Positions 1 to 64,000 of a DNA stretch of 64,000 nt are shown here, in pieces. How positions within the stretch are numbered: position 1 is the first letter of the stretch; every line of letters starts with the position of its first letter. The position numbers were made by a program, and so were the translations under genes. The notes beneath the pieces were generated by a model. It made no database searches. It had not been told where the DNA came from and worked only from the letters and a program-made list of their open reading frames with translations. Source of the stretch: Cupriavidus pinatubonensis (GTDB lineage: Bacteria > Pseudomonadota > Gammaproteobacteria > Burkholderiales > Burkholderiaceae); the NCBI RefSeq assembly GCF_019602855.1, contig NZ_CP080769.1, forward strand, positions 248,001 through 312,000. The letters are read 5' to 3'.

Positions 1-285
1 AATCGGCGACGTCAACCAACCTTCAGAATTTCAAAGGCGTTCACATGCCTCGATTTCCATCAAAGGAGATTCCACCAGAAGGAAATCTTCTACCGACTGC
101 CGATGCGACCGCTTATGAAATTCTTAATTCTGTATTTCGGAAAGCGTGGATTTCTAGACGGTCGCGCCGGATTCACTTACGCTACACTTCAATCGATTTA
201 TGAGTACTTTATTGCCCTGAAGACTCAGGAGCTTTCATCTGAAAAGCTGGCGCAACATCCGACGGAGATCATGGTACGAGAATAA
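1..285 (+). CDS. Glycosyltransferase family 2, C-terminal fragment cut by window edge
   Basis: The reading frame is open from base 1 to the TAA at 283-285, so only about the last 94 residues are visible. The tail contains RLPMRPLMKFLILYF followed by GFLDGRAGFTYA, a layout typical of the C-terminus of GT2 glycosyltransferases in polysaccharide clusters, where a basic helix precedes a GFLDGR-A/P-GF motif. The catalytic GT-A domain lies outside the window. It faces the minus-strand polysaccharide cluster convergently and is probably the last gene of the facing arm. It would transfer a sugar during repeat-unit assembly at the inner membrane; donor and acceptor cannot be read. Confidence 0.7.
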   Translation, partial: NRRRQPTFRISKAFTCLDFHQRRFHQKEIFYRLPMRPLMKFLILYFGKRGFLDGRAGFTYATLQSIYEYFIALKTQELSSEKLAQHPTEIMVRE

Positions 286-318
286 CATCAGATCGCCAAA
301 TCGAAGCGCTGGATATCT

Positions 319-365
319 GCAACGAAACACTCGCTACCTGATGCAATCCGTGGTTGTTTCGTTGC
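319..365. repeat. Perfect 11-bp inverted repeat between convergent genes
   Basis: GCAACGAAACA at 319-329 is mirrored by TGTTTCGTTGC at 355-365, with 25 nt between. It lies between the convergent glycosyltransferase and beta-helix genes, where a bidirectional terminator would be expected, but no T-run follows either arm. Its role is open. Confidence 0.45.
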
Positions 366-427
366 GCATTCTCAAAACTCTCCAAGTTCTCCACGCCGCT
401 CAACCGGAGGCCCCGCTTTTCATGTTG

Positions 428-1972
428 CTAGCCGGCCAGTTGCAACCCTGTATGCGAGCGGATACCTCGAATGACATTCCGCTTGAAGAGCTCTCGAGGC
501 AGCTCTAATTTTCGATTAACCGCCAGGTAGCTATCCTCAAATTCTTGATTTTTCACTGTGCCGCCAAAGAGGGGCTTTCCATCCCCAAAATCGCATTGCC
601 TGATGGTATTTTTCCCCTGAACTGCCACCATTCTTCCACACTCTCCGGAAGAAACAGTTCCCACAAACTTACTTTCCATTATCTTGTTTCCGACAACGTT
701 ATTAGGGTCATCGCTCCCAGAGAAGCTGTAATAGCGAGCGCAGCGAACCCCATCATACTGCACTTGCGTGGTATTATTGGCGCAGGCAACTCTTCCAGCC
801 CTCGTCGCATCTGAATACTGCACCACGGCGTTCTCATGAGCACCGCGGTGGGCAAGTTCGAGGCCAAGGACACTGCACTCCTCTGCATTAATATAGTTAA
901 TTAATGCCGCCCCAAGCCTCACCGATCCGAAATCGACCTTTCCGTTGCTGTAGACAATCTTCCGGCCATTCTCCTGGATACTTATACCTGTTTGCGGCCT
1001 GTCCCCGCTGCCTTTACTCATCTCGAATTTAAAATTCTCAATTCGCGTCATGAGAGAGCAAAGTGATGTCTCGCCAACTCCGTCAGCCACTTTTCCGGAT
1101 ATATTGGAAAATACCGTTCTTTGATATGCGTTTCCGTAAATTCCATATTTTGCAGAATCTATTCGAATGTTGTCGAATCTGCAATTTAGCGTCGCAGAGT
1201 CGGAAATATAGAAGCCGTTAGTGTGGACCCTAAAATTCCTAATCTCCCCGTTGCGCCAGAAAAAAAGAGGGACACCGTCTCGGCCGATCTGCGTTCCATC
1301 CAATCTGACAATCCCTCCCTCAAATTCCCGGTCCATACTATACTTCAATTGAACCAGATTGCCATCCACGGAGACGATTTCATTTAAAAAAATATATTTC
1401 TGAATTTTGAACTCGGAGGACATATAATATTCATCCGACATGATTATCACGCAATCATCTTGGATCAATGCGGCAGCATCGTGTGATTTTTGCAAGATTA
1501 CGAAATTTCCCACCTTGATTCGATCGCACGGAATCGGCCTCAACTTCCCGACATACTCCGGGTGAAAATTCCCCGGGGAAAAAATGGAGGACATCCTAAA
1601 CGAATATTCTTTATTGACATTCTTCAGTGTTGGCAGTCGTTCGTTCCCAACTAACGAAATATTTGCTCGATTTATAATAGGCTCTGTGATTCCGTAGCCA
1701 CCATACGGAAAATACACCTGGCCGCCACCCATGGCTTGAAGATAGTCTTGAGCCCTTTCTATTGCTCGCAACTGGTCAACACCAAAATCGAAATTCACTA
1801 CGGCGGTTCGCTGCGATTCAGACATAAAATCAAATACACTGACTGACTGTCGGGAGCCAACCAGCTCGTTTGCCTTAGAATCTACGATCCGCAGAAATGG
1901 CCCCAACGTGGTTGCGCCAAGTGTCGCACCACTCCATCGCGTTACTATTGCTCGCCTCATTCGATTCATCAT
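428..1972 (-). CDS. Pectate-lyase-like right-handed beta-helix protein of the polysaccharide cluster
   Basis: The 514-residue product opens with a basic, weakly hydrophobic N-terminus that may act as an export signal (MMNRMRRAI). SVFDFMSESQ follows, then MGGGQVYFPYGGYGIT at about residues 81-96. This is the usual start of the pectate-lyase-3/parallel beta-helix fold found in tail-spike-like and polysaccharide-modifying proteins. The rest is irregular and rich in Asn, Gly and Ser, as in beta-helix coils. It is the most distal gene of the minus-strand cluster, about 60 bases after the GT4 gene, so it may trim or modify the polymer in the periplasm or outside the cell. No catalytic residues could be assigned and the substrate is unknown. 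Confidence 0.7.
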   Translation of the reverse strand: MMNRMRRAIVTRWSGATLGATTLGPFLRIVDSKANELVGSRQSVSVFDFMSESQRTAVVNFDFGVDQLRAIERAQDYLQAMGGGQVYFPYGGYGITEPIINRANISLVGNERLPTLKNVNKEYSFRMSSIFSPGNFHPEYVGKLRPIPCDRIKVGNFVILQKSHDAAALIQDDCVIIMSDEYYMSSEFKIQKYIFLNEIVSVDGNLVQLKYSMDREFEGGIVRLDGTQIGRDGVPLFFWRNGEIRNFRVHTNGFYISDSATLNCRFDNIRIDSAKYGIYGNAYQRTVFSNISGKVADGVGETSLCSLMTRIENFKFEMSKGSGDRPQTGISIQENGRKIVYSNGKVDFGSVRLGAALINYINAEECSVLGLELAHRGAHENAVVQYSDATRAGRVACANNTTQVQYDGVRCARYYSFSGSDDPNNVVGNKIMESKFVGTVSSGECGRMVAVQGKNTIRQCDFGDGKPLFGGTVKNQEFEDSYLAVNRKLELPRELFKRNVIRGIRSHTGLQLAG

Positions 1973-2032
1973 AATTCAACTCCAAACGAGTTGCGCTCCA
2001 CATCAATACCCGTGCGTACCTCTTCATTTTCA

Positions 2033-3190
2033 CTAGGTGAACCGCAGATCGTTGAGTACATGCTCGTACAGGTCATGCACCTTCGAGGATACGGAATCCG
2101 TGGAGAATCGTTCCTTAATGAGATTTCTAGAGGCAGAAGACATACGATCAATATCATCCTGCGACCAACTATCCGCAATACGAAGTCCCGCCAAGATCTC
2201 CTCGCTGCTTTCCCCGATCTCCAAGGCAACTCCTTCGTCAAATCCGATCGACAAGTTGCAGGCAGCTGTCATGAGAACTGGAATACCAGCCGCCCATGCT
2301 TCTAGTACCCCCATCGGTAGCCCTTCGCTTTTTGATGGCAAGACAAATACTGTCGCGGCTTGTATTGAAGATGCCTTGTCGCCTCCGAACTGCGGGCCCG
2401 CATAGCATGCATTTTCATGAGCGAGTCGTAATGCCTCAACACGCATGCGGAAATCTTCTGACCCGTCAAGCCATCCACAAAATACCAGTTGTGAGCGCGT
2501 GGCGAACCCAGAATCCGTTCTACACAGATTATCCCAGGCCTCGCAAAGTTCCCGCCATCCCTTCTTTTCGTGAATTCTTCCGAAGAACAAATAAATTCTC
2601 TTATTCTGAAACCCGTCTTCCCACCATTGAGGTTTTTCTGATGTCAGTGTCGCCAGCGGTAGAAAATTAGGAATCACCATCGACGCGCTGTTCTGCACCA
2701 TTGAGTCGACGTCAGCCCTCTCTTTCTTCGTGAGAATGTGGAAGGCGGATGCTCTCTTTAGGAAGCGGGTCTGATACATCTTCGATACCATCCATTTTTT
2801 GACTGGCGACCGTGCCACTATCCAGTGCTCCATGGTCCCATGGGGAGTTACGACATAGGGTTTCCCACGAAGCTTTGACCATAACAATATGACAAAACAG
2901 TGAAACATCCACAATCCGTGAACATGGGATAGGTCGAAATTCGCCCGAAGCATGTGGATCAGCAGTCCAGGCGAAAAGCCATAGTTACTGGGTCCAAAAT
3001 AACGAAATGAAGTAACTTTGATTCCAGACCAATCTGCTATATCCGTATCAAAGTGCTCATCCTTCAAAGTAAGCACCTCAACCGAGATACGCGGGTGCTC
3101 CTTTACCGCTTTAGCCAAAAGCTTAACTGCCTCGGCAACGCCTCCGCCTTTTCGCGAAATGGATGCGACCACAAATGCTGCCCGGATCAT
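2033..3190 (-). CDS. Glycosyltransferase family 4 (GT-B fold)
   Basis: A 385-residue protein with no membrane segment. The N-terminus MIRAAFVVASISRKGGGV gives the Gly-rich acceptor loop of GT4 enzymes, and TPHGTMEHW lies near residue 119. The C-terminal donor domain has FFGRIHEKKG and the E-x7-E motif EGLPMGVLE near residue 290, which binds the nucleotide-sugar phosphate. It is a retaining glycosyltransferase that should act on the cytoplasmic face on a lipid-linked repeat unit. It starts a few bases after the pyruvyl transferase gene, consistent with one transcript. With GDP-mannose and GDP-fucose made by the same cluster, either is a plausible donor, but this is inference. Confidence 0.88.
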   Translation of the reverse strand: MIRAAFVVASISRKGGGVAEAVKLLAKAVKEHPRISVEVLTLKDEHFDTDIADWSGIKVTSFRYFGPSNYGFSPGLLIHMLRANFDLSHVHGLWMFHCFVILLWSKLRGKPYVVTPHGTMEHWIVARSPVKKWMVSKMYQTRFLKRASAFHILTKKERADVDSMVQNSASMVIPNFLPLATLTSEKPQWWEDGFQNKRIYLFFGRIHEKKGWRELCEAWDNLCRTDSGFATRSQLVFCGWLDGSEDFRMRVEALRLAHENACYAGPQFGGDKASSIQAATVFVLPSKSEGLPMGVLEAWAAGIPVLMTAACNLSIGFDEGVALEIGESSEEILAGLRIADSWSQDDIDRMSSASRNLIKERFSTDSVSSKVHDLYEHVLNDLRFT

Positions 3191-3193
3191 TAT

Positions 3194-4429
3194 TTATGCC
3201 TCACATTCAATGTTTATTGAGCGCATAATATCCTGCAGCCTCGAAAAATCCCTCTGATAAGCATCAACGGCTGAAGATATTTCCAATTCTGCCTGCGCGA
3301 TGTCATTTAGATCGGCTGACAACTTCTCAACCACGCGATCCACGTCGACGTCGTCGATTGGGGTTGATCTGTTAGTCAGATGAAGGTCGCTCATAATATA
3401 TTCTGTCTTCGGCAGATACGAAATGGCAAATGTGGGGCGACCCGCCATCATCGAAAAAATACAAGAATGAAATCGAGTCCCTAGAAAAATCGTAGAGCGT
3501 CTTATGAGAGCGCGAAGTATCCATGGCTCATGGCTTTTCTCATCGACAACGATTTGACTCTTAGCGCGTTTTTTTACCAACAACGCAGTCGGAAGATCAT
3601 CTGAAACCTGATTAAAAATAACAGGCAGCACACCATTCTTTAATGCCATTCTGTCGGCGATTTCCGCGACCGCCGCAACATATGAATCGTAAGCGGCACT
3701 AGGCTGCGCATGTCGTGGAAACGTCCAGCCGACAACTGTAATTCCTAGAATTGGCTTCCCCTCATCGAGGCCAAGTCTCAGCAACTCAGACGTTACAGCG
3801 GCGCTATCTCCTTCCACCCTGTCATTCCAGAACGCACTGTCGCCTGTTCGGTAGACTTGCCGCTCGGGAATACCAAGGTCACGAACCAGGAAATTAGCTG
3901 AATAGCTTTCGCGTGGGCAAAGATAGGAAACCCGTGCCAGGACACGGCTGGCCAGCCATCTTGCAAAGCGGCCATGCAAGGGCCCAATACTTTGAGGACC
4001 GAGCACAACAGCCTTCCGCAGCCTTGTCGCCAGCTCAATATGGAACAGAGCGATGATGTATGCGAAGTTCGTATCGTGGATATAGCCGCCCGGTGAGCTG
4101 ACGACGACGTTGCACTCCCGCATGGCATTGAGGGTCTTTTGCTGATCCGGCGGGAGCAATTTTTCCAGCCGTCGGAGGCCAGGGACGGTCGCGAGCCAGC
4201 TTGCCAGCAGCAAGCAGAGGGTGTGCACCTTGCCTCCCGGTGCATTCCCGATCCGCTCCGACCACGCGATATCTGGATGAACTCGTCTCGCATTGTCAGC
4301 CCCTTCGAACACAGCCGCGGAGATGGCTGCCTTGGGATTCCAGGCGCGGATTTCCGCAACACACTCATCCAGCAGCACGGAATCACCGCGATTCGAGCGC
4401 CCATATGCATTCACCACGAGTACTTTCAT
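3194..4429 (-). CDS. Polysaccharide pyruvyl transferase family protein
   Basis: A 411-residue protein. NRGDSVLLDE near residue 13 matches the G-D-x-x-I/L opening of the family, and LGTRFHSCIFSMMAGRP near residues 317-333 matches its conserved R-x-H-S...G-x-P block. Members transfer pyruvate from phosphoenolpyruvate to a sugar as a ketal, giving the polymer a negative charge; some relatives have other transferase roles. It sits between the flippase and GT4 genes, fitting modification of the repeat unit before export. The start ATG is preceded by a short gap to the flippase gene. Family is clear, exact sugar unknown. Confidence 0.85.
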   Translation of the reverse strand: MKVLVVNAYGRSNRGDSVLLDECVAEIRAWNPKAAISAAVFEGADNARRVHPDIAWSERIGNAPGGKVHTLCLLLASWLATVPGLRRLEKLLPPDQQKTLNAMRECNVVVSSPGGYIHDTNFAYIIALFHIELATRLRKAVVLGPQSIGPLHGRFARWLASRVLARVSYLCPRESYSANFLVRDLGIPERQVYRTGDSAFWNDRVEGDSAAVTSELLRLGLDEGKPILGITVVGWTFPRHAQPSAAYDSYVAAVAEIADRMALKNGVLPVIFNQVSDDLPTALLVKKRAKSQIVVDEKSHEPWILRALIRRSTIFLGTRFHSCIFSMMAGRPTFAISYLPKTEYIMSDLHLTNRSTPIDDVDVDRVVEKLSADLNDIAQAELEISSAVDAYQRDFSRLQDIMRSINIECEA

Positions 4430-4482
4430 AGGTAGACGCCAAATTTTATTGCGAAATCAAAAATGACCGTCGCCTGAAACTG

Positions 4483-5685
4483 TCAGACAACACGGGTTCG
4501 ATCGGCAAGAAAAATAATGCCGAAGCAGAAGAATGAGACACACAGCTCCATCAATATCCCCGCTACAGCACTTTCGACCCGGATGAGGAACAGAACGGAC
4601 ATGACCACCACCATACATGTCAGGATGGCGTGAAGCGACGGAAGCCAGTTCCACGAGACAATCTGGTAGTGATAAAAATACGAAGAACTGAGCAGCCAGC
4701 AGGCGCCGTGTACGCATACCGCAAGAATCAGGGACTCGGATAGCCCCAATCTGTGCCGGATAAGAAGCAGAGCCAGGCCGCCGCAAAGCAGGCCGATCAC
4801 ACCAACCAGGATGGTCGAGTATTGGGTGCTGAACGTCCTGAATCTCCGATTGCCACTATTCACGGTTGTACGGTGTAGCTTGCTGTATCCCGACCGTCTT
4901 AACAAAATCACACACTGGTTGAAGACGCCAGAAAATGACTTCATGAAATTGAACTTGGCGGCCTCTTGCCCACCGCCGGCTCCCAGAATGGAGACGGAGA
5001 TCACCCGCGCTATGACTTGCCCGGGAAGAAGCGTAAGGGACACCACGAATCCCTCCTTGATCAGATAACCGATCGACCTCCGATCCAGGCTCGCGCGCTT
5101 CAGCCCATGCTGGCGCCGCGTCCAGTGCAGAGTCATCAGCGAGATGCAGGCAAGCGCTGCCCCGTTTATCCATCCGGCTATCTCTATCCGCAATGAGAAC
5201 CTAATGATCAAGCTGGCCGTGACATATATGGCCACGAGAAAATAATTGAGACCGGATATCAGGCCGTATGTCGATTCGTCGTCGGCCACATCGAGGAATC
5301 CAGACATATTCGCAATGCTAAACCAGAGACCTATCATCGAGGCCAGCAAGAAGCGTTTTACCCCGGTATCGCCGTAGAGTTCCGCAGGAACTACGATCAA
5401 GGCAAACGTCACCAGCAACAGGATGGGTAGCCTCGCTATTGCGAACTCGAGCGGGTTCAGCATTTTTGCGCTGGCACTCGCAGCCTGTCGTTGCAGCACC
5501 TGTCCGCCCCAGTCGATCACGACGAGCAGAAGCGCATTTACCCCCAATGCGGTTGTCAATGCACCTGCGAGCGGGTGCCCTGTGGAGATCAAAACAAATG
5601 ACGTAAGCAGCATCGATCCCTGGCCAATGAATGCTCCCATGACCAGGTTCACCAGCTTCTTATTGCGGATGAGGGACAGCAACAT
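4483..5685 (-). CDS. wzx: Wzx-like polysaccharide flippase, multi-spanning membrane protein
   Basis: A 400-residue, very hydrophobic protein with about 10-12 predicted membrane segments starting at MLLSLIRNKKLVNLVMGAF. Size and layout fit lipid-linked repeat-unit flippases of the MOP superfamily (Wzx/RfbX). Such proteins move undecaprenyl-linked repeat units to the periplasmic face for polymerisation. Its start overlaps the end of the upstream polymerase gene by 26 bases, suggesting translational coupling, and the neighbouring Wzy and Wza/Wzb/Wzc genes complete a Wzx/Wzy export route. Sequence similarity within this family is low, so the assignment rests on topology and context. Confidence 0.7.
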   Translation of the reverse strand: MLLSLIRNKKLVNLVMGAFIGQGSMLLTSFVLISTGHPLAGALTTALGVNALLLVVIDWGGQVLQRQAASASAKMLNPLEFAIARLPILLLVTFALIVVPAELYGDTGVKRFLLASMIGLWFSIANMSGFLDVADDESTYGLISGLNYFLVAIYVTASLIIRFSLRIEIAGWINGAALACISLMTLHWTRRQHGLKRASLDRRSIGYLIKEGFVVSLTLLPGQVIARVISVSILGAGGGQEAAKFNFMKSFSGVFNQCVILLRRSGYSKLHRTTVNSGNRRFRTFSTQYSTILVGVIGLLCGGLALLLIRHRLGLSESLILAVCVHGACWLLSSSYFYHYQIVSWNWLPSLHAILTCMVVVMSVLFLIRVESAVAGILMELCVSFFCFGIIFLADRTRVV

Positions 5686-6952
5686 AGCGGGCCTTGTACA
5701 CAGATTTCGACATTAACCGTTCCAATAGCAGATAAATGACGACGATCAATCCTACGCGGTACACACCGATATCCACGCCACCGCGGACCAAGATAAATCC
5801 AATCAGCGTCGAAAGGACTCCGGTACGCAGCCGGCCGAGATCCTCATTTGGTGCATTTGCGACGTAATTTTCCACCTTGGCCACGATCAACCCAAAGATC
5901 AGGGCCATCACGGCCAGGCCAAAATAGTCAAAAGCGATGACGCTTTCCCCAAACAGGCCTGGCGGCACCCCTCCGTCCGTATCGCCGAAGAACTCTTCGC
6001 GGACTCGGCGGCTCAACTGGATCGGCTTCTCAGGCCAGATCGCGCGCGGAACGAAGGCCACCACCGCGTTGAGATAGACTTCTCCATAATCATTGCCGCG
6101 GCGCTCGGCATATATTTTTGAAAGGGCGATATGATCGATGAACGGTAGCCCGGTGTAGGATGCTTCAATGATCGATGCTGCGCTCATCTCAAACTGAGCG
6201 CTCGCTCCCTGTGCCCTGTACCGTTCGTAGATGATATAACCAGAAGCTGCAACAAATGCGGCGGCCAGCGCCAGGATTCCAAGGAAGCCGGGCCCGCTGA
6301 TTCTCTTGACTCGGACGATCAGCAGCGAAATCAGGAAGAGCAAGAGAATGGAGCGTCCGCCCGAAAGTGCAAGGAATATCGATTGCAGCACCAGACCGCC
6401 CAGGAACAAGCCGCGCAGCCATCGCGGCGGCTGCTTGGCTTTGATCAGCACTTGCAATACCAGGCAATAGACATTCACGCCTATCATCACCGGAAACAAA
6501 AAGTTCAGAGCGGAGCTTTCGACAACGGTACGCGCGTAGGCAGCCCTCACCCATTCCTGTACGCCCTGGTACAGATAAACTGTCAATGAAACTTCCAGGA
6601 CAATCACAAATAGCTGGATACAGACGTAGCGCAGCAGCTTCCTGTTTGACGGCAAATTGAGTGCTGCTTGCCAGCGACGCGACCTGCCCTTGCTTCTTCT
6701 GAATAGCCTGTAGGAAACAAAAGCCGCGAAATTCACGGCGGCCATCGGAACCCACGGAATATCTTCCACCCTGATCAGCCACGGTGCTATCAGAATGGAG
6801 CGCGTAACCAGTTCGCTTTCAATCAGCGCACCAAGTAGCCAGCACCCGAGCAGGGTGTAGACAAAAAAGACCGTGGAAGCAGCAAATATGCCCCTCCTTG
6901 CGCACCACACAAGGGGTATCAGATAGAACGGCAGCGTGACGAGACTGTACAT
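5660..6952 (-). CDS. wzy: Wzy-like O-antigen/EPS repeat-unit polymerase
   Basis: I take the ATG at 6952, 17 bases after the fcl stop, giving 430 residues beginning MYSLVTLPFYLIPLVW. An upstream extension to 7126 would lie wholly inside fcl and has no membrane character. The protein has about ten membrane segments and a large periplasmic loop with the signature FVPRAIWPEKP followed by GVPPGLFGESVIAFDYFG, typical of oligosaccharide repeat-unit polymerases. It should join lipid-linked repeat units in the periplasm. Its 3' end overlaps the flippase gene. Confidence is good for the family, moderate for the exact start. Confidence 0.78.
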   Translation of the reverse strand: MYSLVTLPFYLIPLVWCARRGIFAASTVFFVYTLLGCWLLGALIESELVTRSILIAPWLIRVEDIPWVPMAAVNFAAFVSYRLFRRSKGRSRRWQAALNLPSNRKLLRYVCIQLFVIVLEVSLTVYLYQGVQEWVRAAYARTVVESSALNFLFPVMIGVNVYCLVLQVLIKAKQPPRWLRGLFLGGLVLQSIFLALSGGRSILLLFLISLLIVRVKRISGPGFLGILALAAAFVAASGYIIYERYRAQGASAQFEMSAASIIEASYTGLPFIDHIALSKIYAERRGNDYGEVYLNAVVAFVPRAIWPEKPIQLSRRVREEFFGDTDGGVPPGLFGESVIAFDYFGLAVMALIFGLIVAKVENYVANAPNEDLGRLRTGVLSTLIGFILVRGGVDIGVYRVGLIVVIYLLLERLMSKSVYKARYVAVPHPQ

Positions 6953-6968
6953 TCTGAAGCGCTGGAGG

Positions 6969-7964
6969 CTATTGGCGAACTGCACTATCCGTGCCCGTGT
7001 TCGAGCGCGCCAGGGAGGAGAGGAAATCCTCGTATGCGAGGCGAAGTCCTTCCTGGAGGCCGACTTCGGGGCGCCACCCCAGTGCTTTGAGCAGTGAGTT
7101 ATCCAGAAGCTTGCGGGGCGTACCATCGGGCTTGGCAGGGTCGGTCTCGATGTTCCCCTGATAGTCTACGGCGCACTTCACCATTGCAGCCAGATCCGCG
7201 ATCGAGTATTCCTCTCCCGAGCCGATGTTGATGTGGTTCTGCATCGGCAGCGTATGGGCACGATAGACTTCCGGCGACAGGTCCATGACGTGCACACATG
7301 CTCGTGCCATATCTTCGACGTACACGAACTCGCGCTTAGGCCTGCCGGTACCCCAAATGACCACCGTGGGCGCGTCATGCTGCTTTGCCTCATGAAAACG
7401 ACGAATCAGCGCCGGGATGACATGGCTGTTTTCCGCGTGATAGTTATCGCCCGGACCGTACAGATTTGATGGCATGACGCTGCGGAAGTCAGCTCCATAC
7501 TGCCGGTTATAGCTTTCACATAGCTTGATTCCGGCGATCTTTGCTATCGCATAAGGTTCGTTCGTGGGCTCGAGTGGCCCCGTGAGCAACGCAGCTTCGG
7601 CCATTGGCTGTTCCGCAAGTCGCGGATAGATGCAACTGCTGCCAAGGAACAAAAGCTTGTCGACCCCCGCGCGCCACGCCTCGTGGATAACATTCGCCTC
7701 GATCATCAGGTTTTCATAGACGAACTGAGCCGGGAAAGTGTTGTTCGCGTGGATTCCTCCGACCTTTGCGGCGGCCAGATATACCTGGCCGACATCTTCC
7801 TGCGCGAAGAACTGGCGCACGGCATGCTGGTCAATCAGGTCCAGTTCATCGTGACTGCGCGTCACGATTTGCACTGCACGGGAGGACGCCTGCAGCGCGC
7901 GGACGATGGCGCTACCTACCATTCCACGATGACCAGCGACGAAAATCCGAGTGTTCTTCTTCAT
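6969..7964 (-). CDS. fcl: GDP-L-fucose synthase
   Basis: A 331-residue short-chain dehydrogenase/reductase of the extended type. The N-terminal nucleotide loop [10 protein letters not shown] spans residues 11-20, SSCIYP residues 109-114, and the catalytic pair is Tyr138/Lys142 in YAIAK. The enzyme epimerises and reduces GDP-4-keto-6-deoxymannose to GDP-L-fucose with NADPH in the cytosol. It lies 5 bases after gmd, whose product is its substrate, so the two form a direct pathway step. Length fits the family. The polymer therefore probably contains L-fucose. Confidence 0.95.
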
Positions 7965-7969
7965 GTCCT

Positions 7970-9100
7970 TTACTCCACGCTGACCGCAACTTCAAACCCA
8001 TGCTGCTTCAGCAATGCATGGCGCCGGGCCTGGTCCAGATCGCTGGCGACCATTTCTGCGATCATCTCGTCCAGCGTGATCTCCGGCTCCCAGCCAAGCC
8101 TGGCCTTGGCCTTGGCCGGGTCCCCCAGCAGTGTTTCCACCTCGGCCGGACGGAAATACCGCGGATCGACCTTGACAATCACGTCACCGACGGCCAGAGC
8201 CGGTGCCTTGTCACCGCTGATCGCTGCTACCACGGCCACCTCGTCTTCACCCTTCCCCTCAAATCGCAGCCTGATCCCCAGCTGACTGGCGCTTCGGTTG
8301 ATGAACTCCCGCACGCTCACTTGCTTGCCCGTCGCAATGACGAAGTCTTCCGGTTGCTCCTGTTGCAGCATCAGCCATTGCATGCGCACATAGTCGTGCG
8401 CGTGCCCCCAGTCCCGAAGTGAATCCATATTGCCCATGTACAGGCAGTTCTCCAGGCCTTGTGCGATGTTTGACAGGCCGCGGGTAACCTTGCGCGTCAC
8501 GAAGGTTTCACCGCGACGCGGGCTTTCGTGGTTGAACAGTATCCCGTTGCAGGCATACATGCCGTAGGACTCCCGGTAGTTCACGGTAATCCAGTAGGCA
8601 TACATCTTTGCTGCGGCATACGGGCTGCGCGGATAGAACGGGGTGGTTTCTTTTTGCGGAATCTCCTGCACCAGGCCATACAACTCCGACGTGGATGCCT
8701 GGTAAAAGCGCGTCTTCTTCTCCAGGCCAAGGATCCGGATCGCTTCGAGGAGACGCAGCGTGCCGAGCGCATCCACGTCTGCCGTGTATTCCGGGGACTC
8801 GAAGCTCACGGCCACGTGGCTTTGGGCACCCAGGTTGTAGATCTCATCCGGCTGGGTCTGCTGCACGATCCGGATCAGATTGGTACTGTCGCTCAGGTCG
8901 CCATAGTGCAGCACAAAGTTCCGGTGGCTGACATGAGGATCCTGGTAGATGTGATCCACGCGCGAGGTGTTGAACGAGCTGGCCCGGCGCTTGATGCCGT
9001 GAACGATGTATCCCTTCTCAAGCAGAAATTCGGCCAGGTAAGACCCATCCTGGCCCGTGATGCCGGTGATGAGTGCGGTCTTTTGAGTCGTCTTGGTCAT
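7970..9100 (-). CDS. gmd: GDP-mannose 4,6-dehydratase
   Basis: A 376-residue protein. It has the NAD(P) loop TGITGQDG at residues 12-19, the conserved STSE at 136-139 and Tyr161/Lys165 in YAAAK, together with GDP-mannose dehydratase hallmarks such as [16 protein letters not shown]. It converts GDP-D-mannose to GDP-4-keto-6-deoxy-D-mannose, feeding Fcl. Upstream is manC, which makes the GDP-mannose, 31 bases away. The start is an ATG at 9098-9100. Length is normal and all catalytic residues are present. Confidence 0.96.
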
Positions 9101-9131
9101 TGTCGGTGTTCTGTTCTGAGATTCGGGTCAA

Positions 9132-10586
9132 TCAGGCCAGTTCGGCCTTAGATCCAGGTGCGGGCGCGCGGCCATAAACATCGTCAAATCGGACGATGTC
9201 GTCCTCACCCAGGTAGCTGCCACTCTGCACTTCGATGAGTTCGAGGGGGACGCTGCCGGGGTTCTCCAGACGGTGGATGGTGCCCAGTGGGATATAACTG
9301 GACTGGTTCTCGCTGAGCAGGAAGGTCTCGTTGCCGCAGGTCACGCGAGCGGTACCCTTCACCACGATCCAGTGTTCCGCGCGGTGATAGTGCATTTGCA
9401 TGGAGAGCTTGGCACCCGGCTTGACCGTAATGCGCTTGACCTGGTAGCGCGGGCCTTCGTCAACCGAGTCATAGCTGCCCCACGGGCGGTAGACCTTACG
9501 ATGGTCCGCGGCTTCGCTGCGCCCTTGCTTGCGAACCATGTCCACGAGCGCCTTGACGTCCTGGCACTGGTCCTTGTGCACCACGAGCACCGCGTCGGGT
9601 GTTTCCACCACCATCACGTCCTCCACGCCTGCAATGGCAACCAGGCGGTGCGACGCATGGACCAGGCAATCCTTGGCGTTGTGCGTGAGAACATCACCCG
9701 TCGTGACATTTCCATCAGCCTGCTTTGTGCCGAGTTCCCACACGGCGTCCCACGCACCAACGTCGCTCCACGCGGTGGCAAACGGCACCATCTGCGCGCG
9801 CGTCGTGTGTTCCATGACGGCGTAGTCGATGGAGTTGCTTGGGCAGCGCGCGAATGCTGCTTCATCGAGACGGAAGAAATCGAGGTCCTTCTGGCCGAGG
9901 CTGACGGACTCCTGGACTGCGCGCAGGATCTCAGGCGAAAAGGCCTCCAGCTCCGCAAGGAACGCCGAGGTACGGAACAGGAAGATTCCGCTGTTCCAGA
10001 AGTAGCCACCCTCCGCCAAAAACTGGTTTGCGCGCGGCAACGAGGGCTTTTCTTCGAAGCAGGCAACCTCGAAGCTAGATTCCGTGCGGCGCGCACCTGC
10101 CTTGATATAGCCGTACCCGGTAGCGGGGGCGGTGGGCGCGATACCAAAGGTGACAAGTGCTCCGGCTTGCGCTGCGGCAACCCCTTGCGTCACGATGGTT
10201 GCGAACGCAAACGTGTCCCGGATCAGGTGATCGGACGGGAGCACCAGCATCAGCGGATCCTGCCCCGCGGCCAGCGCATGCAACGCAGCCGCGGCCAAGG
10301 CAGGGGCAGTATTCCTGGCATGCGGTTCCAGCATGAATTCGGCGTCATGGATGCCGATCTCACGGGCTTGTTCCGCCACCATGAACCGATGCGCATGACT
10401 GGTGACAAGCAATGGTGCGCCAATGCCCGGAATCTCCTGCACACGCAGCAACGTATCCTGCAGCAGCGAGCGGTTACCTAGAAGCTTGAGGAATTGCTTC
10501 GGATAGCCCTCGCGTGACAGCGGCCACAGGCGTGTTCCGGACCCACCACAAAGAACGACGGGGACGATCACGGGTGGCTCTTGCAT
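9132..10586 (-). CDS. manC: Bifunctional mannose-1-phosphate guanylyltransferase / mannose-6-phosphate isomerase
   Basis: The product has 484 residues. The guanylyltransferase domain opens with LCGGSGTRLWPLSR (about 12-25) and PKQF (29-32). The C-terminal cupin domain carries QMHYHRAEHW, the metal-binding isomerase motif. It supplies GDP-mannose from fructose-6-P-derived mannose-6-P with phosphomannomutase, which is not in the window. The ATG at 10586 is preferred over a TTG 18 bases upstream because AAAGGAG stands just before it. It lies 320 bases downstream of wzc, the largest gap inside the cluster. A second manC-type gene elsewhere is common in such genomes. Confidence 0.95.
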   Translation of the reverse strand: MQEPPVIVPVVLCGGSGTRLWPLSREGYPKQFLKLLGNRSLLQDTLLRVQEIPGIGAPLLVTSHAHRFMVAEQAREIGIHDAEFMLEPHARNTAPALAAAALHALAAGQDPLMLVLPSDHLIRDTFAFATIVTQGVAAAQAGALVTFGIAPTAPATGYGYIKAGARRTESSFEVACFEEKPSLPRANQFLAEGGYFWNSGIFLFRTSAFLAELEAFSPEILRAVQESVSLGQKDLDFFRLDEAAFARCPSNSIDYAVMEHTTRAQMVPFATAWSDVGAWDAVWELGTKQADGNVTTGDVLTHNAKDCLVHASHRLVAIAGVEDVMVVETPDAVLVVHKDQCQDVKALVDMVRKQGRSEAADHRKVYRPWGSYDSVDEGPRYQVKRITVKPGAKLSMQMHYHRAEHWIVVKGTARVTCGNETFLLSENQSSYIPLGTIHRLENPGSVPLELIEVQSGSYLGEDDIVRFDDVYGRAPAPGSKAELA

Positions 10587-10592
10587 CTGCCT

Positions 10593-10599
10593 CTCCTTT
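10593..10599 (-). promoter_or_regulatory. Shine-Dalgarno site that fixes the manC start
   Basis: On the minus strand AAAGGAG ends six bases before the ATG at 10586. The alternative upstream TTG would place this site inside the coding region. Confidence 0.6.
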
Positions 10600-10923
10600 G
10601 CCAAATCAAATGTCAGTCAGCCTCTCAGCGTAAGCAAGACGTGAGAGGGCGCGCCGCCAGGGGGCGGCGGCTTATCCCTGTAATGGAGAAATCCCTCCGG
10701 ACAACTCGATGGCCGCCTTAAGCAGCAGATCCTACTGTCCGAACGGTCGGTGGGAAGGCGGTAGCCACAGGCGCTTCATGACTGCGCTTGCCGCCTATCA
10801 CGCAAATTCGCCCGCTTCCTTGAGCTGGCTGATATATGGCCGATCTCTATGCCGGCTCAGCCGCCGGTATATGCGACCGACGTGGACCTAATCCCTATCT
10901 GCTGTTCAACTGGTCACGGGCCT
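10600..10923. other. Gap between wzc and manC with GC hairpin
   Basis: About 320 bases carry no convincing gene. CGCCGCC at 10652-10658 pairs with GGCGGCG at 10663-10669 over a 4-base loop. No T-run follows, so it is not a clear terminator; it could slow transcription or mark a secondary promoter region for manC onward. No promoter could be recognised with confidence. Confidence 0.4.
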
Positions 10924-13191
10924 TCATTTGCCCTCGTCCGTCAACTGCTTTGTCGTGGTATCCGCTGCATACCCGTAGTACGCATAGCGATACCGTCCAT
11001 ACTTCGATCCATATCCATAGCGATACGCATTCGGATCCAGGCCATTGAACACGACGCCATTCACATCGGCATTTGTCTGGCGCAGTTGCTTGGCGGATTC
11101 TGCCACTTCGCCGATAGTGGTTTTCTCGAACCGCGTAACCAGGAGCACCGTGCCGCAGCGGGCGGCGAGGATCGCGGTATCGGAGACGGCAAGAACTGGG
11201 GGCGTATCGATCAGGACAAGGTCGTACTGGTGATCCAACTCATCAAGAAGCTTAACCATGCGCTCGTTGAGTAACAGCTCCGCCGGATTGGGAGGCAAGC
11301 TGCCGGTACTGAGAAAGTCCAGATTCTCAAGTACGCCGCGGTGAACCGCCTGCTCAAAACTCGCTTTTCCGACCAGCACTTCCGACAGCCCGTTGTTACG
11401 GGACTTGCCAAAATACTGGTTCAGGTGGCCCTTGCGCATGTCGGCATCGATCAGCAGCACGCGCTTTCCACTCAGAGCCATCACCGCGGTGAGGTTGGCA
11501 GAGATAAATGACTTGCCGACGCCCGGAGTGGGACCAGTGAGCAGCACGCGCTTGTTGTCCGCGTCGAGCATGGCAAACTGCAGCGCCGTGCGCAGGCTGC
11601 GCAGACTTTCAATTGCTGGCTCATTGGGATTACGTTCCGCGAGCACGAAGTTGCCGCGCTTGCGCTGGCGGATTTCTTCGGTGAGGAAAGTCTGGCTGCT
11701 CGATAATGGAACGGTCGCATAGACGCTCAGGCCTGTATGCTGTTCAATGTCCTGGGAGTCTGTGATGCCGCCATACAGCGCATTGCGCAAAAAAGCCACA
11801 ACAATACCAATCAGAACGCCGAGGATAGCCGCCAGCGCCACGACCATGCCCTTCTTGGGCTTGATGGGCTCCTCGGGGACCGGTGCGTTGTCGAGCAGCC
11901 GTACATTTCCGACCTTGCCCGCCTTGACGAGCTTGAGCTGTTGCATGTTGTTAAGCAATCCCACGTAAAGATCGTTGTTGACCTGCACGTCGCGCATCAG
12001 ACGCAGTGTGTCCTGTTCTACGTTGGGAAAGGTCTTCATGCGGGAAGCCATTCCTGCGACTTTCGCATTCAGCGTTGCAATCTGCTGATCGAGTGCTTGC
12101 AAGCCGGGGTGAGACGCCGCAAAGCGAGTTTGCATTTCCGTGCGTTTTTGCTTCAGTTCGAGCAGGCTGGTCTCAGCGGTCACGCTCTCCTGCAGGAATG
12201 CCTTTCCTTCTTCGCTGAGGTTGAACGTATTGCGCTTATTGCGCATCTCGTTGTACTTCACCTCTGCCCGTTCCAGCTCGCCCTTGAGTTGTGGCAGCAG
12301 ATCCCCCAGGAACACAAGCGACTTCTCTGCCTCCGCGGCTTTGCGTTTTATGTTTTGCGCAACATACTCTTCACCAATCTCATTCAGGATGCTCGCTGTA
12401 ACCTTGGGGTCGGTTCCATCGAGGGAAGCACCGATGATGCCGCTTTGTTTTCCCTTTTCGGCAATCTGGAGCTGATCCTGGAGTTTCTCGACTGTTTGCA
12501 GGTGCGAGTTACGCACTAGGTTGAACGTGATACCCGGCTTCGCCTTCATCTCCGTTACAAGGAGCGTGAAATCGCCGACAGTCTGCTCCGCAGTCAGCGG
12601 CTGACCTACATGCCCTTCAAGGGGCGCATCCAAGCTTGAATGCTCCACTCGGTAGCGGCCTTCACCCAGCGCTATCAGCTTGAACTTTTCGCCCTCAAGG
12701 GATTCCGGGACATCGAACTGCTCAACATTGATAGATTCCATGGCCCAAGCGAAGCCTCCGAATCCAAATAGACCTGGCTCGGACAGACCTTTGGCTCGGC
12801 TGGCGATGCTGGAACCGAAGAAAGGAAAATAATTGGGCTTTGCCGAAATATAGAGCCGCAGATTGTCGACCGCTTTGCTCACAACCATGCGCGAGCGGAG
12901 GATCTCAATTTCCGCCGTAGCCTGCGCCTTTACATCGAACAAACTGGAAACGTCACCCAGCAGGCTGTTGGCACTGTTCGGGTTGTCCTCCACCTGCACA
13001 AGAATATCGGCCCGGTAGATGGGCCGCGCCAGGAATGCATAAGCCACCCCCAACGCCAGCACCACAGCCGCAATAGATGCAATCAGCCAACGGCTGGCGA
13101 GCAGCACGTCAAGATACCGGACGAGATCAATCTCGTCCTCCGGAGGCGCGGCGACAACAACTGGAGGGGGAGTCTGGTTCATCTGCATCAC
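10924..13191 (-). CDS. wzc: Wzc-type polysaccharide co-polymerase and BY-kinase
   Basis: A 755-residue inner-membrane protein. It has a Wzz-type chain-length domain flanked by two membrane segments (about 33-53 and 450-470) and a long periplasmic coiled-coil region. The cytosolic bacterial tyrosine kinase has Walker A GPTPGVGKS (about 553), Walker A' LLIDADMR (about 576) and Walker B LVLIDTPP (about 656). The tail holds nine tyrosines within about 20 residues (near AYRYGYGSKYG), the expected autophosphorylation cluster. It controls polymer length and export through Wza, and Wzb should dephosphorylate it. Start choice between the first ATGs is uncertain by three residues. Confidence 0.95.
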   Translation of the reverse strand: MMQMNQTPPPVVVAAPPEDEIDLVRYLDVLLASRWLIASIAAVVLALGVAYAFLARPIYRADILVQVEDNPNSANSLLGDVSSLFDVKAQATAEIEILRSRMVVSKAVDNLRLYISAKPNYFPFFGSSIASRAKGLSEPGLFGFGGFAWAMESINVEQFDVPESLEGEKFKLIALGEGRYRVEHSSLDAPLEGHVGQPLTAEQTVGDFTLLVTEMKAKPGITFNLVRNSHLQTVEKLQDQLQIAEKGKQSGIIGASLDGTDPKVTASILNEIGEEYVAQNIKRKAAEAEKSLVFLGDLLPQLKGELERAEVKYNEMRNKRNTFNLSEEGKAFLQESVTAETSLLELKQKRTEMQTRFAASHPGLQALDQQIATLNAKVAGMASRMKTFPNVEQDTLRLMRDVQVNNDLYVGLLNNMQQLKLVKAGKVGNVRLLDNAPVPEEPIKPKKGMVVALAAILGVLIGIVVAFLRNALYGGITDSQDIEQHTGLSVYATVPLSSSQTFLTEEIRQRKRGNFVLAERNPNEPAIESLRSLRTALQFAMLDADNKRVLLTGPTPGVGKSFISANLTAVMALSGKRVLLIDADMRKGHLNQYFGKSRNNGLSEVLVGKASFEQAVHRGVLENLDFLSTGSLPPNPAELLLNERMVKLLDELDHQYDLVLIDTPPVLAVSDTAILAARCGTVLLVTRFEKTTIGEVAESAKQLRQTNADVNGVVFNGLDPNAYRYGYGSKYGRYRYAYYGYAADTTTKQLTDEGK

Positions 13192-13202
13192 TACTCAATC
13201 AT

Positions 13203-13640
13203 TTATCGAAGCGCCTGGATTCGCGGCACCCACGCTTCCACGCCGCGTTGGATCAACTGCAGCACGTTTTCGAAGGAGGGACGCGCCTCGCGATAGGGAT
13301 CGGGCACATCAAACCTGGCTAGCTCGCCAAGACGGAAGACCCGACCGGTGGTAGCCGGATGCAAGTGCTGGAGGTCTTGCCGCTGGGCGTTGTCCATCAC
13401 GAGAATAAGGTCCGCACGCGTCGTCAAGGCGCGGCTCAGTTGCTGGGCCCGGTGGCGGGTGATATCCACGCCTATCTCGCGCATGACATCGACAGCGTGC
13501 GCATCGGCCGGCTGGCCCGTGAGCGCGCCAAGCCCAGCGGAGATGATGTTGGCATCCGGCAATGCCTGCTTGAGGAGCCCCTGTGCCATCGGGCTCCTGC
13601 AGATATTGCCGATGCAAACCACCAGTACAGTCTTGATCAT
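13203..13640 (-). CDS. wzb: Low-molecular-weight protein tyrosine phosphatase of the EPS system
   Basis: I take the ATG at 13640, which overlaps the wza stop as ATGA and gives 145 residues starting MIKTVLVVCIGN. The P-loop C9-x5-R15 (CIGNICRS) is intact and the general-acid DPYR motif lies near residue 113. The enzyme removes phosphate from the tyrosine tail of Wzc, keeping the export machine cycling. It sits between wza and wzc as in many Burkholderiaceae and enterobacterial clusters. A longer frame upstream has no phosphatase homology and lies inside wza. Confidence 0.95.
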   Translation of the reverse strand: MIKTVLVVCIGNICRSPMAQGLLKQALPDANIISAGLGALTGQPADAHAVDVMREIGVDITRHRAQQLSRALTTRADLILVMDNAQRQDLQHLHPATTGRVFRLGELARFDVPDPYREARPSFENVLQLIQRGVEAWVPRIQALR

Positions 13641-14776
13641 TTGATCGCGTTCGCCGTGGACGTGAAGAAATTCCCGCTCGGCAGCAATTGGTTGATCACG
13701 CGGCTCCACCGGACCACCCCAGCGGCATCCACATAGACGACATCTTTCGGCTTCAGTTCGAACGATTCGGCCAGCGCAAAGGCGACAGGTGACTTGCCGT
13801 CCAGGTGGAACACCTCGGCTTCGCCATCCTTGCTCTTGCGGATGACATAGAGTTCCTTGGCATTGGCCGAGAGCGGGTTGACGCCGCCAGCTTCACCGAT
13901 GGCTTCACTGAGCGTAAGCCGACCATTTCGCGGCAGCACCGGAGTCGGCTTTACCACTTCACCGGTCACGAATACCTTGCTGTCCTCACGTTGTTCCACG
14001 CGCACGATGTCACCGTTGCGCAGCAGGATGCGGGCGGGGTCGATACCCTGCTGCAGAAGCGCGGGCAGATTGACGTAGTAGCTCTTGCCCTCGCGGGAGA
14101 CGCGGATGCGGCTGTTGTCGCCTGTCAGAACGTTGACACCACCGGCGCGGTTGAGCGCTTCGACAAGAGTCATGGGTACGTCGTCGATGTTCTGCGGGCC
14201 AGGCGTCTTGACTTCGCCATCCACGTAGACGCGCTTGCTGCGAAAGGCGAGCACGCGCACGGTTACCTGCGGCATCGTGACGACAGGCTTGAGCTGGGTG
14301 GTCAGCTGTCCGCGGATTTCATCGGGCGTGCGATCGAGAACCTTGAGGACACCGGCATAAGGAAACTGGATGGTGCCCGCGGGGCTCACGACGTAACCCG
14401 GCACGTTGGCCGCACCGCTGTAATTCGGAATCTCGTACGCAGTGCCAATCGAATAGGTTTGCGTGGGAAATACCAGTTCCGGGTGATCCCACACAACAAT
14501 CGAGAGAATGTCACTGATGCCTACGGTATAGGGCTTTGGCTCTGCGAACAGTTCCTCCACGCCAGCGTTCGCTGGCTGTGTGGATGCCTTCAGCGATCGC
14601 ACCACCGCCGGCGTGATCTGCGTGATCTTTGGCACCGATTGCGGGTCCTCCGGATCGAGCGGACGCTGCGGGTCGAAGCGCATCCCCGGTGCGAGTGCGC
14701 AGGAAGCCAGCAATGGAACAATCCCCAGGCACATTGCGGCCCTGCCAAACGTCTGCTTGCTTGAAAGCTTTAGCAC
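13637..14776 (-). CDS. wza: Wza-like outer-membrane polysaccharide export lipoprotein
   Basis: A 379-residue product starting at a GTG. The signal peptide ends in the lipobox LLAS-C with the lipidated Cys26. The Poly_export domain follows (YTVGISDILSIVVWDHPEL), then SLBB-type repeats, and a C-terminal segment near VRWSRVINQLLP suits the amphipathic outer-membrane helix. It forms the octameric pore through which the polymer leaves. As the first gene of the minus-strand cluster its upstream region (14777 onward) should carry the main promoter. GTG is preferred over the internal ATG at residue 15 because the latter would leave too short a signal peptide. Confidence 0.93.
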   Translation of the reverse strand: MLKLSSKQTFGRAAMCLGIVPLLASCALAPGMRFDPQRPLDPEDPQSVPKITQITPAVVRSLKASTQPANAGVEELFAEPKPYTVGISDILSIVVWDHPELVFPTQTYSIGTAYEIPNYSGAANVPGYVVSPAGTIQFPYAGVLKVLDRTPDEIRGQLTTQLKPVVTMPQVTVRVLAFRSKRVYVDGEVKTPGPQNIDDVPMTLVEALNRAGGVNVLTGDNSRIRVSREGKSYYVNLPALLQQGIDPARILLRNGDIVRVEQREDSKVFVTGEVVKPTPVLPRNGRLTLSEAIGEAGGVNPLSANAKELYVIRKSKDGEAEVFHLDGKSPVAFALAESFELKPKDVVYVDAAGVVRWSRVINQLLPSGNFFTSTANAIK

Positions 14777-15283
14777 GTCTCGAGTATTCCCTTGTGTTAG
14801 AAAACCGCATTGCCCGCCGTCTCCTCAGCGCGCTGTGTCGCGGTGATTCCGCTTGTTCGACATGGCACCCGCTGGTGCCTTTCCGCTTGTTTGCGCTGCC
14901 TGCGGATTTGAACTTGGCGGTGTTGGCTTCGTGCTGCTTGGCGCGATGATGCGCTTTTTTTGCACTGCGGCATTTGTCATATGACCGGCCGAAGTGTATG
15001 GCTCCAGCGGCTACAACTTCAAGGCGCAAGAGGCGTTTTTAGCGAGTTTTCTATCCCCCCTGAAGAGTGGACCCGCAAACTGGCGAGATGGTCGTGAAGC
15101 GGTATAGGGGGAAAAGACGTTCTGCGTCGAGAGTTCGAAAGTCAATTACGTGGCTGCGCGTTGAATCCTGGGTCAGCTGGCTAGTCGCTGTTGTTTCCGC
15201 ATGTTCCGGTCTCTGGCTTCGATGCGCGCTGCGAATCGGATTTCCGGCCGTTTTCCCAGCTTTCCGCAATTTTTCGAGGCATC

Positions 15284-15320
15284 AAAAAAAGAGGGTGTAG
15301 ACGCAGGGAGGTCTACACCC
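15284..15320 (-). terminator. Rho-independent terminator on the minus strand
   Basis: GGGTGTAGAC (15293-15302) and GTCTACACCC (15311-15320) form a perfect 10-bp stem with an 8-base loop. On the minus strand it is followed by TC and seven T. It would stop minus-strand transcription before it reaches the wza promoter region. Confidence 0.7.
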
Positions 15321-15546
15321 GTACGGGAAAAGGCAAGGGGTCAGACTTGCCGCGGTCGATTATTCATTGGGGCAGACCTGGGGCTTACCCTGCTTCGGTG
15401 GGCCCCACGCTTAAGTAGGGATTGTTTTGAATAGACGCTCAAATTGCCCGGCGTCGTCCACTGCGGTCAGTCCCAACGCTCGAGGGGTACCGCTAATGGT
15501 GCAGTGCCACACAATTCCACGCGGCTACCCCGTTGCCGCAATTAAA

Positions 15547-15590
15547 GGGTGTGGGCGCGTATCCCTGGCGCCTACACCCTCTTTCTTTGT
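15547..15590 (+). terminator. Rho-independent terminator-like hairpin on the plus strand
   Basis: GGGTGTGGGCGC (15547-15558) pairs with GCGCCTACACCC (15568-15579) through 12 positions, one of them a G-U pair, and is followed by TCTTTCTTTG. It lies upstream of bcsD, so it shields the cellulose operon from read-through or acts as a leader attenuator. No gene ends just before it. Confidence 0.55.
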
Positions 15591-15788
15591 TTCGTCCGAT
15601 TTCCCGCTTTTGTCTTCCTGGCAGGCCAAGACTTGCCCGTCGTATGAGTTTCGATCCCCTCTTTTGAGTGGATCCAAAAAATTGGTTCGAGCACAGGTCT
15701 GCAGCGAAAATCCTCAGCGCATCGAACGTGAGGATTTCCGCCACGCGGCTCTCCCCGTCTCTTCACCGTGGACAACCTTGCGAGGAGT

Positions 15789-16250
15789 ATGGAAGTGGAT
15801 GACGCTGTACTGCAGTATCTCGCCGAGCGCCATTGCTCGCTGCAATGGCACGACTTTATTGGGGGCCTGTCGGAGGAGCTTTTTGAACAGCTCGGAGAGG
15901 CCGGGGTACGCGCGCTCATGACCAAGTCAGGGGCCCGTTTTGCCGCGCGCTTCGCGCCTGCCCAGTGCACCACACTCGAGGAAGCCGAGCGCGAGATGGC
16001 GCAGGTCTGGCTGGATATCGACTGGGGCTGGACCACGATTCGCGACACAGGCGATGCTCTATTGGTGCGGCATCACTGCGCACCCGTTGTGCGAGGGGAA
16101 AACGACGATAACGGCCAGTGGCTGGCTGATTTTCTTAAAGGGGCCTATCAGCAATGGTTCATGGCCCTGGGTTCGTCAGACGCCTTGAAGGTTTCTGCGA
16201 TAACGCCGTTCGATCCGGCTGGCAGCATCGAGTTCCGGCTCGCGCGCTAA
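15789..16250 (+). CDS. bcsD: Cellulose synthase subunit D
   Basis: A 153-residue protein starting MEVDDAVLQYLAERH. An upstream GTG at 15768 would add seven residues. The family block GARFAARFAPAQCTTLEEAE, followed by WLDIDWGWTTI, matches the Gly-Arg-Phe...Cys-x-Thr...Trp-Gly pattern of BcsD. In Komagataeibacter the protein forms a periplasmic octamer that guides glucan chains into crystalline fibrils; type I bcs operons are defined by it. It is the first gene of bcsD-P-Q-A-B-Z-C. No signal peptide is visible, as in known BcsD. GAGGAG stands only one base before the ATG, so the start is uncertain. Confidence 0.85.
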   Translation: MEVDDAVLQYLAERHCSLQWHDFIGGLSEELFEQLGEAGVRALMTKSGARFAARFAPAQCTTLEEAEREMAQVWLDIDWGWTTIRDTGDALLVRHHCAPVVRGENDDNGQWLADFLKGAYQQWFMALGSSDALKVSAITPFDPAGSIEFRLAR

Positions 16251-16306
16251 AACCCTCACCAAGAGCGCAGCAGAGCGTGCTCAAGCGTGACCAATTTCTG
16301 TGTTTC

Positions 16307-16762
16307 ATGAGCCAGTCCGACGACCTCTCAAAACTCTTTAGCCGCTTTGGCGGACACTCACAGACCTATCGCGAAATCGTGCGCGAGGATGCTGCCGCGG
16401 AATCCGAGCAACGCTGGCCATTGTTGGCGTCTCTGCGGATGGACCGCAGCGCCACGATCCCGCCGGTGCAGTCCCTCGACATAGCGTCACCTTTACCGAG
16501 CACGGACAGGGAGGTCAGCAACAGTGCGCCTCCGTCATTGCATCGGCGCCCCGAACCCGTCCCTGTACGGCTCGGGACCGAGAGCGCGGACTCGTCCAAC
16601 CAGCGCTTCGCCGGCGCGGGGTACCTTGTGGCATCTACGGCGCCGGGGTCAAGCCCGCTGGCCCAGGTCTTCGCCAGGCTGGAGGGAGAGGCCGCACCGC
16701 CGGCAAAGCCAGAGCGCACTGTAACGCGCCGGTCGTTCCTCGAGCGCGTGAAGCGCAGCTAG
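16307..16762 (+). CDS. bcsP: Cellulose biosynthesis protein BcsP (BcsR-like N-terminus)
   Basis: The ATG at 16307 gives 151 residues, starting MSQSDDLSKLFSRFGG. Within the first 55 residues, YREI and RWPLLASL resemble the BcsR/BcsP segment that binds BcsQ in other cellulose systems. The middle is Pro/Ser-rich and probably disordered, and the C-terminus PLAQVFARLEGE with a basic tail looks like a short binding helix. Its place directly before bcsQ fits a regulatory partner of that ATPase. Frames that start further upstream overlap bcsD and are not conserved in character. The BcsP assignment is from motif and context. Confidence 0.75.
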   Translation: MSQSDDLSKLFSRFGGHSQTYREIVREDAAAESEQRWPLLASLRMDRSATIPPVQSLDIASPLPSTDREVSNSAPPSLHRRPEPVPVRLGTESADSSNQRFAGAGYLVASTAPGSSPLAQVFARLEGEAAPPAKPERTVTRRSFLERVKRS

Positions 16763-16785
16763 AAACCGTCTTTCACTAAGCGTCC

Positions 16786-17559
16786 GTGAAAATTGTCGCC
16801 GTTGTTTCCGCAAAAGGCGGGGTTGGCAAGACCACTCTGTCGGCCAACTTAGCTGACATGCTGACGCAGGAGGGCGAGCGCGTGCTCGCCATCGATCTCG
16901 ACCCGCAAAATGCGCTACGCCTGCACTTCGGCATGCCGGTGCAGGACATTGCCGGCCATGCCCGCGCCACACTCGCCGGCGAGCCGTGGCTGGGAAGCAT
17001 CTGGGCAGCCAGGCGAGCGCTCGTGATGCCGTTTGGGAGCTTGAATGAGGCAGATCGCTCAGTCTTCGAGCGGCATCTGACGACGCACCCCAACTGGCTG
17101 CGCAGCCAGTTGGACCTGCTCGGACTCGCGGAGAACGACATTGTCATCATCGACACCCCACCCGGGCCGTCGCCTTATATGCGGCAGGCACTATCGTGCG
17201 CGCACATCTGCCTGACACTGACGTTGCCCGACGCTGCTTCGTACGCCACGCTACCCCTGATGAACGACCTGATTCGCACTTACTGCGAGCACCGGTCCGA
17301 CTTCCTTGGGCAGATGCTGGTGATTAACCAGGTCGATATGGCGCGCCAACTGGGCAAGGACGTGGTGCAGATTCTGCGCAATCAGCTGGGCGAACGCGTT
17401 CTTGGCGTGATCCACCAGGACCAGGCAGTTCCCGAGGCACTAGCCCATGACCGCACCATTATCGAACAGAGCCCGCACAGCCAGGCTGGTCAGGAGATCC
17501 GTCGTTACGCCGGCTGGTTACGCCAACAGCTGCAGGGCAGCCCTGGGGAAGCCGGATGA
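16786..17559 (+). CDS. bcsQ: BcsQ, MinD/ParA-like ATPase of cellulose secretion
   Basis: The 257-residue protein starts at a GTG. The deviant Walker A is KGGVGKTT (residues 10-17), the A' motif AIDLDPQNALR near 35-45, and IIDTPPGPSPYM holds the Walker B. BcsQ localises or activates the cellulose synthase complex at the cell pole or membrane and in E. coli forms a complex with BcsR. It ends in an ATGA overlap with bcsA, so translation is likely coupled. Confidence 0.92.
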   Translation: MKIVAVVSAKGGVGKTTLSANLADMLTQEGERVLAIDLDPQNALRLHFGMPVQDIAGHARATLAGEPWLGSIWAARRALVMPFGSLNEADRSVFERHLTTHPNWLRSQLDLLGLAENDIVIIDTPPGPSPYMRQALSCAHICLTLTLPDAASYATLPLMNDLIRTYCEHRSDFLGQMLVINQVDMARQLGKDVVQILRNQLGERVLGVIHQDQAVPEALAHDRTIIEQSPHSQAGQEIRRYAGWLRQQLQGSPGEAG

Positions 17560-19769
17560 GTTCCAACACGCCGTCAAAGCACACCACCAGTCGCGAATCT
17601 TCGCAGAGCCGGCAAGAGCCGGCACTGGCCCAATGGTTCTTGGCCTTCGATGTGTGGGACAGCGCCGTTGCGCGCGTCGGCGGACTGCTTTTCGGGCTCG
17701 TTTTGTTTTTGATCATCGTGACGGTACCGCTGGACTTTTGGCAACAGGCCGGCTTCGCACTGTCCTGCTACCTGATCGCGGTGGTGCTCTCCAAGACCAG
17801 GGGCCACTTGGCCACACTGATGCTGGTCGTCTTGTCGCTGGCGGCAAGCAGCCGCTATATGTATTGGCGCGTGACCGACACGGTCGCTTTCGATTCGTGG
17901 GTCGACCTCGCCTTTGGTGCCGGGCTGCTGGCAGCGGAACTCTATGCTTTCGTGGTCCTGTTACTGGGCTATTTCCAGACTGCATGGCCCCTGCAGCGCA
18001 AGCCAATGCCGATGCCGAGGGACCTTGCCGACTGGCCTACGGTGGATATCTTTATCCCTACTTACAATGAGCCGCTTTCGGTAGTGAAGCCAACTGTCTT
18101 CGCCGCCATGTCCCTAGACTGGCCGCGCGACAAGATCAACGTCTATGTGCTGGACGATGGCCGCCGCGATGAGTTCCGCCAGTTCTGCGAGGAGGTTGGC
18201 GTCAAGCACATCACTCGCGACAACAACCGCCACGCCAAGGCAGGGAATATCAACGCAGCGCTCGCCCACACCACCGGCGAGTACGTCGCCATCTTTGACT
18301 GCGACCACATTCCGACGCGCTCCTTCCTCCAAGTCTGCATGGGCTGGTTCCTGAATGACAGCAAGCTTGCCATGCTGCAGACGCCGCACTACTTCTTTTC
18401 GCCTGATCCGTTCGAGAAGAACCTCCGGACATTCCAGGATGTGCCCAACGAGGGTGAGCTCTTTTACGGCCTGGTACAGGACGGCAACGACTTCTGGGAC
18501 GCGACATTCTTCTGCGGCTCTTGCGCGATCATCCGACGGGCGCCTCTGTTGGAAGTGGGTGGGATCGCCGTCGAGACCGTGACCGAGGACGCCCATACCG
18601 CGCTGAAGCTGCACCGTCTCCAGTACAGCACCGCCTACCTGGCCATCCCCCAGGCGGCGGGGCTCGCGACCGAAAGCCTGTCGGGGCACATCGGCCAGCG
18701 CATCCGCTGGGCACGCGGCATGGCGCAGATCTGCCGGGTCGACAATCCGATGCTCGGGCCAGGCCTATCGCTGCCACAACGGCTGTGCTACCTGAATGCG
18801 ATGCTGCATTTTTTCTACGGGTTGCCACGCCTGGTGTTCCTCACAGCACCGTTGGCGTACCTGCTATTCGGCGCTCACGTCATCCATGCGCCGGCGTTGA
18901 GCATTGCCATCTTTGCTTTGCCCCACCTGCTGCACGCAAACATGACCAACTCCCGCATTCAGGGACGCTTCCGCCATTCGTTCTGGAACGAGGTCTATGA
19001 ATCCGTGCTCGCCTGGTACATCACGCGGCCGACGCTGGTTGCCTTCATCAACCCGGCGGCTGGTAAGTTCAACGTGACGCCCAAAGGGGGCGTGATCGAA
19101 GAAGCCTACTTCGATTGGATCATCTCCCGTCCCTACCTGCTCTTGCTGGGGTTCAACCTGCTGGGGCTGGCGCTGGGAATTGGCCAGCTTGTCCGGGGCA
19201 GCCCAGGGATGCCGCACGAGCAGACTACTGTGGTACTGAATCTGCTCTGGACGATCTACAACCTGATCATCATCGGTGCGTCTATCGCCGTGGCGAGCGA
19301 GTCGCGGCAGGTACGCGAGGCACACCGCGTGTCCATGAAGCTTCCTGCGACGCTGCGGTTCGAGGACGGCAGCGCCATCGCCTGCGAGACCGTGGACTTT
19401 GCCGAGGGCGGCATCGGTATCCGGCTGCCCGATGGCGTGAAGACGCACGTGGGTGAGTCCATTGGCATTTCGCTCTACCTACAGAACGCCGAGCACGTGT
19501 TCAAGGCTACGGTGGTATTCCAGGACCAGCAACAAGCCGGCCTGCGGTTGGAAGACATGACCCCGGCGCAGGAGATGACTTTCATCCAGTGCACATTCTC
19601 CCGTGCCGATGCCTGGCTCGATTCGTGGGGCGCCAAGCCGCACGACACACCAAGACTAGCGTTGCGCCAGATCATGCAGATTGGGATCCTTGGCTTTCGC
19701 AATGTAGCGTTCCACCTTGGGCGCGAATTGCGCAAGCTCATCAAACGCAGGGATGTGGCCCGCTCGTGA
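17556..19769 (+). CDS. bcsA: Cellulose synthase catalytic subunit (UDP-forming)
   Basis: A 737-residue inner-membrane GT2 enzyme. Membrane segments flank the catalytic domain. The catalytic motifs are VLDDGRR (Asp near 199-200), DCDHIP (about 248-253), VTED with the catalytic Asp (about 341-344) and QRIRWARG (about 381), the Q-x-x-R-W glucan-binding motif. The C-terminal PilZ domain (about 584-670) has REAHR, the R-x3-R c-di-GMP clamp, and DFAEGG in place of the usual D-x-S-x-x-G, a Ser-to-Ala change. It polymerises UDP-glucose into beta-1,4-glucan and pushes it into the periplasm with BcsB, normally on c-di-GMP binding. Confidence 0.97.
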   Translation: MSSNTPSKHTTSRESSQSRQEPALAQWFLAFDVWDSAVARVGGLLFGLVLFLIIVTVPLDFWQQAGFALSCYLIAVVLSKTRGHLATLMLVVLSLAASSRYMYWRVTDTVAFDSWVDLAFGAGLLAAELYAFVVLLLGYFQTAWPLQRKPMPMPRDLADWPTVDIFIPTYNEPLSVVKPTVFAAMSLDWPRDKINVYVLDDGRRDEFRQFCEEVGVKHITRDNNRHAKAGNINAALAHTTGEYVAIFDCDHIPTRSFLQVCMGWFLNDSKLAMLQTPHYFFSPDPFEKNLRTFQDVPNEGELFYGLVQDGNDFWDATFFCGSCAIIRRAPLLEVGGIAVETVTEDAHTALKLHRLQYSTAYLAIPQAAGLATESLSGHIGQRIRWARGMAQICRVDNPMLGPGLSLPQRLCYLNAMLHFFYGLPRLVFLTAPLAYLLFGAHVIHAPALSIAIFALPHLLHANMTNSRIQGRFRHSFWNEVYESVLAWYITRPTLVAFINPAAGKFNVTPKGGVIEEAYFDWIISRPYLLLLGFNLLGLALGIGQLVRGSPGMPHEQTTVVLNLLWTIYNLIIIGASIAVASESRQVREAHRVSMKLPATLRFEDGSAIACETVDFAEGGIGIRLPDGVKTHVGESIGISLYLQNAEHVFKATVVFQDQQQAGLRLEDMTPAQEMTFIQCTFSRADAWLDSWGAKPHDTPRLALRQIMQIGILGFRNVAFHLGRELRKLIKRRDVARS

Positions 19770-19858
19770 GCCGGGGTATCCAGCTTGCTGGTTCCCGTAC
19801 CCCGTCCCATTTGATCCTGTCGTTCCCTTTCCAACCCGGCAACAAGGAATTCACCTGA

Positions 19859-22174
19859 ATGATGACGCCGTTCCCCCCGGTTCGTGCCAGCTTGCTGGCC
19901 CGTTGCGTCATTTCCCTTATCGCGGCTTGTGTGGGCACCAGCGCGCAGGCACAGTCGCGTAGCCCGGCGGTCGATGTTGCCACTGTGGCCTCTCCGGTGC
20001 CGACCGTGCCCGGGGCTCCGGCGGCTCGTCCTGGCAGCCGAGTCGTGTCGATGACCCTCAAGCAGCTTGGCGCCGAGCAGCCGTTCCAACTGCGCGGCGT
20101 GGACGGCATCAACGGTGTGCCATTCTCGGTGCGCGCGGACGAGGTTGTCATCGGCGCCCGGTTGAAGCTGCGTTATAGCTACTCGCCGGCCTTGCTGCCG
20201 CAGTTGTCGCATATCAACGTCATGGTCAATGGCGAGGTCGCCCATACGGTGCCCGTGCCTCGCGAGCAAGCCGGCAGCATCCTGGAAAAGGATCTGGCCA
20301 TCGAGCCGCGGCTGATCACGGAGTTCAACCACCTCAACCTGCAGCTGATCGGCCACTACACCAATGACTGCGAAGATCCATTCCATTCCAGCCTTTGGGC
20401 TACCATCAGCAACACCAGTGTCCTGGAGCTGACCGTAAGCCCCGTGGCGCTCGCCAATGACTTGGCCCTGCTGCCGCTGCCTTTTTTTGATCGCCGCGAC
20501 ATCCGTCGCCTGAAGCTGCCATTCATCTTCTCGGGCGCGCCATCGACTGCCACGCTGGAGGCGGCCGGCGCAGTCTCATCATGGTTTGGAGGGCTGGCGG
20601 GATACCGTGGAGCCTCGTTCCCCGTGGCACTTAACCAGGTGCCAGGTAGCGGCAACGCAGTGGTGTTCGTTACCCAGCAGGAGCGTCCGGCCGGCATCGA
20701 GCTGCCGCAGCTCAACGGCCCGACGCTTGCCATCGTGCCCAATCCAAATGATGCCAGCAGCAAACTCCTCTTGGTGATGGGCCGCGACGGCGCCGAACTG
20801 AAGACGGCCGCGAGCGCCCTCGCACTCGGGGCCAAGGCGCTGTCAGGCCCGCGCGCTACCATCACCAGGCTAGACGATATGGCGCCGCGCCAGCCTTACG
20901 ATGCGCCGAAGTGGTTGCGCAACGACAGGCCAGTGCGTTTTGGTGAACTGATACCAGTCGAGCAGCTGAATGTATCTGGCTACCAGCCGGACCTGGTGCG
21001 CGTCAGCTTCCGTGTGCCGCCCGACCTGTTCGGCTGGCGCTCGGGCGGTATCCCCATCGACCTGCGCTTCCGCTACACGCCACGGCCGACACAGGACAAA
21101 TCGACGCTCAACATCAACGTCAACCACCAGTTCCTGCACGCCTATTCGCTGCACTCACTAAAGGACAGTGGTGGCAAAGCGTCTGCGCTTGTTGCACGCG
21201 TACTGCCGAATGGCTCGGTGCCGGAGCGACAAACGCTCCACTTGCCGCTGTTCATGCTGCCAGCGCAGTCGCAACTGCAGTTCCACTATTACTACGACTA
21301 CCCGAAGCAAGGCGCCTGCAAGGACGTGTTGGTCGACAACGTCAAGGGCGCCATCGACCCCGATTCGACCATCGACATCTCCAGCCTGCCGCACTTTATC
21401 GCCTTGCCCGACCTGGCTGCCTTTGGCAACAGCGGCTTTCCTTTCACGCGAATGGCCGATCTGTCGGAAACGGCGGTTGTGCTGCCGTCGGAGCCTTCCA
21501 CGGAAGACTACTCAGCCTACCTGACCCTGATGGGTCGCATGGGCGAATCGACCGGTTACCCGGCGACCGGCGTGAAGATCGCAGCGCCGACCGACGTCCA
21601 GCAGGCTGGCGACCGTGACCTGCTTGTCATCGGCACCGCGCAGAACCAGCCGTTGTTGTCACAGTGGGCCGACCGCATGCCGATGTCACTGGCCGGCGGC
21701 GTGAAGCGCTTTACGCTGACGGAAGTCTATTCAGACCTCATGGGCTGGTGGAATGGCGCCGACGGTAACCGTAACCGTCCGGTCGAGGCCAGCCTGTCGA
21801 TCGACAGTCCGGGCACCGATGCGGCACTTGCCGGCTTTGAGTCGCCGCTGGTCCCGGGCCGCAGTGTCGTGGTCATTACCAGTAGCACGCCAGGCGGGCT
21901 ACAGGCTGTCACCGACATGCTGCTCGACGCCGAGCGCCTGCCGCGGGTGCAGGGCAGCCTGGTGCTGGTGCGCGGAACGAAGGTCAACAGCGTCGCGGCA
22001 CAGCAGAGCTACTACGTGGGCAAGCTCAATGCGTGGACATACCTCCATTGGTGGCTGTCGCAGCGGCCGTATACGATGGTCTTGATGCTCGTCGTCGCCA
22101 CGCCGCTGCTAGCCGCCGCCCTGTTCCTCACACTTCGCCGCCGCGCCAAACGGCGCACGACAGGCCAGCCATGA
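19859..22174 (+). CDS. bcsB: Cellulose synthase regulatory/periplasmic subunit BcsB
   Basis: A 771-residue protein with a signal peptide (cleavage near TSAQAQS, about residue 31), a large periplasmic beta-rich domain and one C-terminal anchor, VLMLVVATPLLAAALFLTL, followed by basic residues. This is the BcsB architecture: carbohydrate-binding and flavodoxin-like domains lining the glucan path, with the anchor needed for BcsA activity. The ATG at 19859 has AAGGAA upstream. It is 89 bases after bcsA and overlaps bcsZ by ATGA. Confidence 0.95.
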   Translation: MMTPFPPVRASLLARCVISLIAACVGTSAQAQSRSPAVDVATVASPVPTVPGAPAARPGSRVVSMTLKQLGAEQPFQLRGVDGINGVPFSVRADEVVIGARLKLRYSYSPALLPQLSHINVMVNGEVAHTVPVPREQAGSILEKDLAIEPRLITEFNHLNLQLIGHYTNDCEDPFHSSLWATISNTSVLELTVSPVALANDLALLPLPFFDRRDIRRLKLPFIFSGAPSTATLEAAGAVSSWFGGLAGYRGASFPVALNQVPGSGNAVVFVTQQERPAGIELPQLNGPTLAIVPNPNDASSKLLLVMGRDGAELKTAASALALGAKALSGPRATITRLDDMAPRQPYDAPKWLRNDRPVRFGELIPVEQLNVSGYQPDLVRVSFRVPPDLFGWRSGGIPIDLRFRYTPRPTQDKSTLNINVNHQFLHAYSLHSLKDSGGKASALVARVLPNGSVPERQTLHLPLFMLPAQSQLQFHYYYDYPKQGACKDVLVDNVKGAIDPDSTIDISSLPHFIALPDLAAFGNSGFPFTRMADLSETAVVLPSEPSTEDYSAYLTLMGRMGESTGYPATGVKIAAPTDVQQAGDRDLLVIGTAQNQPLLSQWADRMPMSLAGGVKRFTLTEVYSDLMGWWNGADGNRNRPVEASLSIDSPGTDAALAGFESPLVPGRSVVVITSSTPGGLQAVTDMLLDAERLPRVQGSLVLVRGTKVNSVAAQQSYYVGKLNAWTYLHWWLSQRPYTMVLMLVVATPLLAAALFLTLRRRAKRRTTGQP

Positions 22175-23397
22175 CACGACCACGCCCAACTCTGCGCCGT
22201 CGGCGGCTGCTCGGCGCCAGCGCCTTGAGCCTGCTCGGCGCTCTTGCGCCCGTGCTGCCGGCCGGCGCGGCCACCCAGGCGCCGCCACGCGGCGCTTGCT
22301 CATGGCCCCTCTACGAACTATTTCTGAGCCGGTTCATGCAGGCCGGTGGGCGCGTGATCGACCTGTCCGTGCGCGAGCAGCACAGCACTTCCGAAGGCCA
22401 GTCCTACGCCATGATGTTCGCGTTGATCGCCAACGACCGGGCCACGTTCGACAAGGCCTGGCAGTGGAGTATTGTCCATCTTGGCGCCGGCAGCCTGACC
22501 GACAAGCTGCCCGCATGGCGCTGGGGAAAGAGAGAGGACGGCTCCTGGGGCGTGCTCGACGCCAACTCCGCCTCGGATGCGGATCTCTGGTATGCCTACG
22601 CGCTCGCCGAAGCCGCGCGGGTGTGGAAGGCACCGGTCTATGAAGACGCTGCACGTGCCTTGCTGAGACAGGTGGCGAAGCACGAGGTAGTCACGCTTCC
22701 CGGCTTCGGTCCGATGCTGTTGCCCGGACCGCAGGGCTTCGCCCACGCCAGGGCGGACGGCTCGCGCTTGTGGCGCGTCAATGCCAGCTACCTGCCCATC
22801 CCGCTGCTGCGTCGGCTGGCCACGTTCGACCCGTCTGGCCCATGGGGCGCGCTGGCCGATCATGTTCCCAAGTTGGTGGACGCGGTGGCCGGGCACGGCA
22901 TCGTGCCGGACTGGTCCGCTTATCGCGTCAAGCCCGGCGAGCAACCCGACTGGGACATTGACCCGGACAAGGGCGACATCAGCAGCTACGACGCCATCCG
23001 CGTCTACCTCTGGGCCGGCGTCACCCCCAGGGGCGACGCCGCTGCACGCAGGTTGATGCGAACGCTTGCCCCGGTGGCGCAGATCATGCAGAGACGGTCC
23101 GCGCCGCCCGAGAAGATGCACGCCGCAAGCGGCGTGCTCAAGGGCGAGGGGCCGCTCGGCTTCTCGGCCGCACTGGTCCCATTCCTGCTCGCAGCCGGGT
23201 CGCCGGAAGCCGCCCTGCAGCGCATCCGGGCACAAGGCCTGAGCAACGCTGCCGTGAAGCCGGCCTACTATGACACCGTCCTCGGCTTGTTCGGCCTCGG
23301 CCACGCCGACGGCTACTATCACTTCGTCCCATCGGGACAACTGGAGCTACCTTGGTTGCAGGACGAGACCGGAGACAAAGCATGTCCGCGGGCGTGA
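22171..23397 (+). CDS. bcsZ: Periplasmic endo-1,4-beta-glucanase, GH8
   Basis: The ATG at 22171 overlaps the bcsB stop (ATGA) and gives 408 residues. The N-terminus is a signal with twin arginines (RRRRLLGASALSLLG), possibly Tat or Sec. GH8 residues are visible: the catalytic Glu75 in STSEGQSYAM and the Asp block DANSASDADLW (residues 130-140). BcsZ cleaves or proofreads nascent cellulose in the periplasm and is needed for orderly secretion. It overlaps bcsC by 16 bases. Confidence 0.95.
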   Translation: MTRPRPTLRRRRLLGASALSLLGALAPVLPAGAATQAPPRGACSWPLYELFLSRFMQAGGRVIDLSVREQHSTSEGQSYAMMFALIANDRATFDKAWQWSIVHLGAGSLTDKLPAWRWGKREDGSWGVLDANSASDADLWYAYALAEAARVWKAPVYEDAARALLRQVAKHEVVTLPGFGPMLLPGPQGFAHARADGSRLWRVNASYLPIPLLRRLATFDPSGPWGALADHVPKLVDAVAGHGIVPDWSAYRVKPGEQPDWDIDPDKGDISSYDAIRVYLWAGVTPRGDAAARRLMRTLAPVAQIMQRRSAPPEKMHAASGVLKGEGPLGFSAALVPFLLAAGSPEAALQRIRAQGLSNAAVKPAYYDTVLGLFGLGHADGYYHFVPSGQLELPWLQDETGDKACPRA

Positions 23398-26300
23398 CCC
23401 GGATTCGCAAGTCCCCGCGTCGGCGTGTAGGAAGCCATGTGCTAATGCTGGCGTTACTGGCCGGGGTCACCGCGTCGGCCGGCGCACAGGACGATCCGGT
23501 TAAGGCGCTCGTCGAGCAAGGCAAGTATTGGCAGGCGCGCAGCCGACAGGACCGTGCCACCGAGGTATGGCAAAAGCTGCTGCGTATGAATCCTTCGCAG
23601 CCCGACGCGCTGTATGGCATGGGCATCGCCGAACTCGAGGCGGGGCGCGCACAGTCGGCTCGCAGCTACCTGGAACGGCTGCAGAAGGCCGCGCCGGGCT
23701 CAACGCTTGTGGGCGCGCTCAGCGATCAGATTGCCAGGGGAGGCTCCGCTGGCACGCAGCAGCAGATCGAGCAGGCGCGCCAACTCGCGCGCAGCGGGCA
23801 GGCCGAGCAGGCCGTCAAGCGTTATGAGCAGGCCACAGGTGGCTACGTGCCCCAAGGTGACCTTGCCCTCGAGTATTACCAGACCCTGGGCGGCACCCCC
23901 CAGGGCTGGGCGCAGGCGCGCCAGGGCCTGGAGGGACTCGCCCGTGCCAATCCATCTGACGCCCGTGCGCAGCTGGCGCTGGCCCAGCATCTGACCTATC
24001 GCGACAGCACTCGAGACCAAGGTATCCGCCAGCTGCAAAGCCTTGCCACTCGAGCCGATGTCGGCAAGCAAGCCACCGACAGCTGGCGCCGCGCGCTCGG
24101 CTGGCTTGGCGCCCGCCCCAGCGATGCACCGCTTTACCAGGCGTGGCTTGCCGCGCATCCCGACGACGCCGTCATCCGCGCCAAACTGGAGGCGGCGCGT
24201 CCAACCCCGGCAACCGGCACGGCGGCGCAGAAAGATCCGCTGCGCGGCAGCGTGCAGCAGGGCTTCGCCGCACTAGACTCCGGCGACCTTGTGCGCGCCG
24301 CGGAGCGCTTCCAGAGCGCCATTGCGCAACGCCCCACCGATGCCGACGCACTGGGCGGGATGGGCGTGCTGCGGCTTAAGCAACAGCAGTTTGCCGAGGC
24401 CGCCGACTATTTTGCACAGGCGTCGCGTCATGGCGCCGGCAACCGCTACCGCCAGGCCAGCAACAGCGCCACTTACTGGCTGCTTGTGCAGCGTGCCGCC
24501 GACCAGCGCAGCGCGGGCAACGCAACGGAGGCACGTCGCCTGCTCGAGCAGGCTCAGCGGGCCGACCCGAATGAAGTCACTGCCCAGGCGGCGCTGGCCG
24601 ACTTGCAGGCCGATGCGCACCAATATACGTCGGCCGAAGCCGGCTACCGCCGGGTACTGCGGACGCAGCCCGGCAACGTCGACGCGCTGCGCGGGCTAGT
24701 CAACGTGCTGGGCGCGCAGAACAAGAGCACTGAGGCACTGGCGCTTGTCGAGCGTATGACGCCAGCACAGCGCGAACAGCTCGTCCCGTTCGGCAGGCTG
24801 CGCGCCGACCAGGCGCGCGCCCAGGCACACCAAGCCATGCAGCAAGGCGACGCGGCCAGCGCGCGCCGGCTCCTCGAAGATGCAATGGCTAGCGACCCCA
24901 CCAATCCGTGGGTGCGGCTTGAAGTCGCGCGCCACTACATCGCGATGGGTAGGAATGACCAGGCCCGCAGCGTGATGGACAACCTGCTGCTGTCCGTGCC
25001 GGGCGAGCCGGATGCCTTGTATGCCAGCGCGCTCGCAGCCGCCGAATCGAACGACTGGCAGCGTGGCCTTGACTTGCTCGAGCGCGTGCCCGCCAACCAG
25101 CGCACCAGTGACATGGGCAAGCTCCAGAGGCGCCTGTGGGTGCACGCCGAGGCTGTGCGCGCCAGCGAGCTGGCCGCAGCCGACCAGCAGTCCGCCGCCA
25201 TCGGTGTGCTGCAACAAGCCGAGCGCTATGCCGGACAGGACGCCGAGCTGACGGGCGCAATCGCGCAGGCCTATGCCGACGCGGGTGATGGCGCGCGTGC
25301 CCTGTCGCTGATGCGCACCGCGATGCGCCGTGCAGCGCTGCCCGACGTGGGCATGCAGCTTCAGTACGCCGCCGTCCTGCTCAAATCCGGACAGGACATG
25401 GAGCTCGCCGGCCTGTTGCGCCAACTCGCCAATGCTGACATGACGGCCGAACAGGGGCGCGGCTATGACGACATCCGCATTGCCTACATCGTTCGGCAGG
25501 CGGACGCGCTAACGGCGGCCGGCGACCTGGTGGCCGCCTATGACACGCTTGCCACGGCACTCTCGGAGCGCGGCGGCAATCCGTCGGTGCGTGCGAGCCT
25601 TGCCCGCATGTACGCGCGGGCCGGCGTGAACGACAAGGCGCTGGCACTGTACGAAGGCGTGCTCGCCAAGGAGCCGCGCAACCTGGACCTGCGACTCGCC
25701 GCCATTGGTACGGCCGCCGCCGCCAAGGAATACGACTGGGCCGAACAAGCGCTGCAACGGGCCCTGCAGCAAGCCCCTGACTCGCCCGACGTACTGACTA
25801 CGGCGGGCCGACTGTACAAGGCGCAGGGCAAGAACGCCAAGGCAGCCGAGTATTTCCGGGCTGCCGTCGCTGCCGAAGGCCGTGTGGGGAGCGCCGGCAC
25901 AGGCGTGCAGGGAGCCGGCATCGCCTTCGACCGCATACCGGCCAACCCTTTCGTCGGCCTGCCGGGCCAGCGCCAGGCGTCGACCCTGCCGCCCGCCGGG
26001 TCTTACGCACCTTATCAACCGGTGCCCATGTCAAACGCGACCGCGCCCGCCGCGCCGCGGCGACAGGTTCCCACTTCGGCTTCGGGCCAGCCTTATATAT
26101 CGCAGCCTGTCGGCATGGCGACGCGTTCGCCGACAGGCGCGGCGACAGATGCCGGCGCAATCGCCATGCCGGTGTCGTATTACCCGGCAAATGCGAACAA
26201 CGTCAATGTGCGAACCACAGCGCGCGCCGTCGCCTCGGGCCGGACGCCGAATGCCGTACAGCAGGGGTATCCCACCCAGCAGGCGTACCCTAAGCCTGAC

Positions 26301-27656
26301 TTCCCGAGCTCGTCGGCCTACGCCGGCGCATCGGCACAGCCGCCGCTGGGCGCCCAGTCACGCGAGCCATGGTTCGCGGATGACGATGTGCCGGCAGTGC
26401 CCGCCGGCCCCAAGACGGCGCTCGAAGAGTTGCGCGAGATCGAACAGCGGCGCACGAGTTCTCTTGCCGGCGGCCCCATGCTGCGCGGCCGCAATGGCGA
26501 CTCAGGCATGAGCCAGCTCACGGAACTGGAAGTGGTAGGCGAAGGTAGGTTCGCGGTCGGCGACGGCAAGTTGGTGGCGCGCGTGACACCGGTGGCGCTG
26601 GATGCGGGCAGCGTCGGCGCCGACTTCAACAATGGCAGTCGCTTCGGCGCCGGCCCGCTGGGCTGGGTCGTTCCAGGCACCAGCCAGAACCTGTTCGGTC
26701 AAAGCCTGAACTCGACGTCGGCGGGATCGCAGAGTGCGTTTGGCGTAGCACTGGGCGTGGCGTACGAGACCGACCGCTTCGGCGTGGATATTGGCAGCAC
26801 GCCGCTCGGCTTCCGGTACATAGACGTCAATGCAGGCGCCCGCTTCAGCCTGCCGCTGACGCAGCGGACCACGCTCGGCGTGGCGGCTTCACGCCGCCCG
26901 GTGACCGATAGCCTGCTGTCCTACGCGGGCGCACGCGATGAGCGCGCGGGCTTGACATGGGGCGGCGTGATGGCCAGTGGCGGCCGCGCCGAACTTGGCT
27001 GGAGCGACGGTTCTTTCGGCATTTACGGATATGGCGGATACAGCGTGCTGACCGGCCACGACGTCGCGCGCAACAACAAATGGGAAGGCGGTGGCGGCTT
27101 CTATATGAGGCTGATCGATTCCGACACGCAGCGTTTCACGTCGGGCATCAACTTCACGTCGATGGGCTACAACGAGAACCTGCGTTATTTCACTTTTGGC
27201 CATGGCGGCTACTTCAGCCCGCAAACCTATTTCTCCGTGACGGTGCCGCTGGCGCTGGAAGGACGTAAGGGCCGGTTGTCATATCACATGCGCGGCGCCC
27301 TCGGCATCCAGGCATTTCATGAAGACGACGCGCCGTACTTTCCGACGGATGCCAGCGCCCAGGCCGCGGCCAACGCCGCCGTCGCGCTTGCCAAGGCTAA
27401 CAACTTAACGAGCCTCAATTCGGCGGTCTACCCTGGACAGTCCAAGACCGGCCTCGCCTACAGCTTGGTCGGCTCGGTCGAATATCAGGCGGCACAGCAA
27501 TTGTTCGTCGGTGGGCTGCTAGGCATCGACAACGCACGCGACTACCGCCAGTGGTATGCCGGCATGTACGTGCGATACGCGCTCCAGCGGCAGACAGATC
27601 CGATCGGCTTCCCGCCGGTACCGCCCCGCTCCGCCGTGGGGCCGCTGCCATTCTGA
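23382..27656 (+). CDS. bcsC: Cellulose synthase outer-membrane export subunit BcsC
   Basis: The ATG at 23382 gives 1424 residues. A signal peptide (about 1-36) is followed by many tetratricopeptide repeats to about residue 830, with recurrent patterns such as ALYGMGIAELEAG. A Pro/Ala-rich linker follows to about 1040, then the BCSC C-terminal beta-barrel ending in Phe (GPLPF), the usual outer-membrane assembly signal. The TPR part binds peptidoglycan or BcsB and D partners, and the barrel releases the glucan. It is the last gene of the operon. It is somewhat longer than E. coli BcsC, mainly through the low-complexity linker. Confidence 0.94.
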   Translation: MSAGVTRIRKSPRRRVGSHVLMLALLAGVTASAGAQDDPVKALVEQGKYWQARSRQDRATEVWQKLLRMNPSQPDALYGMGIAELEAGRAQSARSYLERLQKAAPGSTLVGALSDQIARGGSAGTQQQIEQARQLARSGQAEQAVKRYEQATGGYVPQGDLALEYYQTLGGTPQGWAQARQGLEGLARANPSDARAQLALAQHLTYRDSTRDQGIRQLQSLATRADVGKQATDSWRRALGWLGARPSDAPLYQAWLAAHPDDAVIRAKLEAARPTPATGTAAQKDPLRGSVQQGFAALDSGDLVRAAERFQSAIAQRPTDADALGGMGVLRLKQQQFAEAADYFAQASRHGAGNRYRQASNSATYWLLVQRAADQRSAGNATEARRLLEQAQRADPNEVTAQAALADLQADAHQYTSAEAGYRRVLRTQPGNVDALRGLVNVLGAQNKSTEALALVERMTPAQREQLVPFGRLRADQARAQAHQAMQQGDAASARRLLEDAMASDPTNPWVRLEVARHYIAMGRNDQARSVMDNLLLSVPGEPDALYASALAAAESNDWQRGLDLLERVPANQRTSDMGKLQRRLWVHAEAVRASELAAADQQSAAIGVLQQAERYAGQDAELTGAIAQAYADAGDGARALSLMRTAMRRAALPDVGMQLQYAAVLLKSGQDMELAGLLRQLANADMTAEQGRGYDDIRIAYIVRQADALTAAGDLVAAYDTLATALSERGGNPSVRASLARMYARAGVNDKALALYEGVLAKEPRNLDLRLAAIGTAAAAKEYDWAEQALQRALQQAPDSPDVLTTAGRLYKAQGKNAKAAEYFRAAVAAEGRVGSAGTGVQGAGIAFDRIPANPFVGLPGQRQASTLPPAGSYAPYQPVPMSNATAPAAPRRQVPTSASGQPYISQPVGMATRSPTGAATDAGAIAMPVSYYPANANNVNVRTTARAVASGRTPNAVQQGYPTQQAYPKPDFPSSSAYAGASAQPPLGAQSREPWFADDDVPAVPAGPKTALEELREIEQRRTSSLAGGPMLRGRNGDSGMSQLTELEVVGEGRFAVGDGKLVARVTPVALDAGSVGADFNNGSRFGAGPLGWVVPGTSQNLFGQSLNSTSAGSQSAFGVALGVAYETDRFGVDIGSTPLGFRYIDVNAGARFSLPLTQRTTLGVAASRRPVTDSLLSYAGARDERAGLTWGGVMASGGRAELGWSDGSFGIYGYGGYSVLTGHDVARNNKWEGGGGFYMRLIDSDTQRFTSGINFTSMGYNENLRYFTFGHGGYFSPQTYFSVTVPLALEGRKGRLSYHMRGALGIQAFHEDDAPYFPTDASAQAAANAAVALAKANNLTSLNSAVYPGQSKTGLAYSLVGSVEYQAAQQLFVGGLLGIDNARDYRQWYAGMYVRYALQRQTDPIGFPPVPPRSAVGPLPF

Positions 27657-27663
27657 AGAAACT

Positions 27664-27716
27664 GAATTTCCCCCTCCCAAAAAGGCCCTGAAAAACGCTG
27701 AAGGGGGAGGGAATTC
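27664..27716. repeat. Imperfect hairpin after bcsC
   Basis: GAATTTCCCCCTCC (27664-27677) faces GGGGGAGGGAATTC (27703-27716) with some mismatches and wobble pairs over a 25-base loop. No T-run follows. It could protect the bcs transcript 3' end, but is not a classical terminator. Confidence 0.35.
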
Positions 27717-27934
27717 CAGCAGCGTAATACGAGTATCGCGATGCAAGTTCGTAAATCATTCGCTCCTGACGATTTTCCTGCCGAGCAAGGACGTCATCGG
27801 CGGCGTGGCATCAGTTTTGAATCCCTCATTTCGAAGGGTAGGGCCAACGAGGCAAGTGAGTAGAATCACCTTGCAGCGCAACATAAACCACCCATGCGCC
27901 TTTCAGCGTCTGCACACCTCACCGGTAATCCGCG

Positions 27935-28138
27935 ATGGCCTACTTGCTTGCGTTCGTCGTCTTCGAGGCGGCATGGTTCGTCCCCTTCCACATGGTGTTC
28001 AGGGCGACACGTCTCAGTTCCGCCTATGCCTATATCTCGCTGGTTCCCATCCTTGGGCCGTTGGTCTGTGCCTGGGTCCTGGCGCTCAGACCTTGGCCCT
28101 TGAAAGGCAAGCTCGTGCGCGTACCCCTGAAAAGCTAA
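27935..28138 (+). CDS. Small two-helix membrane protein of unknown function
   Basis: A 67-residue frame from ATG 27935. Two hydrophobic helices, LLAFVVFEAAWFVPFHMVF and YISLVPILGPLVCAWVLAL, are joined by a short polar turn and followed by a basic tail (KGKLVRVPLKS). The helix-turn-helix topology and positive-inside tail look like a real small inner-membrane protein, but I do not recognise a family. There is no clear ribosome site. It lies between bcsC and the terminator before galU, so it may be cotranscribed with the bcs genes. Confidence 0.45.
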   Translation: MAYLLAFVVFEAAWFVPFHMVFRATRLSSAYAYISLVPILGPLVCAWVLALRPWPLKGKLVRVPLKS

Positions 28139-28184
28139 GCCATTCAATGAAACTCTCTCGCGTCAATCCCTGGCATGACGGTTG

Positions 28185-28231
28185 CCCATTAGCGCCGACA
28201 TACTACGGCGCTGATGGGAGGGCATTTTTTT
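28185..28231 (+). terminator. Rho-independent terminator upstream of galU
   Basis: CCCATTAGCGCC (28185-28196) pairs with GGCGCTGATGGG (28207-28218) along 12 positions with one wobble pair, and seven T stand at 28225-28231. It probably ends the bcs transcript or the small membrane-protein transcript, leaving galU with its own start between it and 28298, or it acts as a galU leader attenuator. Confidence 0.75.
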
Positions 28232-28297
28232 ACCTCAAACGCGAGCCCCGCTAGTCTCCGGCAAGGGCTACGCCAAATCCGAAGGAAATCACTTCAC

Positions 28298-29194
28298 GTG
28301 GAAAATCGCGTCACAAAGGCCGTCTTCCCGGTCGCGGGCCTGGGCACCCGCTTCCTGCCGGCCACCAAGGCCAGCCCCAAGGAAATGCTGCCAGTGGTCG
28401 ACAAGCCTCTCATCCAGTACGCCGTGGAAGAAGCGATGGCCGCCGGCATCACCGAAATGATCTTCGTCACAGGCCGTTCCAAGCGCGCGATCGAAGACCA
28501 CTTCGACAAGGCCTTCGAACTGGAGGTGGAGCTCGAAGCCAAGAACAAGCGGGCCCTGCTGGACGCGGTGCGTTCGATTAAGCCCGCCAACGTCGATTGT
28601 TACTACGTGCGTCAGCCGGAAGCGCTCGGCCTGGGCCATGCCGTGCTGTGCGCCGCCAAGCTGGTGGGCGAAAGCCCGTTCGCGGTGATGCTGGCCGATG
28701 ACCTGATCGACGGCAATCCGCCAGTGATGAAGCAGATGGTGGATCTCTACAACCACTACAACTGCTCCGTGCTAGGCGTCGAGGAAATCTTGCCCGAGCA
28801 AAGCCGCTCTTACGGCGTGGTCGACGGCCGCGAGTGGGATGAAGGCGTGATCAAGGTATCGGGCATCGTCGAGAAGCCGGCGCCGAACGAGGCCCCGTCC
28901 AACCTGGGCGTGGTCGGCCGCTACATTCTGAGCCCACGCATCTTCGACCATCTGCGCCAGCTGAAGCCGGGCGCTGGCGGCGAGTTCCAGCTCACCGATG
29001 CAATCCAGTCCCTGCTCGGGCAGGAACAGGTGCTGGCCTACCGCTACCAGGGCACACGCTATGACTGCGGTAGCAAGCTGGGCTACCTGAAGGCCACGGT
29101 CGAGTATGCGATGAAGCACCCCGAAGTCGGCACGCATTTTGGAAGCTACCTCGAGCAGCGAAGCTCCTTCCCCGTAGAGAAAAGCGCAGCCTAA
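28298..29194 (+). CDS. galU: UTP--glucose-1-phosphate uridylyltransferase
   Basis: The GTG at 28298 gives 298 residues, beginning [25 protein letters not shown] lies ten bases upstream. The nucleotidyltransferase loop [19 protein letters not shown] (about 13-31) and [13 protein letters not shown] are typical of bacterial GalU. It makes UDP-glucose from UTP and glucose-1-P, the direct substrate of BcsA and a general sugar-nucleotide precursor. It stands close to pgi, so the pair ties central hexose phosphate to polysaccharide synthesis. Confidence 0.95.
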
Positions 29195-29254
29195 CGGGCG
29201 GCCGGCAAATTCTCGATCCCCGCGTTTGCCGATTACAGCATTGGAGCAGTCCCG

Positions 29255-30886
29255 ATGTCGACGTCCCTTCCCGCCTGGCGGGTCCTGTGCGCGCATGCCG
29301 CCAGGATTCGCCACATTCATATGCGCGACTGGTTCGCGGGCCCGAGCGGCCAGGCACGCTCTGAGCGTCTGACGGTTGAAGCTTGCGGCCTGACCCTTGA
29401 CTACGCCAAGAACCGTGTCACCGAGGACACGTTGACCCTGCTGCTCGCACTCGCCCGCCAGGCGCGCGTATGCGAGCGGCGCGATGCCATGTTTGCTGGC
29501 GAACCGGTCAATACTACCGAGCGCCGCGCAGCGCTCCACATGGCACTGAGAGCCCACCTCGGCGACGGGTATCGTGCGCTGGGCGTGCCGGTGGAGGCAG
29601 ATGTATCGGCCGTGCTGGTGCAGATGGAGCGGTTCGCGCATGAAGTGCGCAGCGGCGACTGGACCGGCTTTGATGGTCGTGCCATCACGGATGTGATCAA
29701 TATCGGCATCGGCGGCTCCGACCTCGGGCCACGCATGGTGTGCCGCGCCCTCGTACAAGAGATGGAACCAGGCCCCCGCCTGCATTTCGTCGCCAACGTG
29801 GACGGCTATGACCTGGCCCGCACGCTGGCTCGCCTCGATGCCGCCACCACGTTGGTCATCGTCTGCTCCAAGACCTTCACCACGCTGGAGACAATGGCCA
29901 ACGCCCGCACCGCGCGCGACTGGTTCCTGCGGCATGGCGCCACGCATTCAGACTTGGCCCGCCACTTTGTGGCCGTGTCCACCAACCGGGATGCCGTGGC
30001 GGCGTTCGGAATCGACACCGCCAACATGTTTCCGTTCTGGGACTGGGTGGGTGGGCGCTTCTCGCTCTGGTCCGCGGTCGGCCTGTCGATTGCCGTGGCA
30101 ATCGGGTTTGACCGATTCCGACAGCTGCTGGATGGCGCACGCGCCATGGACCGGCATTTCACCAGCGCACCGCCCGAACAGAACATGCCGATGATCCTGG
30201 GTCTGCTGGATGTCTGGTACCGAAGCTTCCTTGGAACCGGCAGTCGTTGCGTCGCGCCGTATTGCGAGCCGCTGGAACTGCTGCCGGCCTTCCTGCAGCA
30301 GCTTGAGATGGAAAGCAATGGGAAGTCGGTACAGCACAACGGCGCGGCGCTGGAGGCCGGCTCGGCAGCGGTTGTTTGGGGCACCACTGGTACCAACGGC
30401 CAACATGCCTATTTCCAGATGGTTCATCAGGGCTCTCAACTGGTGCCCGTGGATTTTATTGCGTGCCTGCAACCGCATAGCTCACTCCCCGGCCACCATA
30501 CCAAGCTGCTTGCAAATTGCTTTGCTCAGGGCGAAGCACTGCTGCGCGGGCGCACCGCCGCCGAAATACGTGCCGAGGGCCAGGCTGACGAGGCATTGGT
30601 GCCGCATTTGGTGTTTGAAGGGAACCGTCCCAGCAACACGCTGCTGCTGCAGCGGCTGGATGCGTTCCACCTTGGTGCCTTGCTTGCGATGTCGGAACAT
30701 CGCACCTTTGTGCAAGGCGCCCTCTGGAACATCAATCCCTTCGATCAATGGGGGGTGGAACTCGGCAAGATGCTGGCCCGTCCGATCGAGCGCGAACTGG
30801 AAGGCGCACCGGCGCAGCCGCATGACGCTTCCACAGCAGCCCTGATCCGCCGCGCGTGCCTCGCGAGCTCCTTGGAGGAAAATTGA
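29255..30886 (+). CDS. pgi: Glucose-6-phosphate isomerase
   Basis: A 543-residue protein with PGI family blocks: INIGIGGSDLGPRM, the phosphate-binding VCSKTFTTLET, the catalytic MESNGKSV (Glu and neighbouring residues) and GQHAYFQMVHQGSQLVP with the ring-opening His. It interconverts glucose-6-P and fructose-6-P in the cytosol, linking the GDP-mannose branch (from fructose-6-P) and the UDP-glucose branch (from glucose-6-P) encoded nearby. GGAG precedes the ATG at 29255. Length is normal. Confidence 0.95.
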   Translation: MSTSLPAWRVLCAHAARIRHIHMRDWFAGPSGQARSERLTVEACGLTLDYAKNRVTEDTLTLLLALARQARVCERRDAMFAGEPVNTTERRAALHMALRAHLGDGYRALGVPVEADVSAVLVQMERFAHEVRSGDWTGFDGRAITDVINIGIGGSDLGPRMVCRALVQEMEPGPRLHFVANVDGYDLARTLARLDAATTLVIVCSKTFTTLETMANARTARDWFLRHGATHSDLARHFVAVSTNRDAVAAFGIDTANMFPFWDWVGGRFSLWSAVGLSIAVAIGFDRFRQLLDGARAMDRHFTSAPPEQNMPMILGLLDVWYRSFLGTGSRCVAPYCEPLELLPAFLQQLEMESNGKSVQHNGAALEAGSAAVVWGTTGTNGQHAYFQMVHQGSQLVPVDFIACLQPHSSLPGHHTKLLANCFAQGEALLRGRTAAEIRAEGQADEALVPHLVFEGNRPSNTLLLQRLDAFHLGALLAMSEHRTFVQGALWNINPFDQWGVELGKMLARPIERELEGAPAQPHDASTAALIRRACLASSLEEN

Positions 30887-31585
30887 CTATGCCTGGATTT
30901 AGCAATGCTCAAGCTGCTGTGCAACCGTGCTGACCGCAATGACAGTGGCGAGAACCGATGGGACCGACACCAATGGCGTCTCAGGCGTCGACAACGCGAA
31001 CAGCGGCGGTCCTCCTCCTTGAATATGAACGGCAGAGAATCGATCTCGCTGGGCTCCTACTGCCTACCATAGCGGGTCGCGAAGGGATGATCGAACCCTG
31101 CTGACGTCGGGGCGCCTAATGAAAAAGCACATGCGTCTCGCCCTTACCGTCCGACGACGGTATGACTCACCGACCGTCGCGCCGCAACGGGAAGGCGCTT
31201 GATCAACCGCCACCGCCGAGTAAGACGTGTTCAGCATCAGAGGCCATCTTCGACTTGACGATTGTGGTGGAACGCTGGATCTTGAGTCATGCGAAATTCT
31301 CCGGAGGCAGCTAGGCGGATGGCCGATCGTAGTGCACTGAAGCCATGAGAAGCCAATCCGGCATGCCGGTGGGGGCTGCGGCAGGCAATCGGCGCTGGCC
31401 TTGCCAGTGAACCTGGCATTGCTGCTGTGGTCGCAAATGACCGGGGCGAGGGCGAAGCGGCGTGCGTGAATGGGTGGCGCTACTCGCACCAGGCGGCAGT
31501 CGCGTCAGAACTGTTCCCACCCGTCCGTAGCTATCGCACCACTAAGCGGAACGGCGTTCATCTCCATGGTTGCGCCGGCAGCGGT
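30887..31585. other. 700-base stretch without a recognisable gene
   Basis: Several overlapping frames exist on both strands (for example minus 31064-31489) but their products are Arg/Ser/Pro-rich, share no motif I recognise and lack ribosome sites. No terminator with a T-run was found after pgi. It may be degraded coding DNA. Confidence 0.4.
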
Positions 31586-33235
31586 TTATCGAGCTTTTGC
31601 CCCAGGCACGTTAGCTTCTCGAGTCGTTGTCGCTGCATTCATAACTGCGGGCGCTCGAGTCTTGGTGATCGGCGCTCGAGACGCCTTACCCAGTTTGAAC
31701 ACGCTTACCGCTCGCGCGAGACCCCCTGCTTGTTCTTGCATCGACTGCGCTGCTGCCGAAGCCTCCTCAACTAGGGCGGCGTTCTGCTGCGTCACCTCGT
31801 CGATTTGCGTGATCGCTTGAGTCACTTGTGAGATTCCTGAACTTTGCTCGTGAGTAGCGGCCGTGATTTCGCCCATGATGTCAGTCACGCGCTTCGTGCT
31901 TTCCACTATCTCGGCCATGGTGCTACCAGCCTGGTGGACCAAACTGCTGCCCTGGCTAACCGTTTCTACTGAGTGGTCAATCAGCGACTTAATCTCCTTA
32001 GCCGCTGCCGCGGATCGTTGGGCCAGTATGCGCACCTCGCCGGCCACGACAGCAAATCCCCGACCCTGCTCTCCGGCGCGCGCTGCCTCCACCGCGGCAT
32101 TTAGCGCCAATATATTGGTTTGAAATGCAATGCTCTCGATCACACCGATGATATCTTCGATCTTCCTGGAAGATTCGTTGATCGATCCCATCGTCTGCAC
32201 CACTTGCGATACCACTTCGCCACCTTTCGCCGCGAATTCGGAAGCCGACACCGCCAGCTGACTAGCCTGGAGCGCGTTGTCCGCGTTCTGCCGGACAGTG
32301 GAGGTCAGTTCCTCCATCGAGGCGGCTGTTTCCTCCAATGAGCTGGCTTGCTGCTCCGTGCGCGACGAAAGGTCGAGGTTGCCTTGGGCAATCTGCATCG
32401 ACGCGGACAGCACCGCTTCTGCTCCCCCGCGAACATCCGCGACAATGCCTTCCAGGTTGACCTGCATGGTTTGCATGGCCTTTAGAAGGTGGCCGAGCTC
32501 GTCGCGCGACTCCACCCGAATTGACGAAGCCAGGTCGCCTGCGGCAACACTCTGGGCGACCTCGACAGCATGGTAGAGCGGCCGAGTTATCGACTTGGTC
32601 ATCCAGCGAGCAAAAAGCAGCCCAACAACGAGGGCACCCAATCCACAACAGAGAATGGAACGGGAGGCCGTTTGAATGCCGCCTTCGACTTCCGCGCCGC
32701 GCTCACGCGCCAGCTTCGTTTGGAGCTCTGCGAGGGTCTCGACATGGCTTTGTAAGCTATCGAGCATCGGCAGCGTCTCAGATTTCAGTACCCTGAGCGC
32801 TTCATCACGCTGATTTTCCGCTAACAGCCTGTCGACCTGCGAGAACGATTTCACATAGGCGATGCGAGCATCTTTCACCTTGGCTAGCGAGGCCTTACCT
32901 TCCGGGAGCACCACCAGTTCGTCTAGGGATTTCAGGGCGCCAGAAATAGCCCTCTTGTTGTCTTCGATCTCGTTACGGATATGAGTGACTTCCTTGTCAT
33001 CCGTAGCAAAGAAGAGTTCCATGGTTCGCCGCGCATTGGCCGCAACCCTGGCGTTTATCGTGGCGGCCGCATCGGCCTTTACCCATTCATTCTGAAGAAG
33101 ATTGTTGAGTGCTTCGCTAACGCGGTTGAAGTTGTTGGTCGCCAGACCGACGATTACAAGCATCAGCAGCACGACGCTGACAAAGCCAAGTGTGAGGCGG
33201 GGCCCGATCTTGATGTTTTTGAGGAGAGATGTCAT
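31586..33235 (-). CDS. Methyl-accepting chemotaxis protein (Tar/Tsr-like)
   Basis: The ATG at 33235 gives 549 residues. TM1 spans about 12-32, then a periplasmic helical-bundle ligand domain (to about 188), TM2 about 190-212 and a HAMP domain. The cytoplasmic signalling rod carries the conserved hairpin tip [20 protein letters not shown] with [14 protein letters not shown]. It should signal through CheA/CheW. The ligand is unknown, and no che genes are nearby. Upstream in-frame ATGs would add an N-terminal tail without membrane character. A Lys/Ala-rich tail ends the protein and no clear CheR-binding pentapeptide is seen. Confidence 0.92.
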
Positions 33236-33590
33236 GCCTTGCCTGTGGAATAAATACTGAGTGAAGACTCCTTTTGACCCGTCGACATTGGCCATGAGAG
33301 TACCGTGTGGGCGCACAGTCCGGAAACTGAACCGGAAGCTCTTCCGGGCGGACTGATTTGTTATCGCCACCAATCGATTGACGGCTCACCAACGCGAATC
33401 TTGACATCAGAATGGGAATAGCCGAATCAGGCGTGGAGCACGCGCCGGGACGATACATCGGAATCTGCATCTCCTTTTTCGTCCAAAACCTATATCCCTC
33501 CGATCGATCTGTCGGGATAGCAACGATACGTTTGATGAAGTCGGCGCCACCCCAAGTCTCTTCCACTGGAAGCGGGATCCCTTTCCGCTC

Positions 33591-35324
33591 TCAATGGCCA
33601 GTGAGCCGCAGGCCAAGCAGCAACATTACGCAGAGTGCGAGCAACGCCGTGACTGACTGCCAGAAGACAACCGGGTTGCGCTCCAGGAGCGCGGTCCGAC
33701 GGTGATTCTCATATTGACCCCCCGGGGTGCGCAGGTCCTGGATGAACTCGGAGACCGCCTCCTGCCGCTTCCTCGCGCAGGGGTGCAACGCCCTGCGCAA
33801 CACCGCGTCGATCCAAGGGGGCAGTTCAGGCCGCCGCTCGCGCGCTGCGACATATCGCAGGCGTCGTAGATCACTCTCGGTGCGTAGGCGTGTCACCTGC
33901 AGACCATAGGGCAAATGCCCGGTTAGCATCTGATAGGTGATTACGGCCAGCGAGAATAGATCCGACGCGGTGCAGCCGCGGTGCCCCAGAAAGTACTCCG
34001 GGGCGGTATATTGCAAGGAACCCACCAACGCTTGCGCGTGTCGGCTGCTTGTGCCTTCGGCCAGGCCGGCCACATGCACTGCCGCGAAGTCGATGATTTT
34101 CACGGTCCCGGTGCGGTCTATCATCACGTTCTCAGGCCGCAAGTCTCGGTGCAGCATTTCACGACGATGAAAGGCTTGCAGCCCTTTGGCGACCTGTTCG
34201 ATGATCTGACGTACCGTGTCGAGGTCGGGAGTGGGATGGTCTATCATCCATTGCCGCAGCGTATGACCGTCAACATATTCCATGGCTACGTGCAAATACT
34301 GTCGTGGACGATCGATTGCATGGGGCTTGAGCACATGCGCGTTATCGATCCTGCGGGCTACCCATTCCTCCATTAGAAAGCCGTCAAGATAGTCCGGATC
34401 ATCGCGCAGATCGATGGAAGGCGTTTTCAGCGCGACATGTCGGCCATTGTGCTGATCCACTGCCAAGTACACATGGCTGCGTGAACTCGCATGGAGTTCG
34501 CGCACGATGTGATAGCCATCAAAGTGCATGCGCGGTTGCAGCAGCGGGGGCAGTGTCAGGTGCCCGCGTTGACGATGAATGTCGCGGGCATCGATATCCG
34601 GCAAATCATCCACGCGAACCAACTGGACAGTAACATTATCGTTGCTGCCTCGCGCCAACGCAGTGGCCACCAGCACCCCCGAGGCGGCATCAAGGTCATC
34701 GGGGTGTGCGTCCAAGGCCTGGCGCACGGTTGCGCCATCAAGATGCTCATAGGCGCCATCTGAGGCAAGGAGATAAACCTCGCCAACTTCAGCGCGCCAA
34801 CAGCGATAGTCAATCTCAACAGTGGGGCCCACGCCTAGCGCACGCCCCAGGTAAGACTCGACTGAGGACACACGGATACGATGGTCTTCCGTGAGTTGTT
34901 CCCACGCTTGTGAATGCAGCCGGTAGATGCGCGAGTCGCCGATATGAAATAGGTGTACCTCGCGCCCCTTGAAGATGAGGGCACTGAAGGTGCAGACGTA
35001 GCCGCGGTCCCGGTCGAAACGCGCATCGCTGCGCTGGGTCTGCGCGTGCAGCCACGAATTGATTGCCGCCAGCACACATTGTGCCGCGCGGCGCACAGTC
35101 CACGACTCCGCAGTGCAATAATAGTCGTCGAGGAAGGTGCGGACAGCCGCAGCGCTGGCCACGTGGCTGACCGCGCTGCTGCCGATGCCATCGGCCAGCG
35201 CGACGGCGATGCCCTTGGTGCCAAGTCGCGGTGCGTTAGGGAGCATCGCGCCATGGAAGTCCTGGTTGATGCGCTTGCGCCCCGCTTCCGAATGCTGGCC
35301 GATCGAAAGGCGCAAGGCCCTCAT
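33591..35324 (-). CDS. Bifunctional PP2C-type phosphatase / Ser-Thr protein kinase, membrane anchored
   Basis: The 577-residue product starts at ATG 35324, one base after the transporter stop (TGATATGA). The PP2C domain (about 1-240) has NQDFHG, ALADGIG, HIGDSRIYR, ASDGAYEHL and GSNDNVTV. The Hanks-type kinase domain (about 260-540) has VALKT, LHRDLRPENVM near 388, and IIDFA near 409 where DFG is usual, then APEY. A C-terminal hydrophobic helix (about 553-573) anchors it. Proteins of this build lie beside nitrate/nitrite transporter genes in pseudomonads and relatives. It probably modulates nitrogen-oxyanion uptake or assimilation, but its target is not known. The DFG-to-DFA change leaves Mg-binding Asp in place. 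Confidence 0.9.
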   Translation of the reverse strand: MRALRLSIGQHSEAGRKRINQDFHGAMLPNAPRLGTKGIAVALADGIGSSAVSHVASAAAVRTFLDDYYCTAESWTVRRAAQCVLAAINSWLHAQTQRSDARFDRDRGYVCTFSALIFKGREVHLFHIGDSRIYRLHSQAWEQLTEDHRIRVSSVESYLGRALGVGPTVEIDYRCWRAEVGEVYLLASDGAYEHLDGATVRQALDAHPDDLDAASGVLVATALARGSNDNVTVQLVRVDDLPDIDARDIHRQRGHLTLPPLLQPRMHFDGYHIVRELHASSRSHVYLAVDQHNGRHVALKTPSIDLRDDPDYLDGFLMEEWVARRIDNAHVLKPHAIDRPRQYLHVAMEYVDGHTLRQWMIDHPTPDLDTVRQIIEQVAKGLQAFHRREMLHRDLRPENVMIDRTGTVKIIDFAAVHVAGLAEGTSSRHAQALVGSLQYTAPEYFLGHRGCTASDLFSLAVITYQMLTGHLPYGLQVTRLRTESDLRRLRYVAARERRPELPPWIDAVLRRALHPCARKRQEAVSEFIQDLRTPGGQYENHRRTALLERNPVVFWQSVTALLALCVMLLLGLRLTGH

Positions 35325-35325
35325 A

Positions 35326-36138
35326 TCAAGCCAGGACGCGCTTGGGCGCAGTCTTGTAGTGAGTCGAGTACAGCGTTGCACCGACGAACGTCAAGCCACC
35401 TACGACGTTGCCCAGCACCGTCGGAAGTTCATTCCAAAGCAGGTAGTCCATCAGCGTAAACTTGCCGCCGAGCATCAGGCCCGAGGGAAAGAGGAACATA
35501 TTTACGACAGAGTGTTCGAACCCCATATAAAAGAAAACTAGTATGGGCATCCACATGGCAATGACCTTGCCGGAAACTGAAGTTGACATCATCGCCGCGA
35601 CGACTCCTGTGGAGACCATCCAGTTACACATGACGGCGCGGATGAAGAGCGTAATCATGCCTGCGGCGCCGTGGGCAGCGTAGCCAACCGTGCGGCTTTC
35701 GCCGATACCTCCGATTTTCTGGCCGATCAGGTTCGGGGCCTCGCTAAAGCCGAACGTGAAGATGATGGCCATGAACAGCGCCACAGTGAGTGCGCCCGCG
35801 AAATTGCCGCAGAACACCAGTGCCCAGTTGCGCATCACGCCACCCCACGTGGCGCCTGGCCGCTTGTCGAGTACAGCGAGCGGAGCCAGCGTAAAGACAC
35901 CGGTCAACAGGTCGAAGCCCAGCAGATAGAGCATGCAGAACCCGACCGGGAACAACAATGAACCGATCAGAGGGTTGCCGGTATTGACGTTGACACTGAC
36001 TGCGAACGCGGCGGACAACGCCAGGATTGCGCCAGCCATATAGGCTCGGATAAGGGTATCCCGGGTGGACATCAGGAGCTTGGATTCGCCGGCATCGACC
36101 ATCTTGGCGACAAACTCAGCAGGGGCTAGATAAGCCAT
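35326..36138 (-). CDS. Formate/nitrite transporter (FNT) family protein, probably nitrite channel
   Basis: A 270-residue protein with six membrane segments. The FNT filter segment MGFEHSVVNMFLFPSG near residue 200 contains the central His. FNT pentamers pass formate, nitrite or hydrosulfide anions. Nitrite or nitrate-linked use is favoured because it forms a two-gene operon with the phosphatase/kinase fusion and because the leader at 36176-36295 resembles nitrate-responsive ANTAR leaders. The start ATG has GAAGGA upstream. Substrate is inferred, not shown. Confidence 0.88.
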   Translation of the reverse strand: MAYLAPAEFVAKMVDAGESKLLMSTRDTLIRAYMAGAILALSAAFAVSVNVNTGNPLIGSLLFPVGFCMLYLLGFDLLTGVFTLAPLAVLDKRPGATWGGVMRNWALVFCGNFAGALTVALFMAIIFTFGFSEAPNLIGQKIGGIGESRTVGYAAHGAAGMITLFIRAVMCNWMVSTGVVAAMMSTSVSGKVIAMWMPILVFFYMGFEHSVVNMFLFPSGLMLGGKFTLMDYLLWNELPTVLGNVVGGLTFVGATLYSTHYKTAPKRVLA

Positions 36139-36175
36139 CGGGCATTCCTTCGAACGTTAGGGGCAGAACAAAAAG

Positions 36176-36231
36176 AAAAAAGGCGTCCGCATCCGGGCAT
36201 CAGCCGTATGCTGTTGCCCGGGCGGGACGCC
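36176..36231 (-). terminator. Leader terminator upstream of the FNT gene
   Basis: On the minus strand GGCGTCC (36231-36225) pairs with GGACGCC (36188-36182), and inside it CCGGGCA pairs with TGCCCGG (36215-36221 with 36193-36199). T6-C-T4 follows at once. It lies about 40 bases before the FNT start, so it must be bypassed for expression. Confidence 0.85.
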
Positions 36232-36295
36232 GTTGTCCACAATTTCGGTCCCCGCGTTGCCGATGATCAGGGACAGTAGAGGCCGCCGTTGGCCT
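36225..36295 (-). promoter_or_regulatory. Putative ANTAR-type tandem-hairpin antiterminator
   Basis: On the minus strand the first hairpin is AGGCC-AACGGC-GGCCT (36295-36280) and the second GGAC-AACGGC-GTCC (36238-36225), separated by 41 nt. Both loops are the same hexanucleotide with A at position 1 and G at position 4, the known recognition rule for ANTAR antiterminators such as NasR, NasT and EutV. The 3' arm of hairpin two is part of the terminator 5' arm, so binding of hairpin two would block the terminator. The cognate ANTAR protein is not in the window. Confidence 0.7.
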
Positions 36296-36938
36296 GCTGA
36301 TCTTGGGTTATGCATCTTCCGTGCCCGAGCGCGTAGAAGGTGTTTGTCCGTTTCCCGGGCATTTATGCCGAAGATTGGCACGGAGCTGGTGCAAGTCCGT
36401 TAGCTGGGCTCTACCCTGGTGCGGGCGCCGTGTGTCTCATGCCACGGCGATGCGCAGACAGCCTGAAAAGGACCGCAGCGGTTGCTGCCTTGATCTTTGG
36501 CACTGCAGCAATACCGGTCCGACCTATAGTGAAACTCCGGTATTGCTTCGTACACGCGCATAAGTACGCGCTCGCAGATGGGATCCACATCATCGTCTGC
36601 CTCAAGCCCTCATCGAAGCAGGCTGGCCGGTGAGTTACCACGTGCCAGGCACCGTGACCGCCGGTTGGCCCGGTGTACTATTTTGTGGAGGTCCCATGCT
36701 GGCGCCAAGCCGCCGAGGGGTCTCCCTTGGCCTGGCCTTAACCCCTCGTCTTGTGCGAGGGGTTTTTTCGTTTTATGGCTGGGTCAGAACAGTGGGCGCC
36801 TTGGGCTTCGCGTCTGTGCCAACCGAACTGCCCCCTAGCTACGTCATCGGTCCTCTGGCCAGTTTGAGTCAGTCATGGACCTCTCGTCGGAAGACTGGTT
36901 GGCACGCTTAACTGGCGCCCTCGCGGTATCTAAACAAA
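36296..36938. other. Non-coding stretch rich in inverted repeats
   Basis: No convincing gene. GCAATACCGG (36508-36517) and CCGGTATTGC (36537-36546) form a perfect 10-bp inverted repeat, while the left arm can also pair with GGACCG...GGTTGCTGC at about 36470-36488, giving mutually exclusive folds. A strong plus-strand terminator follows at 36740-36768. Confidence 0.45.
36740..36768 (+). terminator. Strong Rho-independent terminator without an obvious gene
   Basis: AACCCCTCG (36740-36748) and CGAGGGGTT (36756-36764) form a 9-bp stem with a 7-base loop and a run of six T. About 55 bases upstream are a possible -10 TACTAT (36676-36681), a -35 GTGACC (36654-36659) with 16-base spacing, and GGAGG followed by ATG at 36696. 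No complete gene lies before it. Confidence 0.75.
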
Positions 36939-37311
36939 TCACGCGGCGGTCTCGTAACAGCCACGCCAGCGGACGACTTTGCCGTCAATGACCGTGAAGA
37001 CGTGAATCCACTCGGTCTCGACCAATCGCCCGTCTGGCCGGGACATGAATCTCTCGATGCCGAGCGCGGTAACGTGGTCACCTGCTTCGATGAATTCGCG
37101 TGGCTCGAACATCTGCATGTCGTCATGCTTGCGCCACTTCGGCAAAGAATCGAGCAACTCCTCCTTGGTGTTGCGCCGTCCGGCGTAGGGGATGGCGGCG
37201 GGACCCAGCGACTTCCAGTCCACCTCGTCGCAAACCGGATCAAGAAGCCGGAACATCGCCTCGCCCAAACGCATCGAAAGCGGCCTTGACGACAGAAAGT
37301 GAGTTTGCCAT
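36939..37311 (-). pseudogene. SnoaL-like (NTF2-fold) gene split by a frameshift
   Basis: From ATG 37311 the minus frame reads MANSLSVVKAAFDAFGRGDV and stops at 37240-37242. The downstream part of the same fold continues in another frame with CDEVDWKSLGPAAIPYAGR and ends WRGCYETAA at 36939. Joining the two near 37250 restores a typical SnoaL-like protein of about 120 residues, with an N-terminal helix and a four-stranded sheet. Members are small cone-fold proteins of varied function. An open frame extends upstream to 37580 but its product has no such fold. Either a true pseudogene or a sequencing error. Confidence 0.7.
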
Positions 37312-37571
37312 GGCAGATCCGTGCAAGAGTGTTGGATATGGCGACAGCGGCGATTCCAGGTTAATTCGAATCGAGCATGTGTCAAGCCATCGGAGGTTAT
37401 GAGGACAATTCCGCCGTAATTGCCTGTGTTTGCTAGCATCAAGTCGAACACAGCGGCGCTGGGATACTTCAAGAGACCTATACTCGTTCGGATCATGCCG
37501 GTGTCATCAGGTTTCACGGCGGTCGCCCCCGCCCAAGCAATCGCCCACCGACAGGAGACGAGGAGGACGCC

Positions 37572-38681
37572 ATGACTCAATTCGCCATAAAGATCGGCGT
37601 CATCGCCGAGCAGACCGGCCCGCTTTCCTTCATGGGGATCGCCGATGCCAATGTGGCGAGGATGGTGGTCGACGACATCAATGCGAGCGGCGGCCTGCTC
37701 GGCCGGGAGATCGTGCTGTGCCTCGAGGACGGCGCGACGACAGATAGCGTGGCAATAGAGAAGGCCACCAAGCTAATCGAGGTCGATCGGGTCGACGTGC
37801 TGTTCGGGGGGATCTACAGCTCGACGCGGCAAGCCATCAAAGGTCCGGTCAGGAAGAGCGGCAAGCTGTACATCTACCCCGAGCAGTACGAAGGTCAGGA
37901 GGCGGACCCCCTAGTCTTCTGTACTGGCCCGGTGCCGGCTCAGCAGCTCGAGCCCTTCATTCCCTGGCTGATGCAAACGACTGGGGCGACGACGTTCTAC
38001 CTGCCGTCGGCCGACTACATCTGGCCACATGTGATGAACAGAAAAGTGCGTGACCTGGTCAATGCGAACGGTGGCAAGATCGTCGGGGAGGAGTACCACC
38101 CTCTCGATCACATGGACTATCGCGAGACGGTGAGAAAGATCGCGGCCAGCGGTGCTGACGTCGTTTTCAATACGGTTGTTCCGCCTGGCCTCACGCCATT
38201 CTTTGAGGAACTCTACGATTCCGGCTTTCAGAAGCGTGGCGGCAAGCTCGTCTGCACCTACTTCGATGAGAATTTCCTCAATCTGGTGCCGGCCGAGAAG
38301 GTCGATGGTCTCTACGGCTGCCTGGACTATTACCAGGAGGTCGACGATCCGTTCAGCCGCGATCTGCTGGCCCGCTACAACAAGCTGTTCCCCGGCGGCG
38401 CGCAGTTCACTGCCGGCAGCGCTTGCACCGGCCTCTACCGCGGCATGAAGCTCTGGGAGGCTGCGGTTCATGAAGCGGGCACCGTCGACCAAGACAGGGT
38501 GATCGCGGCGCTCGACCACGCTAGGATCGAGCAAGGCCCCGGTGGCCCGGCGGAGATGGTGCCCGGGCAGCATCACGTCCGTATGAATATGTACATCGCC
38601 CAGGCGATAGACAGCCGGTTTAAGGTCGTCAAGGCGCTGGGCGCCATCGATCCACAAGAACAGATCATGGGTGGTCTTTGA
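37572..38681 (+). CDS. AmiC/FmdD-type amide- or urea-binding protein lacking a signal peptide
   Basis: A 369-residue type I periplasmic-binding fold. It begins MTQFAIKIGVIAEQTGPLS, with the ATG at 37572 preceded by GAGGAGG, so no signal peptide is present. Blocks such as LFGGIYSSTRQA, YIYPEQYEGQE and TAGSACTGLYRGM resemble the branched-chain amide/urea-binding group (Peripla_BP_5). Transport relatives are exported; AmiC is cytosolic and holds the antiterminator AmiR inactive until amide binds. The missing signal and absence of ABC permease or ATPase genes favour a sensor role, but no amiR-like gene is visible. Could also be a transporter relic that lost its signal sequence. Confidence 0.75.
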   Translation: MTQFAIKIGVIAEQTGPLSFMGIADANVARMVVDDINASGGLLGREIVLCLEDGATTDSVAIEKATKLIEVDRVDVLFGGIYSSTRQAIKGPVRKSGKLYIYPEQYEGQEADPLVFCTGPVPAQQLEPFIPWLMQTTGATTFYLPSADYIWPHVMNRKVRDLVNANGGKIVGEEYHPLDHMDYRETVRKIAASGADVVFNTVVPPGLTPFFEELYDSGFQKRGGKLVCTYFDENFLNLVPAEKVDGLYGCLDYYQEVDDPFSRDLLARYNKLFPGGAQFTAGSACTGLYRGMKLWEAAVHEAGTVDQDRVIAALDHARIEQGPGGPAEMVPGQHHVRMNMYIAQAIDSRFKVVKALGAIDPQEQIMGGL

Positions 38682-38707
38682 GCCGATACGGCTCGTTCGG
38701 GCCGCTT

Positions 38708-39238
38708 TCAGTTGCAGGGCTTTCCGGGCAGGGACGCTCCATCAGTGGTTATCCCGTGACAGGTCTCGCCCTCGGCGTCCGATTCCTCGTCGAGAGGAAA
38801 CTCTCCGATCTTAGTGCAGCAATAGCGGAACTCCGGCGGGACAGCCGGTCCGCCTGTGATCGCTGGCGAAGCCATGGGTGCCTGTTCGTGCCCCGCGCCT
38901 TTCTTGATTCCCACTGCAGCCTTCGCGGGTTGTCCCTCGGCCGTTACATTGCTCGTTGTTGAGAGAGGGGTAGTCGGCCGCGCAGGTGGAGTGACAATCT
39001 TCTTTGGTGGGGAAACGCCACGAGGTGGCTTAGATATTGGATCCGTCTTCGGGGCTGAGGGAACTGGAGCCATGGAGGCCCGCCCTGTGTTCGGGGCCTC
39101 CATTGGGGGAAAGACGCACTGGGTGTTCTCACAAATCCGCTCGCCTTTGCACTGCATGTCATATTGGCATCCCAACGCGCCGGTGTGCGGCGTGACCCCC
39201 GCAATCGCAATAGCGAGAAGCAAGCCTGACGTTTTCAT
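38708..39238 (-). CDS. Exported Cys-rich protein of unknown function
   Basis: A 176-residue product with a clear signal peptide (MKTSGLLLAIAIAGVTPHTG). The mature part opens with four cysteines in CQYDMQCKGERICENTQC, then a long Pro/Ser/Thr/Ala-rich low-complexity stretch, and ends with another cysteine group (YCC...CHGI...KPCN). It resembles no family I can name. Two disulfide-bonded ends joined by a flexible linker suggest a periplasmic or surface protein. It is convergent with the AmiC-like gene, 26 bases apart. Confidence 0.6.
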   Translation of the reverse strand: MKTSGLLLAIAIAGVTPHTGALGCQYDMQCKGERICENTQCVFPPMEAPNTGRASMAPVPSAPKTDPISKPPRGVSPPKKIVTPPARPTTPLSTTSNVTAEGQPAKAAVGIKKGAGHEQAPMASPAITGGPAVPPEFRYCCTKIGEFPLDEESDAEGETCHGITTDGASLPGKPCN

Positions 39239-39594
39239 ACTTGCCCTTGCCTCCTTTGGTCAAGCCGCGCCGCATACCAGCGAAGGGCAACCAAAACCAG
39301 TATGGAATCTGTGCGCGCCGAGCGCCAGCCACGCGTTACATCGCGAACAAGAGTTTGCAATGGGCGCGGCCCTTACGAAGCACCGCTTTCCTTTGGCTAG
39401 CATCGTGGCGCTCCAATGAGTTTTTCCGCTGCCTTGATTCGAGGGCCCGGCCGGGATTCGCAAAAGCCGCCACATCCTGGGCAGCCTCTGATTTAGCTGA
39501 AATCTTCCGCTCCCTGATACCCAGCTTTGTGCCTGAAGCCTGCTGTGGGGGCACGGCCTCGTTCCCTGCTGGCGCCAGGCGGGCCTTGCCCCGC

Positions 39595-39929
39595 CGTCGA
39601 CCGCTGCCGTCCTGCTCGTGCAGCGCCCCGCGCATTCTGCTAGCAGCTGACGCGCAAGCGCCGCCTCGGACTCGGCGCGTAGCTGCGCCGAAGCCAGCTC
39701 GGCATTCACCCGCTCCAGCTCAAGCGCGTGCCGGCCTTGGGCCTGTTCGGCGGCCGCAAGCCGGTCTGAGAGTGCCGCGGCCTGGACTTCGAGCCGGGGC
39801 GCGGACCTCGGCCTGCGCCACCGCGACGTCGCGTGCCTCGCTGCGCGCCGCGGCCAGTTCGGCGCTGGCCGCTTCGTTGGCGGCCTGCCAGATCGCCTGG
39901 TTGGCCTCGGCGGCGATGTCCCGATATCA
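39595..39929 (-). pseudogene. KfrA-like coiled-coil protein remnant
   Basis: On the minus strand, from about 39926, one frame reads EANQAIWQAANEAASAELA. Near 39795 the same repeat-rich coiled coil continues in a second frame, with LEVQAAALSDRLAAAEQAQG and ERVNAELASAQLRAESEAA, and near 39635 in a third (MRGALHEQD). This Ala/Glu/Arg coiled coil is characteristic of KfrA-type plasmid DNA-binding proteins. The N-terminal DNA-binding domain is missing and at least two frameshifts are present. It points to plasmid- or island-derived DNA here. Confidence 0.6.
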
Positions 39930-40046
39930 GGCACGCCCATTCGGTGAGTTCACCGGACTTCGCGTAGACTGCGCCAGATCCCCGTTCGCTAATGCTTGCG
40001 CTTGTGGCGACCGTCGAAGGTCTCGTTATGCAAGGAGGCGTCACGC

Positions 40047-41152
40047 ATGCATGGAGTGCCTTTGCTGGATAGCAGTGCCATCGATCCGCCGCCCGCCAGC
40101 GCGCCCGTGCGCGACCTGCGCCGTGTACCCATCCATCCCGATCACTGGTATCCACTGGCCTGGTCGAGCGAGGTCAGGCGGGGCAAAGCCCTCGGGGTGC
40201 AATTTGCCGGCGATCCGATCGTGCTGGTGCGTACCGAGTCCGGTACGATATTCGCACTGGAAGATCGTTGCGCACACCGGCAGGTGCCGCTACACGCGGG
40301 CGTGGTGGAAGGCGAGTTCATCCGTTGCGGCTATCACGGCTGGGCCTATGACTGCACCGGCCGTTGCGTCGATGTGCCATACCTCGGGCGCGAGCGCCTG
40401 CCCAACGGCGTGCGTGCCTACCCCTGCCACGAGGCGCACGGGCTGATCTTTGTCTTTCCGGGCGATGTGGCGCTTGCCAAAGAGCGGCCGCTGCCTGCCC
40501 TGCCATCGGCGGAAGACAAGGCGTACAAGACGCGCCGCTTTGGCCGCGAGGTCAAGTGCCACTACTCTTTCATGCACGAAAACCTGATGGACATGAACCA
40601 CCAGTTCCTGCACAGGCGGCAGATGGGGCAGATGCGTGCGCGCTCGCTGGGCCGCCGTCGCGGCGAGGACTGGGTGGAAGTGGACTACACGTTCGCGCAC
40701 TGAAGGCAAGCAGCCTGTGGGAGAAGCGCTGGTGTTTGGCGCCACCAAGAAAAACGGCGACCAGGATGACAAGGATGTGATGACGATCCGCACCACCTAT
40801 CCGCACCAGACCCTGAAGATCCGCTCGGGCGACGGTACGTTGGTGATGGACCTGTGGATATGTGCCCTTGGATGCGGCGCAGCGCACCAACCGGACGTTT
40901 GGCCTGCTTTCCATCCGCAGGCCCGGCATCCCCTTTGCACTGGACTTGGCATGGCCCCTTCTGATCTGGTTCACAGAACGCATCTTCAAGGAGGACCGCT
41001 GGATCGTCGAGCGCGAGCAAGAAGCCCACGACAAGCAAGGTGCCGACTGGAACCACGAGGTATTCCCGGTCATCAACGACTTGCGAGACCTGTTGCGCAA
41101 CTGCGGCGGCCGCAACGTGATCCCGATCCGCGTGGTGACCGACACGGCCTGA
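40047..41152 (+). pseudogene. Rieske non-haem iron oxygenase alpha subunit, broken by two frameshifts
   Basis: The start ATG 40047 has a good AAGGAGG eight bases upstream. The first part carries the Rieske [2Fe-2S] ligands CAH and CGYHGW, and the mononuclear iron motif NLMDMNHQFLH. It stops at about 40700-40703. Homologous sequence continues in a second frame (EGKQPVGEALVFGATKKNGD, ending near 40857), then in a third (YVPLDAAQRTNRTFGLLSIR) to the stop at 41150-41152. Joined, the pieces give about 365 residues, a normal length for monooxygenase-type alpha subunits. Substrate unknown; no reductase gene is nearby. Confidence 0.82.
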
Positions 41153-41596
41153 CGGTGAGGCCAATGGTGACTAGGGTGTCGAGGCAAGCCGCGCCGCAAA
41201 AGCGTCGATCCGCGGCCGGTGGCTGATTGAGCGAAAAGCAGGCAGCGAAACATCGTGGTCCCTTTGCCACATTCCCGACGCTTGGTGACTATCACCTGTT
41301 TGTCATTGTCGAGCTTGCCGTGAAGGCAGCGTCGGCAAGTCGGTAGCCGCATGAACGTCCAGCTCATTGCGACTGCCAGCGATCTGTGGTGGCTGCCGGG
41401 AAGCTACGTCTTTCTTGACCCCAGGGCGAATAGGCGCATGCGCCATACGGAATTCGGCTAACATTGAGCCTTCGATGCCCCATTCGGGTGAACGGATGAA
41501 TGGTCGTTCGTACGTTCCTGCTACGTCGGAGTCCGCACGCAGGCAGCCGGATGCGTAGATGCGATGAGCCAGTGTAGAAGAGCAAGGGTTTAGGGC
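41153..41596. other. Gap before the diguanylate cyclase gene
   Basis: About 440 bases with no gene, terminator with T-run or motif that I can recognise. It presumably includes the promoter of the cyclase gene. Confidence 0.35.
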
Positions 41597-43726
41597 ATGG
41601 TCCGCTGGTCGCTAAAATCCCGGGTAGTCGCCTCAACCGTCGTTGTGGTTCTTCTCCTCGCGGTTCTGCTGATACTGGTTGCACGTCATTACGTCTTCGC
41701 AAACCTAGAGGATTCGTTGCAGGCCCAGCAGGACGCACAGGTCAGACTGGTCGCCGAGCAACTCGACGACAAGTTCGAAGTACGTGCTGTCATCCTACGC
41801 CGGCTTGCCGACCATCTTGCCCCGCTGTTGGACCACGGCCCAGCGGAACTGAAGCGAATTGCTGAGATGGCCGCTCCAACTCCTGAGTCGTTCGATGGGG
41901 TATTTCTTGCTTGGCCGGACGGTAAGCGGGCATTCGAGACTGGGACGAGAGACGAGGGCCCTGATGTCTCGGGCCGACACTACTTTCGGGACGCCCTGCG
42001 CGGCGCGTCTGTTGTCATTGCCGAACCCGTGATGACCAAGGTAACTGGCGGGCCAGGCGTCGCCATGGCCATACCGGTGCGCTCGGTTGACGGACGCGTA
42101 CGGGCGGTTCTTGTCGGGAGGCTGGACCTCCGCCGCGAAGACTTCCTCTTGGCACTGTCGCGCAGCCGTATCGGCACAACAGGAACCTATTGCCTTGTCT
42201 CGTCGGGGCGTTCCCCTCGCTACGTCGTGCACGTTGATCCGGCAAAAGTGCTCCAGCCAGCCAGCTCTGAAGATGAGTCATGCGGAACCGATACCGCACG
42301 CTCCATATGGGAATTCGCTTGGCCCACGCGACCCATCGTTGCTCGACACGGGCTGGCAAAAGTGCTCCAGCCAGCCAGCTCTGAAGATGAGTCATGCGGA
42401 ACCGATACCGCACGCTCCATATGGGAATTCGCTTGGCCCACGCGACCCATCGTTGCTCGACACGGGCTTGAAACAGCAGGGTGGGAACTGGTTGCCGCAC
42501 TCCCGGCAAGAGAAGCCTACTCACCCATCACCCGTGCCAGGCTCAGGATTCTCACTGCCGTGGGCGCAGCGTTGGCTATTTCTGGCTTGCTGATGTGGCG
42601 GGTAGCCAGACGCCTGGTGGCTCCATTGGAGAGCCTGGAACGTGCCGTGCAGGAAAGTGCGACGGACTTGTCGAGGTGCGCTTCACTTCCGACCTCAAGA
42701 CAGGACGAAATCGGCTCCTTAGCCAGGACGTTTTCGAGAGTTATGGGCCAGCTTGCCGAACGCACGAGTTTTCTGCTGGCTGCAAGGAAGTTGGCAGAGG
42801 AACGGGAGGCACGTATTCATGCCATAGCCAATCACATACCGGACCTGGTTGCCTACCTTGACTTGGACGAACGCTACGTGTTCGTCAACCACGCGTATGA
42901 ACAGCGATTCGGGGTATCTGCCGATGAAATCATCGGACTGACGCCCTTGCATCTGTGGGGCGCCGCCGTTTATGCAAAAGTGATAGGGCCGCCCCTGCGG
43001 CTCGCGCTGTCAGGCGAACTGGTTAAGTTTGAGGCTGAGCATCTCTACGAGAACCATCCTGTTTGCTTTGATGTCACTTATCAACCCGCCTGGAGCGCGA
43101 CGGCCGACAAGGTGGTTGGCGTGCATGTCTTTGCCCGAGATATCACCGCAGAGCGTCAGAAGATGCGCAGCCTTGAGCAGACGACCATGTCAGATTATTT
43201 AACCGGCCTGCTCAATCGGAAGGGCTTTGACCGACGCCTGGAGTCAGCGATGGTACAAAGCGAGGAAGACTCAAAAATAATGGCGTTGCTCCTTGTCGAC
43301 ATTGATAACTTCAAGCTTGTAAATGACACTTATGGTCACCCCGTTGGGGATAAGCTTCTGAACGTCGTCGCGACTCGCCTGGAGTCCTGTGCTGGCGAAA
43401 CTTGCGCCGTTGCCCGGGTAGGCGGCGATGAGTTTGCTGTGATTTTGGCGGACGTCTTGACGTCGGATGAGGTGCTGCGCGTCGCCCAGGCAATCCTATC
43501 GGCGACCTGCGAAACCTTCATTCTCAATGGCCACCAGATCGCATGCAGCACCAGCGTTGGCGCGGCGCTCAAAAACCCCCGCGACAACAACACTCGAAAT
43601 GAACTCCTCCTGAAAGCGGACACCGCCCTTTACTCGGCAAAACATTCCGGCAAAGCCAGGTTCATTGTCTTCGGCGAGTCGCAGACGATTGCTTCGGATT
43701 CCAACGACCACCCGAGAAGTGATTGA
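41597..43726 (+). CDS. Membrane diguanylate cyclase: dCache-like sensor, HAMP, PAS, GGDEF
   Basis: A 709-residue protein. TM1 spans about 8-30, followed by a periplasmic dCache-like sensor (about 31-312), TM2 about 315-335, HAMP, a PAS domain beginning near IHAIANHIPDLVAYLDLDE and a GGDEF domain (DYLTGLLNRKGF ... RVGGDEFAVIL, GGDEF at about 609-613). The active-site motif is intact. The inhibitory RxxD site just before it is absent (AGET at that place), so product inhibition may be weak. The sensor contains an exact 38-residue tandem repeat (residues about 216-253 and 254-291). It makes c-di-GMP, which could act on BcsA, encoded about 25 kb away; this link is inference. Confidence 0.93.
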   Translation: MVRWSLKSRVVASTVVVVLLLAVLLILVARHYVFANLEDSLQAQQDAQVRLVAEQLDDKFEVRAVILRRLADHLAPLLDHGPAELKRIAEMAAPTPESFDGVFLAWPDGKRAFETGTRDEGPDVSGRHYFRDALRGASVVIAEPVMTKVTGGPGVAMAIPVRSVDGRVRAVLVGRLDLRREDFLLALSRSRIGTTGTYCLVSSGRSPRYVVHVDPAKVLQPASSEDESCGTDTARSIWEFAWPTRPIVARHGLAKVLQPASSEDESCGTDTARSIWEFAWPTRPIVARHGLETAGWELVAALPAREAYSPITRARLRILTAVGAALAISGLLMWRVARRLVAPLESLERAVQESATDLSRCASLPTSRQDEIGSLARTFSRVMGQLAERTSFLLAARKLAEEREARIHAIANHIPDLVAYLDLDERYVFVNHAYEQRFGVSADEIIGLTPLHLWGAAVYAKVIGPPLRLALSGELVKFEAEHLYENHPVCFDVTYQPAWSATADKVVGVHVFARDITAERQKMRSLEQTTMSDYLTGLLNRKGFDRRLESAMVQSEEDSKIMALLLVDIDNFKLVNDTYGHPVGDKLLNVVATRLESCAGETCAVARVGGDEFAVILADVLTSDEVLRVAQAILSATCETFILNGHQIACSTSVGAALKNPRDNNTRNELLLKADTALYSAKHSGKARFIVFGESQTIASDSNDHPRSD
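42241..42468 (+). repeat. Exact in-frame 114-bp tandem duplication within the cyclase sensor
   Basis: Bases 42241-42354 and 42355-42468 are identical. The unit encodes 38 residues starting AKVLQPASSEDESCG and ending VARHGL. Since 114 is divisible by three, the frame is kept. Confidence 0.97.
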
Positions 43727-43738
43727 CATTGGCCTCCA

Positions 43739-44011
43739 ATGCTGAGAGGTGTTCGAGCGGACCTTAACTACCCCATGCTGTGCACAAATTGCGGAAAGGC
43801 AGAGATGTCTGCAGTCGTTCTTGAAATAGATTCTCTTTGCGACGAGCGAACTGCCGTGCTGAGGGTCCAGAGATGCTTTGCATGCGACGAAGGGCTCATC
43901 GAAGAAGATGCTCTGCGCTCAGTACTCGCACTACTAAGCGAGGCTAGTGGGCAAGACGAATCGAGGCAACAGACTTTCACGGCGGCCCGAAACGCCGCGA
44001 ACGACGATTGA
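43739..44011 (+). CDS. Small zinc-ribbon protein, YgiT/MqsA N-domain type
   Basis: A 90-residue frame; the ATG at 43775 (MLCTNCGKAEM) is an equally likely start. C-x2-C at Cys15/Cys18 and a second C-x2-C (RCFACDEG) about 30 residues later form a zinc ribbon like the first domain of YgiT/MqsA proteins. It is followed by a short helix and a charged tail. No HTH domain and no toxin gene adjoin it. It begins 12 bases after the cyclase gene and might be cotranscribed. Function unknown. Confidence 0.5.
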   Translation: MLRGVRADLNYPMLCTNCGKAEMSAVVLEIDSLCDERTAVLRVQRCFACDEGLIEEDALRSVLALLSEASGQDESRQQTFTAARNAANDD

Positions 44012-44862
44012 ATGGGCAGCCATGGTGCTGGTGCAGGCAGTGCTTTGTCGCTCCGCAGCTCCAGGTCGCGTAAGTCAAGAATTTGTGCGGCGGTAATCGA
44101 ATCGGTCCACTGCACGCCTCAAGCCGAGATTAGCAGCCAAGCTCGGCGAGCGTCATGCTAGTCACTGCACGTGACCGCTGACCTCACCGATCCAGCAAAC
44201 AATTGTTGAAGACGCTCTTCGTTCGGCCAGAAGGGCTTCAACAGCCTAGCCTGTTGTATGTCTACATTGAACATCTCGTTTCCCTTGGACTCCTCTCTTA
44301 CACGAATGATCACCAGTGGGCATCCAAGGACGGCACCGTGAAAACAACGATGCTGGGAGCCGACTTCTGTTTCATACGATTGAATGGTTTCGGCCAGCTC
44401 TTCCACCGCGCATGTTTGACAGGCAGTGTTCGAGGAGCGCGCGGTAAACGCATAGGAAAGACGGCGTGTCGACGCGTCGGCACGGCACGGCTGAAGGTCC
44501 CATTGCGCGTGTTTCGGTTGAAGCAAGCTGGGGGCATCGTACTTTCCGTGGAGTTTCTGGCGGTATGCCCCGAGAAGCTCGTGCCTATCAAGGACTTACG
44601 AATGTTCGGTTGGTGGGAGATTCATTGCCCCGAGAAACTTTGCTCCGGGCGGCTCTTTAGTCTGCTAACGCCGTTTTTTGCATGGAAAGTACGATGACCC
44701 CGAAGAGCTGCACCGGTTAATTGATGGATCAGGAGTTTCCTCGCTGTGTGGTATGTGAGGGCTCTCGTAGATCAAGCATTCAAATTACTCGGTGTACTTC
44801 CTTGAGGACGAAAAGATTACCTCAACAAAATGCCGACATATTGTTTGAGCAAAGGAGATGAC
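44012..44862. other. 850-base stretch without a convincing gene
   Basis: Frames exist on both strands (plus 44203-44697, minus 44158-44526) but neither product has a recognisable fold or ribosome site. The DNA looks like decayed coding sequence. The end of the stretch holds AAAGGAG for the PAP2 gene. Confidence 0.35.
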
Positions 44863-45525
44863 ATGATGGACCTGCGCAGTCGCTTGATGCAGCAGCTGCG
44901 GGGCTGGGGGCCCGTTGGATTACTGTACATCCTGCTGTGTACTTTCACCCCATCGTCTCAAACGGTGCTGCCGGAAACATTCCTGGACAGGGCTATTCCG
45001 TTCAATCCAGCAGGTGTATGGATATACCTGTCATTCTTTATTCTGGTTCCACTGACCTACCTGGTCGTTGATACACCTACCCTGCGTTGGCTGACTCGTG
45101 CCCTGCAGGCCAGCGGGGTGGTTGCAGGAACCATATTTTTGCTGTGGCCCACGACGCTACACTACCCAACTATAGTTGACAAAAGTGTCAGTGCGCAGTT
45201 CCTAGTCTGGATGCAAAAATGGGACAGTCGTTGCAACTGCCTGCCCTCTCTGCATGCCGCCTTGACCGTATTGTGCGCGTGGGCGTTGTCGAAAACGAAG
45301 AACTTTTTGGTCACACTTGCTGGTTTTGTGTGGGGTCTGGCCATCCTTTATACGGTCATCCAGGTTCGACAGCATGTGGCTGTGGACTTGAGCGCCGGCA
45401 TGCTGCTGGGTCTCCTCTCAGGAATCGGTGCGCAACTCCTCCAAAAGCGTTCTTTACCTGACGCCCACGTTGCGAGTCCTGTTTCACATGCCTCAGATTC
45501 TAAAGTTGCTCAAGGCCTAAAGTAA
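44863..45525 (+). CDS. PAP2-family membrane phosphatase
   Basis: The ATG at 44863 follows AAAGGAG by five bases and gives 220 residues with about six membrane segments. The PAP2 motifs are partly visible: CLPSLHAA (the P-S-x-H motif with the catalytic His) and RQHVAVDLSAG (the R-x-H-x3-D-type third motif). Such enzymes dephosphorylate lipid phosphates such as phosphatidate or undecaprenyl pyrophosphate at the outer face of the inner membrane. The first K-x6-RP motif is not obvious. The substrate is unknown, and no lipid genes lie nearby. Confidence 0.8.
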   Translation: MMDLRSRLMQQLRGWGPVGLLYILLCTFTPSSQTVLPETFLDRAIPFNPAGVWIYLSFFILVPLTYLVVDTPTLRWLTRALQASGVVAGTIFLLWPTTLHYPTIVDKSVSAQFLVWMQKWDSRCNCLPSLHAALTVLCAWALSKTKNFLVTLAGFVWGLAILYTVIQVRQHVAVDLSAGMLLGLLSGIGAQLLQKRSLPDAHVASPVSHASDSKVAQGLK

Positions 45526-46253
45526 CCGGCCGGTTGCAAGAGGACCCACACGACTTTTCTTCGGCTTGTGTGCCGATGGCTTTGGGGGTTTCGCGGCTGA
45601 ACGGCGCACCTCCTGCAGGTTCCAAACTTCTATGTAGCCTCGCCGGCCAGCGCTGATGTTGCCGGTATCTTTATTACCAGCAGGACCAGTAGCTCTTTGG
45701 ACAATCTCGTCTCCGCATTGTGTTGTCGCTACCTGAGCGAGTACCGCTTTTGGCCGCGGCGTTTCTCGCACACCGGCCCTGAGCTCAACGCGGGGGTCGG
45801 TCGAACGCGACCGTCTGTGGGTGCCCGACTGGAGACCGTCCGTTCAACCCAAGGCCGAGCTCCGGTGCGCGCGGTGGGCGCGGGCTGTGGCCAGGACACG
45901 AGCGACAGGGTGGACGCCGGCTGGCGATCCGAGCCTCCCGCCGAGCATGCGTCCGACGACGACGGCCCTCGTCGCCGCGTGCCCAGCCGCCCGGCCCGTA
46001 CGCCAGTTCGGCGCCACCCCGCGTCGCGCGCCCTCCGGCTATTCGAATTCATCATTCATCGTCCGTGAAGGCATTGTGCAATTCACCCGCGAGAGCCGGG
46101 GGCGACGTGCCCGCCCGCCACCGGCCAGAGGGCCCGTCATCCAAGGACCGTACGCCGAACGACCGTCTGCCCACCTCGACCGGTCGTTGGATTTCGCGTT
46201 ACTTCCAAGTCTTGTACCGTGCGCCAGGGAGGGTGACCGCTAGCGCATCGAGC
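45526..46253. other. 730-base GC-rich stretch without a recognisable gene
   Basis: Long open frames here, such as plus 45821-46243 and minus 45729-46055, are Arg/Pro/Ala-rich, as expected of chance frames in GC-rich DNA. A minus frame 45517-45771 ends in a Lys/Pro-rich tail but has no family match I know. No terminator with T-run was seen between the convergent PAP2 and efflux genes. Confidence 0.35.
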
Positions 46254-47669
46254 TTAGCGGGCATGCTCTTCAACCTCCCAACCACCGCCCGCGGCAGCGA
46301 AAATTCGCACGAGGTCCGTCCGCAGGCTTGCATCCGATGTGGCCTGCAGCGACTCCGCGTCGAGCAGGTCGCGTTCGGCCACCAGCACGTCCAACAAGCC
46401 CACATAACCGAAACGGTACTGCGCTCGCGCCAGTTCGGCCGCACGCTGGTTCTGGGCCACGCCCGCTGCGAGCGACGTATTGCGCGACTGCTCGTTCAGA
46501 TAGGCAGACATCGCGCTTTCCATATCCTCCAGTGCATCGAGCACGGTCTGCTGGTAAGCCAGGAAGGCTTGCGCCTGGCGCGCGTTGGCCGAATCGATTT
46601 GCGCGCGGATGCGGCCGAAGTTCAGCACGGGCTGCACCAGCCCGACTCCGATTCCCCACGGAGTCGATGAGAACGGCGTGGCGTTCTGCACGCCGAACAG
46701 CGCGGTCAGCGAAATGTTCGGGAACAGTTCCGCGACCGCTGCCTTGCGTGCGGAGATCGATGCGGCGAAGCGGCGCTCCGCCACCCGCACATCGGGCCGC
46801 GTGGCAATCACGGCGGCCGGTGCGGAGACGACGATGCGCCCATCGAGCGACGGCTGCGGCGCGGCGGCCATCTCGTGCAGATTGCCCGGCGACCGACCGA
46901 GCAGCGTCGACAGCCGGTTGGCCGCAGCGTCCCGCGCCGCCCGGAGCGAAGGCACGCGCGCCTCGGTCGCGGAGGCCTGCGCGGCCGCTCGCTGCACGTC
47001 AAAGTTGCTCACCAGCGCGCCGCGCTGCTGGGCTTGCACCAGCTTCAGCGTCCTGCGTTGCGTCTCCAGGTTGCTGGTCGTCAGTGCGATCTGCCGGTCA
47101 AGGTTGCGCAACTCGAAGTACGTGCGAGCCACCTCGGCCAGCAGCGCCACGCGCACGGCCTGCTCACTGGCCTCGGTCGATTGGAGGATCGCCGTCGCCT
47201 GTGCCGTGCGTGCCTGATTACGGCCAAACAGGTCCAGCTCCCATACCGCGGATAGCGCCGCCTGGTTCACCGTAACCGACTTGTCGTTGGTCAACAGGCC
47301 GCGATTTCCGCGCTCGCTGCTCGCCACGGCATTCACCTCCGGCGCCAGCGCCGATTGCGCCTGCAACCGTGCCGCCCGTCCCTCTACCACCCGTGCCTGC
47401 GCAATCGCCAGCGACTTGTTGCCGGCGATCGCCTCGCGGATCAGCGCGTCCAACGCGGGGTCGTGGAAATGTGACCACCATTGCTGATCGACCTGCGCGT
47501 CGTCGTGGCTGACGAGCAGGTTGGCGCTCGCCTGCGATGGCGCCAGCGTCTGCCAGCGCGGCGCGACGTCGACACCGGAGCTTTGCGGCCCCACCGGGCT
47601 CGTGCAGCCGGCTACGACGGCCGCAGCGGCTGCAAGCGCCGAGGCAGCCAGTCGTTCAAGCTTCAACAT
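46254..47669 (-). CDS. Outer-membrane efflux lipoprotein, NodT/OprN-like
   Basis: The ATG at 47669, overlapping the RND gene by 14 bases, gives 471 residues. The signal ends in the lipobox VVAG-C (Cys22). Two outer-membrane efflux repeats form the TolC-like barrel and coiled coils; WELDLFGRNQ and GLVQPVLNFGRIRAQID are hallmark segments. It is the third part of the tripartite pump with the MFP and RND proteins just upstream on the same transcript. Confidence 0.93.
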   Translation of the reverse strand: MLKLERLAASALAAAAAVVAGCTSPVGPQSSGVDVAPRWQTLAPSQASANLLVSHDDAQVDQQWWSHFHDPALDALIREAIAGNKSLAIAQARVVEGRAARLQAQSALAPEVNAVASSERGNRGLLTNDKSVTVNQAALSAVWELDLFGRNQARTAQATAILQSTEASEQAVRVALLAEVARTYFELRNLDRQIALTTSNLETQRRTLKLVQAQQRGALVSNFDVQRAAAQASATEARVPSLRAARDAAANRLSTLLGRSPGNLHEMAAAPQPSLDGRIVVSAPAAVIATRPDVRVAERRFAASISARKAAVAELFPNISLTALFGVQNATPFSSTPWGIGVGLVQPVLNFGRIRAQIDSANARQAQAFLAYQQTVLDALEDMESAMSAYLNEQSRNTSLAAGVAQNQRAAELARAQYRFGYVGLLDVLVAERDLLDAESLQATSDASLRTDLVRIFAAAGGGWEVEEHAR

Positions 47670-50600
47670 GCTGCTGCACCCTTTCCTTCCGCGTGATGCG
47701 CTTTTCGAGACTTCGGAGCAGGACATAGAAGACCGGCGTCAGGAACAGCCCAAAGAACGTGACGCCGATCATGCCGAAGAACACGGCCACGCCCATCGCG
47801 TGGCGCATCTCGGCGCCGGCACCGTGCGACAGCACCAGGGGAAGCACCCCCATGATGAAAGCAATCGACGTCATCAGGATCGGCCGCAGGCGCAGGTGCG
47901 CAGCCTCGATGGCCGCCGTCAAAGTGCCCTTGCCTTGCGTCTCCAACTCGCGGGCAAACTCGCATATCAGGATCGCGTTCTTGCAGGCCAGTCCTATCAG
48001 CACGAAGAACCCTATCTGCGTGAAGAGGTTATTCTCTCCGCCGGTCAGCCAAACCCCCGCGATGGCCGAGAACAGAGACATCGGCACGATCAGGATAATG
48101 GCCACCGGCACAAAGGGACTTTCGTACTGTGCGGTCAGCACAAGAAACACCAGCAGAATGCAGATCGGGAACACGATCAGTGCGGTGTTGCCCGCCAGGA
48201 TCTGCTGGTAGGCCAGCTCGGTCCATTCAAAGGCCATGTTGCCCGGCAGCGTGTCGTTCAGGATGCGCGTGATGGCCGCCTGCGCCTGTCCGGTCGAGTA
48301 GCCGGGCGCCGGACGCCCGTTGATATCGGCGGAGCGGTAGGCGTTGTAGCGAGACGCGTTGTCTGGGCCGCTGGTGTCGCTAAGCGTCACCACAGCCCCA
48401 AGCGGTACCATCTTGCCCTCGACGTTGCGTACCTTCAGGCCGAGGATGTCATCGCGCTTCGAGCGGAACTCCTTGTCACCCTGCGCGATTACCTGGTACG
48501 TGCGGCCGAACTTGTTGAAGTCGTTCACGTAGAGCGAGCCAAGGTAGATCTGCATGGTCTTGAACACATCATCCACATCCACGCCGAGCTGCGCTGCCCG
48601 AGTACGGTCCACGTCTGCATAGAGCTGCGGCGTGGAGACGTTGTAGTTGGTGTACACACCCGCCAGTTCTGGCGCCTTGCGCGCCTTTTCCAGCACTGTG
48701 TTCACCACCTTGCTCAGCGCCAGGTAGCCGGCGTCGCCGCGATCCTCGATCTGCAGCATGAAGCCTCCGGTGTTGCCGAGCCCCTGCACGGGCGGCGGCG
48801 GGAACACGGCGATGAAGGCATCGCGGAGCGATGAGAACTGCTTCTGCAGGCTCGCCGCTATCGCCGGCCCCACCGTCCTCTGCTTGTGTAGTTCCTCGAA
48901 CGACTTTTCGCCGACGAACATCACGCCGGAGGACGGGCTGTTGATGAACCCGTTCAGCGATAGCCCCGGCAACTGCACAGCGGTACGCACGCCCGACGCC
49001 GTTGATGCCACGTCGGCCATCTGCCGTACCACGGCTTCCGTGCGGTCCAGCGTCGCGCCTTCCGGCAATCGGATCAGGCTAACCAGGTAGCCCTTGTCCT
49101 GGATCGGCACGAAGCCGTCCGGCACCCGGACGAAGCCAAGCACCGTGGCCGCCAGCAGCGCGGCGTAGAACACCATGGACCTACGCTTGTGCTTCAGCGC
49201 CCGCTTCACGCCGCCGCCGTATGACTCCCCTCCGCGGCTGAACACGCGGTTGAAGCGGATGAAGAAGCCACCGAGCCAGCGGTCCATCAGGCGCGTCAGC
49301 CCGTCCTTAGGCGCGTCGTGCGAGCGCAACAGCAAGGCGGCCAGCGCCGGCGACAGCGTCAGCGAATTGAACGCCGAGATCACTGTCGAGATCGCAATGG
49401 TCAGCGCGAACTGGCGATAGAACTGTCCCGTGAGGCCGCTGATGAATGCGATGGGCACGAAGACAGCGCAAAGCACCAGCGCGATGGCGATGATCGGGCC
49501 CGTCACTTCCTTCATCGCCTTGATAGTGGCCTCGCGTGGCTGCAGCCCAGTGGCAATGTTCCGCTCAACGTTCTCTACCACGACGATCGCGTCATCGACG
49601 ACGATGCCGATTGCCAGCACCAACCCGAACAGCGACAACGCATTGATCGAGAAGCCAAAGCCAAGCATCACCGCAAACGTGCCGATCACCGATACTGGCA
49701 CAGCCAGCAGCGGAATGATGGCTGCGCGCCAGGTCTGCAGGAAGACGATCACCACCAGCACCACCAGCACGATGGCTTCGAGCAGCGTATGAATGACCGC
49801 CTTGATCGAATCGCGCACGAACGTGGTCGGATCATAGGCAATTCGGTACTCCAGGCCATCGGGGAAGTGCTTGTTCAGTTCGGCCATCTTGGCGCGGACG
49901 TTGTTCGAAATCTCGATCGCGTTCGCGCCCGGAGTCTGGAAGATCACCAACGCCAGCGCCTGCTTGTTGTCGAGCAGCGCTCGCAGCGCGTACTCGCTTG
50001 CGCCCATTTCGACCCGTGCCACATCCCTGAGGTAAGTGACCACGCCTCCTTCGCGCTTGACGATGATGTTCTCGAACTGGTCCACGTCGGCCAGGCGGCC
50101 CTGCACGTTGACGGGCAACTGGATCTGGACGTTGTCCTTGTACGGCGGCCCGCCTACCACGCCAGCCGCCACCTGGACGTTCTGCTTGCGGATCGCGGCG
50201 ACTACCTCGTCGGGATTCATGTTGCGCTCGGCGAGCTTCTGCGGATTTAGCCAGATGCGCATCGCATAGTTGCCGGAGCCGTAGAGCTTGATTTGGCCGA
50301 TGCCGGAAATCTTCGACAGTTCGTCCTTGACGTTCAGCAGCGCGTAGTTGCGCAGGTAGAGATTGTCATATCGGTCCGAGGGCGAGATGAGATGGACAAC
50401 CATCGTCAGGTCCGGCGAACTCTTGACCGTGCTGACGCCGAGTTGCCGGGTCACCTCGGGCAGACGCGGGAGCGCGTCGTTGACGCGGTTCTGCACCAAC
50501 TGCGTGGCGAGATCGGGGTCCGTGCCAAGCTTGAACGTAACCGTCAGCGTCAGCACGCCGTCGCTGGCTGCCTGCGAAGACATGTACAGCATGTTCTCGA

Positions 50601-50820
50601 CGCCGTTAATCTGCTCCTCCAGCGGCGTGGCCACGGTTTCGGCGATGACCTTTGGGTTGGCGCCAGGGAATTGCGCGCGCACGACCACAGACGGCGGCAC
50701 GACTTCCGGATACTCGGAAATCGGCAGCTTCGGAATGGCAAGTACACCGGCAAGAAAGATGAGTAGCGAGATGACCGCCGCGAAGTTGGGGCGGTCGACA
50801 AAGAACTTCGAGAAATTCAT
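47656..50820 (-). CDS. RND multidrug efflux permease, MexF/HAE1 type
   Basis: A 1054-residue protein with 12 membrane segments and two large periplasmic loops. It starts MNFSKFFVDRPNFAAVISL. The proton-relay Asp pair lies in GIVVDDAIVVVENVERN near residue 406 in TM4. The sequence is closest in feel to the MexF/BpeF branch of drug-exporting RND pumps, not the heavy-metal CusA branch. It should export hydrophobic compounds such as chloramphenicol or quinolones using proton motive force. It lies four bases after the MFP gene. Confidence 0.95.
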   Translation of the reverse strand: MNFSKFFVDRPNFAAVISLLIFLAGVLAIPKLPISEYPEVVPPSVVVRAQFPGANPKVIAETVATPLEEQINGVENMLYMSSQAASDGVLTLTVTFKLGTDPDLATQLVQNRVNDALPRLPEVTRQLGVSTVKSSPDLTMVVHLISPSDRYDNLYLRNYALLNVKDELSKISGIGQIKLYGSGNYAMRIWLNPQKLAERNMNPDEVVAAIRKQNVQVAAGVVGGPPYKDNVQIQLPVNVQGRLADVDQFENIIVKREGGVVTYLRDVARVEMGASEYALRALLDNKQALALVIFQTPGANAIEISNNVRAKMAELNKHFPDGLEYRIAYDPTTFVRDSIKAVIHTLLEAIVLVVLVVIVFLQTWRAAIIPLLAVPVSVIGTFAVMLGFGFSINALSLFGLVLAIGIVVDDAIVVVENVERNIATGLQPREATIKAMKEVTGPIIAIALVLCAVFVPIAFISGLTGQFYRQFALTIAISTVISAFNSLTLSPALAALLLRSHDAPKDGLTRLMDRWLGGFFIRFNRVFSRGGESYGGGVKRALKHKRRSMVFYAALLAATVLGFVRVPDGFVPIQDKGYLVSLIRLPEGATLDRTEAVVRQMADVASTASGVRTAVQLPGLSLNGFINSPSSGVMFVGEKSFEELHKQRTVGPAIAASLQKQFSSLRDAFIAVFPPPPVQGLGNTGGFMLQIEDRGDAGYLALSKVVNTVLEKARKAPELAGVYTNYNVSTPQLYADVDRTRAAQLGVDVDDVFKTMQIYLGSLYVNDFNKFGRTYQVIAQGDKEFRSKRDDILGLKVRNVEGKMVPLGAVVTLSDTSGPDNASRYNAYRSADINGRPAPGYSTGQAQAAITRILNDTLPGNMAFEWTELAYQQILAGNTALIVFPICILLVFLVLTAQYESPFVPVAIILIVPMSLFSAIAGVWLTGGENNLFTQIGFFVLIGLACKNAILICEFARELETQGKGTLTAAIEAAHLRLRPILMTSIAFIMGVLPLVLSHGAGAEMRHAMGVAVFFGMIGVTFFGLFLTPVFYVLLRSLEKRITRKERVQQHVEA

Positions 50821-50824
50821 GCGA

Positions 50825-52036
50825 CTACTCCGCCCCGCGCGTTGCCGTCGCGGCGGCAGTCTTCACTTCGTCTTCAGCCAGTTCTTTCGGCGTGACCGTT
50901 GCCTCGGGCTTCACGAATTGCACCCCGCGCGCGATCACGCGCTCGCCGGACTTGAGGCCGCTCACGACCACATGCCTGCCATCGAGATCCGCGCCGAGCA
51001 CGACTCCCCGATAGGCCACCTTGTTGTCCTGGCCCACCACGTACACGAACTTCTTGCTCTGGTCGCTGCCGACGGCCACATCCGGTACCACCAGTGCAGA
51101 CGTGTCGCCACTGCCGGCCAGCCGGATCGAGACGAACATGCCGGGGACGAGCGCTTCGTCGCGGTTCTCGAACTTCGCCCGCGCGCGGATCGTGCCACTG
51201 CGCGTGTCGATCTTGTTGTCGAACGTGTAAATCACGCCCTCGTAGAAGCGCGCCGTGTCACCCTGCACGCGCATTGTCACCGGAATGGGCTGTTCCTTGC
51301 TCGGGATCTCGGCATGGCGGCGGATAGACTGGACATAGGCCTGCTCGTCGACATCGAAGTCGGCATAGATACCGTCGTTCGACACGATGCGGGTCAGCAC
51401 GGGCGCATTGGCGCCGGGCTGGACAAGGTTGCCGAGGGTGACTTCCGCCCGGCTGATGCGGCCGGCAATCGGCGCCTTGACGTACGCGTAGTCGAGATTG
51501 ATCTCGGCCTGGCGCAACGCGGCTTCGGCCGCCAGCACGGCTGCCTTGGCCATGCGATCTTCGTTGGTGCGCTGATCGTGCAGGCTTAGCGGGATCGCCT
51601 CGGCGTCGATCAGGCCCTTGGCGCGCTCGCGCTCGGCGGCCGCGAATTCGGCCCTTGCACGGGCCGACGCGAGATCGGCACGGGCGCGGGCCGCAGCCGC
51701 CTCGTAAGGACGAGGGTCGATGACGAACATCACATCGCCTGCCTTCACCGTTTGCCCGTCGCGCACGCGGACTTCGACGATCTTCCCGCCCACTTCTGCT
51801 CGAACCAGCGCCTCGTCCACCGCATTGAGGCGTCCGGAGAAGTTTTCCCATACGCGCACGTTCTCGGGCGCCAGTGTCTTGACGAAGACCTCGGGCACGG
51901 CTGCCGCCGGCGGCGTCGCCGCACGCGTGTCCTTCAACGCCATTGTTGTAACCAGACTGCCGGTCGTCACCACCAGTACCCCACCTGCCAGGAGCCACCG
52001 CCGCCTGGCGGCCCCGCTGTTCTTTCTGTCTGCCAT
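50825..52036 (-). CDS. RND periplasmic adaptor (membrane fusion protein), MexE type
   Basis: A 403-residue protein with an N-terminal signal-anchor (WLLAGGVLVVTTGSLVTT) but no lipobox Cys. The split lipoyl domain (VRVRDGQTVKAGDVMFVIDPRPYEAA, in part, and YAYVKAPIAGRISRAEV) flanks a coiled-coil hairpin, followed by beta-barrel and membrane-proximal domains. It bridges the RND permease and outer-membrane factor. It is the first gene of the three-gene efflux operon; an MFS gene in the same orientation ends 80 bases upstream. Confidence 0.94.
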   Translation of the reverse strand: MADRKNSGAARRRWLLAGGVLVVTTGSLVTTMALKDTRAATPPAAAVPEVFVKTLAPENVRVWENFSGRLNAVDEALVRAEVGGKIVEVRVRDGQTVKAGDVMFVIDPRPYEAAAARARADLASARARAEFAAAERERAKGLIDAEAIPLSLHDQRTNEDRMAKAAVLAAEAALRQAEINLDYAYVKAPIAGRISRAEVTLGNLVQPGANAPVLTRIVSNDGIYADFDVDEQAYVQSIRRHAEIPSKEQPIPVTMRVQGDTARFYEGVIYTFDNKIDTRSGTIRARAKFENRDEALVPGMFVSIRLAGSGDTSALVVPDVAVGSDQSKKFVYVVGQDNKVAYRGVVLGADLDGRHVVVSGLKSGERVIARGVQFVKPEATVTPKELAEDEVKTAAATATRGAE

Positions 52037-52116
52037 GCTCTACTACCAATCCATCGGTTGATTCATCGGTGATTCGATCCGACGGCGCGCCACGCGAGCC
52101 TGTCGGGCGCTCCTAT

Positions 52117-53310
52117 TCAGCGCGTCGTGCCGGATGTTGTGGCGCCCACGCTGGCAGGTTGCACCTCCGGCCGGGCAATCCGCTGTCGCGCTTGTTCGGC
52201 GACGAACGCCGCCGCCGCCAGAAAGACCGCACCGACGAAGCCCAGGGCATGGCGGTCGAGCAAGGTGATGGCCGCGCCGCCGATGACGCCTGACATCGAT
52301 ACGCCAACGTAGATCGCCGCCGAATTCAGCCCCAGCAGCAGTGGCGCGGCAGTCGGCGTGATGCCGATGAGCCGGTGCTGCTGCGGGACCAGAATGCCCC
52401 AGCCGCACATGCCCCAGACGATGAGCGCCGGGACGGCAGTGACCAGCGATGCCGACGTCAGCGGCAACAGCGCGAAGTCGATGATCAGCGCGGCGATGGC
52501 AAAGTTAATGATGCGGCGGCTGCCGTAGCGATCGGTCAGTCGTCCGGCGGCAAGGTTGCCGGCGGTCGCCGCCACGCCCCAGAGCAGCAGCAGGCCTGCC
52601 AGCACGCGGGAGTCGCCGCCGGTGGCCCGGTCAAAGCTCAGGCCGATGTACGTGTAGACGAGGAAGAGGCCCGCATAGACCAGCCACGTGGTCAGCAATG
52701 TCAGCAATACTCGAGAATCCGCCAGCGGCGCGAGACGGCGCGACAGGCTGACCGCCGGCGGCGTCGGGATCGCCGGCAGGCGCCATGCCACGCCCAGCCC
52801 GGCCAGTGTGCCGACGGCGGCCACGAACCACATCGTCGCTCGCCAGTCCAGCGCGCCGCCGATGAAGGTGCCCAGTGGCGCGCCCAGGGCCGTCGCGCTG
52901 GACAGGCCGCCGATCACGATGGCGAGCGCGCGCCCCCGCAACTCGGGCGGCGCCAATGACGCCCCCGTGGCCGTCGCGGTCGGACTGAACATCGCCGCGC
53001 CTAGGCCTGCGATCAGCCGGCTGGCCAGCACGAGTTCGATGTTCGGTGCCACGGCGGTCACCACGTTGCCCACCACAAACACGGCGAGGCCTGTGAGCAG
53101 CAAGCGCTTGCGGGGCCAGTGGGCTGCCGCCGCGGCGATCACCGGCGACAGCAGCGCGTAGCTAATCGCATACAGCGTGACCATCTGCCCGGCCAGCGCC
53201 ACCGATACGCCGAGTGAGCCCGAGACCTGCGACAGCACGCCAGCGACGACGAAGCTATCCGTGCCGATCGCAAACATGCCGCTGGCGAGGACGATAAGAC
53301 GTTTATCCAT
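52117..53310 (-). CDS. MFS transporter, DHA1 (AraJ/Cmr-like) drug exporter
   Basis: A 397-residue protein with 12 predicted helices. It begins MDKRLIVLASGMFAIGTDSF, typical of DHA1 exporters, and carries LASRLIAGLGAAMFSPTATA, resembling the motif C region. AAGGA lies eight bases before the ATG at 53310. It is divergent from the HxlR gene, sharing a 135-base intergenic region with palindromic half-sites, so HxlR is its probable regulator. The RND operon follows on the same strand and may be co-controlled. Confidence 0.88.
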   Translation of the reverse strand: MDKRLIVLASGMFAIGTDSFVVAGVLSQVSGSLGVSVALAGQMVTLYAISYALLSPVIAAAAAHWPRKRLLLTGLAVFVVGNVVTAVAPNIELVLASRLIAGLGAAMFSPTATATGASLAPPELRGRALAIVIGGLSSATALGAPLGTFIGGALDWRATMWFVAAVGTLAGLGVAWRLPAIPTPPAVSLSRRLAPLADSRVLLTLLTTWLVYAGLFLVYTYIGLSFDRATGGDSRVLAGLLLLWGVAATAGNLAAGRLTDRYGSRRIINFAIAALIIDFALLPLTSASLVTAVPALIVWGMCGWGILVPQQHRLIGITPTAAPLLLGLNSAAIYVGVSMSGVIGGAAITLLDRHALGFVGAVFLAAAAFVAEQARQRIARPEVQPASVGATTSGTTR

Positions 53311-53384
53311 GTGAGGGTCCTTCGCGGCACATCCGGCCGCCCGTTGGGGGGATTGCGGGCGTCGCAGCCCATAAAAGTTTTTTC

Positions 53385-53423
53385 ATGCAACTCACGATAG
53401 TGCATTACGTTGCATCATGCAAC
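53385..53423. promoter_or_regulatory. Palindromic operator candidate for HxlR
   Basis: GTTGCAT-C-ATGCAAC (53409-53423) is a perfect 15-bp palindrome. Further half-sites ATGCAAC (53385-53391) and AGTGCAT (53399-53405) lie just to the left. The group sits between the divergent MFS and HxlR genes, 23 bases before the HxlR ATG. Confidence 0.6.
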
Positions 53424-53445
53424 TTTCTAGAGTACGATTTTGTCT

Positions 53446-53940
53446 ATGCATCGCAAAACTTTCATCGGGATGAACTGCTCCGTGGCCGGCGCACTGGAGC
53501 AGGTCGGCGAATGGTGGAGCCTGCTCATCGTGCGAGAGTGCATGATGGGTACGACCCGCTTTGACGACTTCCAGAACCGTCTCGGCATCGCGCGAAACGT
53601 GCTAACCACGCGATTGAACAAGCTGATCGAGCACGGTGTGCTGGTGAAGGTGGTGGCCGAGGGCAGCGAACGGCGCACCGAGTACCGGCTAACGGAAAAG
53701 GGAGAGGGGCTTTATCCAATAATCGTTGGGCTAATGCAATGGGGCGACAAGTGGTGCAGTTCGCGAAAGCCCATCCGCATCGTGGAGGACAGCACCGGCA
53801 AGCCGATCGAGCCGGTCAGCCTGCGTGTGGGTCCGCGCACGCTGGGCTTGCGCGACGTGCGTCTGGAACCCGGTGAAGGCGCGACCGAGCGAACGGCCGA
53901 GATCATTGACGCCCGCAACAAGGCCATTCTCGGCAAGTAA
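53446..53940 (+). CDS. HxlR-family transcriptional regulator
   Basis: The ATG at 53446 gives 164 residues (MHRKTFIGMNCSVAGALEQVG). The winged HTH follows: WWSLLIVRECMMGTTRFDDF, then IARNVLTTRLNKLIEHGVL and the wing YRLTEKGEGLYP. HxlR proteins sense redox-active or electrophilic compounds, often through a Cys near the N-terminus; Cys11 here occupies that place. The C-terminal 60 residues are an extra segment seen in longer family members. It likely controls the divergent MFS exporter. Confidence 0.9.
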   Translation: MHRKTFIGMNCSVAGALEQVGEWWSLLIVRECMMGTTRFDDFQNRLGIARNVLTTRLNKLIEHGVLVKVVAEGSERRTEYRLTEKGEGLYPIIVGLMQWGDKWCSSRKPIRIVEDSTGKPIEPVSLRVGPRTLGLRDVRLEPGEGATERTAEIIDARNKAILGK

Positions 53941-53947
53941 TCAAAAC

Positions 53948-54285
53948 TCACTTCTTGGCAAGGCCACCAGGCCGAACTGCCCTGCCCCCGGGTGGCACCG
54001 CGAAGCCGTTGAACTCGTTGCTCCGGTCGTCAAATGACGTGACGTAGCCGGTTTCCGGCAGTTCCGAGAAGGCCCGTCCAATGCCTTGCTTAGCGGTCAG
54101 CCACTGCGCTTCTCGCAGTGACTGGAGACGCTGCGTGACAGAGCGTTGTTCCAACGCGGCCATGACAGCGATATGCGCGCGGCCCACGGTGCGCGTTCCC
54201 CACTTGGCTGGCGCAACGAGAACGACGGGGGCGCCTTTCGTGACGATATAGGTCGCCAGCTCCGACGCCTGCCCGGAACGCGCAC
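53948..54285 (-). pseudogene. 5'-truncated reading frame of unknown family
   Basis: A minus frame runs from just after a stop near 54288 to the stop at 53948. It reads GQASELATYIVTKGAPVVLV, then GRAHIAVMAALEQRSVTQRL, then FSELPETGYVTSFDDRSNEF. The composition and amphipathic helices look like real coding DNA, but no good start or ribosome site is present; a GTG at 54187 would give only 79 residues. I do not recognise the family. It probably lost its 5' end, perhaps with the IS insertion nearby. Confidence 0.4.
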
Positions 54286-54287
54286 TT

Positions 54288-54700
54288 TATCCAGGCGCTG
54301 CTCAGCAGTGACGCGACCTATGTGATGCGAAGCGCGGCAGCATAACCGCGCACAAAAAGCCGGCTAGCAAGAAAGGCGATACCCACGCAGGTTTGCGAAG
54401 CTCTTAAAGCGATGACGAAATTGGTTGAACCAGCATCCTAAAGGCTGTTTTTCGTGCCGGCGGCCGTTGTCAGGCACGGCGCGAGTTTGCTAAGGACGGG
54501 GTGCGCGGATCTCATCGAGGCTGCGGGCGTGCTTCGGCAAGCGCCCTTCGGGCAAGCCGGATACATGCATGCAGACCGTTTCGACATCATGAAAAAGAAG
54601 CTTGCAAAAGGCGTCGGGTCCATACATGCACGAAAAGTACGAATTGAAATGAACGCGTCCCACCCGTGAGCGGTGGAATCAAGGATCTTGAGGTGGATCC
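54288..54700. other. Stretch between the truncated frame and the IS element
   Basis: About 410 bases with short, conflicting frames (plus 54454-54669, minus 54438-54704), none recognisable. It may hold part of the left end of the IS element, whose exact boundary cannot be set without a copy elsewhere. Confidence 0.3.
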
Positions 54701-54772
54701 TCACGGGCTAACGGTATCGAGGTGGTCAAGTGGGAAGATGTACACCTTTCCCGGCAATCGGAGGATCCAGAA

Positions 54773-55792
54773 ATGAATTGTACGGCCGTGGGTGTGGATA
54801 TCGCGAAGACGGTGTTTCAGGTGCACTACATCGACCAAGCGACGGGCGAGATCGTGAACAAACCGATCAAGCGGGCCAAGTTTCTCGAGCACTTTGCGAA
54901 CCGTGCTCCCTGTCTGATTGGAATGGAGGCATGCGGCGGTGCCCATCATTGGGCAAGGCAACTGACGAAGATGGGCCACCAGGTGAGGCTGATGCCGGCA
55001 GAGTTCGTGAAGGCGTTCAACATCCGCAATAAGAATGATGCGGCCGATGCCCGGGCGATTTGGCTGGCAGTCCAGCAACCAAGTAAGGCGATTGCGGTGA
55101 AGACCGAGGTGCAGCAGGCAATGCTGGCACTGCACCGTATGCGAGAGCAATTGGTGAAGTTTCGCACCATGCAGATCAACGCATTGCGCGGACTGCTGAC
55201 AGAGTACGGCGAAGTGATGGGCAAAGGCCGGACAGCCTTGGATAAGACGATACCGGAAGTGCTCGCGCGGGTTGCGGAGCGCCTACCCGCGGCGCTGATC
55301 GACACATTGCGCGAACAGTGGAACGGGCTTGCAAGGCTGGACGAACAGATCGCCGACATCGAGCGGCGAATGCGCGACTGGATCAAGGAGGACAAGGCCG
55401 TGAAGGCGATCAGCGAGATTCCTGGCGTGGGACTGCTGGCGGCAACAGCGGCGGTCGCGATGATGGGCGACGCGAAGACATTCCGGTCCGGTCGTGAGTT
55501 TGCCGCATGGGCCGGCCTTGTGCCGAAGCAGACCGGATCGGGCGGCAAGGTGAACCTGCACGGAATCAGCAAGAGAGGAGATACCTATCTGCGCTCGCTC
55601 TTGATCCACGGTGCGCGCAGCGTCGTGACGCGTGGGAAGGATCCCGGTCCCTGGGTGGAGCAAATGAAAAAGCGGCGGCCTCCGAACGTGGTGGTCGTTG
55701 CGCTGGCCAACAAAATGGCGCGCATGATATGGGCGGTACTGGCCCATGACCGGTCGTACCAGAAGGATTACGTGAGCGTGAAGCCGGTTTGA
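54773..55792 (+). CDS. IS110-family (IS1111 group) transposase
   Basis: The ATG at 54773, eight bases after GGAGG, gives 339 residues. The N-terminal RuvC-like DEDD domain has VGVDIAK (Asp), GMEACGG (Glu) and NKNDAADARAI (Asp pair). The C-terminal Tnp_20 domain has EIPGVGLLAATAAVAMMGD and FAAWAGLVPKQTGSGGK, followed by the serine-bearing LHGISKRGDTYLRSLLIHGA. The gene is intact and so probably active. These recombinases insert DNA guided by a bridge RNA encoded in the element. It separates the efflux block from the catabolic block. Confidence 0.95.
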   Translation: MNCTAVGVDIAKTVFQVHYIDQATGEIVNKPIKRAKFLEHFANRAPCLIGMEACGGAHHWARQLTKMGHQVRLMPAEFVKAFNIRNKNDAADARAIWLAVQQPSKAIAVKTEVQQAMLALHRMREQLVKFRTMQINALRGLLTEYGEVMGKGRTALDKTIPEVLARVAERLPAALIDTLREQWNGLARLDEQIADIERRMRDWIKEDKAVKAISEIPGVGLLAATAAVAMMGDAKTFRSGREFAAWAGLVPKQTGSGGKVNLHGISKRGDTYLRSLLIHGARSVVTRGKDPGPWVEQMKKRRPPNVVVVALANKMARMIWAVLAHDRSYQKDYVSVKPV

Positions 55793-56035
55793 CTGGTGAG
55801 CACCACGTTGGAGATTGACGTTCTTACCGGGTGAAACGTCGAAGGTTGCGTTGGTAATCGAGTGTGATGACAAGTCAGGTAGGACCGGGACCTGCCAAGC
55901 CTGCGGGGTAATACGAGCCTTGAGCTCGAAGGACGAATGAGGCGCGGGTCAGCGTATTTCATAGGGGCCAGCAGCGGTATTACCGGCTGCAAGAAGGCCG
56001 GATATAGAGCTGCAGCCCATCCTGTCAGTGTCTGA
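55793..56035 (+). ncRNA. Candidate bridge RNA region at the right end of the IS element
   Basis: This stretch has no gene. GGTAATAC (55907-55914) pairs exactly with GTATTACC (55977-55984), enclosing a smaller hairpin region around GAGCCTTGAGCTC, so a multi-stem RNA can form. IS1111-group elements encode their bridge RNA downstream of the transposase. The boundaries and the guide loops were not defined. Confidence 0.35.
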
Positions 56036-56106
56036 ACAAGCGAAAACCTAGCGCAAACGGGACGCGTTCATATAGATTACCCCGTGTCGCGCGAGCCGTA
56101 GGGTGG

Positions 56107-57030
56107 CTACTGACCGCCCCGTGCAAACATCGGCATGTCCCGCAGGATATGTTCGAGCAGCTTGAGCGCCGCCGCCGGTAACGGCCGCCCCGCTCTGACC
56201 AGCAAACGCGCCTGGGTCCCCCTGAACAGCGGATGCTCGATCGGCACCACCGTGAGCATTCCTGCAGCGATTTCGCGATACGCGGCGAACTCACCGCCGA
56301 TCAGCGTCATGTAGTTCTCGTAGGCAACAAACTGCTTGAGCGCCGTCAGTGAATTGGTGACCAGCGTGGGCCGGATTGTGATGTTCTCCGCGAATTCGAG
56401 CATTTTGGCGGCGTGCCCGACGCCGAATGACGCCGGCATCATGGCCAGCGGCCAGGACAGGATGTCCTTGACGCTGGCCGCGCCGCCACGCAATGCAAGG
56501 GGATGGTCGCGCCGCACCAGCAGGCCGACTGGCTGCGAGGAGCTCGCCAGATACTCGATGCGCGGATGTGGCGGCGGATTGAAGGCAAGTCCGATGTGCG
56601 CGCGACTCTCGGCCACGGCGTCGAGCACCTGATCCACGCCGAGGATCTCCATTCCGATGTCGAGCAGCGGGTACTGCGCGCAGAAGGGGGCCAGCACTTC
56701 ATTGACCAGTGCATCCACGTACCCCTCGCTCAGGACCAGCTGGACCTGCCCCTGGTGCAAGCCCTTGAGCGCATGAAGCTGGTCCTCGAGCTTCTCCTGA
56801 TGTGATCGGTAGCCGCGCCAGAACTCGAGCAGATGCGCGGCGGCCTCGGTCGGCCTGACGCCACGTGCCTCTCGCTCGAACAGTGTAGAGCCAAGTTCGT
56901 CCTCGAGCAGCCGGATCTGCCGGGTGATCACCGACGGTGATGTGTCCAGACTCTCCGCCGCGCCCCGAATAGTGCCTTGCTCGAGGACTTCGCAGAAGTA
57001 GCGTAGCCGCTGCTGATTGATTTCCCGCAT
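56107..57030 (-). CDS. LysR-type transcriptional regulator
   Basis: The ATG at 57030, with GAAGGA seven bases upstream, gives 307 residues. The HTH ([20 protein letters not shown], then [17 protein letters not shown]) spans about 6-65, and a LysR substrate-binding domain follows. It is divergent from the amide-catabolic genes at 57683-63372 and is the likely activator of that cluster, binding in the 57031-57185 region. The effector is unknown, presumably a pathway substrate or intermediate. Confidence 0.92.
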
Positions 57031-57240
57031 GTCGCATCCTTCACCCGGCCAATGACAGATCCACACCATACCTTATGCGTTGCCCGTAAGGCAACGAAGT
57101 GTGGACATAGTTGCTGTTGGAGATTGCCATAGTGGCTGCCAATATTCGCCTAAACGCGGTACCCGCATAAAGGCAGGAGACTGACATGTTGGTGATCCCG
57201 AGCGAGAGCGCCGTAGACGGCGCCTCCACTCTCTACAACA

Positions 57241-57644
57241 AGCTTCTCCGATGTCGCATATGGCGTGGGCGCGGAGATCTTCTTTATCGGCTACGTGCTG
57301 TTCGAGATACCGAGCAATCTGATGCTGCCGCGCTCGAAGGCGTGGGCGAACTGGCACGAGATCAGTTCCCGACCGGCCACGGCGCGCATGCCACACCTTC
57401 GGAAATTGCCATCACGCAGTACGCCTTCCCCGATTCAATCAAGTCGGCTGACTATGCGCCGCCCATTGCCCCGACCGGGCCGATCCGCGAAGCCCTCGAC
57501 TTCCGTGCCCGCTTCCCGGACGGGCGCATTGGTTCCGATCCAGGCCTACCAACCTGCGAGAAAGGCCGCGCACTAGTCAAACTGGCCGCGCAGTCCCTGG
57601 TGCGCGAACTCGAAGCGTTCGGCCGCGAGCCGATGCCGGACTGA
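57241..57644 (+). pseudogene. Fused remnants of an MFS transporter and a creatininase-family gene
   Basis: From 57241 one frame reads GVGAEIFFIGYVLFEIPSNL, the helix-2 segment of an ACS-family MFS transporter, and ends near 57350. In a different frame it passes directly into GHGAHATPSEIAITQYAFPD and then RFPDGRIGSDPGLPTCEKG, the C-terminal part of creatininase-family amidohydrolases, ending at 57644. Neither gene is complete. A deletion joining the two genes best explains this. The intact MFS gene at 59715 has a related segment (GAGIFFVGYVLFEVPSNLLL), so the remnant is a lost paralogue. Confidence 0.72.
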
Positions 57645-57682
57645 CACCGCACCAGTCATCTTGCCCTCCACCGACGAGCATC

Positions 57683-58147
57683 ATGCAATCACACGATATT
57701 TACGAAAGACTGAAGGCACTCGACATTGAGCTGTCCCCCGCAGGCGCACCAGCTGCCGCATACGTCATGAGCGCGCAGAGCGCCAACCTTGTTTATCTCT
57801 CAGGCCACATTGCGAAGAGGAACGGCACCGTGTGGGTTGGCAAGCTCGGCGCCACGATGTCGACGGATGAAGGCCGCGCCGCCGCCCGCGCGGTCGCGAT
57901 CGATCTACTGTCGACGCTACAGGCCCATGCCGGCGATCTGAATCGCCTCAAACGCGTCGTCAAGGTCATGAGCCTGGTCAATTCAACGCCCGACTTCACC
58001 GAGCAGCACCTGGTCACCAACGGCGCATCGGAGCTGTTCGTCGACGTTTTCGGTGAGGCCGGCAAGCATGCGCGGTCGGCATTCGGTGTCGCACAGATTC
58101 CGCTGGGGGCTTGCGTGGAGATTGAGGTCTGCGTCGAGCTGGGCTGA
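57683..58147 (+). CDS. RidA/YjgF family protein
   Basis: A 154-residue protein of the Rid superfamily. VYLSGHIAKRNG and ARSAFGVAQIPLGACVEIE are the family core; the Arg in ARSAFGV is the residue that binds the carboxylate of enamine or imine intermediates. RidA proteins hydrolyse reactive 2-aminoacrylate-type intermediates to ketoacids and ammonia; relatives such as RutC act in pyrimidine and amide pathways. It is the first intact gene of the catabolic set and sits between the remnant and the M20 hydrolase. Confidence 0.92.
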   Translation: MQSHDIYERLKALDIELSPAGAPAAAYVMSAQSANLVYLSGHIAKRNGTVWVGKLGATMSTDEGRAAARAVAIDLLSTLQAHAGDLNRLKRVVKVMSLVNSTPDFTEQHLVTNGASELFVDVFGEAGKHARSAFGVAQIPLGACVEIEVCVELG

Positions 58148-58248
58148 GGTTTCAGATCGAACCAACCAGCGCGCGCGAACGAATCCTCAACATTCTTCAG
58201 CGCATCAACCAATTGCCCCCAAAGCCACACAACCTGGAAAGCAGCCAG

Positions 58249-59523
58249 ATGAACGCTCCCACTCCTTCCTCCTCTCTTATCCCCGTCGGTCCCCGCATCA
58301 ACAGCAAGCGGCTCTGGGAACATATCTGCGCCATGGCAAGGATCGGCGCCACGGCCAAAGGCGGTGTCAACCGCCAGGCGCTCACCGCGGAAGACACCGA
58401 GGGCAAGATGTTATTGCTCCAGTGGGCATCCAAGCGAGGCTATCAGACCTCGATTGACCCGATCGGCAATCTGTTCATCCGCCGCCCCGGAAGGAATCTG
58501 GACCTCAGCCCGGTATTGACGGGCTCACATCTTGACTCCCAGCCGACCGGAGGAAGATTCGATGGTGTCTACGGCGTGCTTGCAGGTTTCGAGGTGCTCG
58601 AGACACTTGACGATCACGGTGTGGAGACCGAACGCCCGATCGAACTCGTTGTGTGGATGAACGAGGAGGGATCGCGGTTCCCTCCCCCCACCATGGGCTC
58701 CGCCGTTGCGGCCGGCGCGCTGCCGCTGAACGACGCATTGGCCATCAAAGACGTGGATGGGATCGACGTGGAAAGCGCATTGAAGGCCCAGGTCGTCGAG
58801 CTTCCGATTCTGGAGAAGCGCCCGCTTGGCATGAGCGGCTTTGCCTATATCGAAGCGCACATCGAGCAGGGCCCCGTCCTTGAGAAACAGGCGTGCGATG
58901 TGGGCATTGTCACGGGCATTCAGGGACTTCATGCCTATGAGATCCAACTGCTAGGTGCCGAGGCCCACGCCGGCACGACACCGCTGCGGCATCGCAAGGA
59001 TGCCTTGGTGGCCGCCACCACGCTCATCGGATACATTCGCGCCGCGATAGACGACCCCGAGGATATTCTTCGCTTCACCGTCGGAAGGCTGGAGGTTTAT
59101 CCGGGATCGCCCAACACCGTGCCAGGCAGGGTGACTTTCAATATCGATCTTCGGCATCCCGACGCCGATTCCCTCCGGCGTGCCGGCGAGACGATCCTTC
59201 AACTTTGCGCCGGCGAGATCGAAGGTTGCCCGGCGTCCGCGAAGGTTCTGTTGAGGTCCACGCCGGTAACGTTCGACGATCGCGTGGTGGCAACCGTGCG
59301 CAAGGCCGCTGGCGGCCGGGCCATGAAATTCCTGAACATCGTTTCCGGTGCGACCCACGACGCCAAGTACACCGCACAACATATTCCTACCGGGATGATT
59401 TTTGTGCCTTGCGAAGCTGGCATCAGCCACAACGAGGCCGAGAACGCGCGCGAAGTCGATGTCGCGGCTGGGGCGCAGGTCCTCTGCGACGCCATGCTTG
59501 CGATCATGCCCGAACAACTATAA
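58249..59523 (+). CDS. M20-family Zn-dependent hydrolase, N-carbamoyl-L-amino acid / allantoate amidohydrolase type
   Basis: The ATG at 58249 gives 424 residues. The metal ligands of the family are present: His94 and Asp105 (TGSHLDSQPTGGRFDG), Glu139-Glu140 (MNEEGSRF), His204 (AHIEQGP) and the late His in GISHNEAE. Members cleave carbamoyl or ureido groups from N-carbamoyl amino acids, allantoate or ureidoglycolate. With RidA, an amidase and a creatininase remnant beside it, a cyclic amide or ureide such as a hydantoin or creatinine derivative is a reasonable substrate class, but this is inference. Confidence 0.88.
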   Translation: MNAPTPSSSLIPVGPRINSKRLWEHICAMARIGATAKGGVNRQALTAEDTEGKMLLLQWASKRGYQTSIDPIGNLFIRRPGRNLDLSPVLTGSHLDSQPTGGRFDGVYGVLAGFEVLETLDDHGVETERPIELVVWMNEEGSRFPPPTMGSAVAAGALPLNDALAIKDVDGIDVESALKAQVVELPILEKRPLGMSGFAYIEAHIEQGPVLEKQACDVGIVTGIQGLHAYEIQLLGAEAHAGTTPLRHRKDALVAATTLIGYIRAAIDDPEDILRFTVGRLEVYPGSPNTVPGRVTFNIDLRHPDADSLRRAGETILQLCAGEIEGCPASAKVLLRSTPVTFDDRVVATVRKAAGGRAMKFLNIVSGATHDAKYTAQHIPTGMIFVPCEAGISHNEAENAREVDVAAGAQVLCDAMLAIMPEQL

Positions 59524-59532
59524 GCATTCCCA

Positions 59533-59572
59533 GCTGCCCGCGTCGATTCCGGACTAACCGCACACGGGCAGC
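59533..59572. repeat. 8-bp inverted repeat after the hydrolase gene
   Basis: GCTGCCCG (59533-59540) mirrors CGGGCAGC (59565-59572) across 24 bases. No T-run follows. It may be a weak terminator or an mRNA-stabilising hairpin in the 190-base gap before the MFS gene. Confidence 0.3.
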
Positions 59573-59714
59573 CATCGGGTGCATGGCCACAGCGGAGTGT
59601 CGGTCGACACTTAGCGAAGTTGCCACGCAATAACGCCAGAACCAATTCGACCACGGATGCTCGCGCCGATGTGCACTGTGGCGACGTTATACACACCAAC
59701 CAAAGGAGAGGTCT

Positions 59715-61061
59715 GTGTCTCAGATGGACCAAGTTTCAGGGAGCAGGACGGACGGTGCGTCCCTCTATCGAAAGGTAGATATACGTTTGCTGCCACTGCT
59801 GTTCATTGGCTTCATGTTCGCCTATCTCGACAGAGTCAACGTAGGCTTTGCAAAGCTTCAGATGCAGAGCGACCTCGGCTTCTCCGACGCCGCCTACGGC
59901 ATCGGGGCGGGAATATTCTTCGTCGGCTATGTCTTGTTCGAGGTGCCAAGCAATCTCTTGCTGCCCAAGGTTGGCGCCCGGCTTACCTTCAGCCGCATCA
60001 TGGTGCTCTGGGGTATTACCTCGATGTGCATGGTGTTCGTCAATAGCGTCCCGGTGTTCTACGCTCTGCGCTTTCTGCTGGGCGTCTTCGAAGCCGGCTT
60101 CGCACCCGGCGTCCTGTTCTACTTGTCGCGCTGGTATGGTCCGGGCCGCATCGCCGGTGCAATTTCAATGGTTTGGCTTGCGGGCCCTTTCAGCGGAATT
60201 GTTGGGGGGCCGCTGTCGGCGTGGATCATGACGGCGTTCGCCGGTACGGCCAGCCTCGCCGGTTGGCAATGGATGTTTCTCATTGAAGGCGCCCCTACCC
60301 TTGTGCTTGGTGTCGCGGCCTACTTCCTGCTCGTCGATGGTCCATCCAATGCGAAATGGCTCAACGACATGGAGAAACGTGCCCTGGCCGCGGAAACAAA
60401 CACGGCTGCAGACCGGCGGCACGAATCTTTTCTCATGGTACTGCGTGATCCCAAGGTGTATATCCTGGCGCTAGCCTATCTGTGCATCATTGCGCCCATC
60501 TATGCCTTGAGCTTCTGGCTACCGACAATCATCAAATCGGCCGGTGTCACAAACACACAGGCCCTCGGTTGGTATGCGGCCATTCCTTATGTGGCAGCGG
60601 CGTTGGCCATCTTCTTCGGCGGCCGCAGCTCGGACAAGCGTCAGGAGCGCAGAATTCACATCGCCGTGCCGGCTGCCATAAGCTGTCTTTGCTTTGTTGG
60701 CTGGTACCTCGCCGACGGCAATCTCGCAGTGACACTGGTATGCGTTACCGTCGCTACCGGCATGATGTGGATGGCCAACATCGTCTTCTGGGCTGTTCCT
60801 CCCGCGTACATCAAGGGAAATGCACGAGCGGGAGCCATTGCCCTGATCAATACGATTGGCCTGTCTGGCGGCTTCTTTGGCCCAAGCATCATTGGTTGGT
60901 CGAAATCCGCGACTGACAGCATCTACCCCGGGTTCCTGCTGATGGCAGCGATGTTGCTGATGTGTGCGTTCATCATCATGCTCCTGCGCCTGAAGCCTAG
61001 CGGGGATACCGCGCTTCGCCACAAGTCGCCCTTGCGGGCCAGCGTGCGTCAAGCGAAGTAA
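59715..61061 (+). CDS. MFS transporter, anion:cation symporter (ACS) family
   Basis: The GTG at 59715 follows AAAGGAG by six bases; the nearby ATG at 59724 would be too far from it. The product has 448 residues and 12 helices. FMFAYLDRVNVGFAKLQMQ in helix 1 and YGIGAGIFFVGYVLFEVPSN in helix 2 are typical of the ACS family (GudP, RhmT, phthalate transporters), which import organic acids. It probably brings in the amide or acid substrate of the surrounding enzymes. Confidence 0.93.
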   Translation: MSQMDQVSGSRTDGASLYRKVDIRLLPLLFIGFMFAYLDRVNVGFAKLQMQSDLGFSDAAYGIGAGIFFVGYVLFEVPSNLLLPKVGARLTFSRIMVLWGITSMCMVFVNSVPVFYALRFLLGVFEAGFAPGVLFYLSRWYGPGRIAGAISMVWLAGPFSGIVGGPLSAWIMTAFAGTASLAGWQWMFLIEGAPTLVLGVAAYFLLVDGPSNAKWLNDMEKRALAAETNTAADRRHESFLMVLRDPKVYILALAYLCIIAPIYALSFWLPTIIKSAGVTNTQALGWYAAIPYVAAALAIFFGGRSSDKRQERRIHIAVPAAISCLCFVGWYLADGNLAVTLVCVTVATGMMWMANIVFWAVPPAYIKGNARAGAIALINTIGLSGGFFGPSIIGWSKSATDSIYPGFLLMAAMLLMCAFIIMLLRLKPSGDTALRHKSPLRASVRQAK

Positions 61062-61219
61062 ATGCTCCGGGCCAGTAATCACACCTGCCGGTAGCTAATA
61101 TGAACCAGTCGGGGCGATGCCGGACAAATGTCCCTCGTCGCCCGCGGCCAGAACAGCCAGGTGCACAACCCTGCCGATGCATGCGCTGTCCCGCTGTCTC
61201 CCTGAAAGAGAACCTCCAC

Positions 61220-62770
61220 ATGAAACTCGCCGAATATACCGCCCTTGACGGCATGGGGCTGCATCACCTCATCGCTACGCGGGAAGTGACCGCAATGGAA
61301 GTAGCGCAAGCCGCATTGGCTGCGATCGAGGCGGCTAATCCCCAGGTAAACGCGGTGCTAGATTACTGGCCCGAAGAAGCGGAGATACAGTCCTCCAGCA
61401 TCGTGAGCGCCGATCCACGACCGCTCGGCGGCGTGCCGATTCTCCTCAAGGATCTCGGCGTCACCATGCAGGGACGCAAGAGCGAAATGTGCAGTCGTCT
61501 GGCGATGGGAACCATCGCGAAGGAAGACTCGTACGTGATGACGAGCTTGCGTCAGGCAGGCCTGATTACGCTCGGGCGCACAACCATGCCGGAACTGGCA
61601 GTCAGCACGACGACCGAACCTGCGCTGTACGGCCCGACGAGGAATCCATGGAGTCTGCAACATGGCGCGGGCGGATCGAGCGGCGGAGCGGGGGCGGCGG
61701 TGGCCGCCGGTATGGTTCCCATTGCGCATGCGACGGACGGAGGCGGATCGATACGGGTGCCGGCCTCCTGCAACGGGCTCTTCGGTCTGAAACCGACCAG
61801 GGGACGCGTCTCGAACGGTCCCTACGTGGACGAAGTGTGGAATGGTCTGGGCGTGCATTTTGCCGTGAGCCGAACTGTGCGAGACAGTGCTGCGCTGCTT
61901 GATGCGATCCACGGCGGCGGCGTTGGCGAGCCATACTACATTGCCCCGCCCAAAGCCAGCTATCTATCCGAGATCCGGCAACACCCAGGAAATCTGAAAA
62001 TCGGTTTCATGGTGAATCCATTAAATGCCGCACGTACTGACACGGGGGTCGCTGACGCTTTGAGTAAGGTGGCCAGGACACTTGAGTCCCTAGGTCATCA
62101 CGTGCATGAGGAATCGCCAGATTTGGGGGTGAGCTGGGACGCCTTCGTGCTATGCAATGCACAAATCTGGGCTGCCAACGCGGCGCTGCGGATCAACGGC
62201 ATTGCCGCAGCCACCGGTCGAACGGTGGATGAAAAACACCTCGAACCTGCGACGCTCGCGCTCTATCGATACGGCATTGAGATTGGCGCCGTAGAGCTCC
62301 TGTCGGCATTACAGGTAAGGAATACGGTCACACGGGCGCTGGGCCGGTTCTTTGGCGACTACGACATTCTGCTGACACCGACACTACCCGAACTTCCGCC
62401 TCCAATTGGTGAATATAACCGGGTAGAAACGTCTGTGGATGGGCTTGGCTGGATCGCGCACGTTTTTGACCAGTCACCATTTACCGCGTTATCGAACGTC
62501 ACCGGAACTCCAGCAATGTCAGTGCCGCTTTCCATTGACCTGCAAGCGGGACTGCCGATCGGGTCGCATTTTATGTCTGGCTTTGGGCGAGAGGACACGC
62601 TATTCCGACTCGCCGCGCAATTGGAAGCGGCATGTCCCTGGCGCGAATTGCGACCACCGGTATGGGCAGGATCGGTCATCAACGATGATGTCGATACAGT
62701 AACAGCCCTTTCCATGGTCGGAGCTCCCGGGATTTGTTTAAAGAACGGCTCATGGCTTCGCAATCCGTAA
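61220..62770 (+). CDS. Amidase, amidase-signature family
   Basis: The ATG at 61220 gives 516 residues beginning MKLAEYTALDG. The Ser-cisSer-Lys triad is visible: Lys77 in ILLKDLG, the cis-Ser in HGAGGSSGGAG (near Ser154) and the nucleophile Ser177 in DGGGSIRVPAS. It hydrolyses a carboxamide to acid and ammonia; relatives include 6-aminohexanoate-cyclic-dimer and biuret-type hydrolases. Substrate unknown, but it completes an uptake-plus-hydrolysis cluster with the M20 enzyme and RidA. Confidence 0.93.
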   Translation: MKLAEYTALDGMGLHHLIATREVTAMEVAQAALAAIEAANPQVNAVLDYWPEEAEIQSSSIVSADPRPLGGVPILLKDLGVTMQGRKSEMCSRLAMGTIAKEDSYVMTSLRQAGLITLGRTTMPELAVSTTTEPALYGPTRNPWSLQHGAGGSSGGAGAAVAAGMVPIAHATDGGGSIRVPASCNGLFGLKPTRGRVSNGPYVDEVWNGLGVHFAVSRTVRDSAALLDAIHGGGVGEPYYIAPPKASYLSEIRQHPGNLKIGFMVNPLNAARTDTGVADALSKVARTLESLGHHVHEESPDLGVSWDAFVLCNAQIWAANAALRINGIAAATGRTVDEKHLEPATLALYRYGIEIGAVELLSALQVRNTVTRALGRFFGDYDILLTPTLPELPPPIGEYNRVETSVDGLGWIAHVFDQSPFTALSNVTGTPAMSVPLSIDLQAGLPIGSHFMSGFGREDTLFRLAAQLEAACPWRELRPPVWAGSVINDDVDTVTALSMVGAPGICLKNGSWLRNP

Positions 62771-62916
62771 GGAACTTCCTCGCACTGGGCGCTGAAGTTA
62801 GCTTAAGCGTGAGCGTTATCAAAAGAATGGAGATGACGCTCGCGAAATGCCACCGCAGCCGAAGCCATCCAGGCACAAGGACACATAGCACTATCAATAA
62901 CAAGTAGGAGTTTGAA

Positions 62917-63372
62917 ATGCGACTGGATTACACGAAAGAATCCCCTGCAGGCGTAAAGGCCTTTGGCAGTGTTTATGGTTACATCATGCAGTCGGGACTC
63001 GACGATGTATTGGTCGAGTTAGTATTTCTGCGCATTAGCCAGATCAACGGATGTGCATATTGCTTGGACATGCACACCGGTGACCTTGCAAAAAAGGGCG
63101 TCAAGCTCGAGAAGCTCGCACTGGTTCAAGCGTGGCATGAAGCCGGCAAGCTGTTCAGTGACCGGGAGAGGGCCGCCCTGGCATGGGCAGAATCTGTGAC
63201 CCTTGTTGCCGATACGCATGTTCCGGACGACGCGTTCGAAGCGGCCGTAGCAGTCTTCAGCGAAAAGGAACTGGCCGACCTGACAATGGCCATCAGCCTG
63301 ATGAATGCATTCAATCGCCTGGCAATTAGTTTCCGCCGCGCCCCAGAAGCTTCGCTCGCGCTCAAGGACTGA
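62917..63372 (+). CDS. AhpD-like carboxymuconolactone decarboxylase family protein
   Basis: A 151-residue protein with TAGGAG before the ATG at 62917. The CMD-family redox motif C46-x-x-C49 with His53 (CAYCLDMH) is complete, which favours an AhpD-like alkylhydroperoxidase or thiol-disulfide role over a decarboxylase. It is the last gene in this direction, 146 bases after the amidase. Whether it belongs to the amide pathway or to stress defence beside glutathione reductase is unclear. Confidence 0.88.
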   Translation: MRLDYTKESPAGVKAFGSVYGYIMQSGLDDVLVELVFLRISQINGCAYCLDMHTGDLAKKGVKLEKLALVQAWHEAGKLFSDRERAALAWAESVTLVADTHVPDDAFEAAVAVFSEKELADLTMAISLMNAFNRLAISFRRAPEASLALKD

Positions 63373-63589
63373 TTGGCCAAGCACTAGTCGCGGACAGCTT
63401 ACTGACAGGTCCACCCGATGTTCTGAAGCGGCTCGAACTCCGCGATAACCCTCCATCTGTTGCTTCGAAGGCTTTCATGCTCCGCACTGCGTTGTTAAAG
63501 CCGTTTGAAGCCGCCGTTGAAAACGCTGGCATGGCGACGGACGCATCTCGGCGGCCGGCAGCGCCGATCAGCCCGGGCACCCGGAAGAC

Positions 63590-64000
63590 TCAGCCCGCAA
63601 CTGCAGGAACGTCGTAATCGGGCATGGTGGTGGCGGTTCTCATTGTGACGAACTCCTCGGCTGCCGTGGGGTGGATACCGATAGTGCTGTCGAACTGAGC
63701 CTTCGAAGCGCCGGCGCGCATTGCCACGGCAAAGCCCTGTATCACCTCGCCTGCTTCCTCACCGACCATGTGTACCCCGACTACGCGGTCGGTGTCGGAG
63801 TCGACCACAAGCTTCATCAGCGTACGTGTCGCCCTCCCACTCAAGGTATGCTTCAGCGCGCGAAAGGTACTGCGGTAGATTGCAACCCGTTTGAAGCGTG
63901 CGCGTGCTTTTGCCTCGCTCAGGCCTGCGGTCGCGATGTTCGGATGGGTGAACACGGCCGTCGGAATGGCGGCGTAGTCCATGCGGAACGTACCGCTACC
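63590..64000 (-). CDS. gor: Glutathione-disulfide reductase, C-terminal part, cut by window edge
   Basis: The frame is open to base 64000, so the N-terminal FAD and NADPH domains lie outside. The visible 136 residues form the dimerisation domain, with [14 protein letters not shown] and [14 protein letters not shown], where the His-Pro...Glu pair is the active-site acid/base of the disulfide reductases. The TMR ending of that block is typical of glutathione reductase rather than lipoamide dehydrogenase. It reduces GSSG with NADPH in the cytosol. It converges on the AhpD-like gene, with 217 bases between them that hold nothing recognisable. Confidence 0.88.

Follow-up and report, generated by a model that had tools for sequence, protein, structure and literature searches.

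The 64,000-nucleotide stretch of Cupriavidus DNA analysed here (the window; its source genome is called G000) carries genes for a formate/nitrite transporter (FNT) family channel and a PP2C phosphatase-kinase fusion, and the question raised by this locus is how the transcription of the pair is controlled and by which protein. In our study, the leader preceding the FNT gene was found to be built like the RNA targets of ANTAR proteins. It is very probably an antitermination switch, in which transcription would start at a sigma54 promoter and NasT would allow read-through into the FNT and PP2C-kinase genes on nitrate or nitrite.

Architecture of the leader and its genes

Direct reading of the minus strand from 36325 down to 36138 gives, in this order, a sigma54-type element, a first hairpin (HP1), a 41-nt linker, a second hairpin (HP2), an intrinsic terminator with its T6CT5 tract, an AAGGA motif and the ATG of the FNT gene (Table 1). 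Both hexaloops have A at position 1 and G at position 4, as the sequence-only reading of this DNA had noticed for two minus-strand hairpins sharing the loop AACGGC. The same reading had placed the second hairpin over the 5' arm of a strong terminator, and this was borne out: positions 36231-36225 are common to the 3' end of HP2 and the 5' arm of the terminator, where GGCGTCC pairs with GGACGCC at 36188-36182, and the terminator stretch 36175-36240 (66 nt) folds at -38.0 kcal/mol (z -5.78), none of 200 shuffles being as stable. The half containing HP1 and HP2, folded alone, was not more stable than its shuffles (z 0.54). The predicted T-tract was also found, although it is T6CT5 and not T6CT4 as first read, and 43 nt separate the end of the stem from the ATG of FNT, where about 40 bases had been given.

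Table 1. Positions of the leader features and of the neighbouring genes in the window, with two related leaders from other genomes
Feature	Position	Strand	Basis
Possible NtrC site, TGCACCAGCTCCGTGC	36378..36393	-	loose pattern, candidate only
Sigma54 (-24/-12) promoter-like element, GG-N10-GC, GGCACGGAAGATGC	36312..36325	-	direct reading
HP1 (P1), stem AGGCC/GGCCT, loop AACGGC	36280..36295	-	direct reading and pair counts
HP2 (P2), stem GGAC/GTCC, loop AACGGC, antiterminator hairpin	36225..36238	-	direct reading; stem pairs in 60/60 distinct rows
Intrinsic terminator stem, mutually exclusive with HP2	36182..36231	-	folding; pairing in aligned rows
Terminator U-tract, T6CT5	36170..36181	-	direct reading
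FNT family channel, 270 aa	35326..36138	-	PF01226, 210.7 bits
PP2C phosphatase - Ser/Thr kinase fusion	33591..35324	-	PF13672 and PF00069
Periplasmic-binding-type protein, start 1.4 kb from FNT start	37572-38681	opposite to FNT	PF13433/PF13458
FNT leaders without visible HP1, in G004 and G009	L039 8673-8740; L040 5106-5174		by eye

The upstream element was named sigma54 promoter-like from the -24/-12 consensus, and transcription would be expected to start near 36300. The possible NtrC site further upstream was picked by a loose pattern based on the NtrC consensus. In Klebsiella oxytoca, nasF is under sigma54/NtrC control. The promoter element and the sister leaders described below go beyond the sequence-only reading.

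The best sequence match of the FNT protein in the PDB is LCIA (9v2a, E 2.3e-30), with FocA and NirC ranking behind it, and in NCBIfam the protein scores under the curated cut-offs for fnt, FocA and NirC; its substrate is therefore not settled by name, and nitrite is suggested by the context. The PP2C-kinase gene probably begins at an ATG 1 nt past the FNT stop codon, the listed reading frame beginning at the GTG at 35381. Elsewhere in the window, at 41597-43726, a segment of 38 residues (AKVLQPASSEDESCGTD...) is exactly duplicated in tandem in a protein that appears by eye to be of GGDEF type.

Conservation of the hairpins and the promoter element

A pair of AxxGxx hairpins whose second member overlaps a terminator occurs once in the window against a mean of 0.15 per dinucleotide shuffle. 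The shape alone is only moderately improbable, suggestive and not decisive, because it was seen in 7 of 60 such shuffles; with a sigma54-like element upstream it was seen in 1 of 60. The case for the leader rests on conservation, not on shape.

A covariance model (R1) was trained on eight leaders, including all three of G000, and at E<=0.1 it matches in 58 of 60 Cupriavidus genomes, some of these matches being weak. An alignment of 61 leaders was made with one match per source, the 61 sources being picked for having an R1 match; it has 60 distinct rows. In the HP1 loop, A1 is present in 57 leaders and G4 and A2 in all 61, and in the HP2 loop A1 is present in 51, G4 in 59 and A2 in 61; position 1 is G in 4/61 of the HP1 loops and in 10/61 of the HP2 loops. 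A negative covariance score together with unconserved hexaloops had been named beforehand as the outcome that would speak against ANTAR control. This outcome did not arise, the loops being conserved in these 61 leaders, although no Rfam family reaches its threshold here.

The alignment was fitted to HP1 and the terminator, to the advantage of pairs in these two, and its rows are related. Over the 60 distinct rows, 99.1% of the HP1 and HP2 cells are paired against at most 55.6% when the pairing is slid, and 98.6% of the terminator cells are paired. Double-change cells in HP1 and HP2 number 50 against 16.1 in shuffles, with 0 of 500 shuffles as high. On two measures that suffer less from the relatedness of the rows there was no gain over shuffles in the 60 rows: 4 pairs show a double change against 3.2 (188/500), and further pair types number 10 against 10.1 (399/500). 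In the alignment of the eight leaders the same measures gave 3 against 0.4 (2/500) and 7 against 6.0 (73/500). The compensating changes sit in HP1, the stricter measures being mixed, and HP2 and the terminator are near-invariant, with no covariation of their own over the 60 distinct rows.

The promoter element is not included in the R1 model. The pattern GG[CT][AC]N8GC was found to begin 23-29 nt 5' of the leader in 61/61 of the alignment, whereas 108 of 1141 control windows have it, and the sigma54 pattern was likewise present at 11/11 leaders of a smaller set including G004, G009 and G069. A loose NtrC-type pattern occurs in 5 of 9 FNT upstream regions (G000, G052, G055, G057 and G069) and is absent from those of G007, G037, G004 and G009.

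The sequence-only reading had proposed a covariance search as a check. R1, which was built here, finds the leader, the leader itself being in its training set, whereas the Rfam families stay below threshold: at gathering score no family was matched in the 64-kb window, nor in six of the 13 loci first chosen. The narK RNA family (RF03032) aligns across the promoter element and HP1 with 22.1 bits, under its threshold of 43.2. The Pseudomonas sRNA P11 (RF00625) aligns across HP2 and the terminator with 15.0 bits, under its threshold of 70, and on the opposite, wrong strand it scores slightly higher (15.8 bits). The 5' part of the narK RNA consensus, GGCaCAgcucUUGC, compared with 36254-36325 on the minus strand of the window, resembles a sigma54 -24/-12 promoter, so this family seems to hold untranscribed DNA together with the ANTAR hairpin P1; the P11 family seems to cover P2 and the terminator.

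Two variants of the leader were also seen. In the leader adjacent to nasT there are often three hexaloop hairpins in tandem and not two (for example with loops AACGAG, AACGCG and AACGGC), as at L002 17207-17340 (minus strand), which is outside the 61 aligned leaders, and in the nrt-type leaders of L101-L123 and L211-L213. At least three loosely defined hairpins were counted in 26 of the 61 aligned leaders, 22 of which read as three in tandem ending in GGAC-AACGGC-GTCC. Two Burkholderia FNT leaders behind nasR (L162 and L170; 5855-5972) have the HP2 loop AACAGC, with A at position 4 (2/61), and at both of these loci no kinase match was found.

The candidate reading protein and the proposed switch

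The source genome has 7,548,664 bases in 4 contigs, the window lying in contig C4 (689,000 bases), and it was found to carry three leaders on three contigs: one before the FNT gene, one between nasT and an NrtA-like gene, and one 5' of a narK-like gene in a nitrate assimilation cluster. They score 121.5, 87.0 and 80.4 bits with R1, all three being in its training set; R1 also hits the window leader on its reverse strand, with 25.3 bits, as a fourth match. HP2 (GGACAACGGCGTCC) is identical in all three leaders. On contig C1, nirB lies between the narK-like gene, which scores 308.6 bits with the NarK-family model (cut-off 311.7), and a nitrate-reductase-like molybdoprotein for which all models remain below cut-off.

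A single ANTAR match (PF03861, 68.9 bits) was found in the whole genome. It is a NasT-like protein of 214 aa encoded on contig C2, and the ANTAR domain is its only Pfam hit, no Pfam receiver domain being reported. Its best PDB matches are the response-regulator-type antiterminators 6wsh and 1s8n, the similarity to 6wsh covering residues 34-210. The nasT gene is followed by the ANTAR leader, the NrtA-like gene and, by eye, genes for an ABC permease and ATPase, and the protein is placed with NasT as a receiver-like ANTAR protein adjoining nitrate genes. The NrtA-like protein looks like the transporter NrtA (2g29, E 5.8e-81). It is the only protein of its kind at E<=0.001 in the genome, and no separate NasS was found by this search for NrtA-like proteins, which could let a diverged one escape. 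Either the NrtA-like protein also serves as the sensor for NasT, or a NasS exists that has diverged too far to be picked up in this way. The NIT-ANTAR protein NasR was not found in this genome by the ANTAR profile search.

Since NasT is the sole ANTAR match in the genome, it is the likely reader of the window leader, and the choice of regulator, first left open between NasR, NasT, EutV and an AmiR-like protein, is narrowed to NasT. The tandem A1/G4 hexaloop hairpins, the terminator-exclusive HP2, the conservation in relatives and the ANTAR protein in the genome are sequence features by which an ANTAR target is recognized, and all four were found here. The ANTAR-type control of the FNT and PP2C-kinase genes suggested earlier is further supported by the changes in HP1, by the sister leaders and by the NasR genes standing beside the leader in relatives.

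Published accounts describe NasR as binding an RNA of two hairpins, in which A1 and G4 are preferred (PMC7496416), nitrate or nitrite as dissociating NasS-NasT and freeing NasT, which binds the nasA leader (PMC3795266), and a dual-hairpin model of ANTAR targets (PMC3369931; PMC3369936). The Klebsiella oxytoca nasF leader, as described in PMC7496416 and PMC3369936, likewise has two A1/G4 hexaloop hairpins, the second overlapping a terminator, before a nitrate assimilation operon; it is read by NasR, whereas here no NasR was found, NasT is the sole ANTAR match and the target is an FNT channel with a PP2C-kinase. The Paracoccus denitrificans nasA leader (PMC3795266) shares the regulator type and the setting of nitrate assimilation. 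It differs in that here no separate NasS was found and three leaders stand on three contigs.

The following sequence of events can be proposed from these features. When nitrogen is short, sigma54 polymerase, probably activated by NtrC, would start near 36300. With no signal, the nascent leader would form the terminator and transcription would halt short of the FNT gene. Once nitrate or nitrite had been sensed, NasT would bind the two AACGGC loops, hold HP2 and block the terminator, and the FNT and PP2C-kinase genes would be transcribed alongside two other nitrate operons with the same leader. The leader would then best be read as a two-input gate, in which nitrogen limitation acts through sigma54 and nitrate or nitrite through antitermination.

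Regulators at related loci and their possible exchange

An FNT match was found in 11 of 60 Cupriavidus genomes, eight of them being close orthologues (87-100% identity) and three matching at 31-32%. The orthologue of G052 is split into two frames in a draft assembly. A leader was found by R1 at seven of the eight close orthologues, G004 scoring 27.9 bits and G009 being missed; in these two, HP1 is not visible by eye, and HP2 and the terminator seem to stand alone soon after the sigma54 element.

The eight genomes fall into two groups of four. In G000, G052 (86% complete), G055 and G007, NasT is the only ANTAR match (87-100% identical to that of G000), and 4/4 have HP1, HP2, the terminator and the sigma54 element, G007 having the HP1 loop GATGAC, with G for A at position 1, and a broken U-tract. 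In G057, G037, G004 and G009 a NasR-type protein is encoded 5' of the leader and NasT was not found. This protein matches K. oxytoca NasR (PDB 4akk, E 3.8e-47), and the G057 copy, the one put to Pfam, has both the NIT and the ANTAR domain; G009 has a second ANTAR match, at a locus without a NasT match. Three leaders were counted in each of G000 and G007 and two in each of G052 and G055, the nas leader not being found by R1 in the incomplete G052 or in G055. The nas leader is kept in 4/4 NasR genomes, and G037 and G009 also have an nrt-type leader, with the same HP2, the gene behind these leaders being judged by eye from its first codons.

In a wider comparison, the best 80 of 578 related loci were considered, two of which are from Cupriavidus, and a kinase match was found in 68 of these 80. 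NasR was counted when it lay no more than 2.5 kb 5' of FNT, and the leader when R1 matched 5' of FNT. On these terms 16 of the best 80 have NasR and leader, 2 have NasR only, 4 have the leader only and 58 have neither, so that 16/18 NasR-bearing loci among them have a leader by R1. The count excludes NasR matches lying farther off or downstream (L128, L135, L148 and L167), weak or reverse-strand matches, and five R1 matches in positions other than 5' of FNT (L128 once, L153 and L167 twice each). The NasR-only loci are L189 and L163, the latter with a sequence that by eye resembles the leader. The leader-only loci belong to Cupriavidus sp. IDO (G055), Pandoraea terrae, a Verrucomicrobiaceae MAG and Giesbergeria anulus; NasR is encoded elsewhere in the Giesbergeria genome, and Pandoraea and the MAG have one ANTAR match each, which is NasT-like (40-42% identity). 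In L128, L153 and L167 (about 8720-8890), R1 matches lie downstream of the FNT-kinase pair, so there the pair may adjoin, and not belong to, a leader-controlled operon.

The position of the leader behind nasR in 16 of the best 80 loci would fit the improbable alternative that the window leader is an orphan, a former NasR target that NasT does not read after the loss of NasR. Transcription of the operon would then mostly stop at the terminator or pass it irrespective of nitrate. Retention of all four elements in the four NasT-only Cupriavidus, and the identity of HP2 with that of the two other leaders of the same genome, argue against it. No relic of nasR was found in the window (best match to pieces of NasR at E 7.4) or at the other FNT loci of NasT genomes (best E 2.7, L034). 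A further protein of AmiR-like or EutV-like kind reading the leader for a non-nitrate signal might be suspected from the binding protein encoded on the other strand, and is very unlikely in view of the one PF03861 match of the whole genome, which lies beside the NrtA-like gene. A plain intrinsic terminator with chance hairpins and no antitermination, which the 7 of 60 shuffles and the lack of covariation in HP2 would allow, is hardly credible beside the near-invariant loops and compensating HP1 changes over 61 leaders.

The two groups of Cupriavidus genomes can be compared on a tree of the FNT and kinase proteins. The tree has 29 rows; it includes one in four of the regulator-free loci and omits those whose kinase is short or missing, which removed 6/17 of the NasR loci lying outside the genus. 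G007, with NasT, pairs with the NasR genome G037 as its sister, and G000, G052 and G055 (NasT) are sister to G057 (NasR) together with Pandoraea. Because these branches of the gene tree are well supported, at least two regulator changes are required. Related species seem to have replaced the reader protein of the RNA switch and kept the switch itself. The likely history would be that a nasR-leader-FNT-kinase unit entered NasT genomes and that one of two readers of the same code was then lost. We tentatively propose, with somewhat more doubt than confidence, that the ANTAR hairpin code serves as a common socket, the nrt, nas and FNT regulon of Cupriavidus having changed hands at least twice between NasR, a one-component NIT-ANTAR protein, and the receiver-like NasT while its promoters and RNA targets stayed as they were, and that the NasT side may need no separate NasS.

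The kind of switch is already known, and the regulator exchange on conserved leaders is the interesting part. Predicted ANTAR leaders have been reported in Burkholderia and, separately, 5' of nitrate and nitrite transporters (PMC3369931), and no paper on the regulator exchange or on a Cupriavidus FNT leader was found in the open-licence literature. An FNT channel and a PP2C-kinase would hereby be added to the nitrate/nitrite antitermination regulon. The sister species offer a natural experiment, with one operon, one promoter type and one set of RNA targets under two nitrate sensors, and the exchange makes the cross-reading of targets by NasR and NasT, and the tolerance of loop position 1, testable.

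Two simpler rules were considered and rejected. G at loop position 1 does not mark NasR targets, as NasR genomes carry the HP2 loop AACGGC and the NasT-only G007 has G1 in HP1. Nor are NasR and NasT mutually exclusive within a genome, since both types were found in G017, Acidovorax temperans and Aquabacterium parvum. G017, a Cupriavidus without the FNT gene, combines a NasR-type gene with another ANTAR match of the size of NasT. At L230 5354-8761 (minus strand), the genes next downstream of its NasR-type gene encode proteins with GRQRMLSQR motifs, which look PilJ-like.
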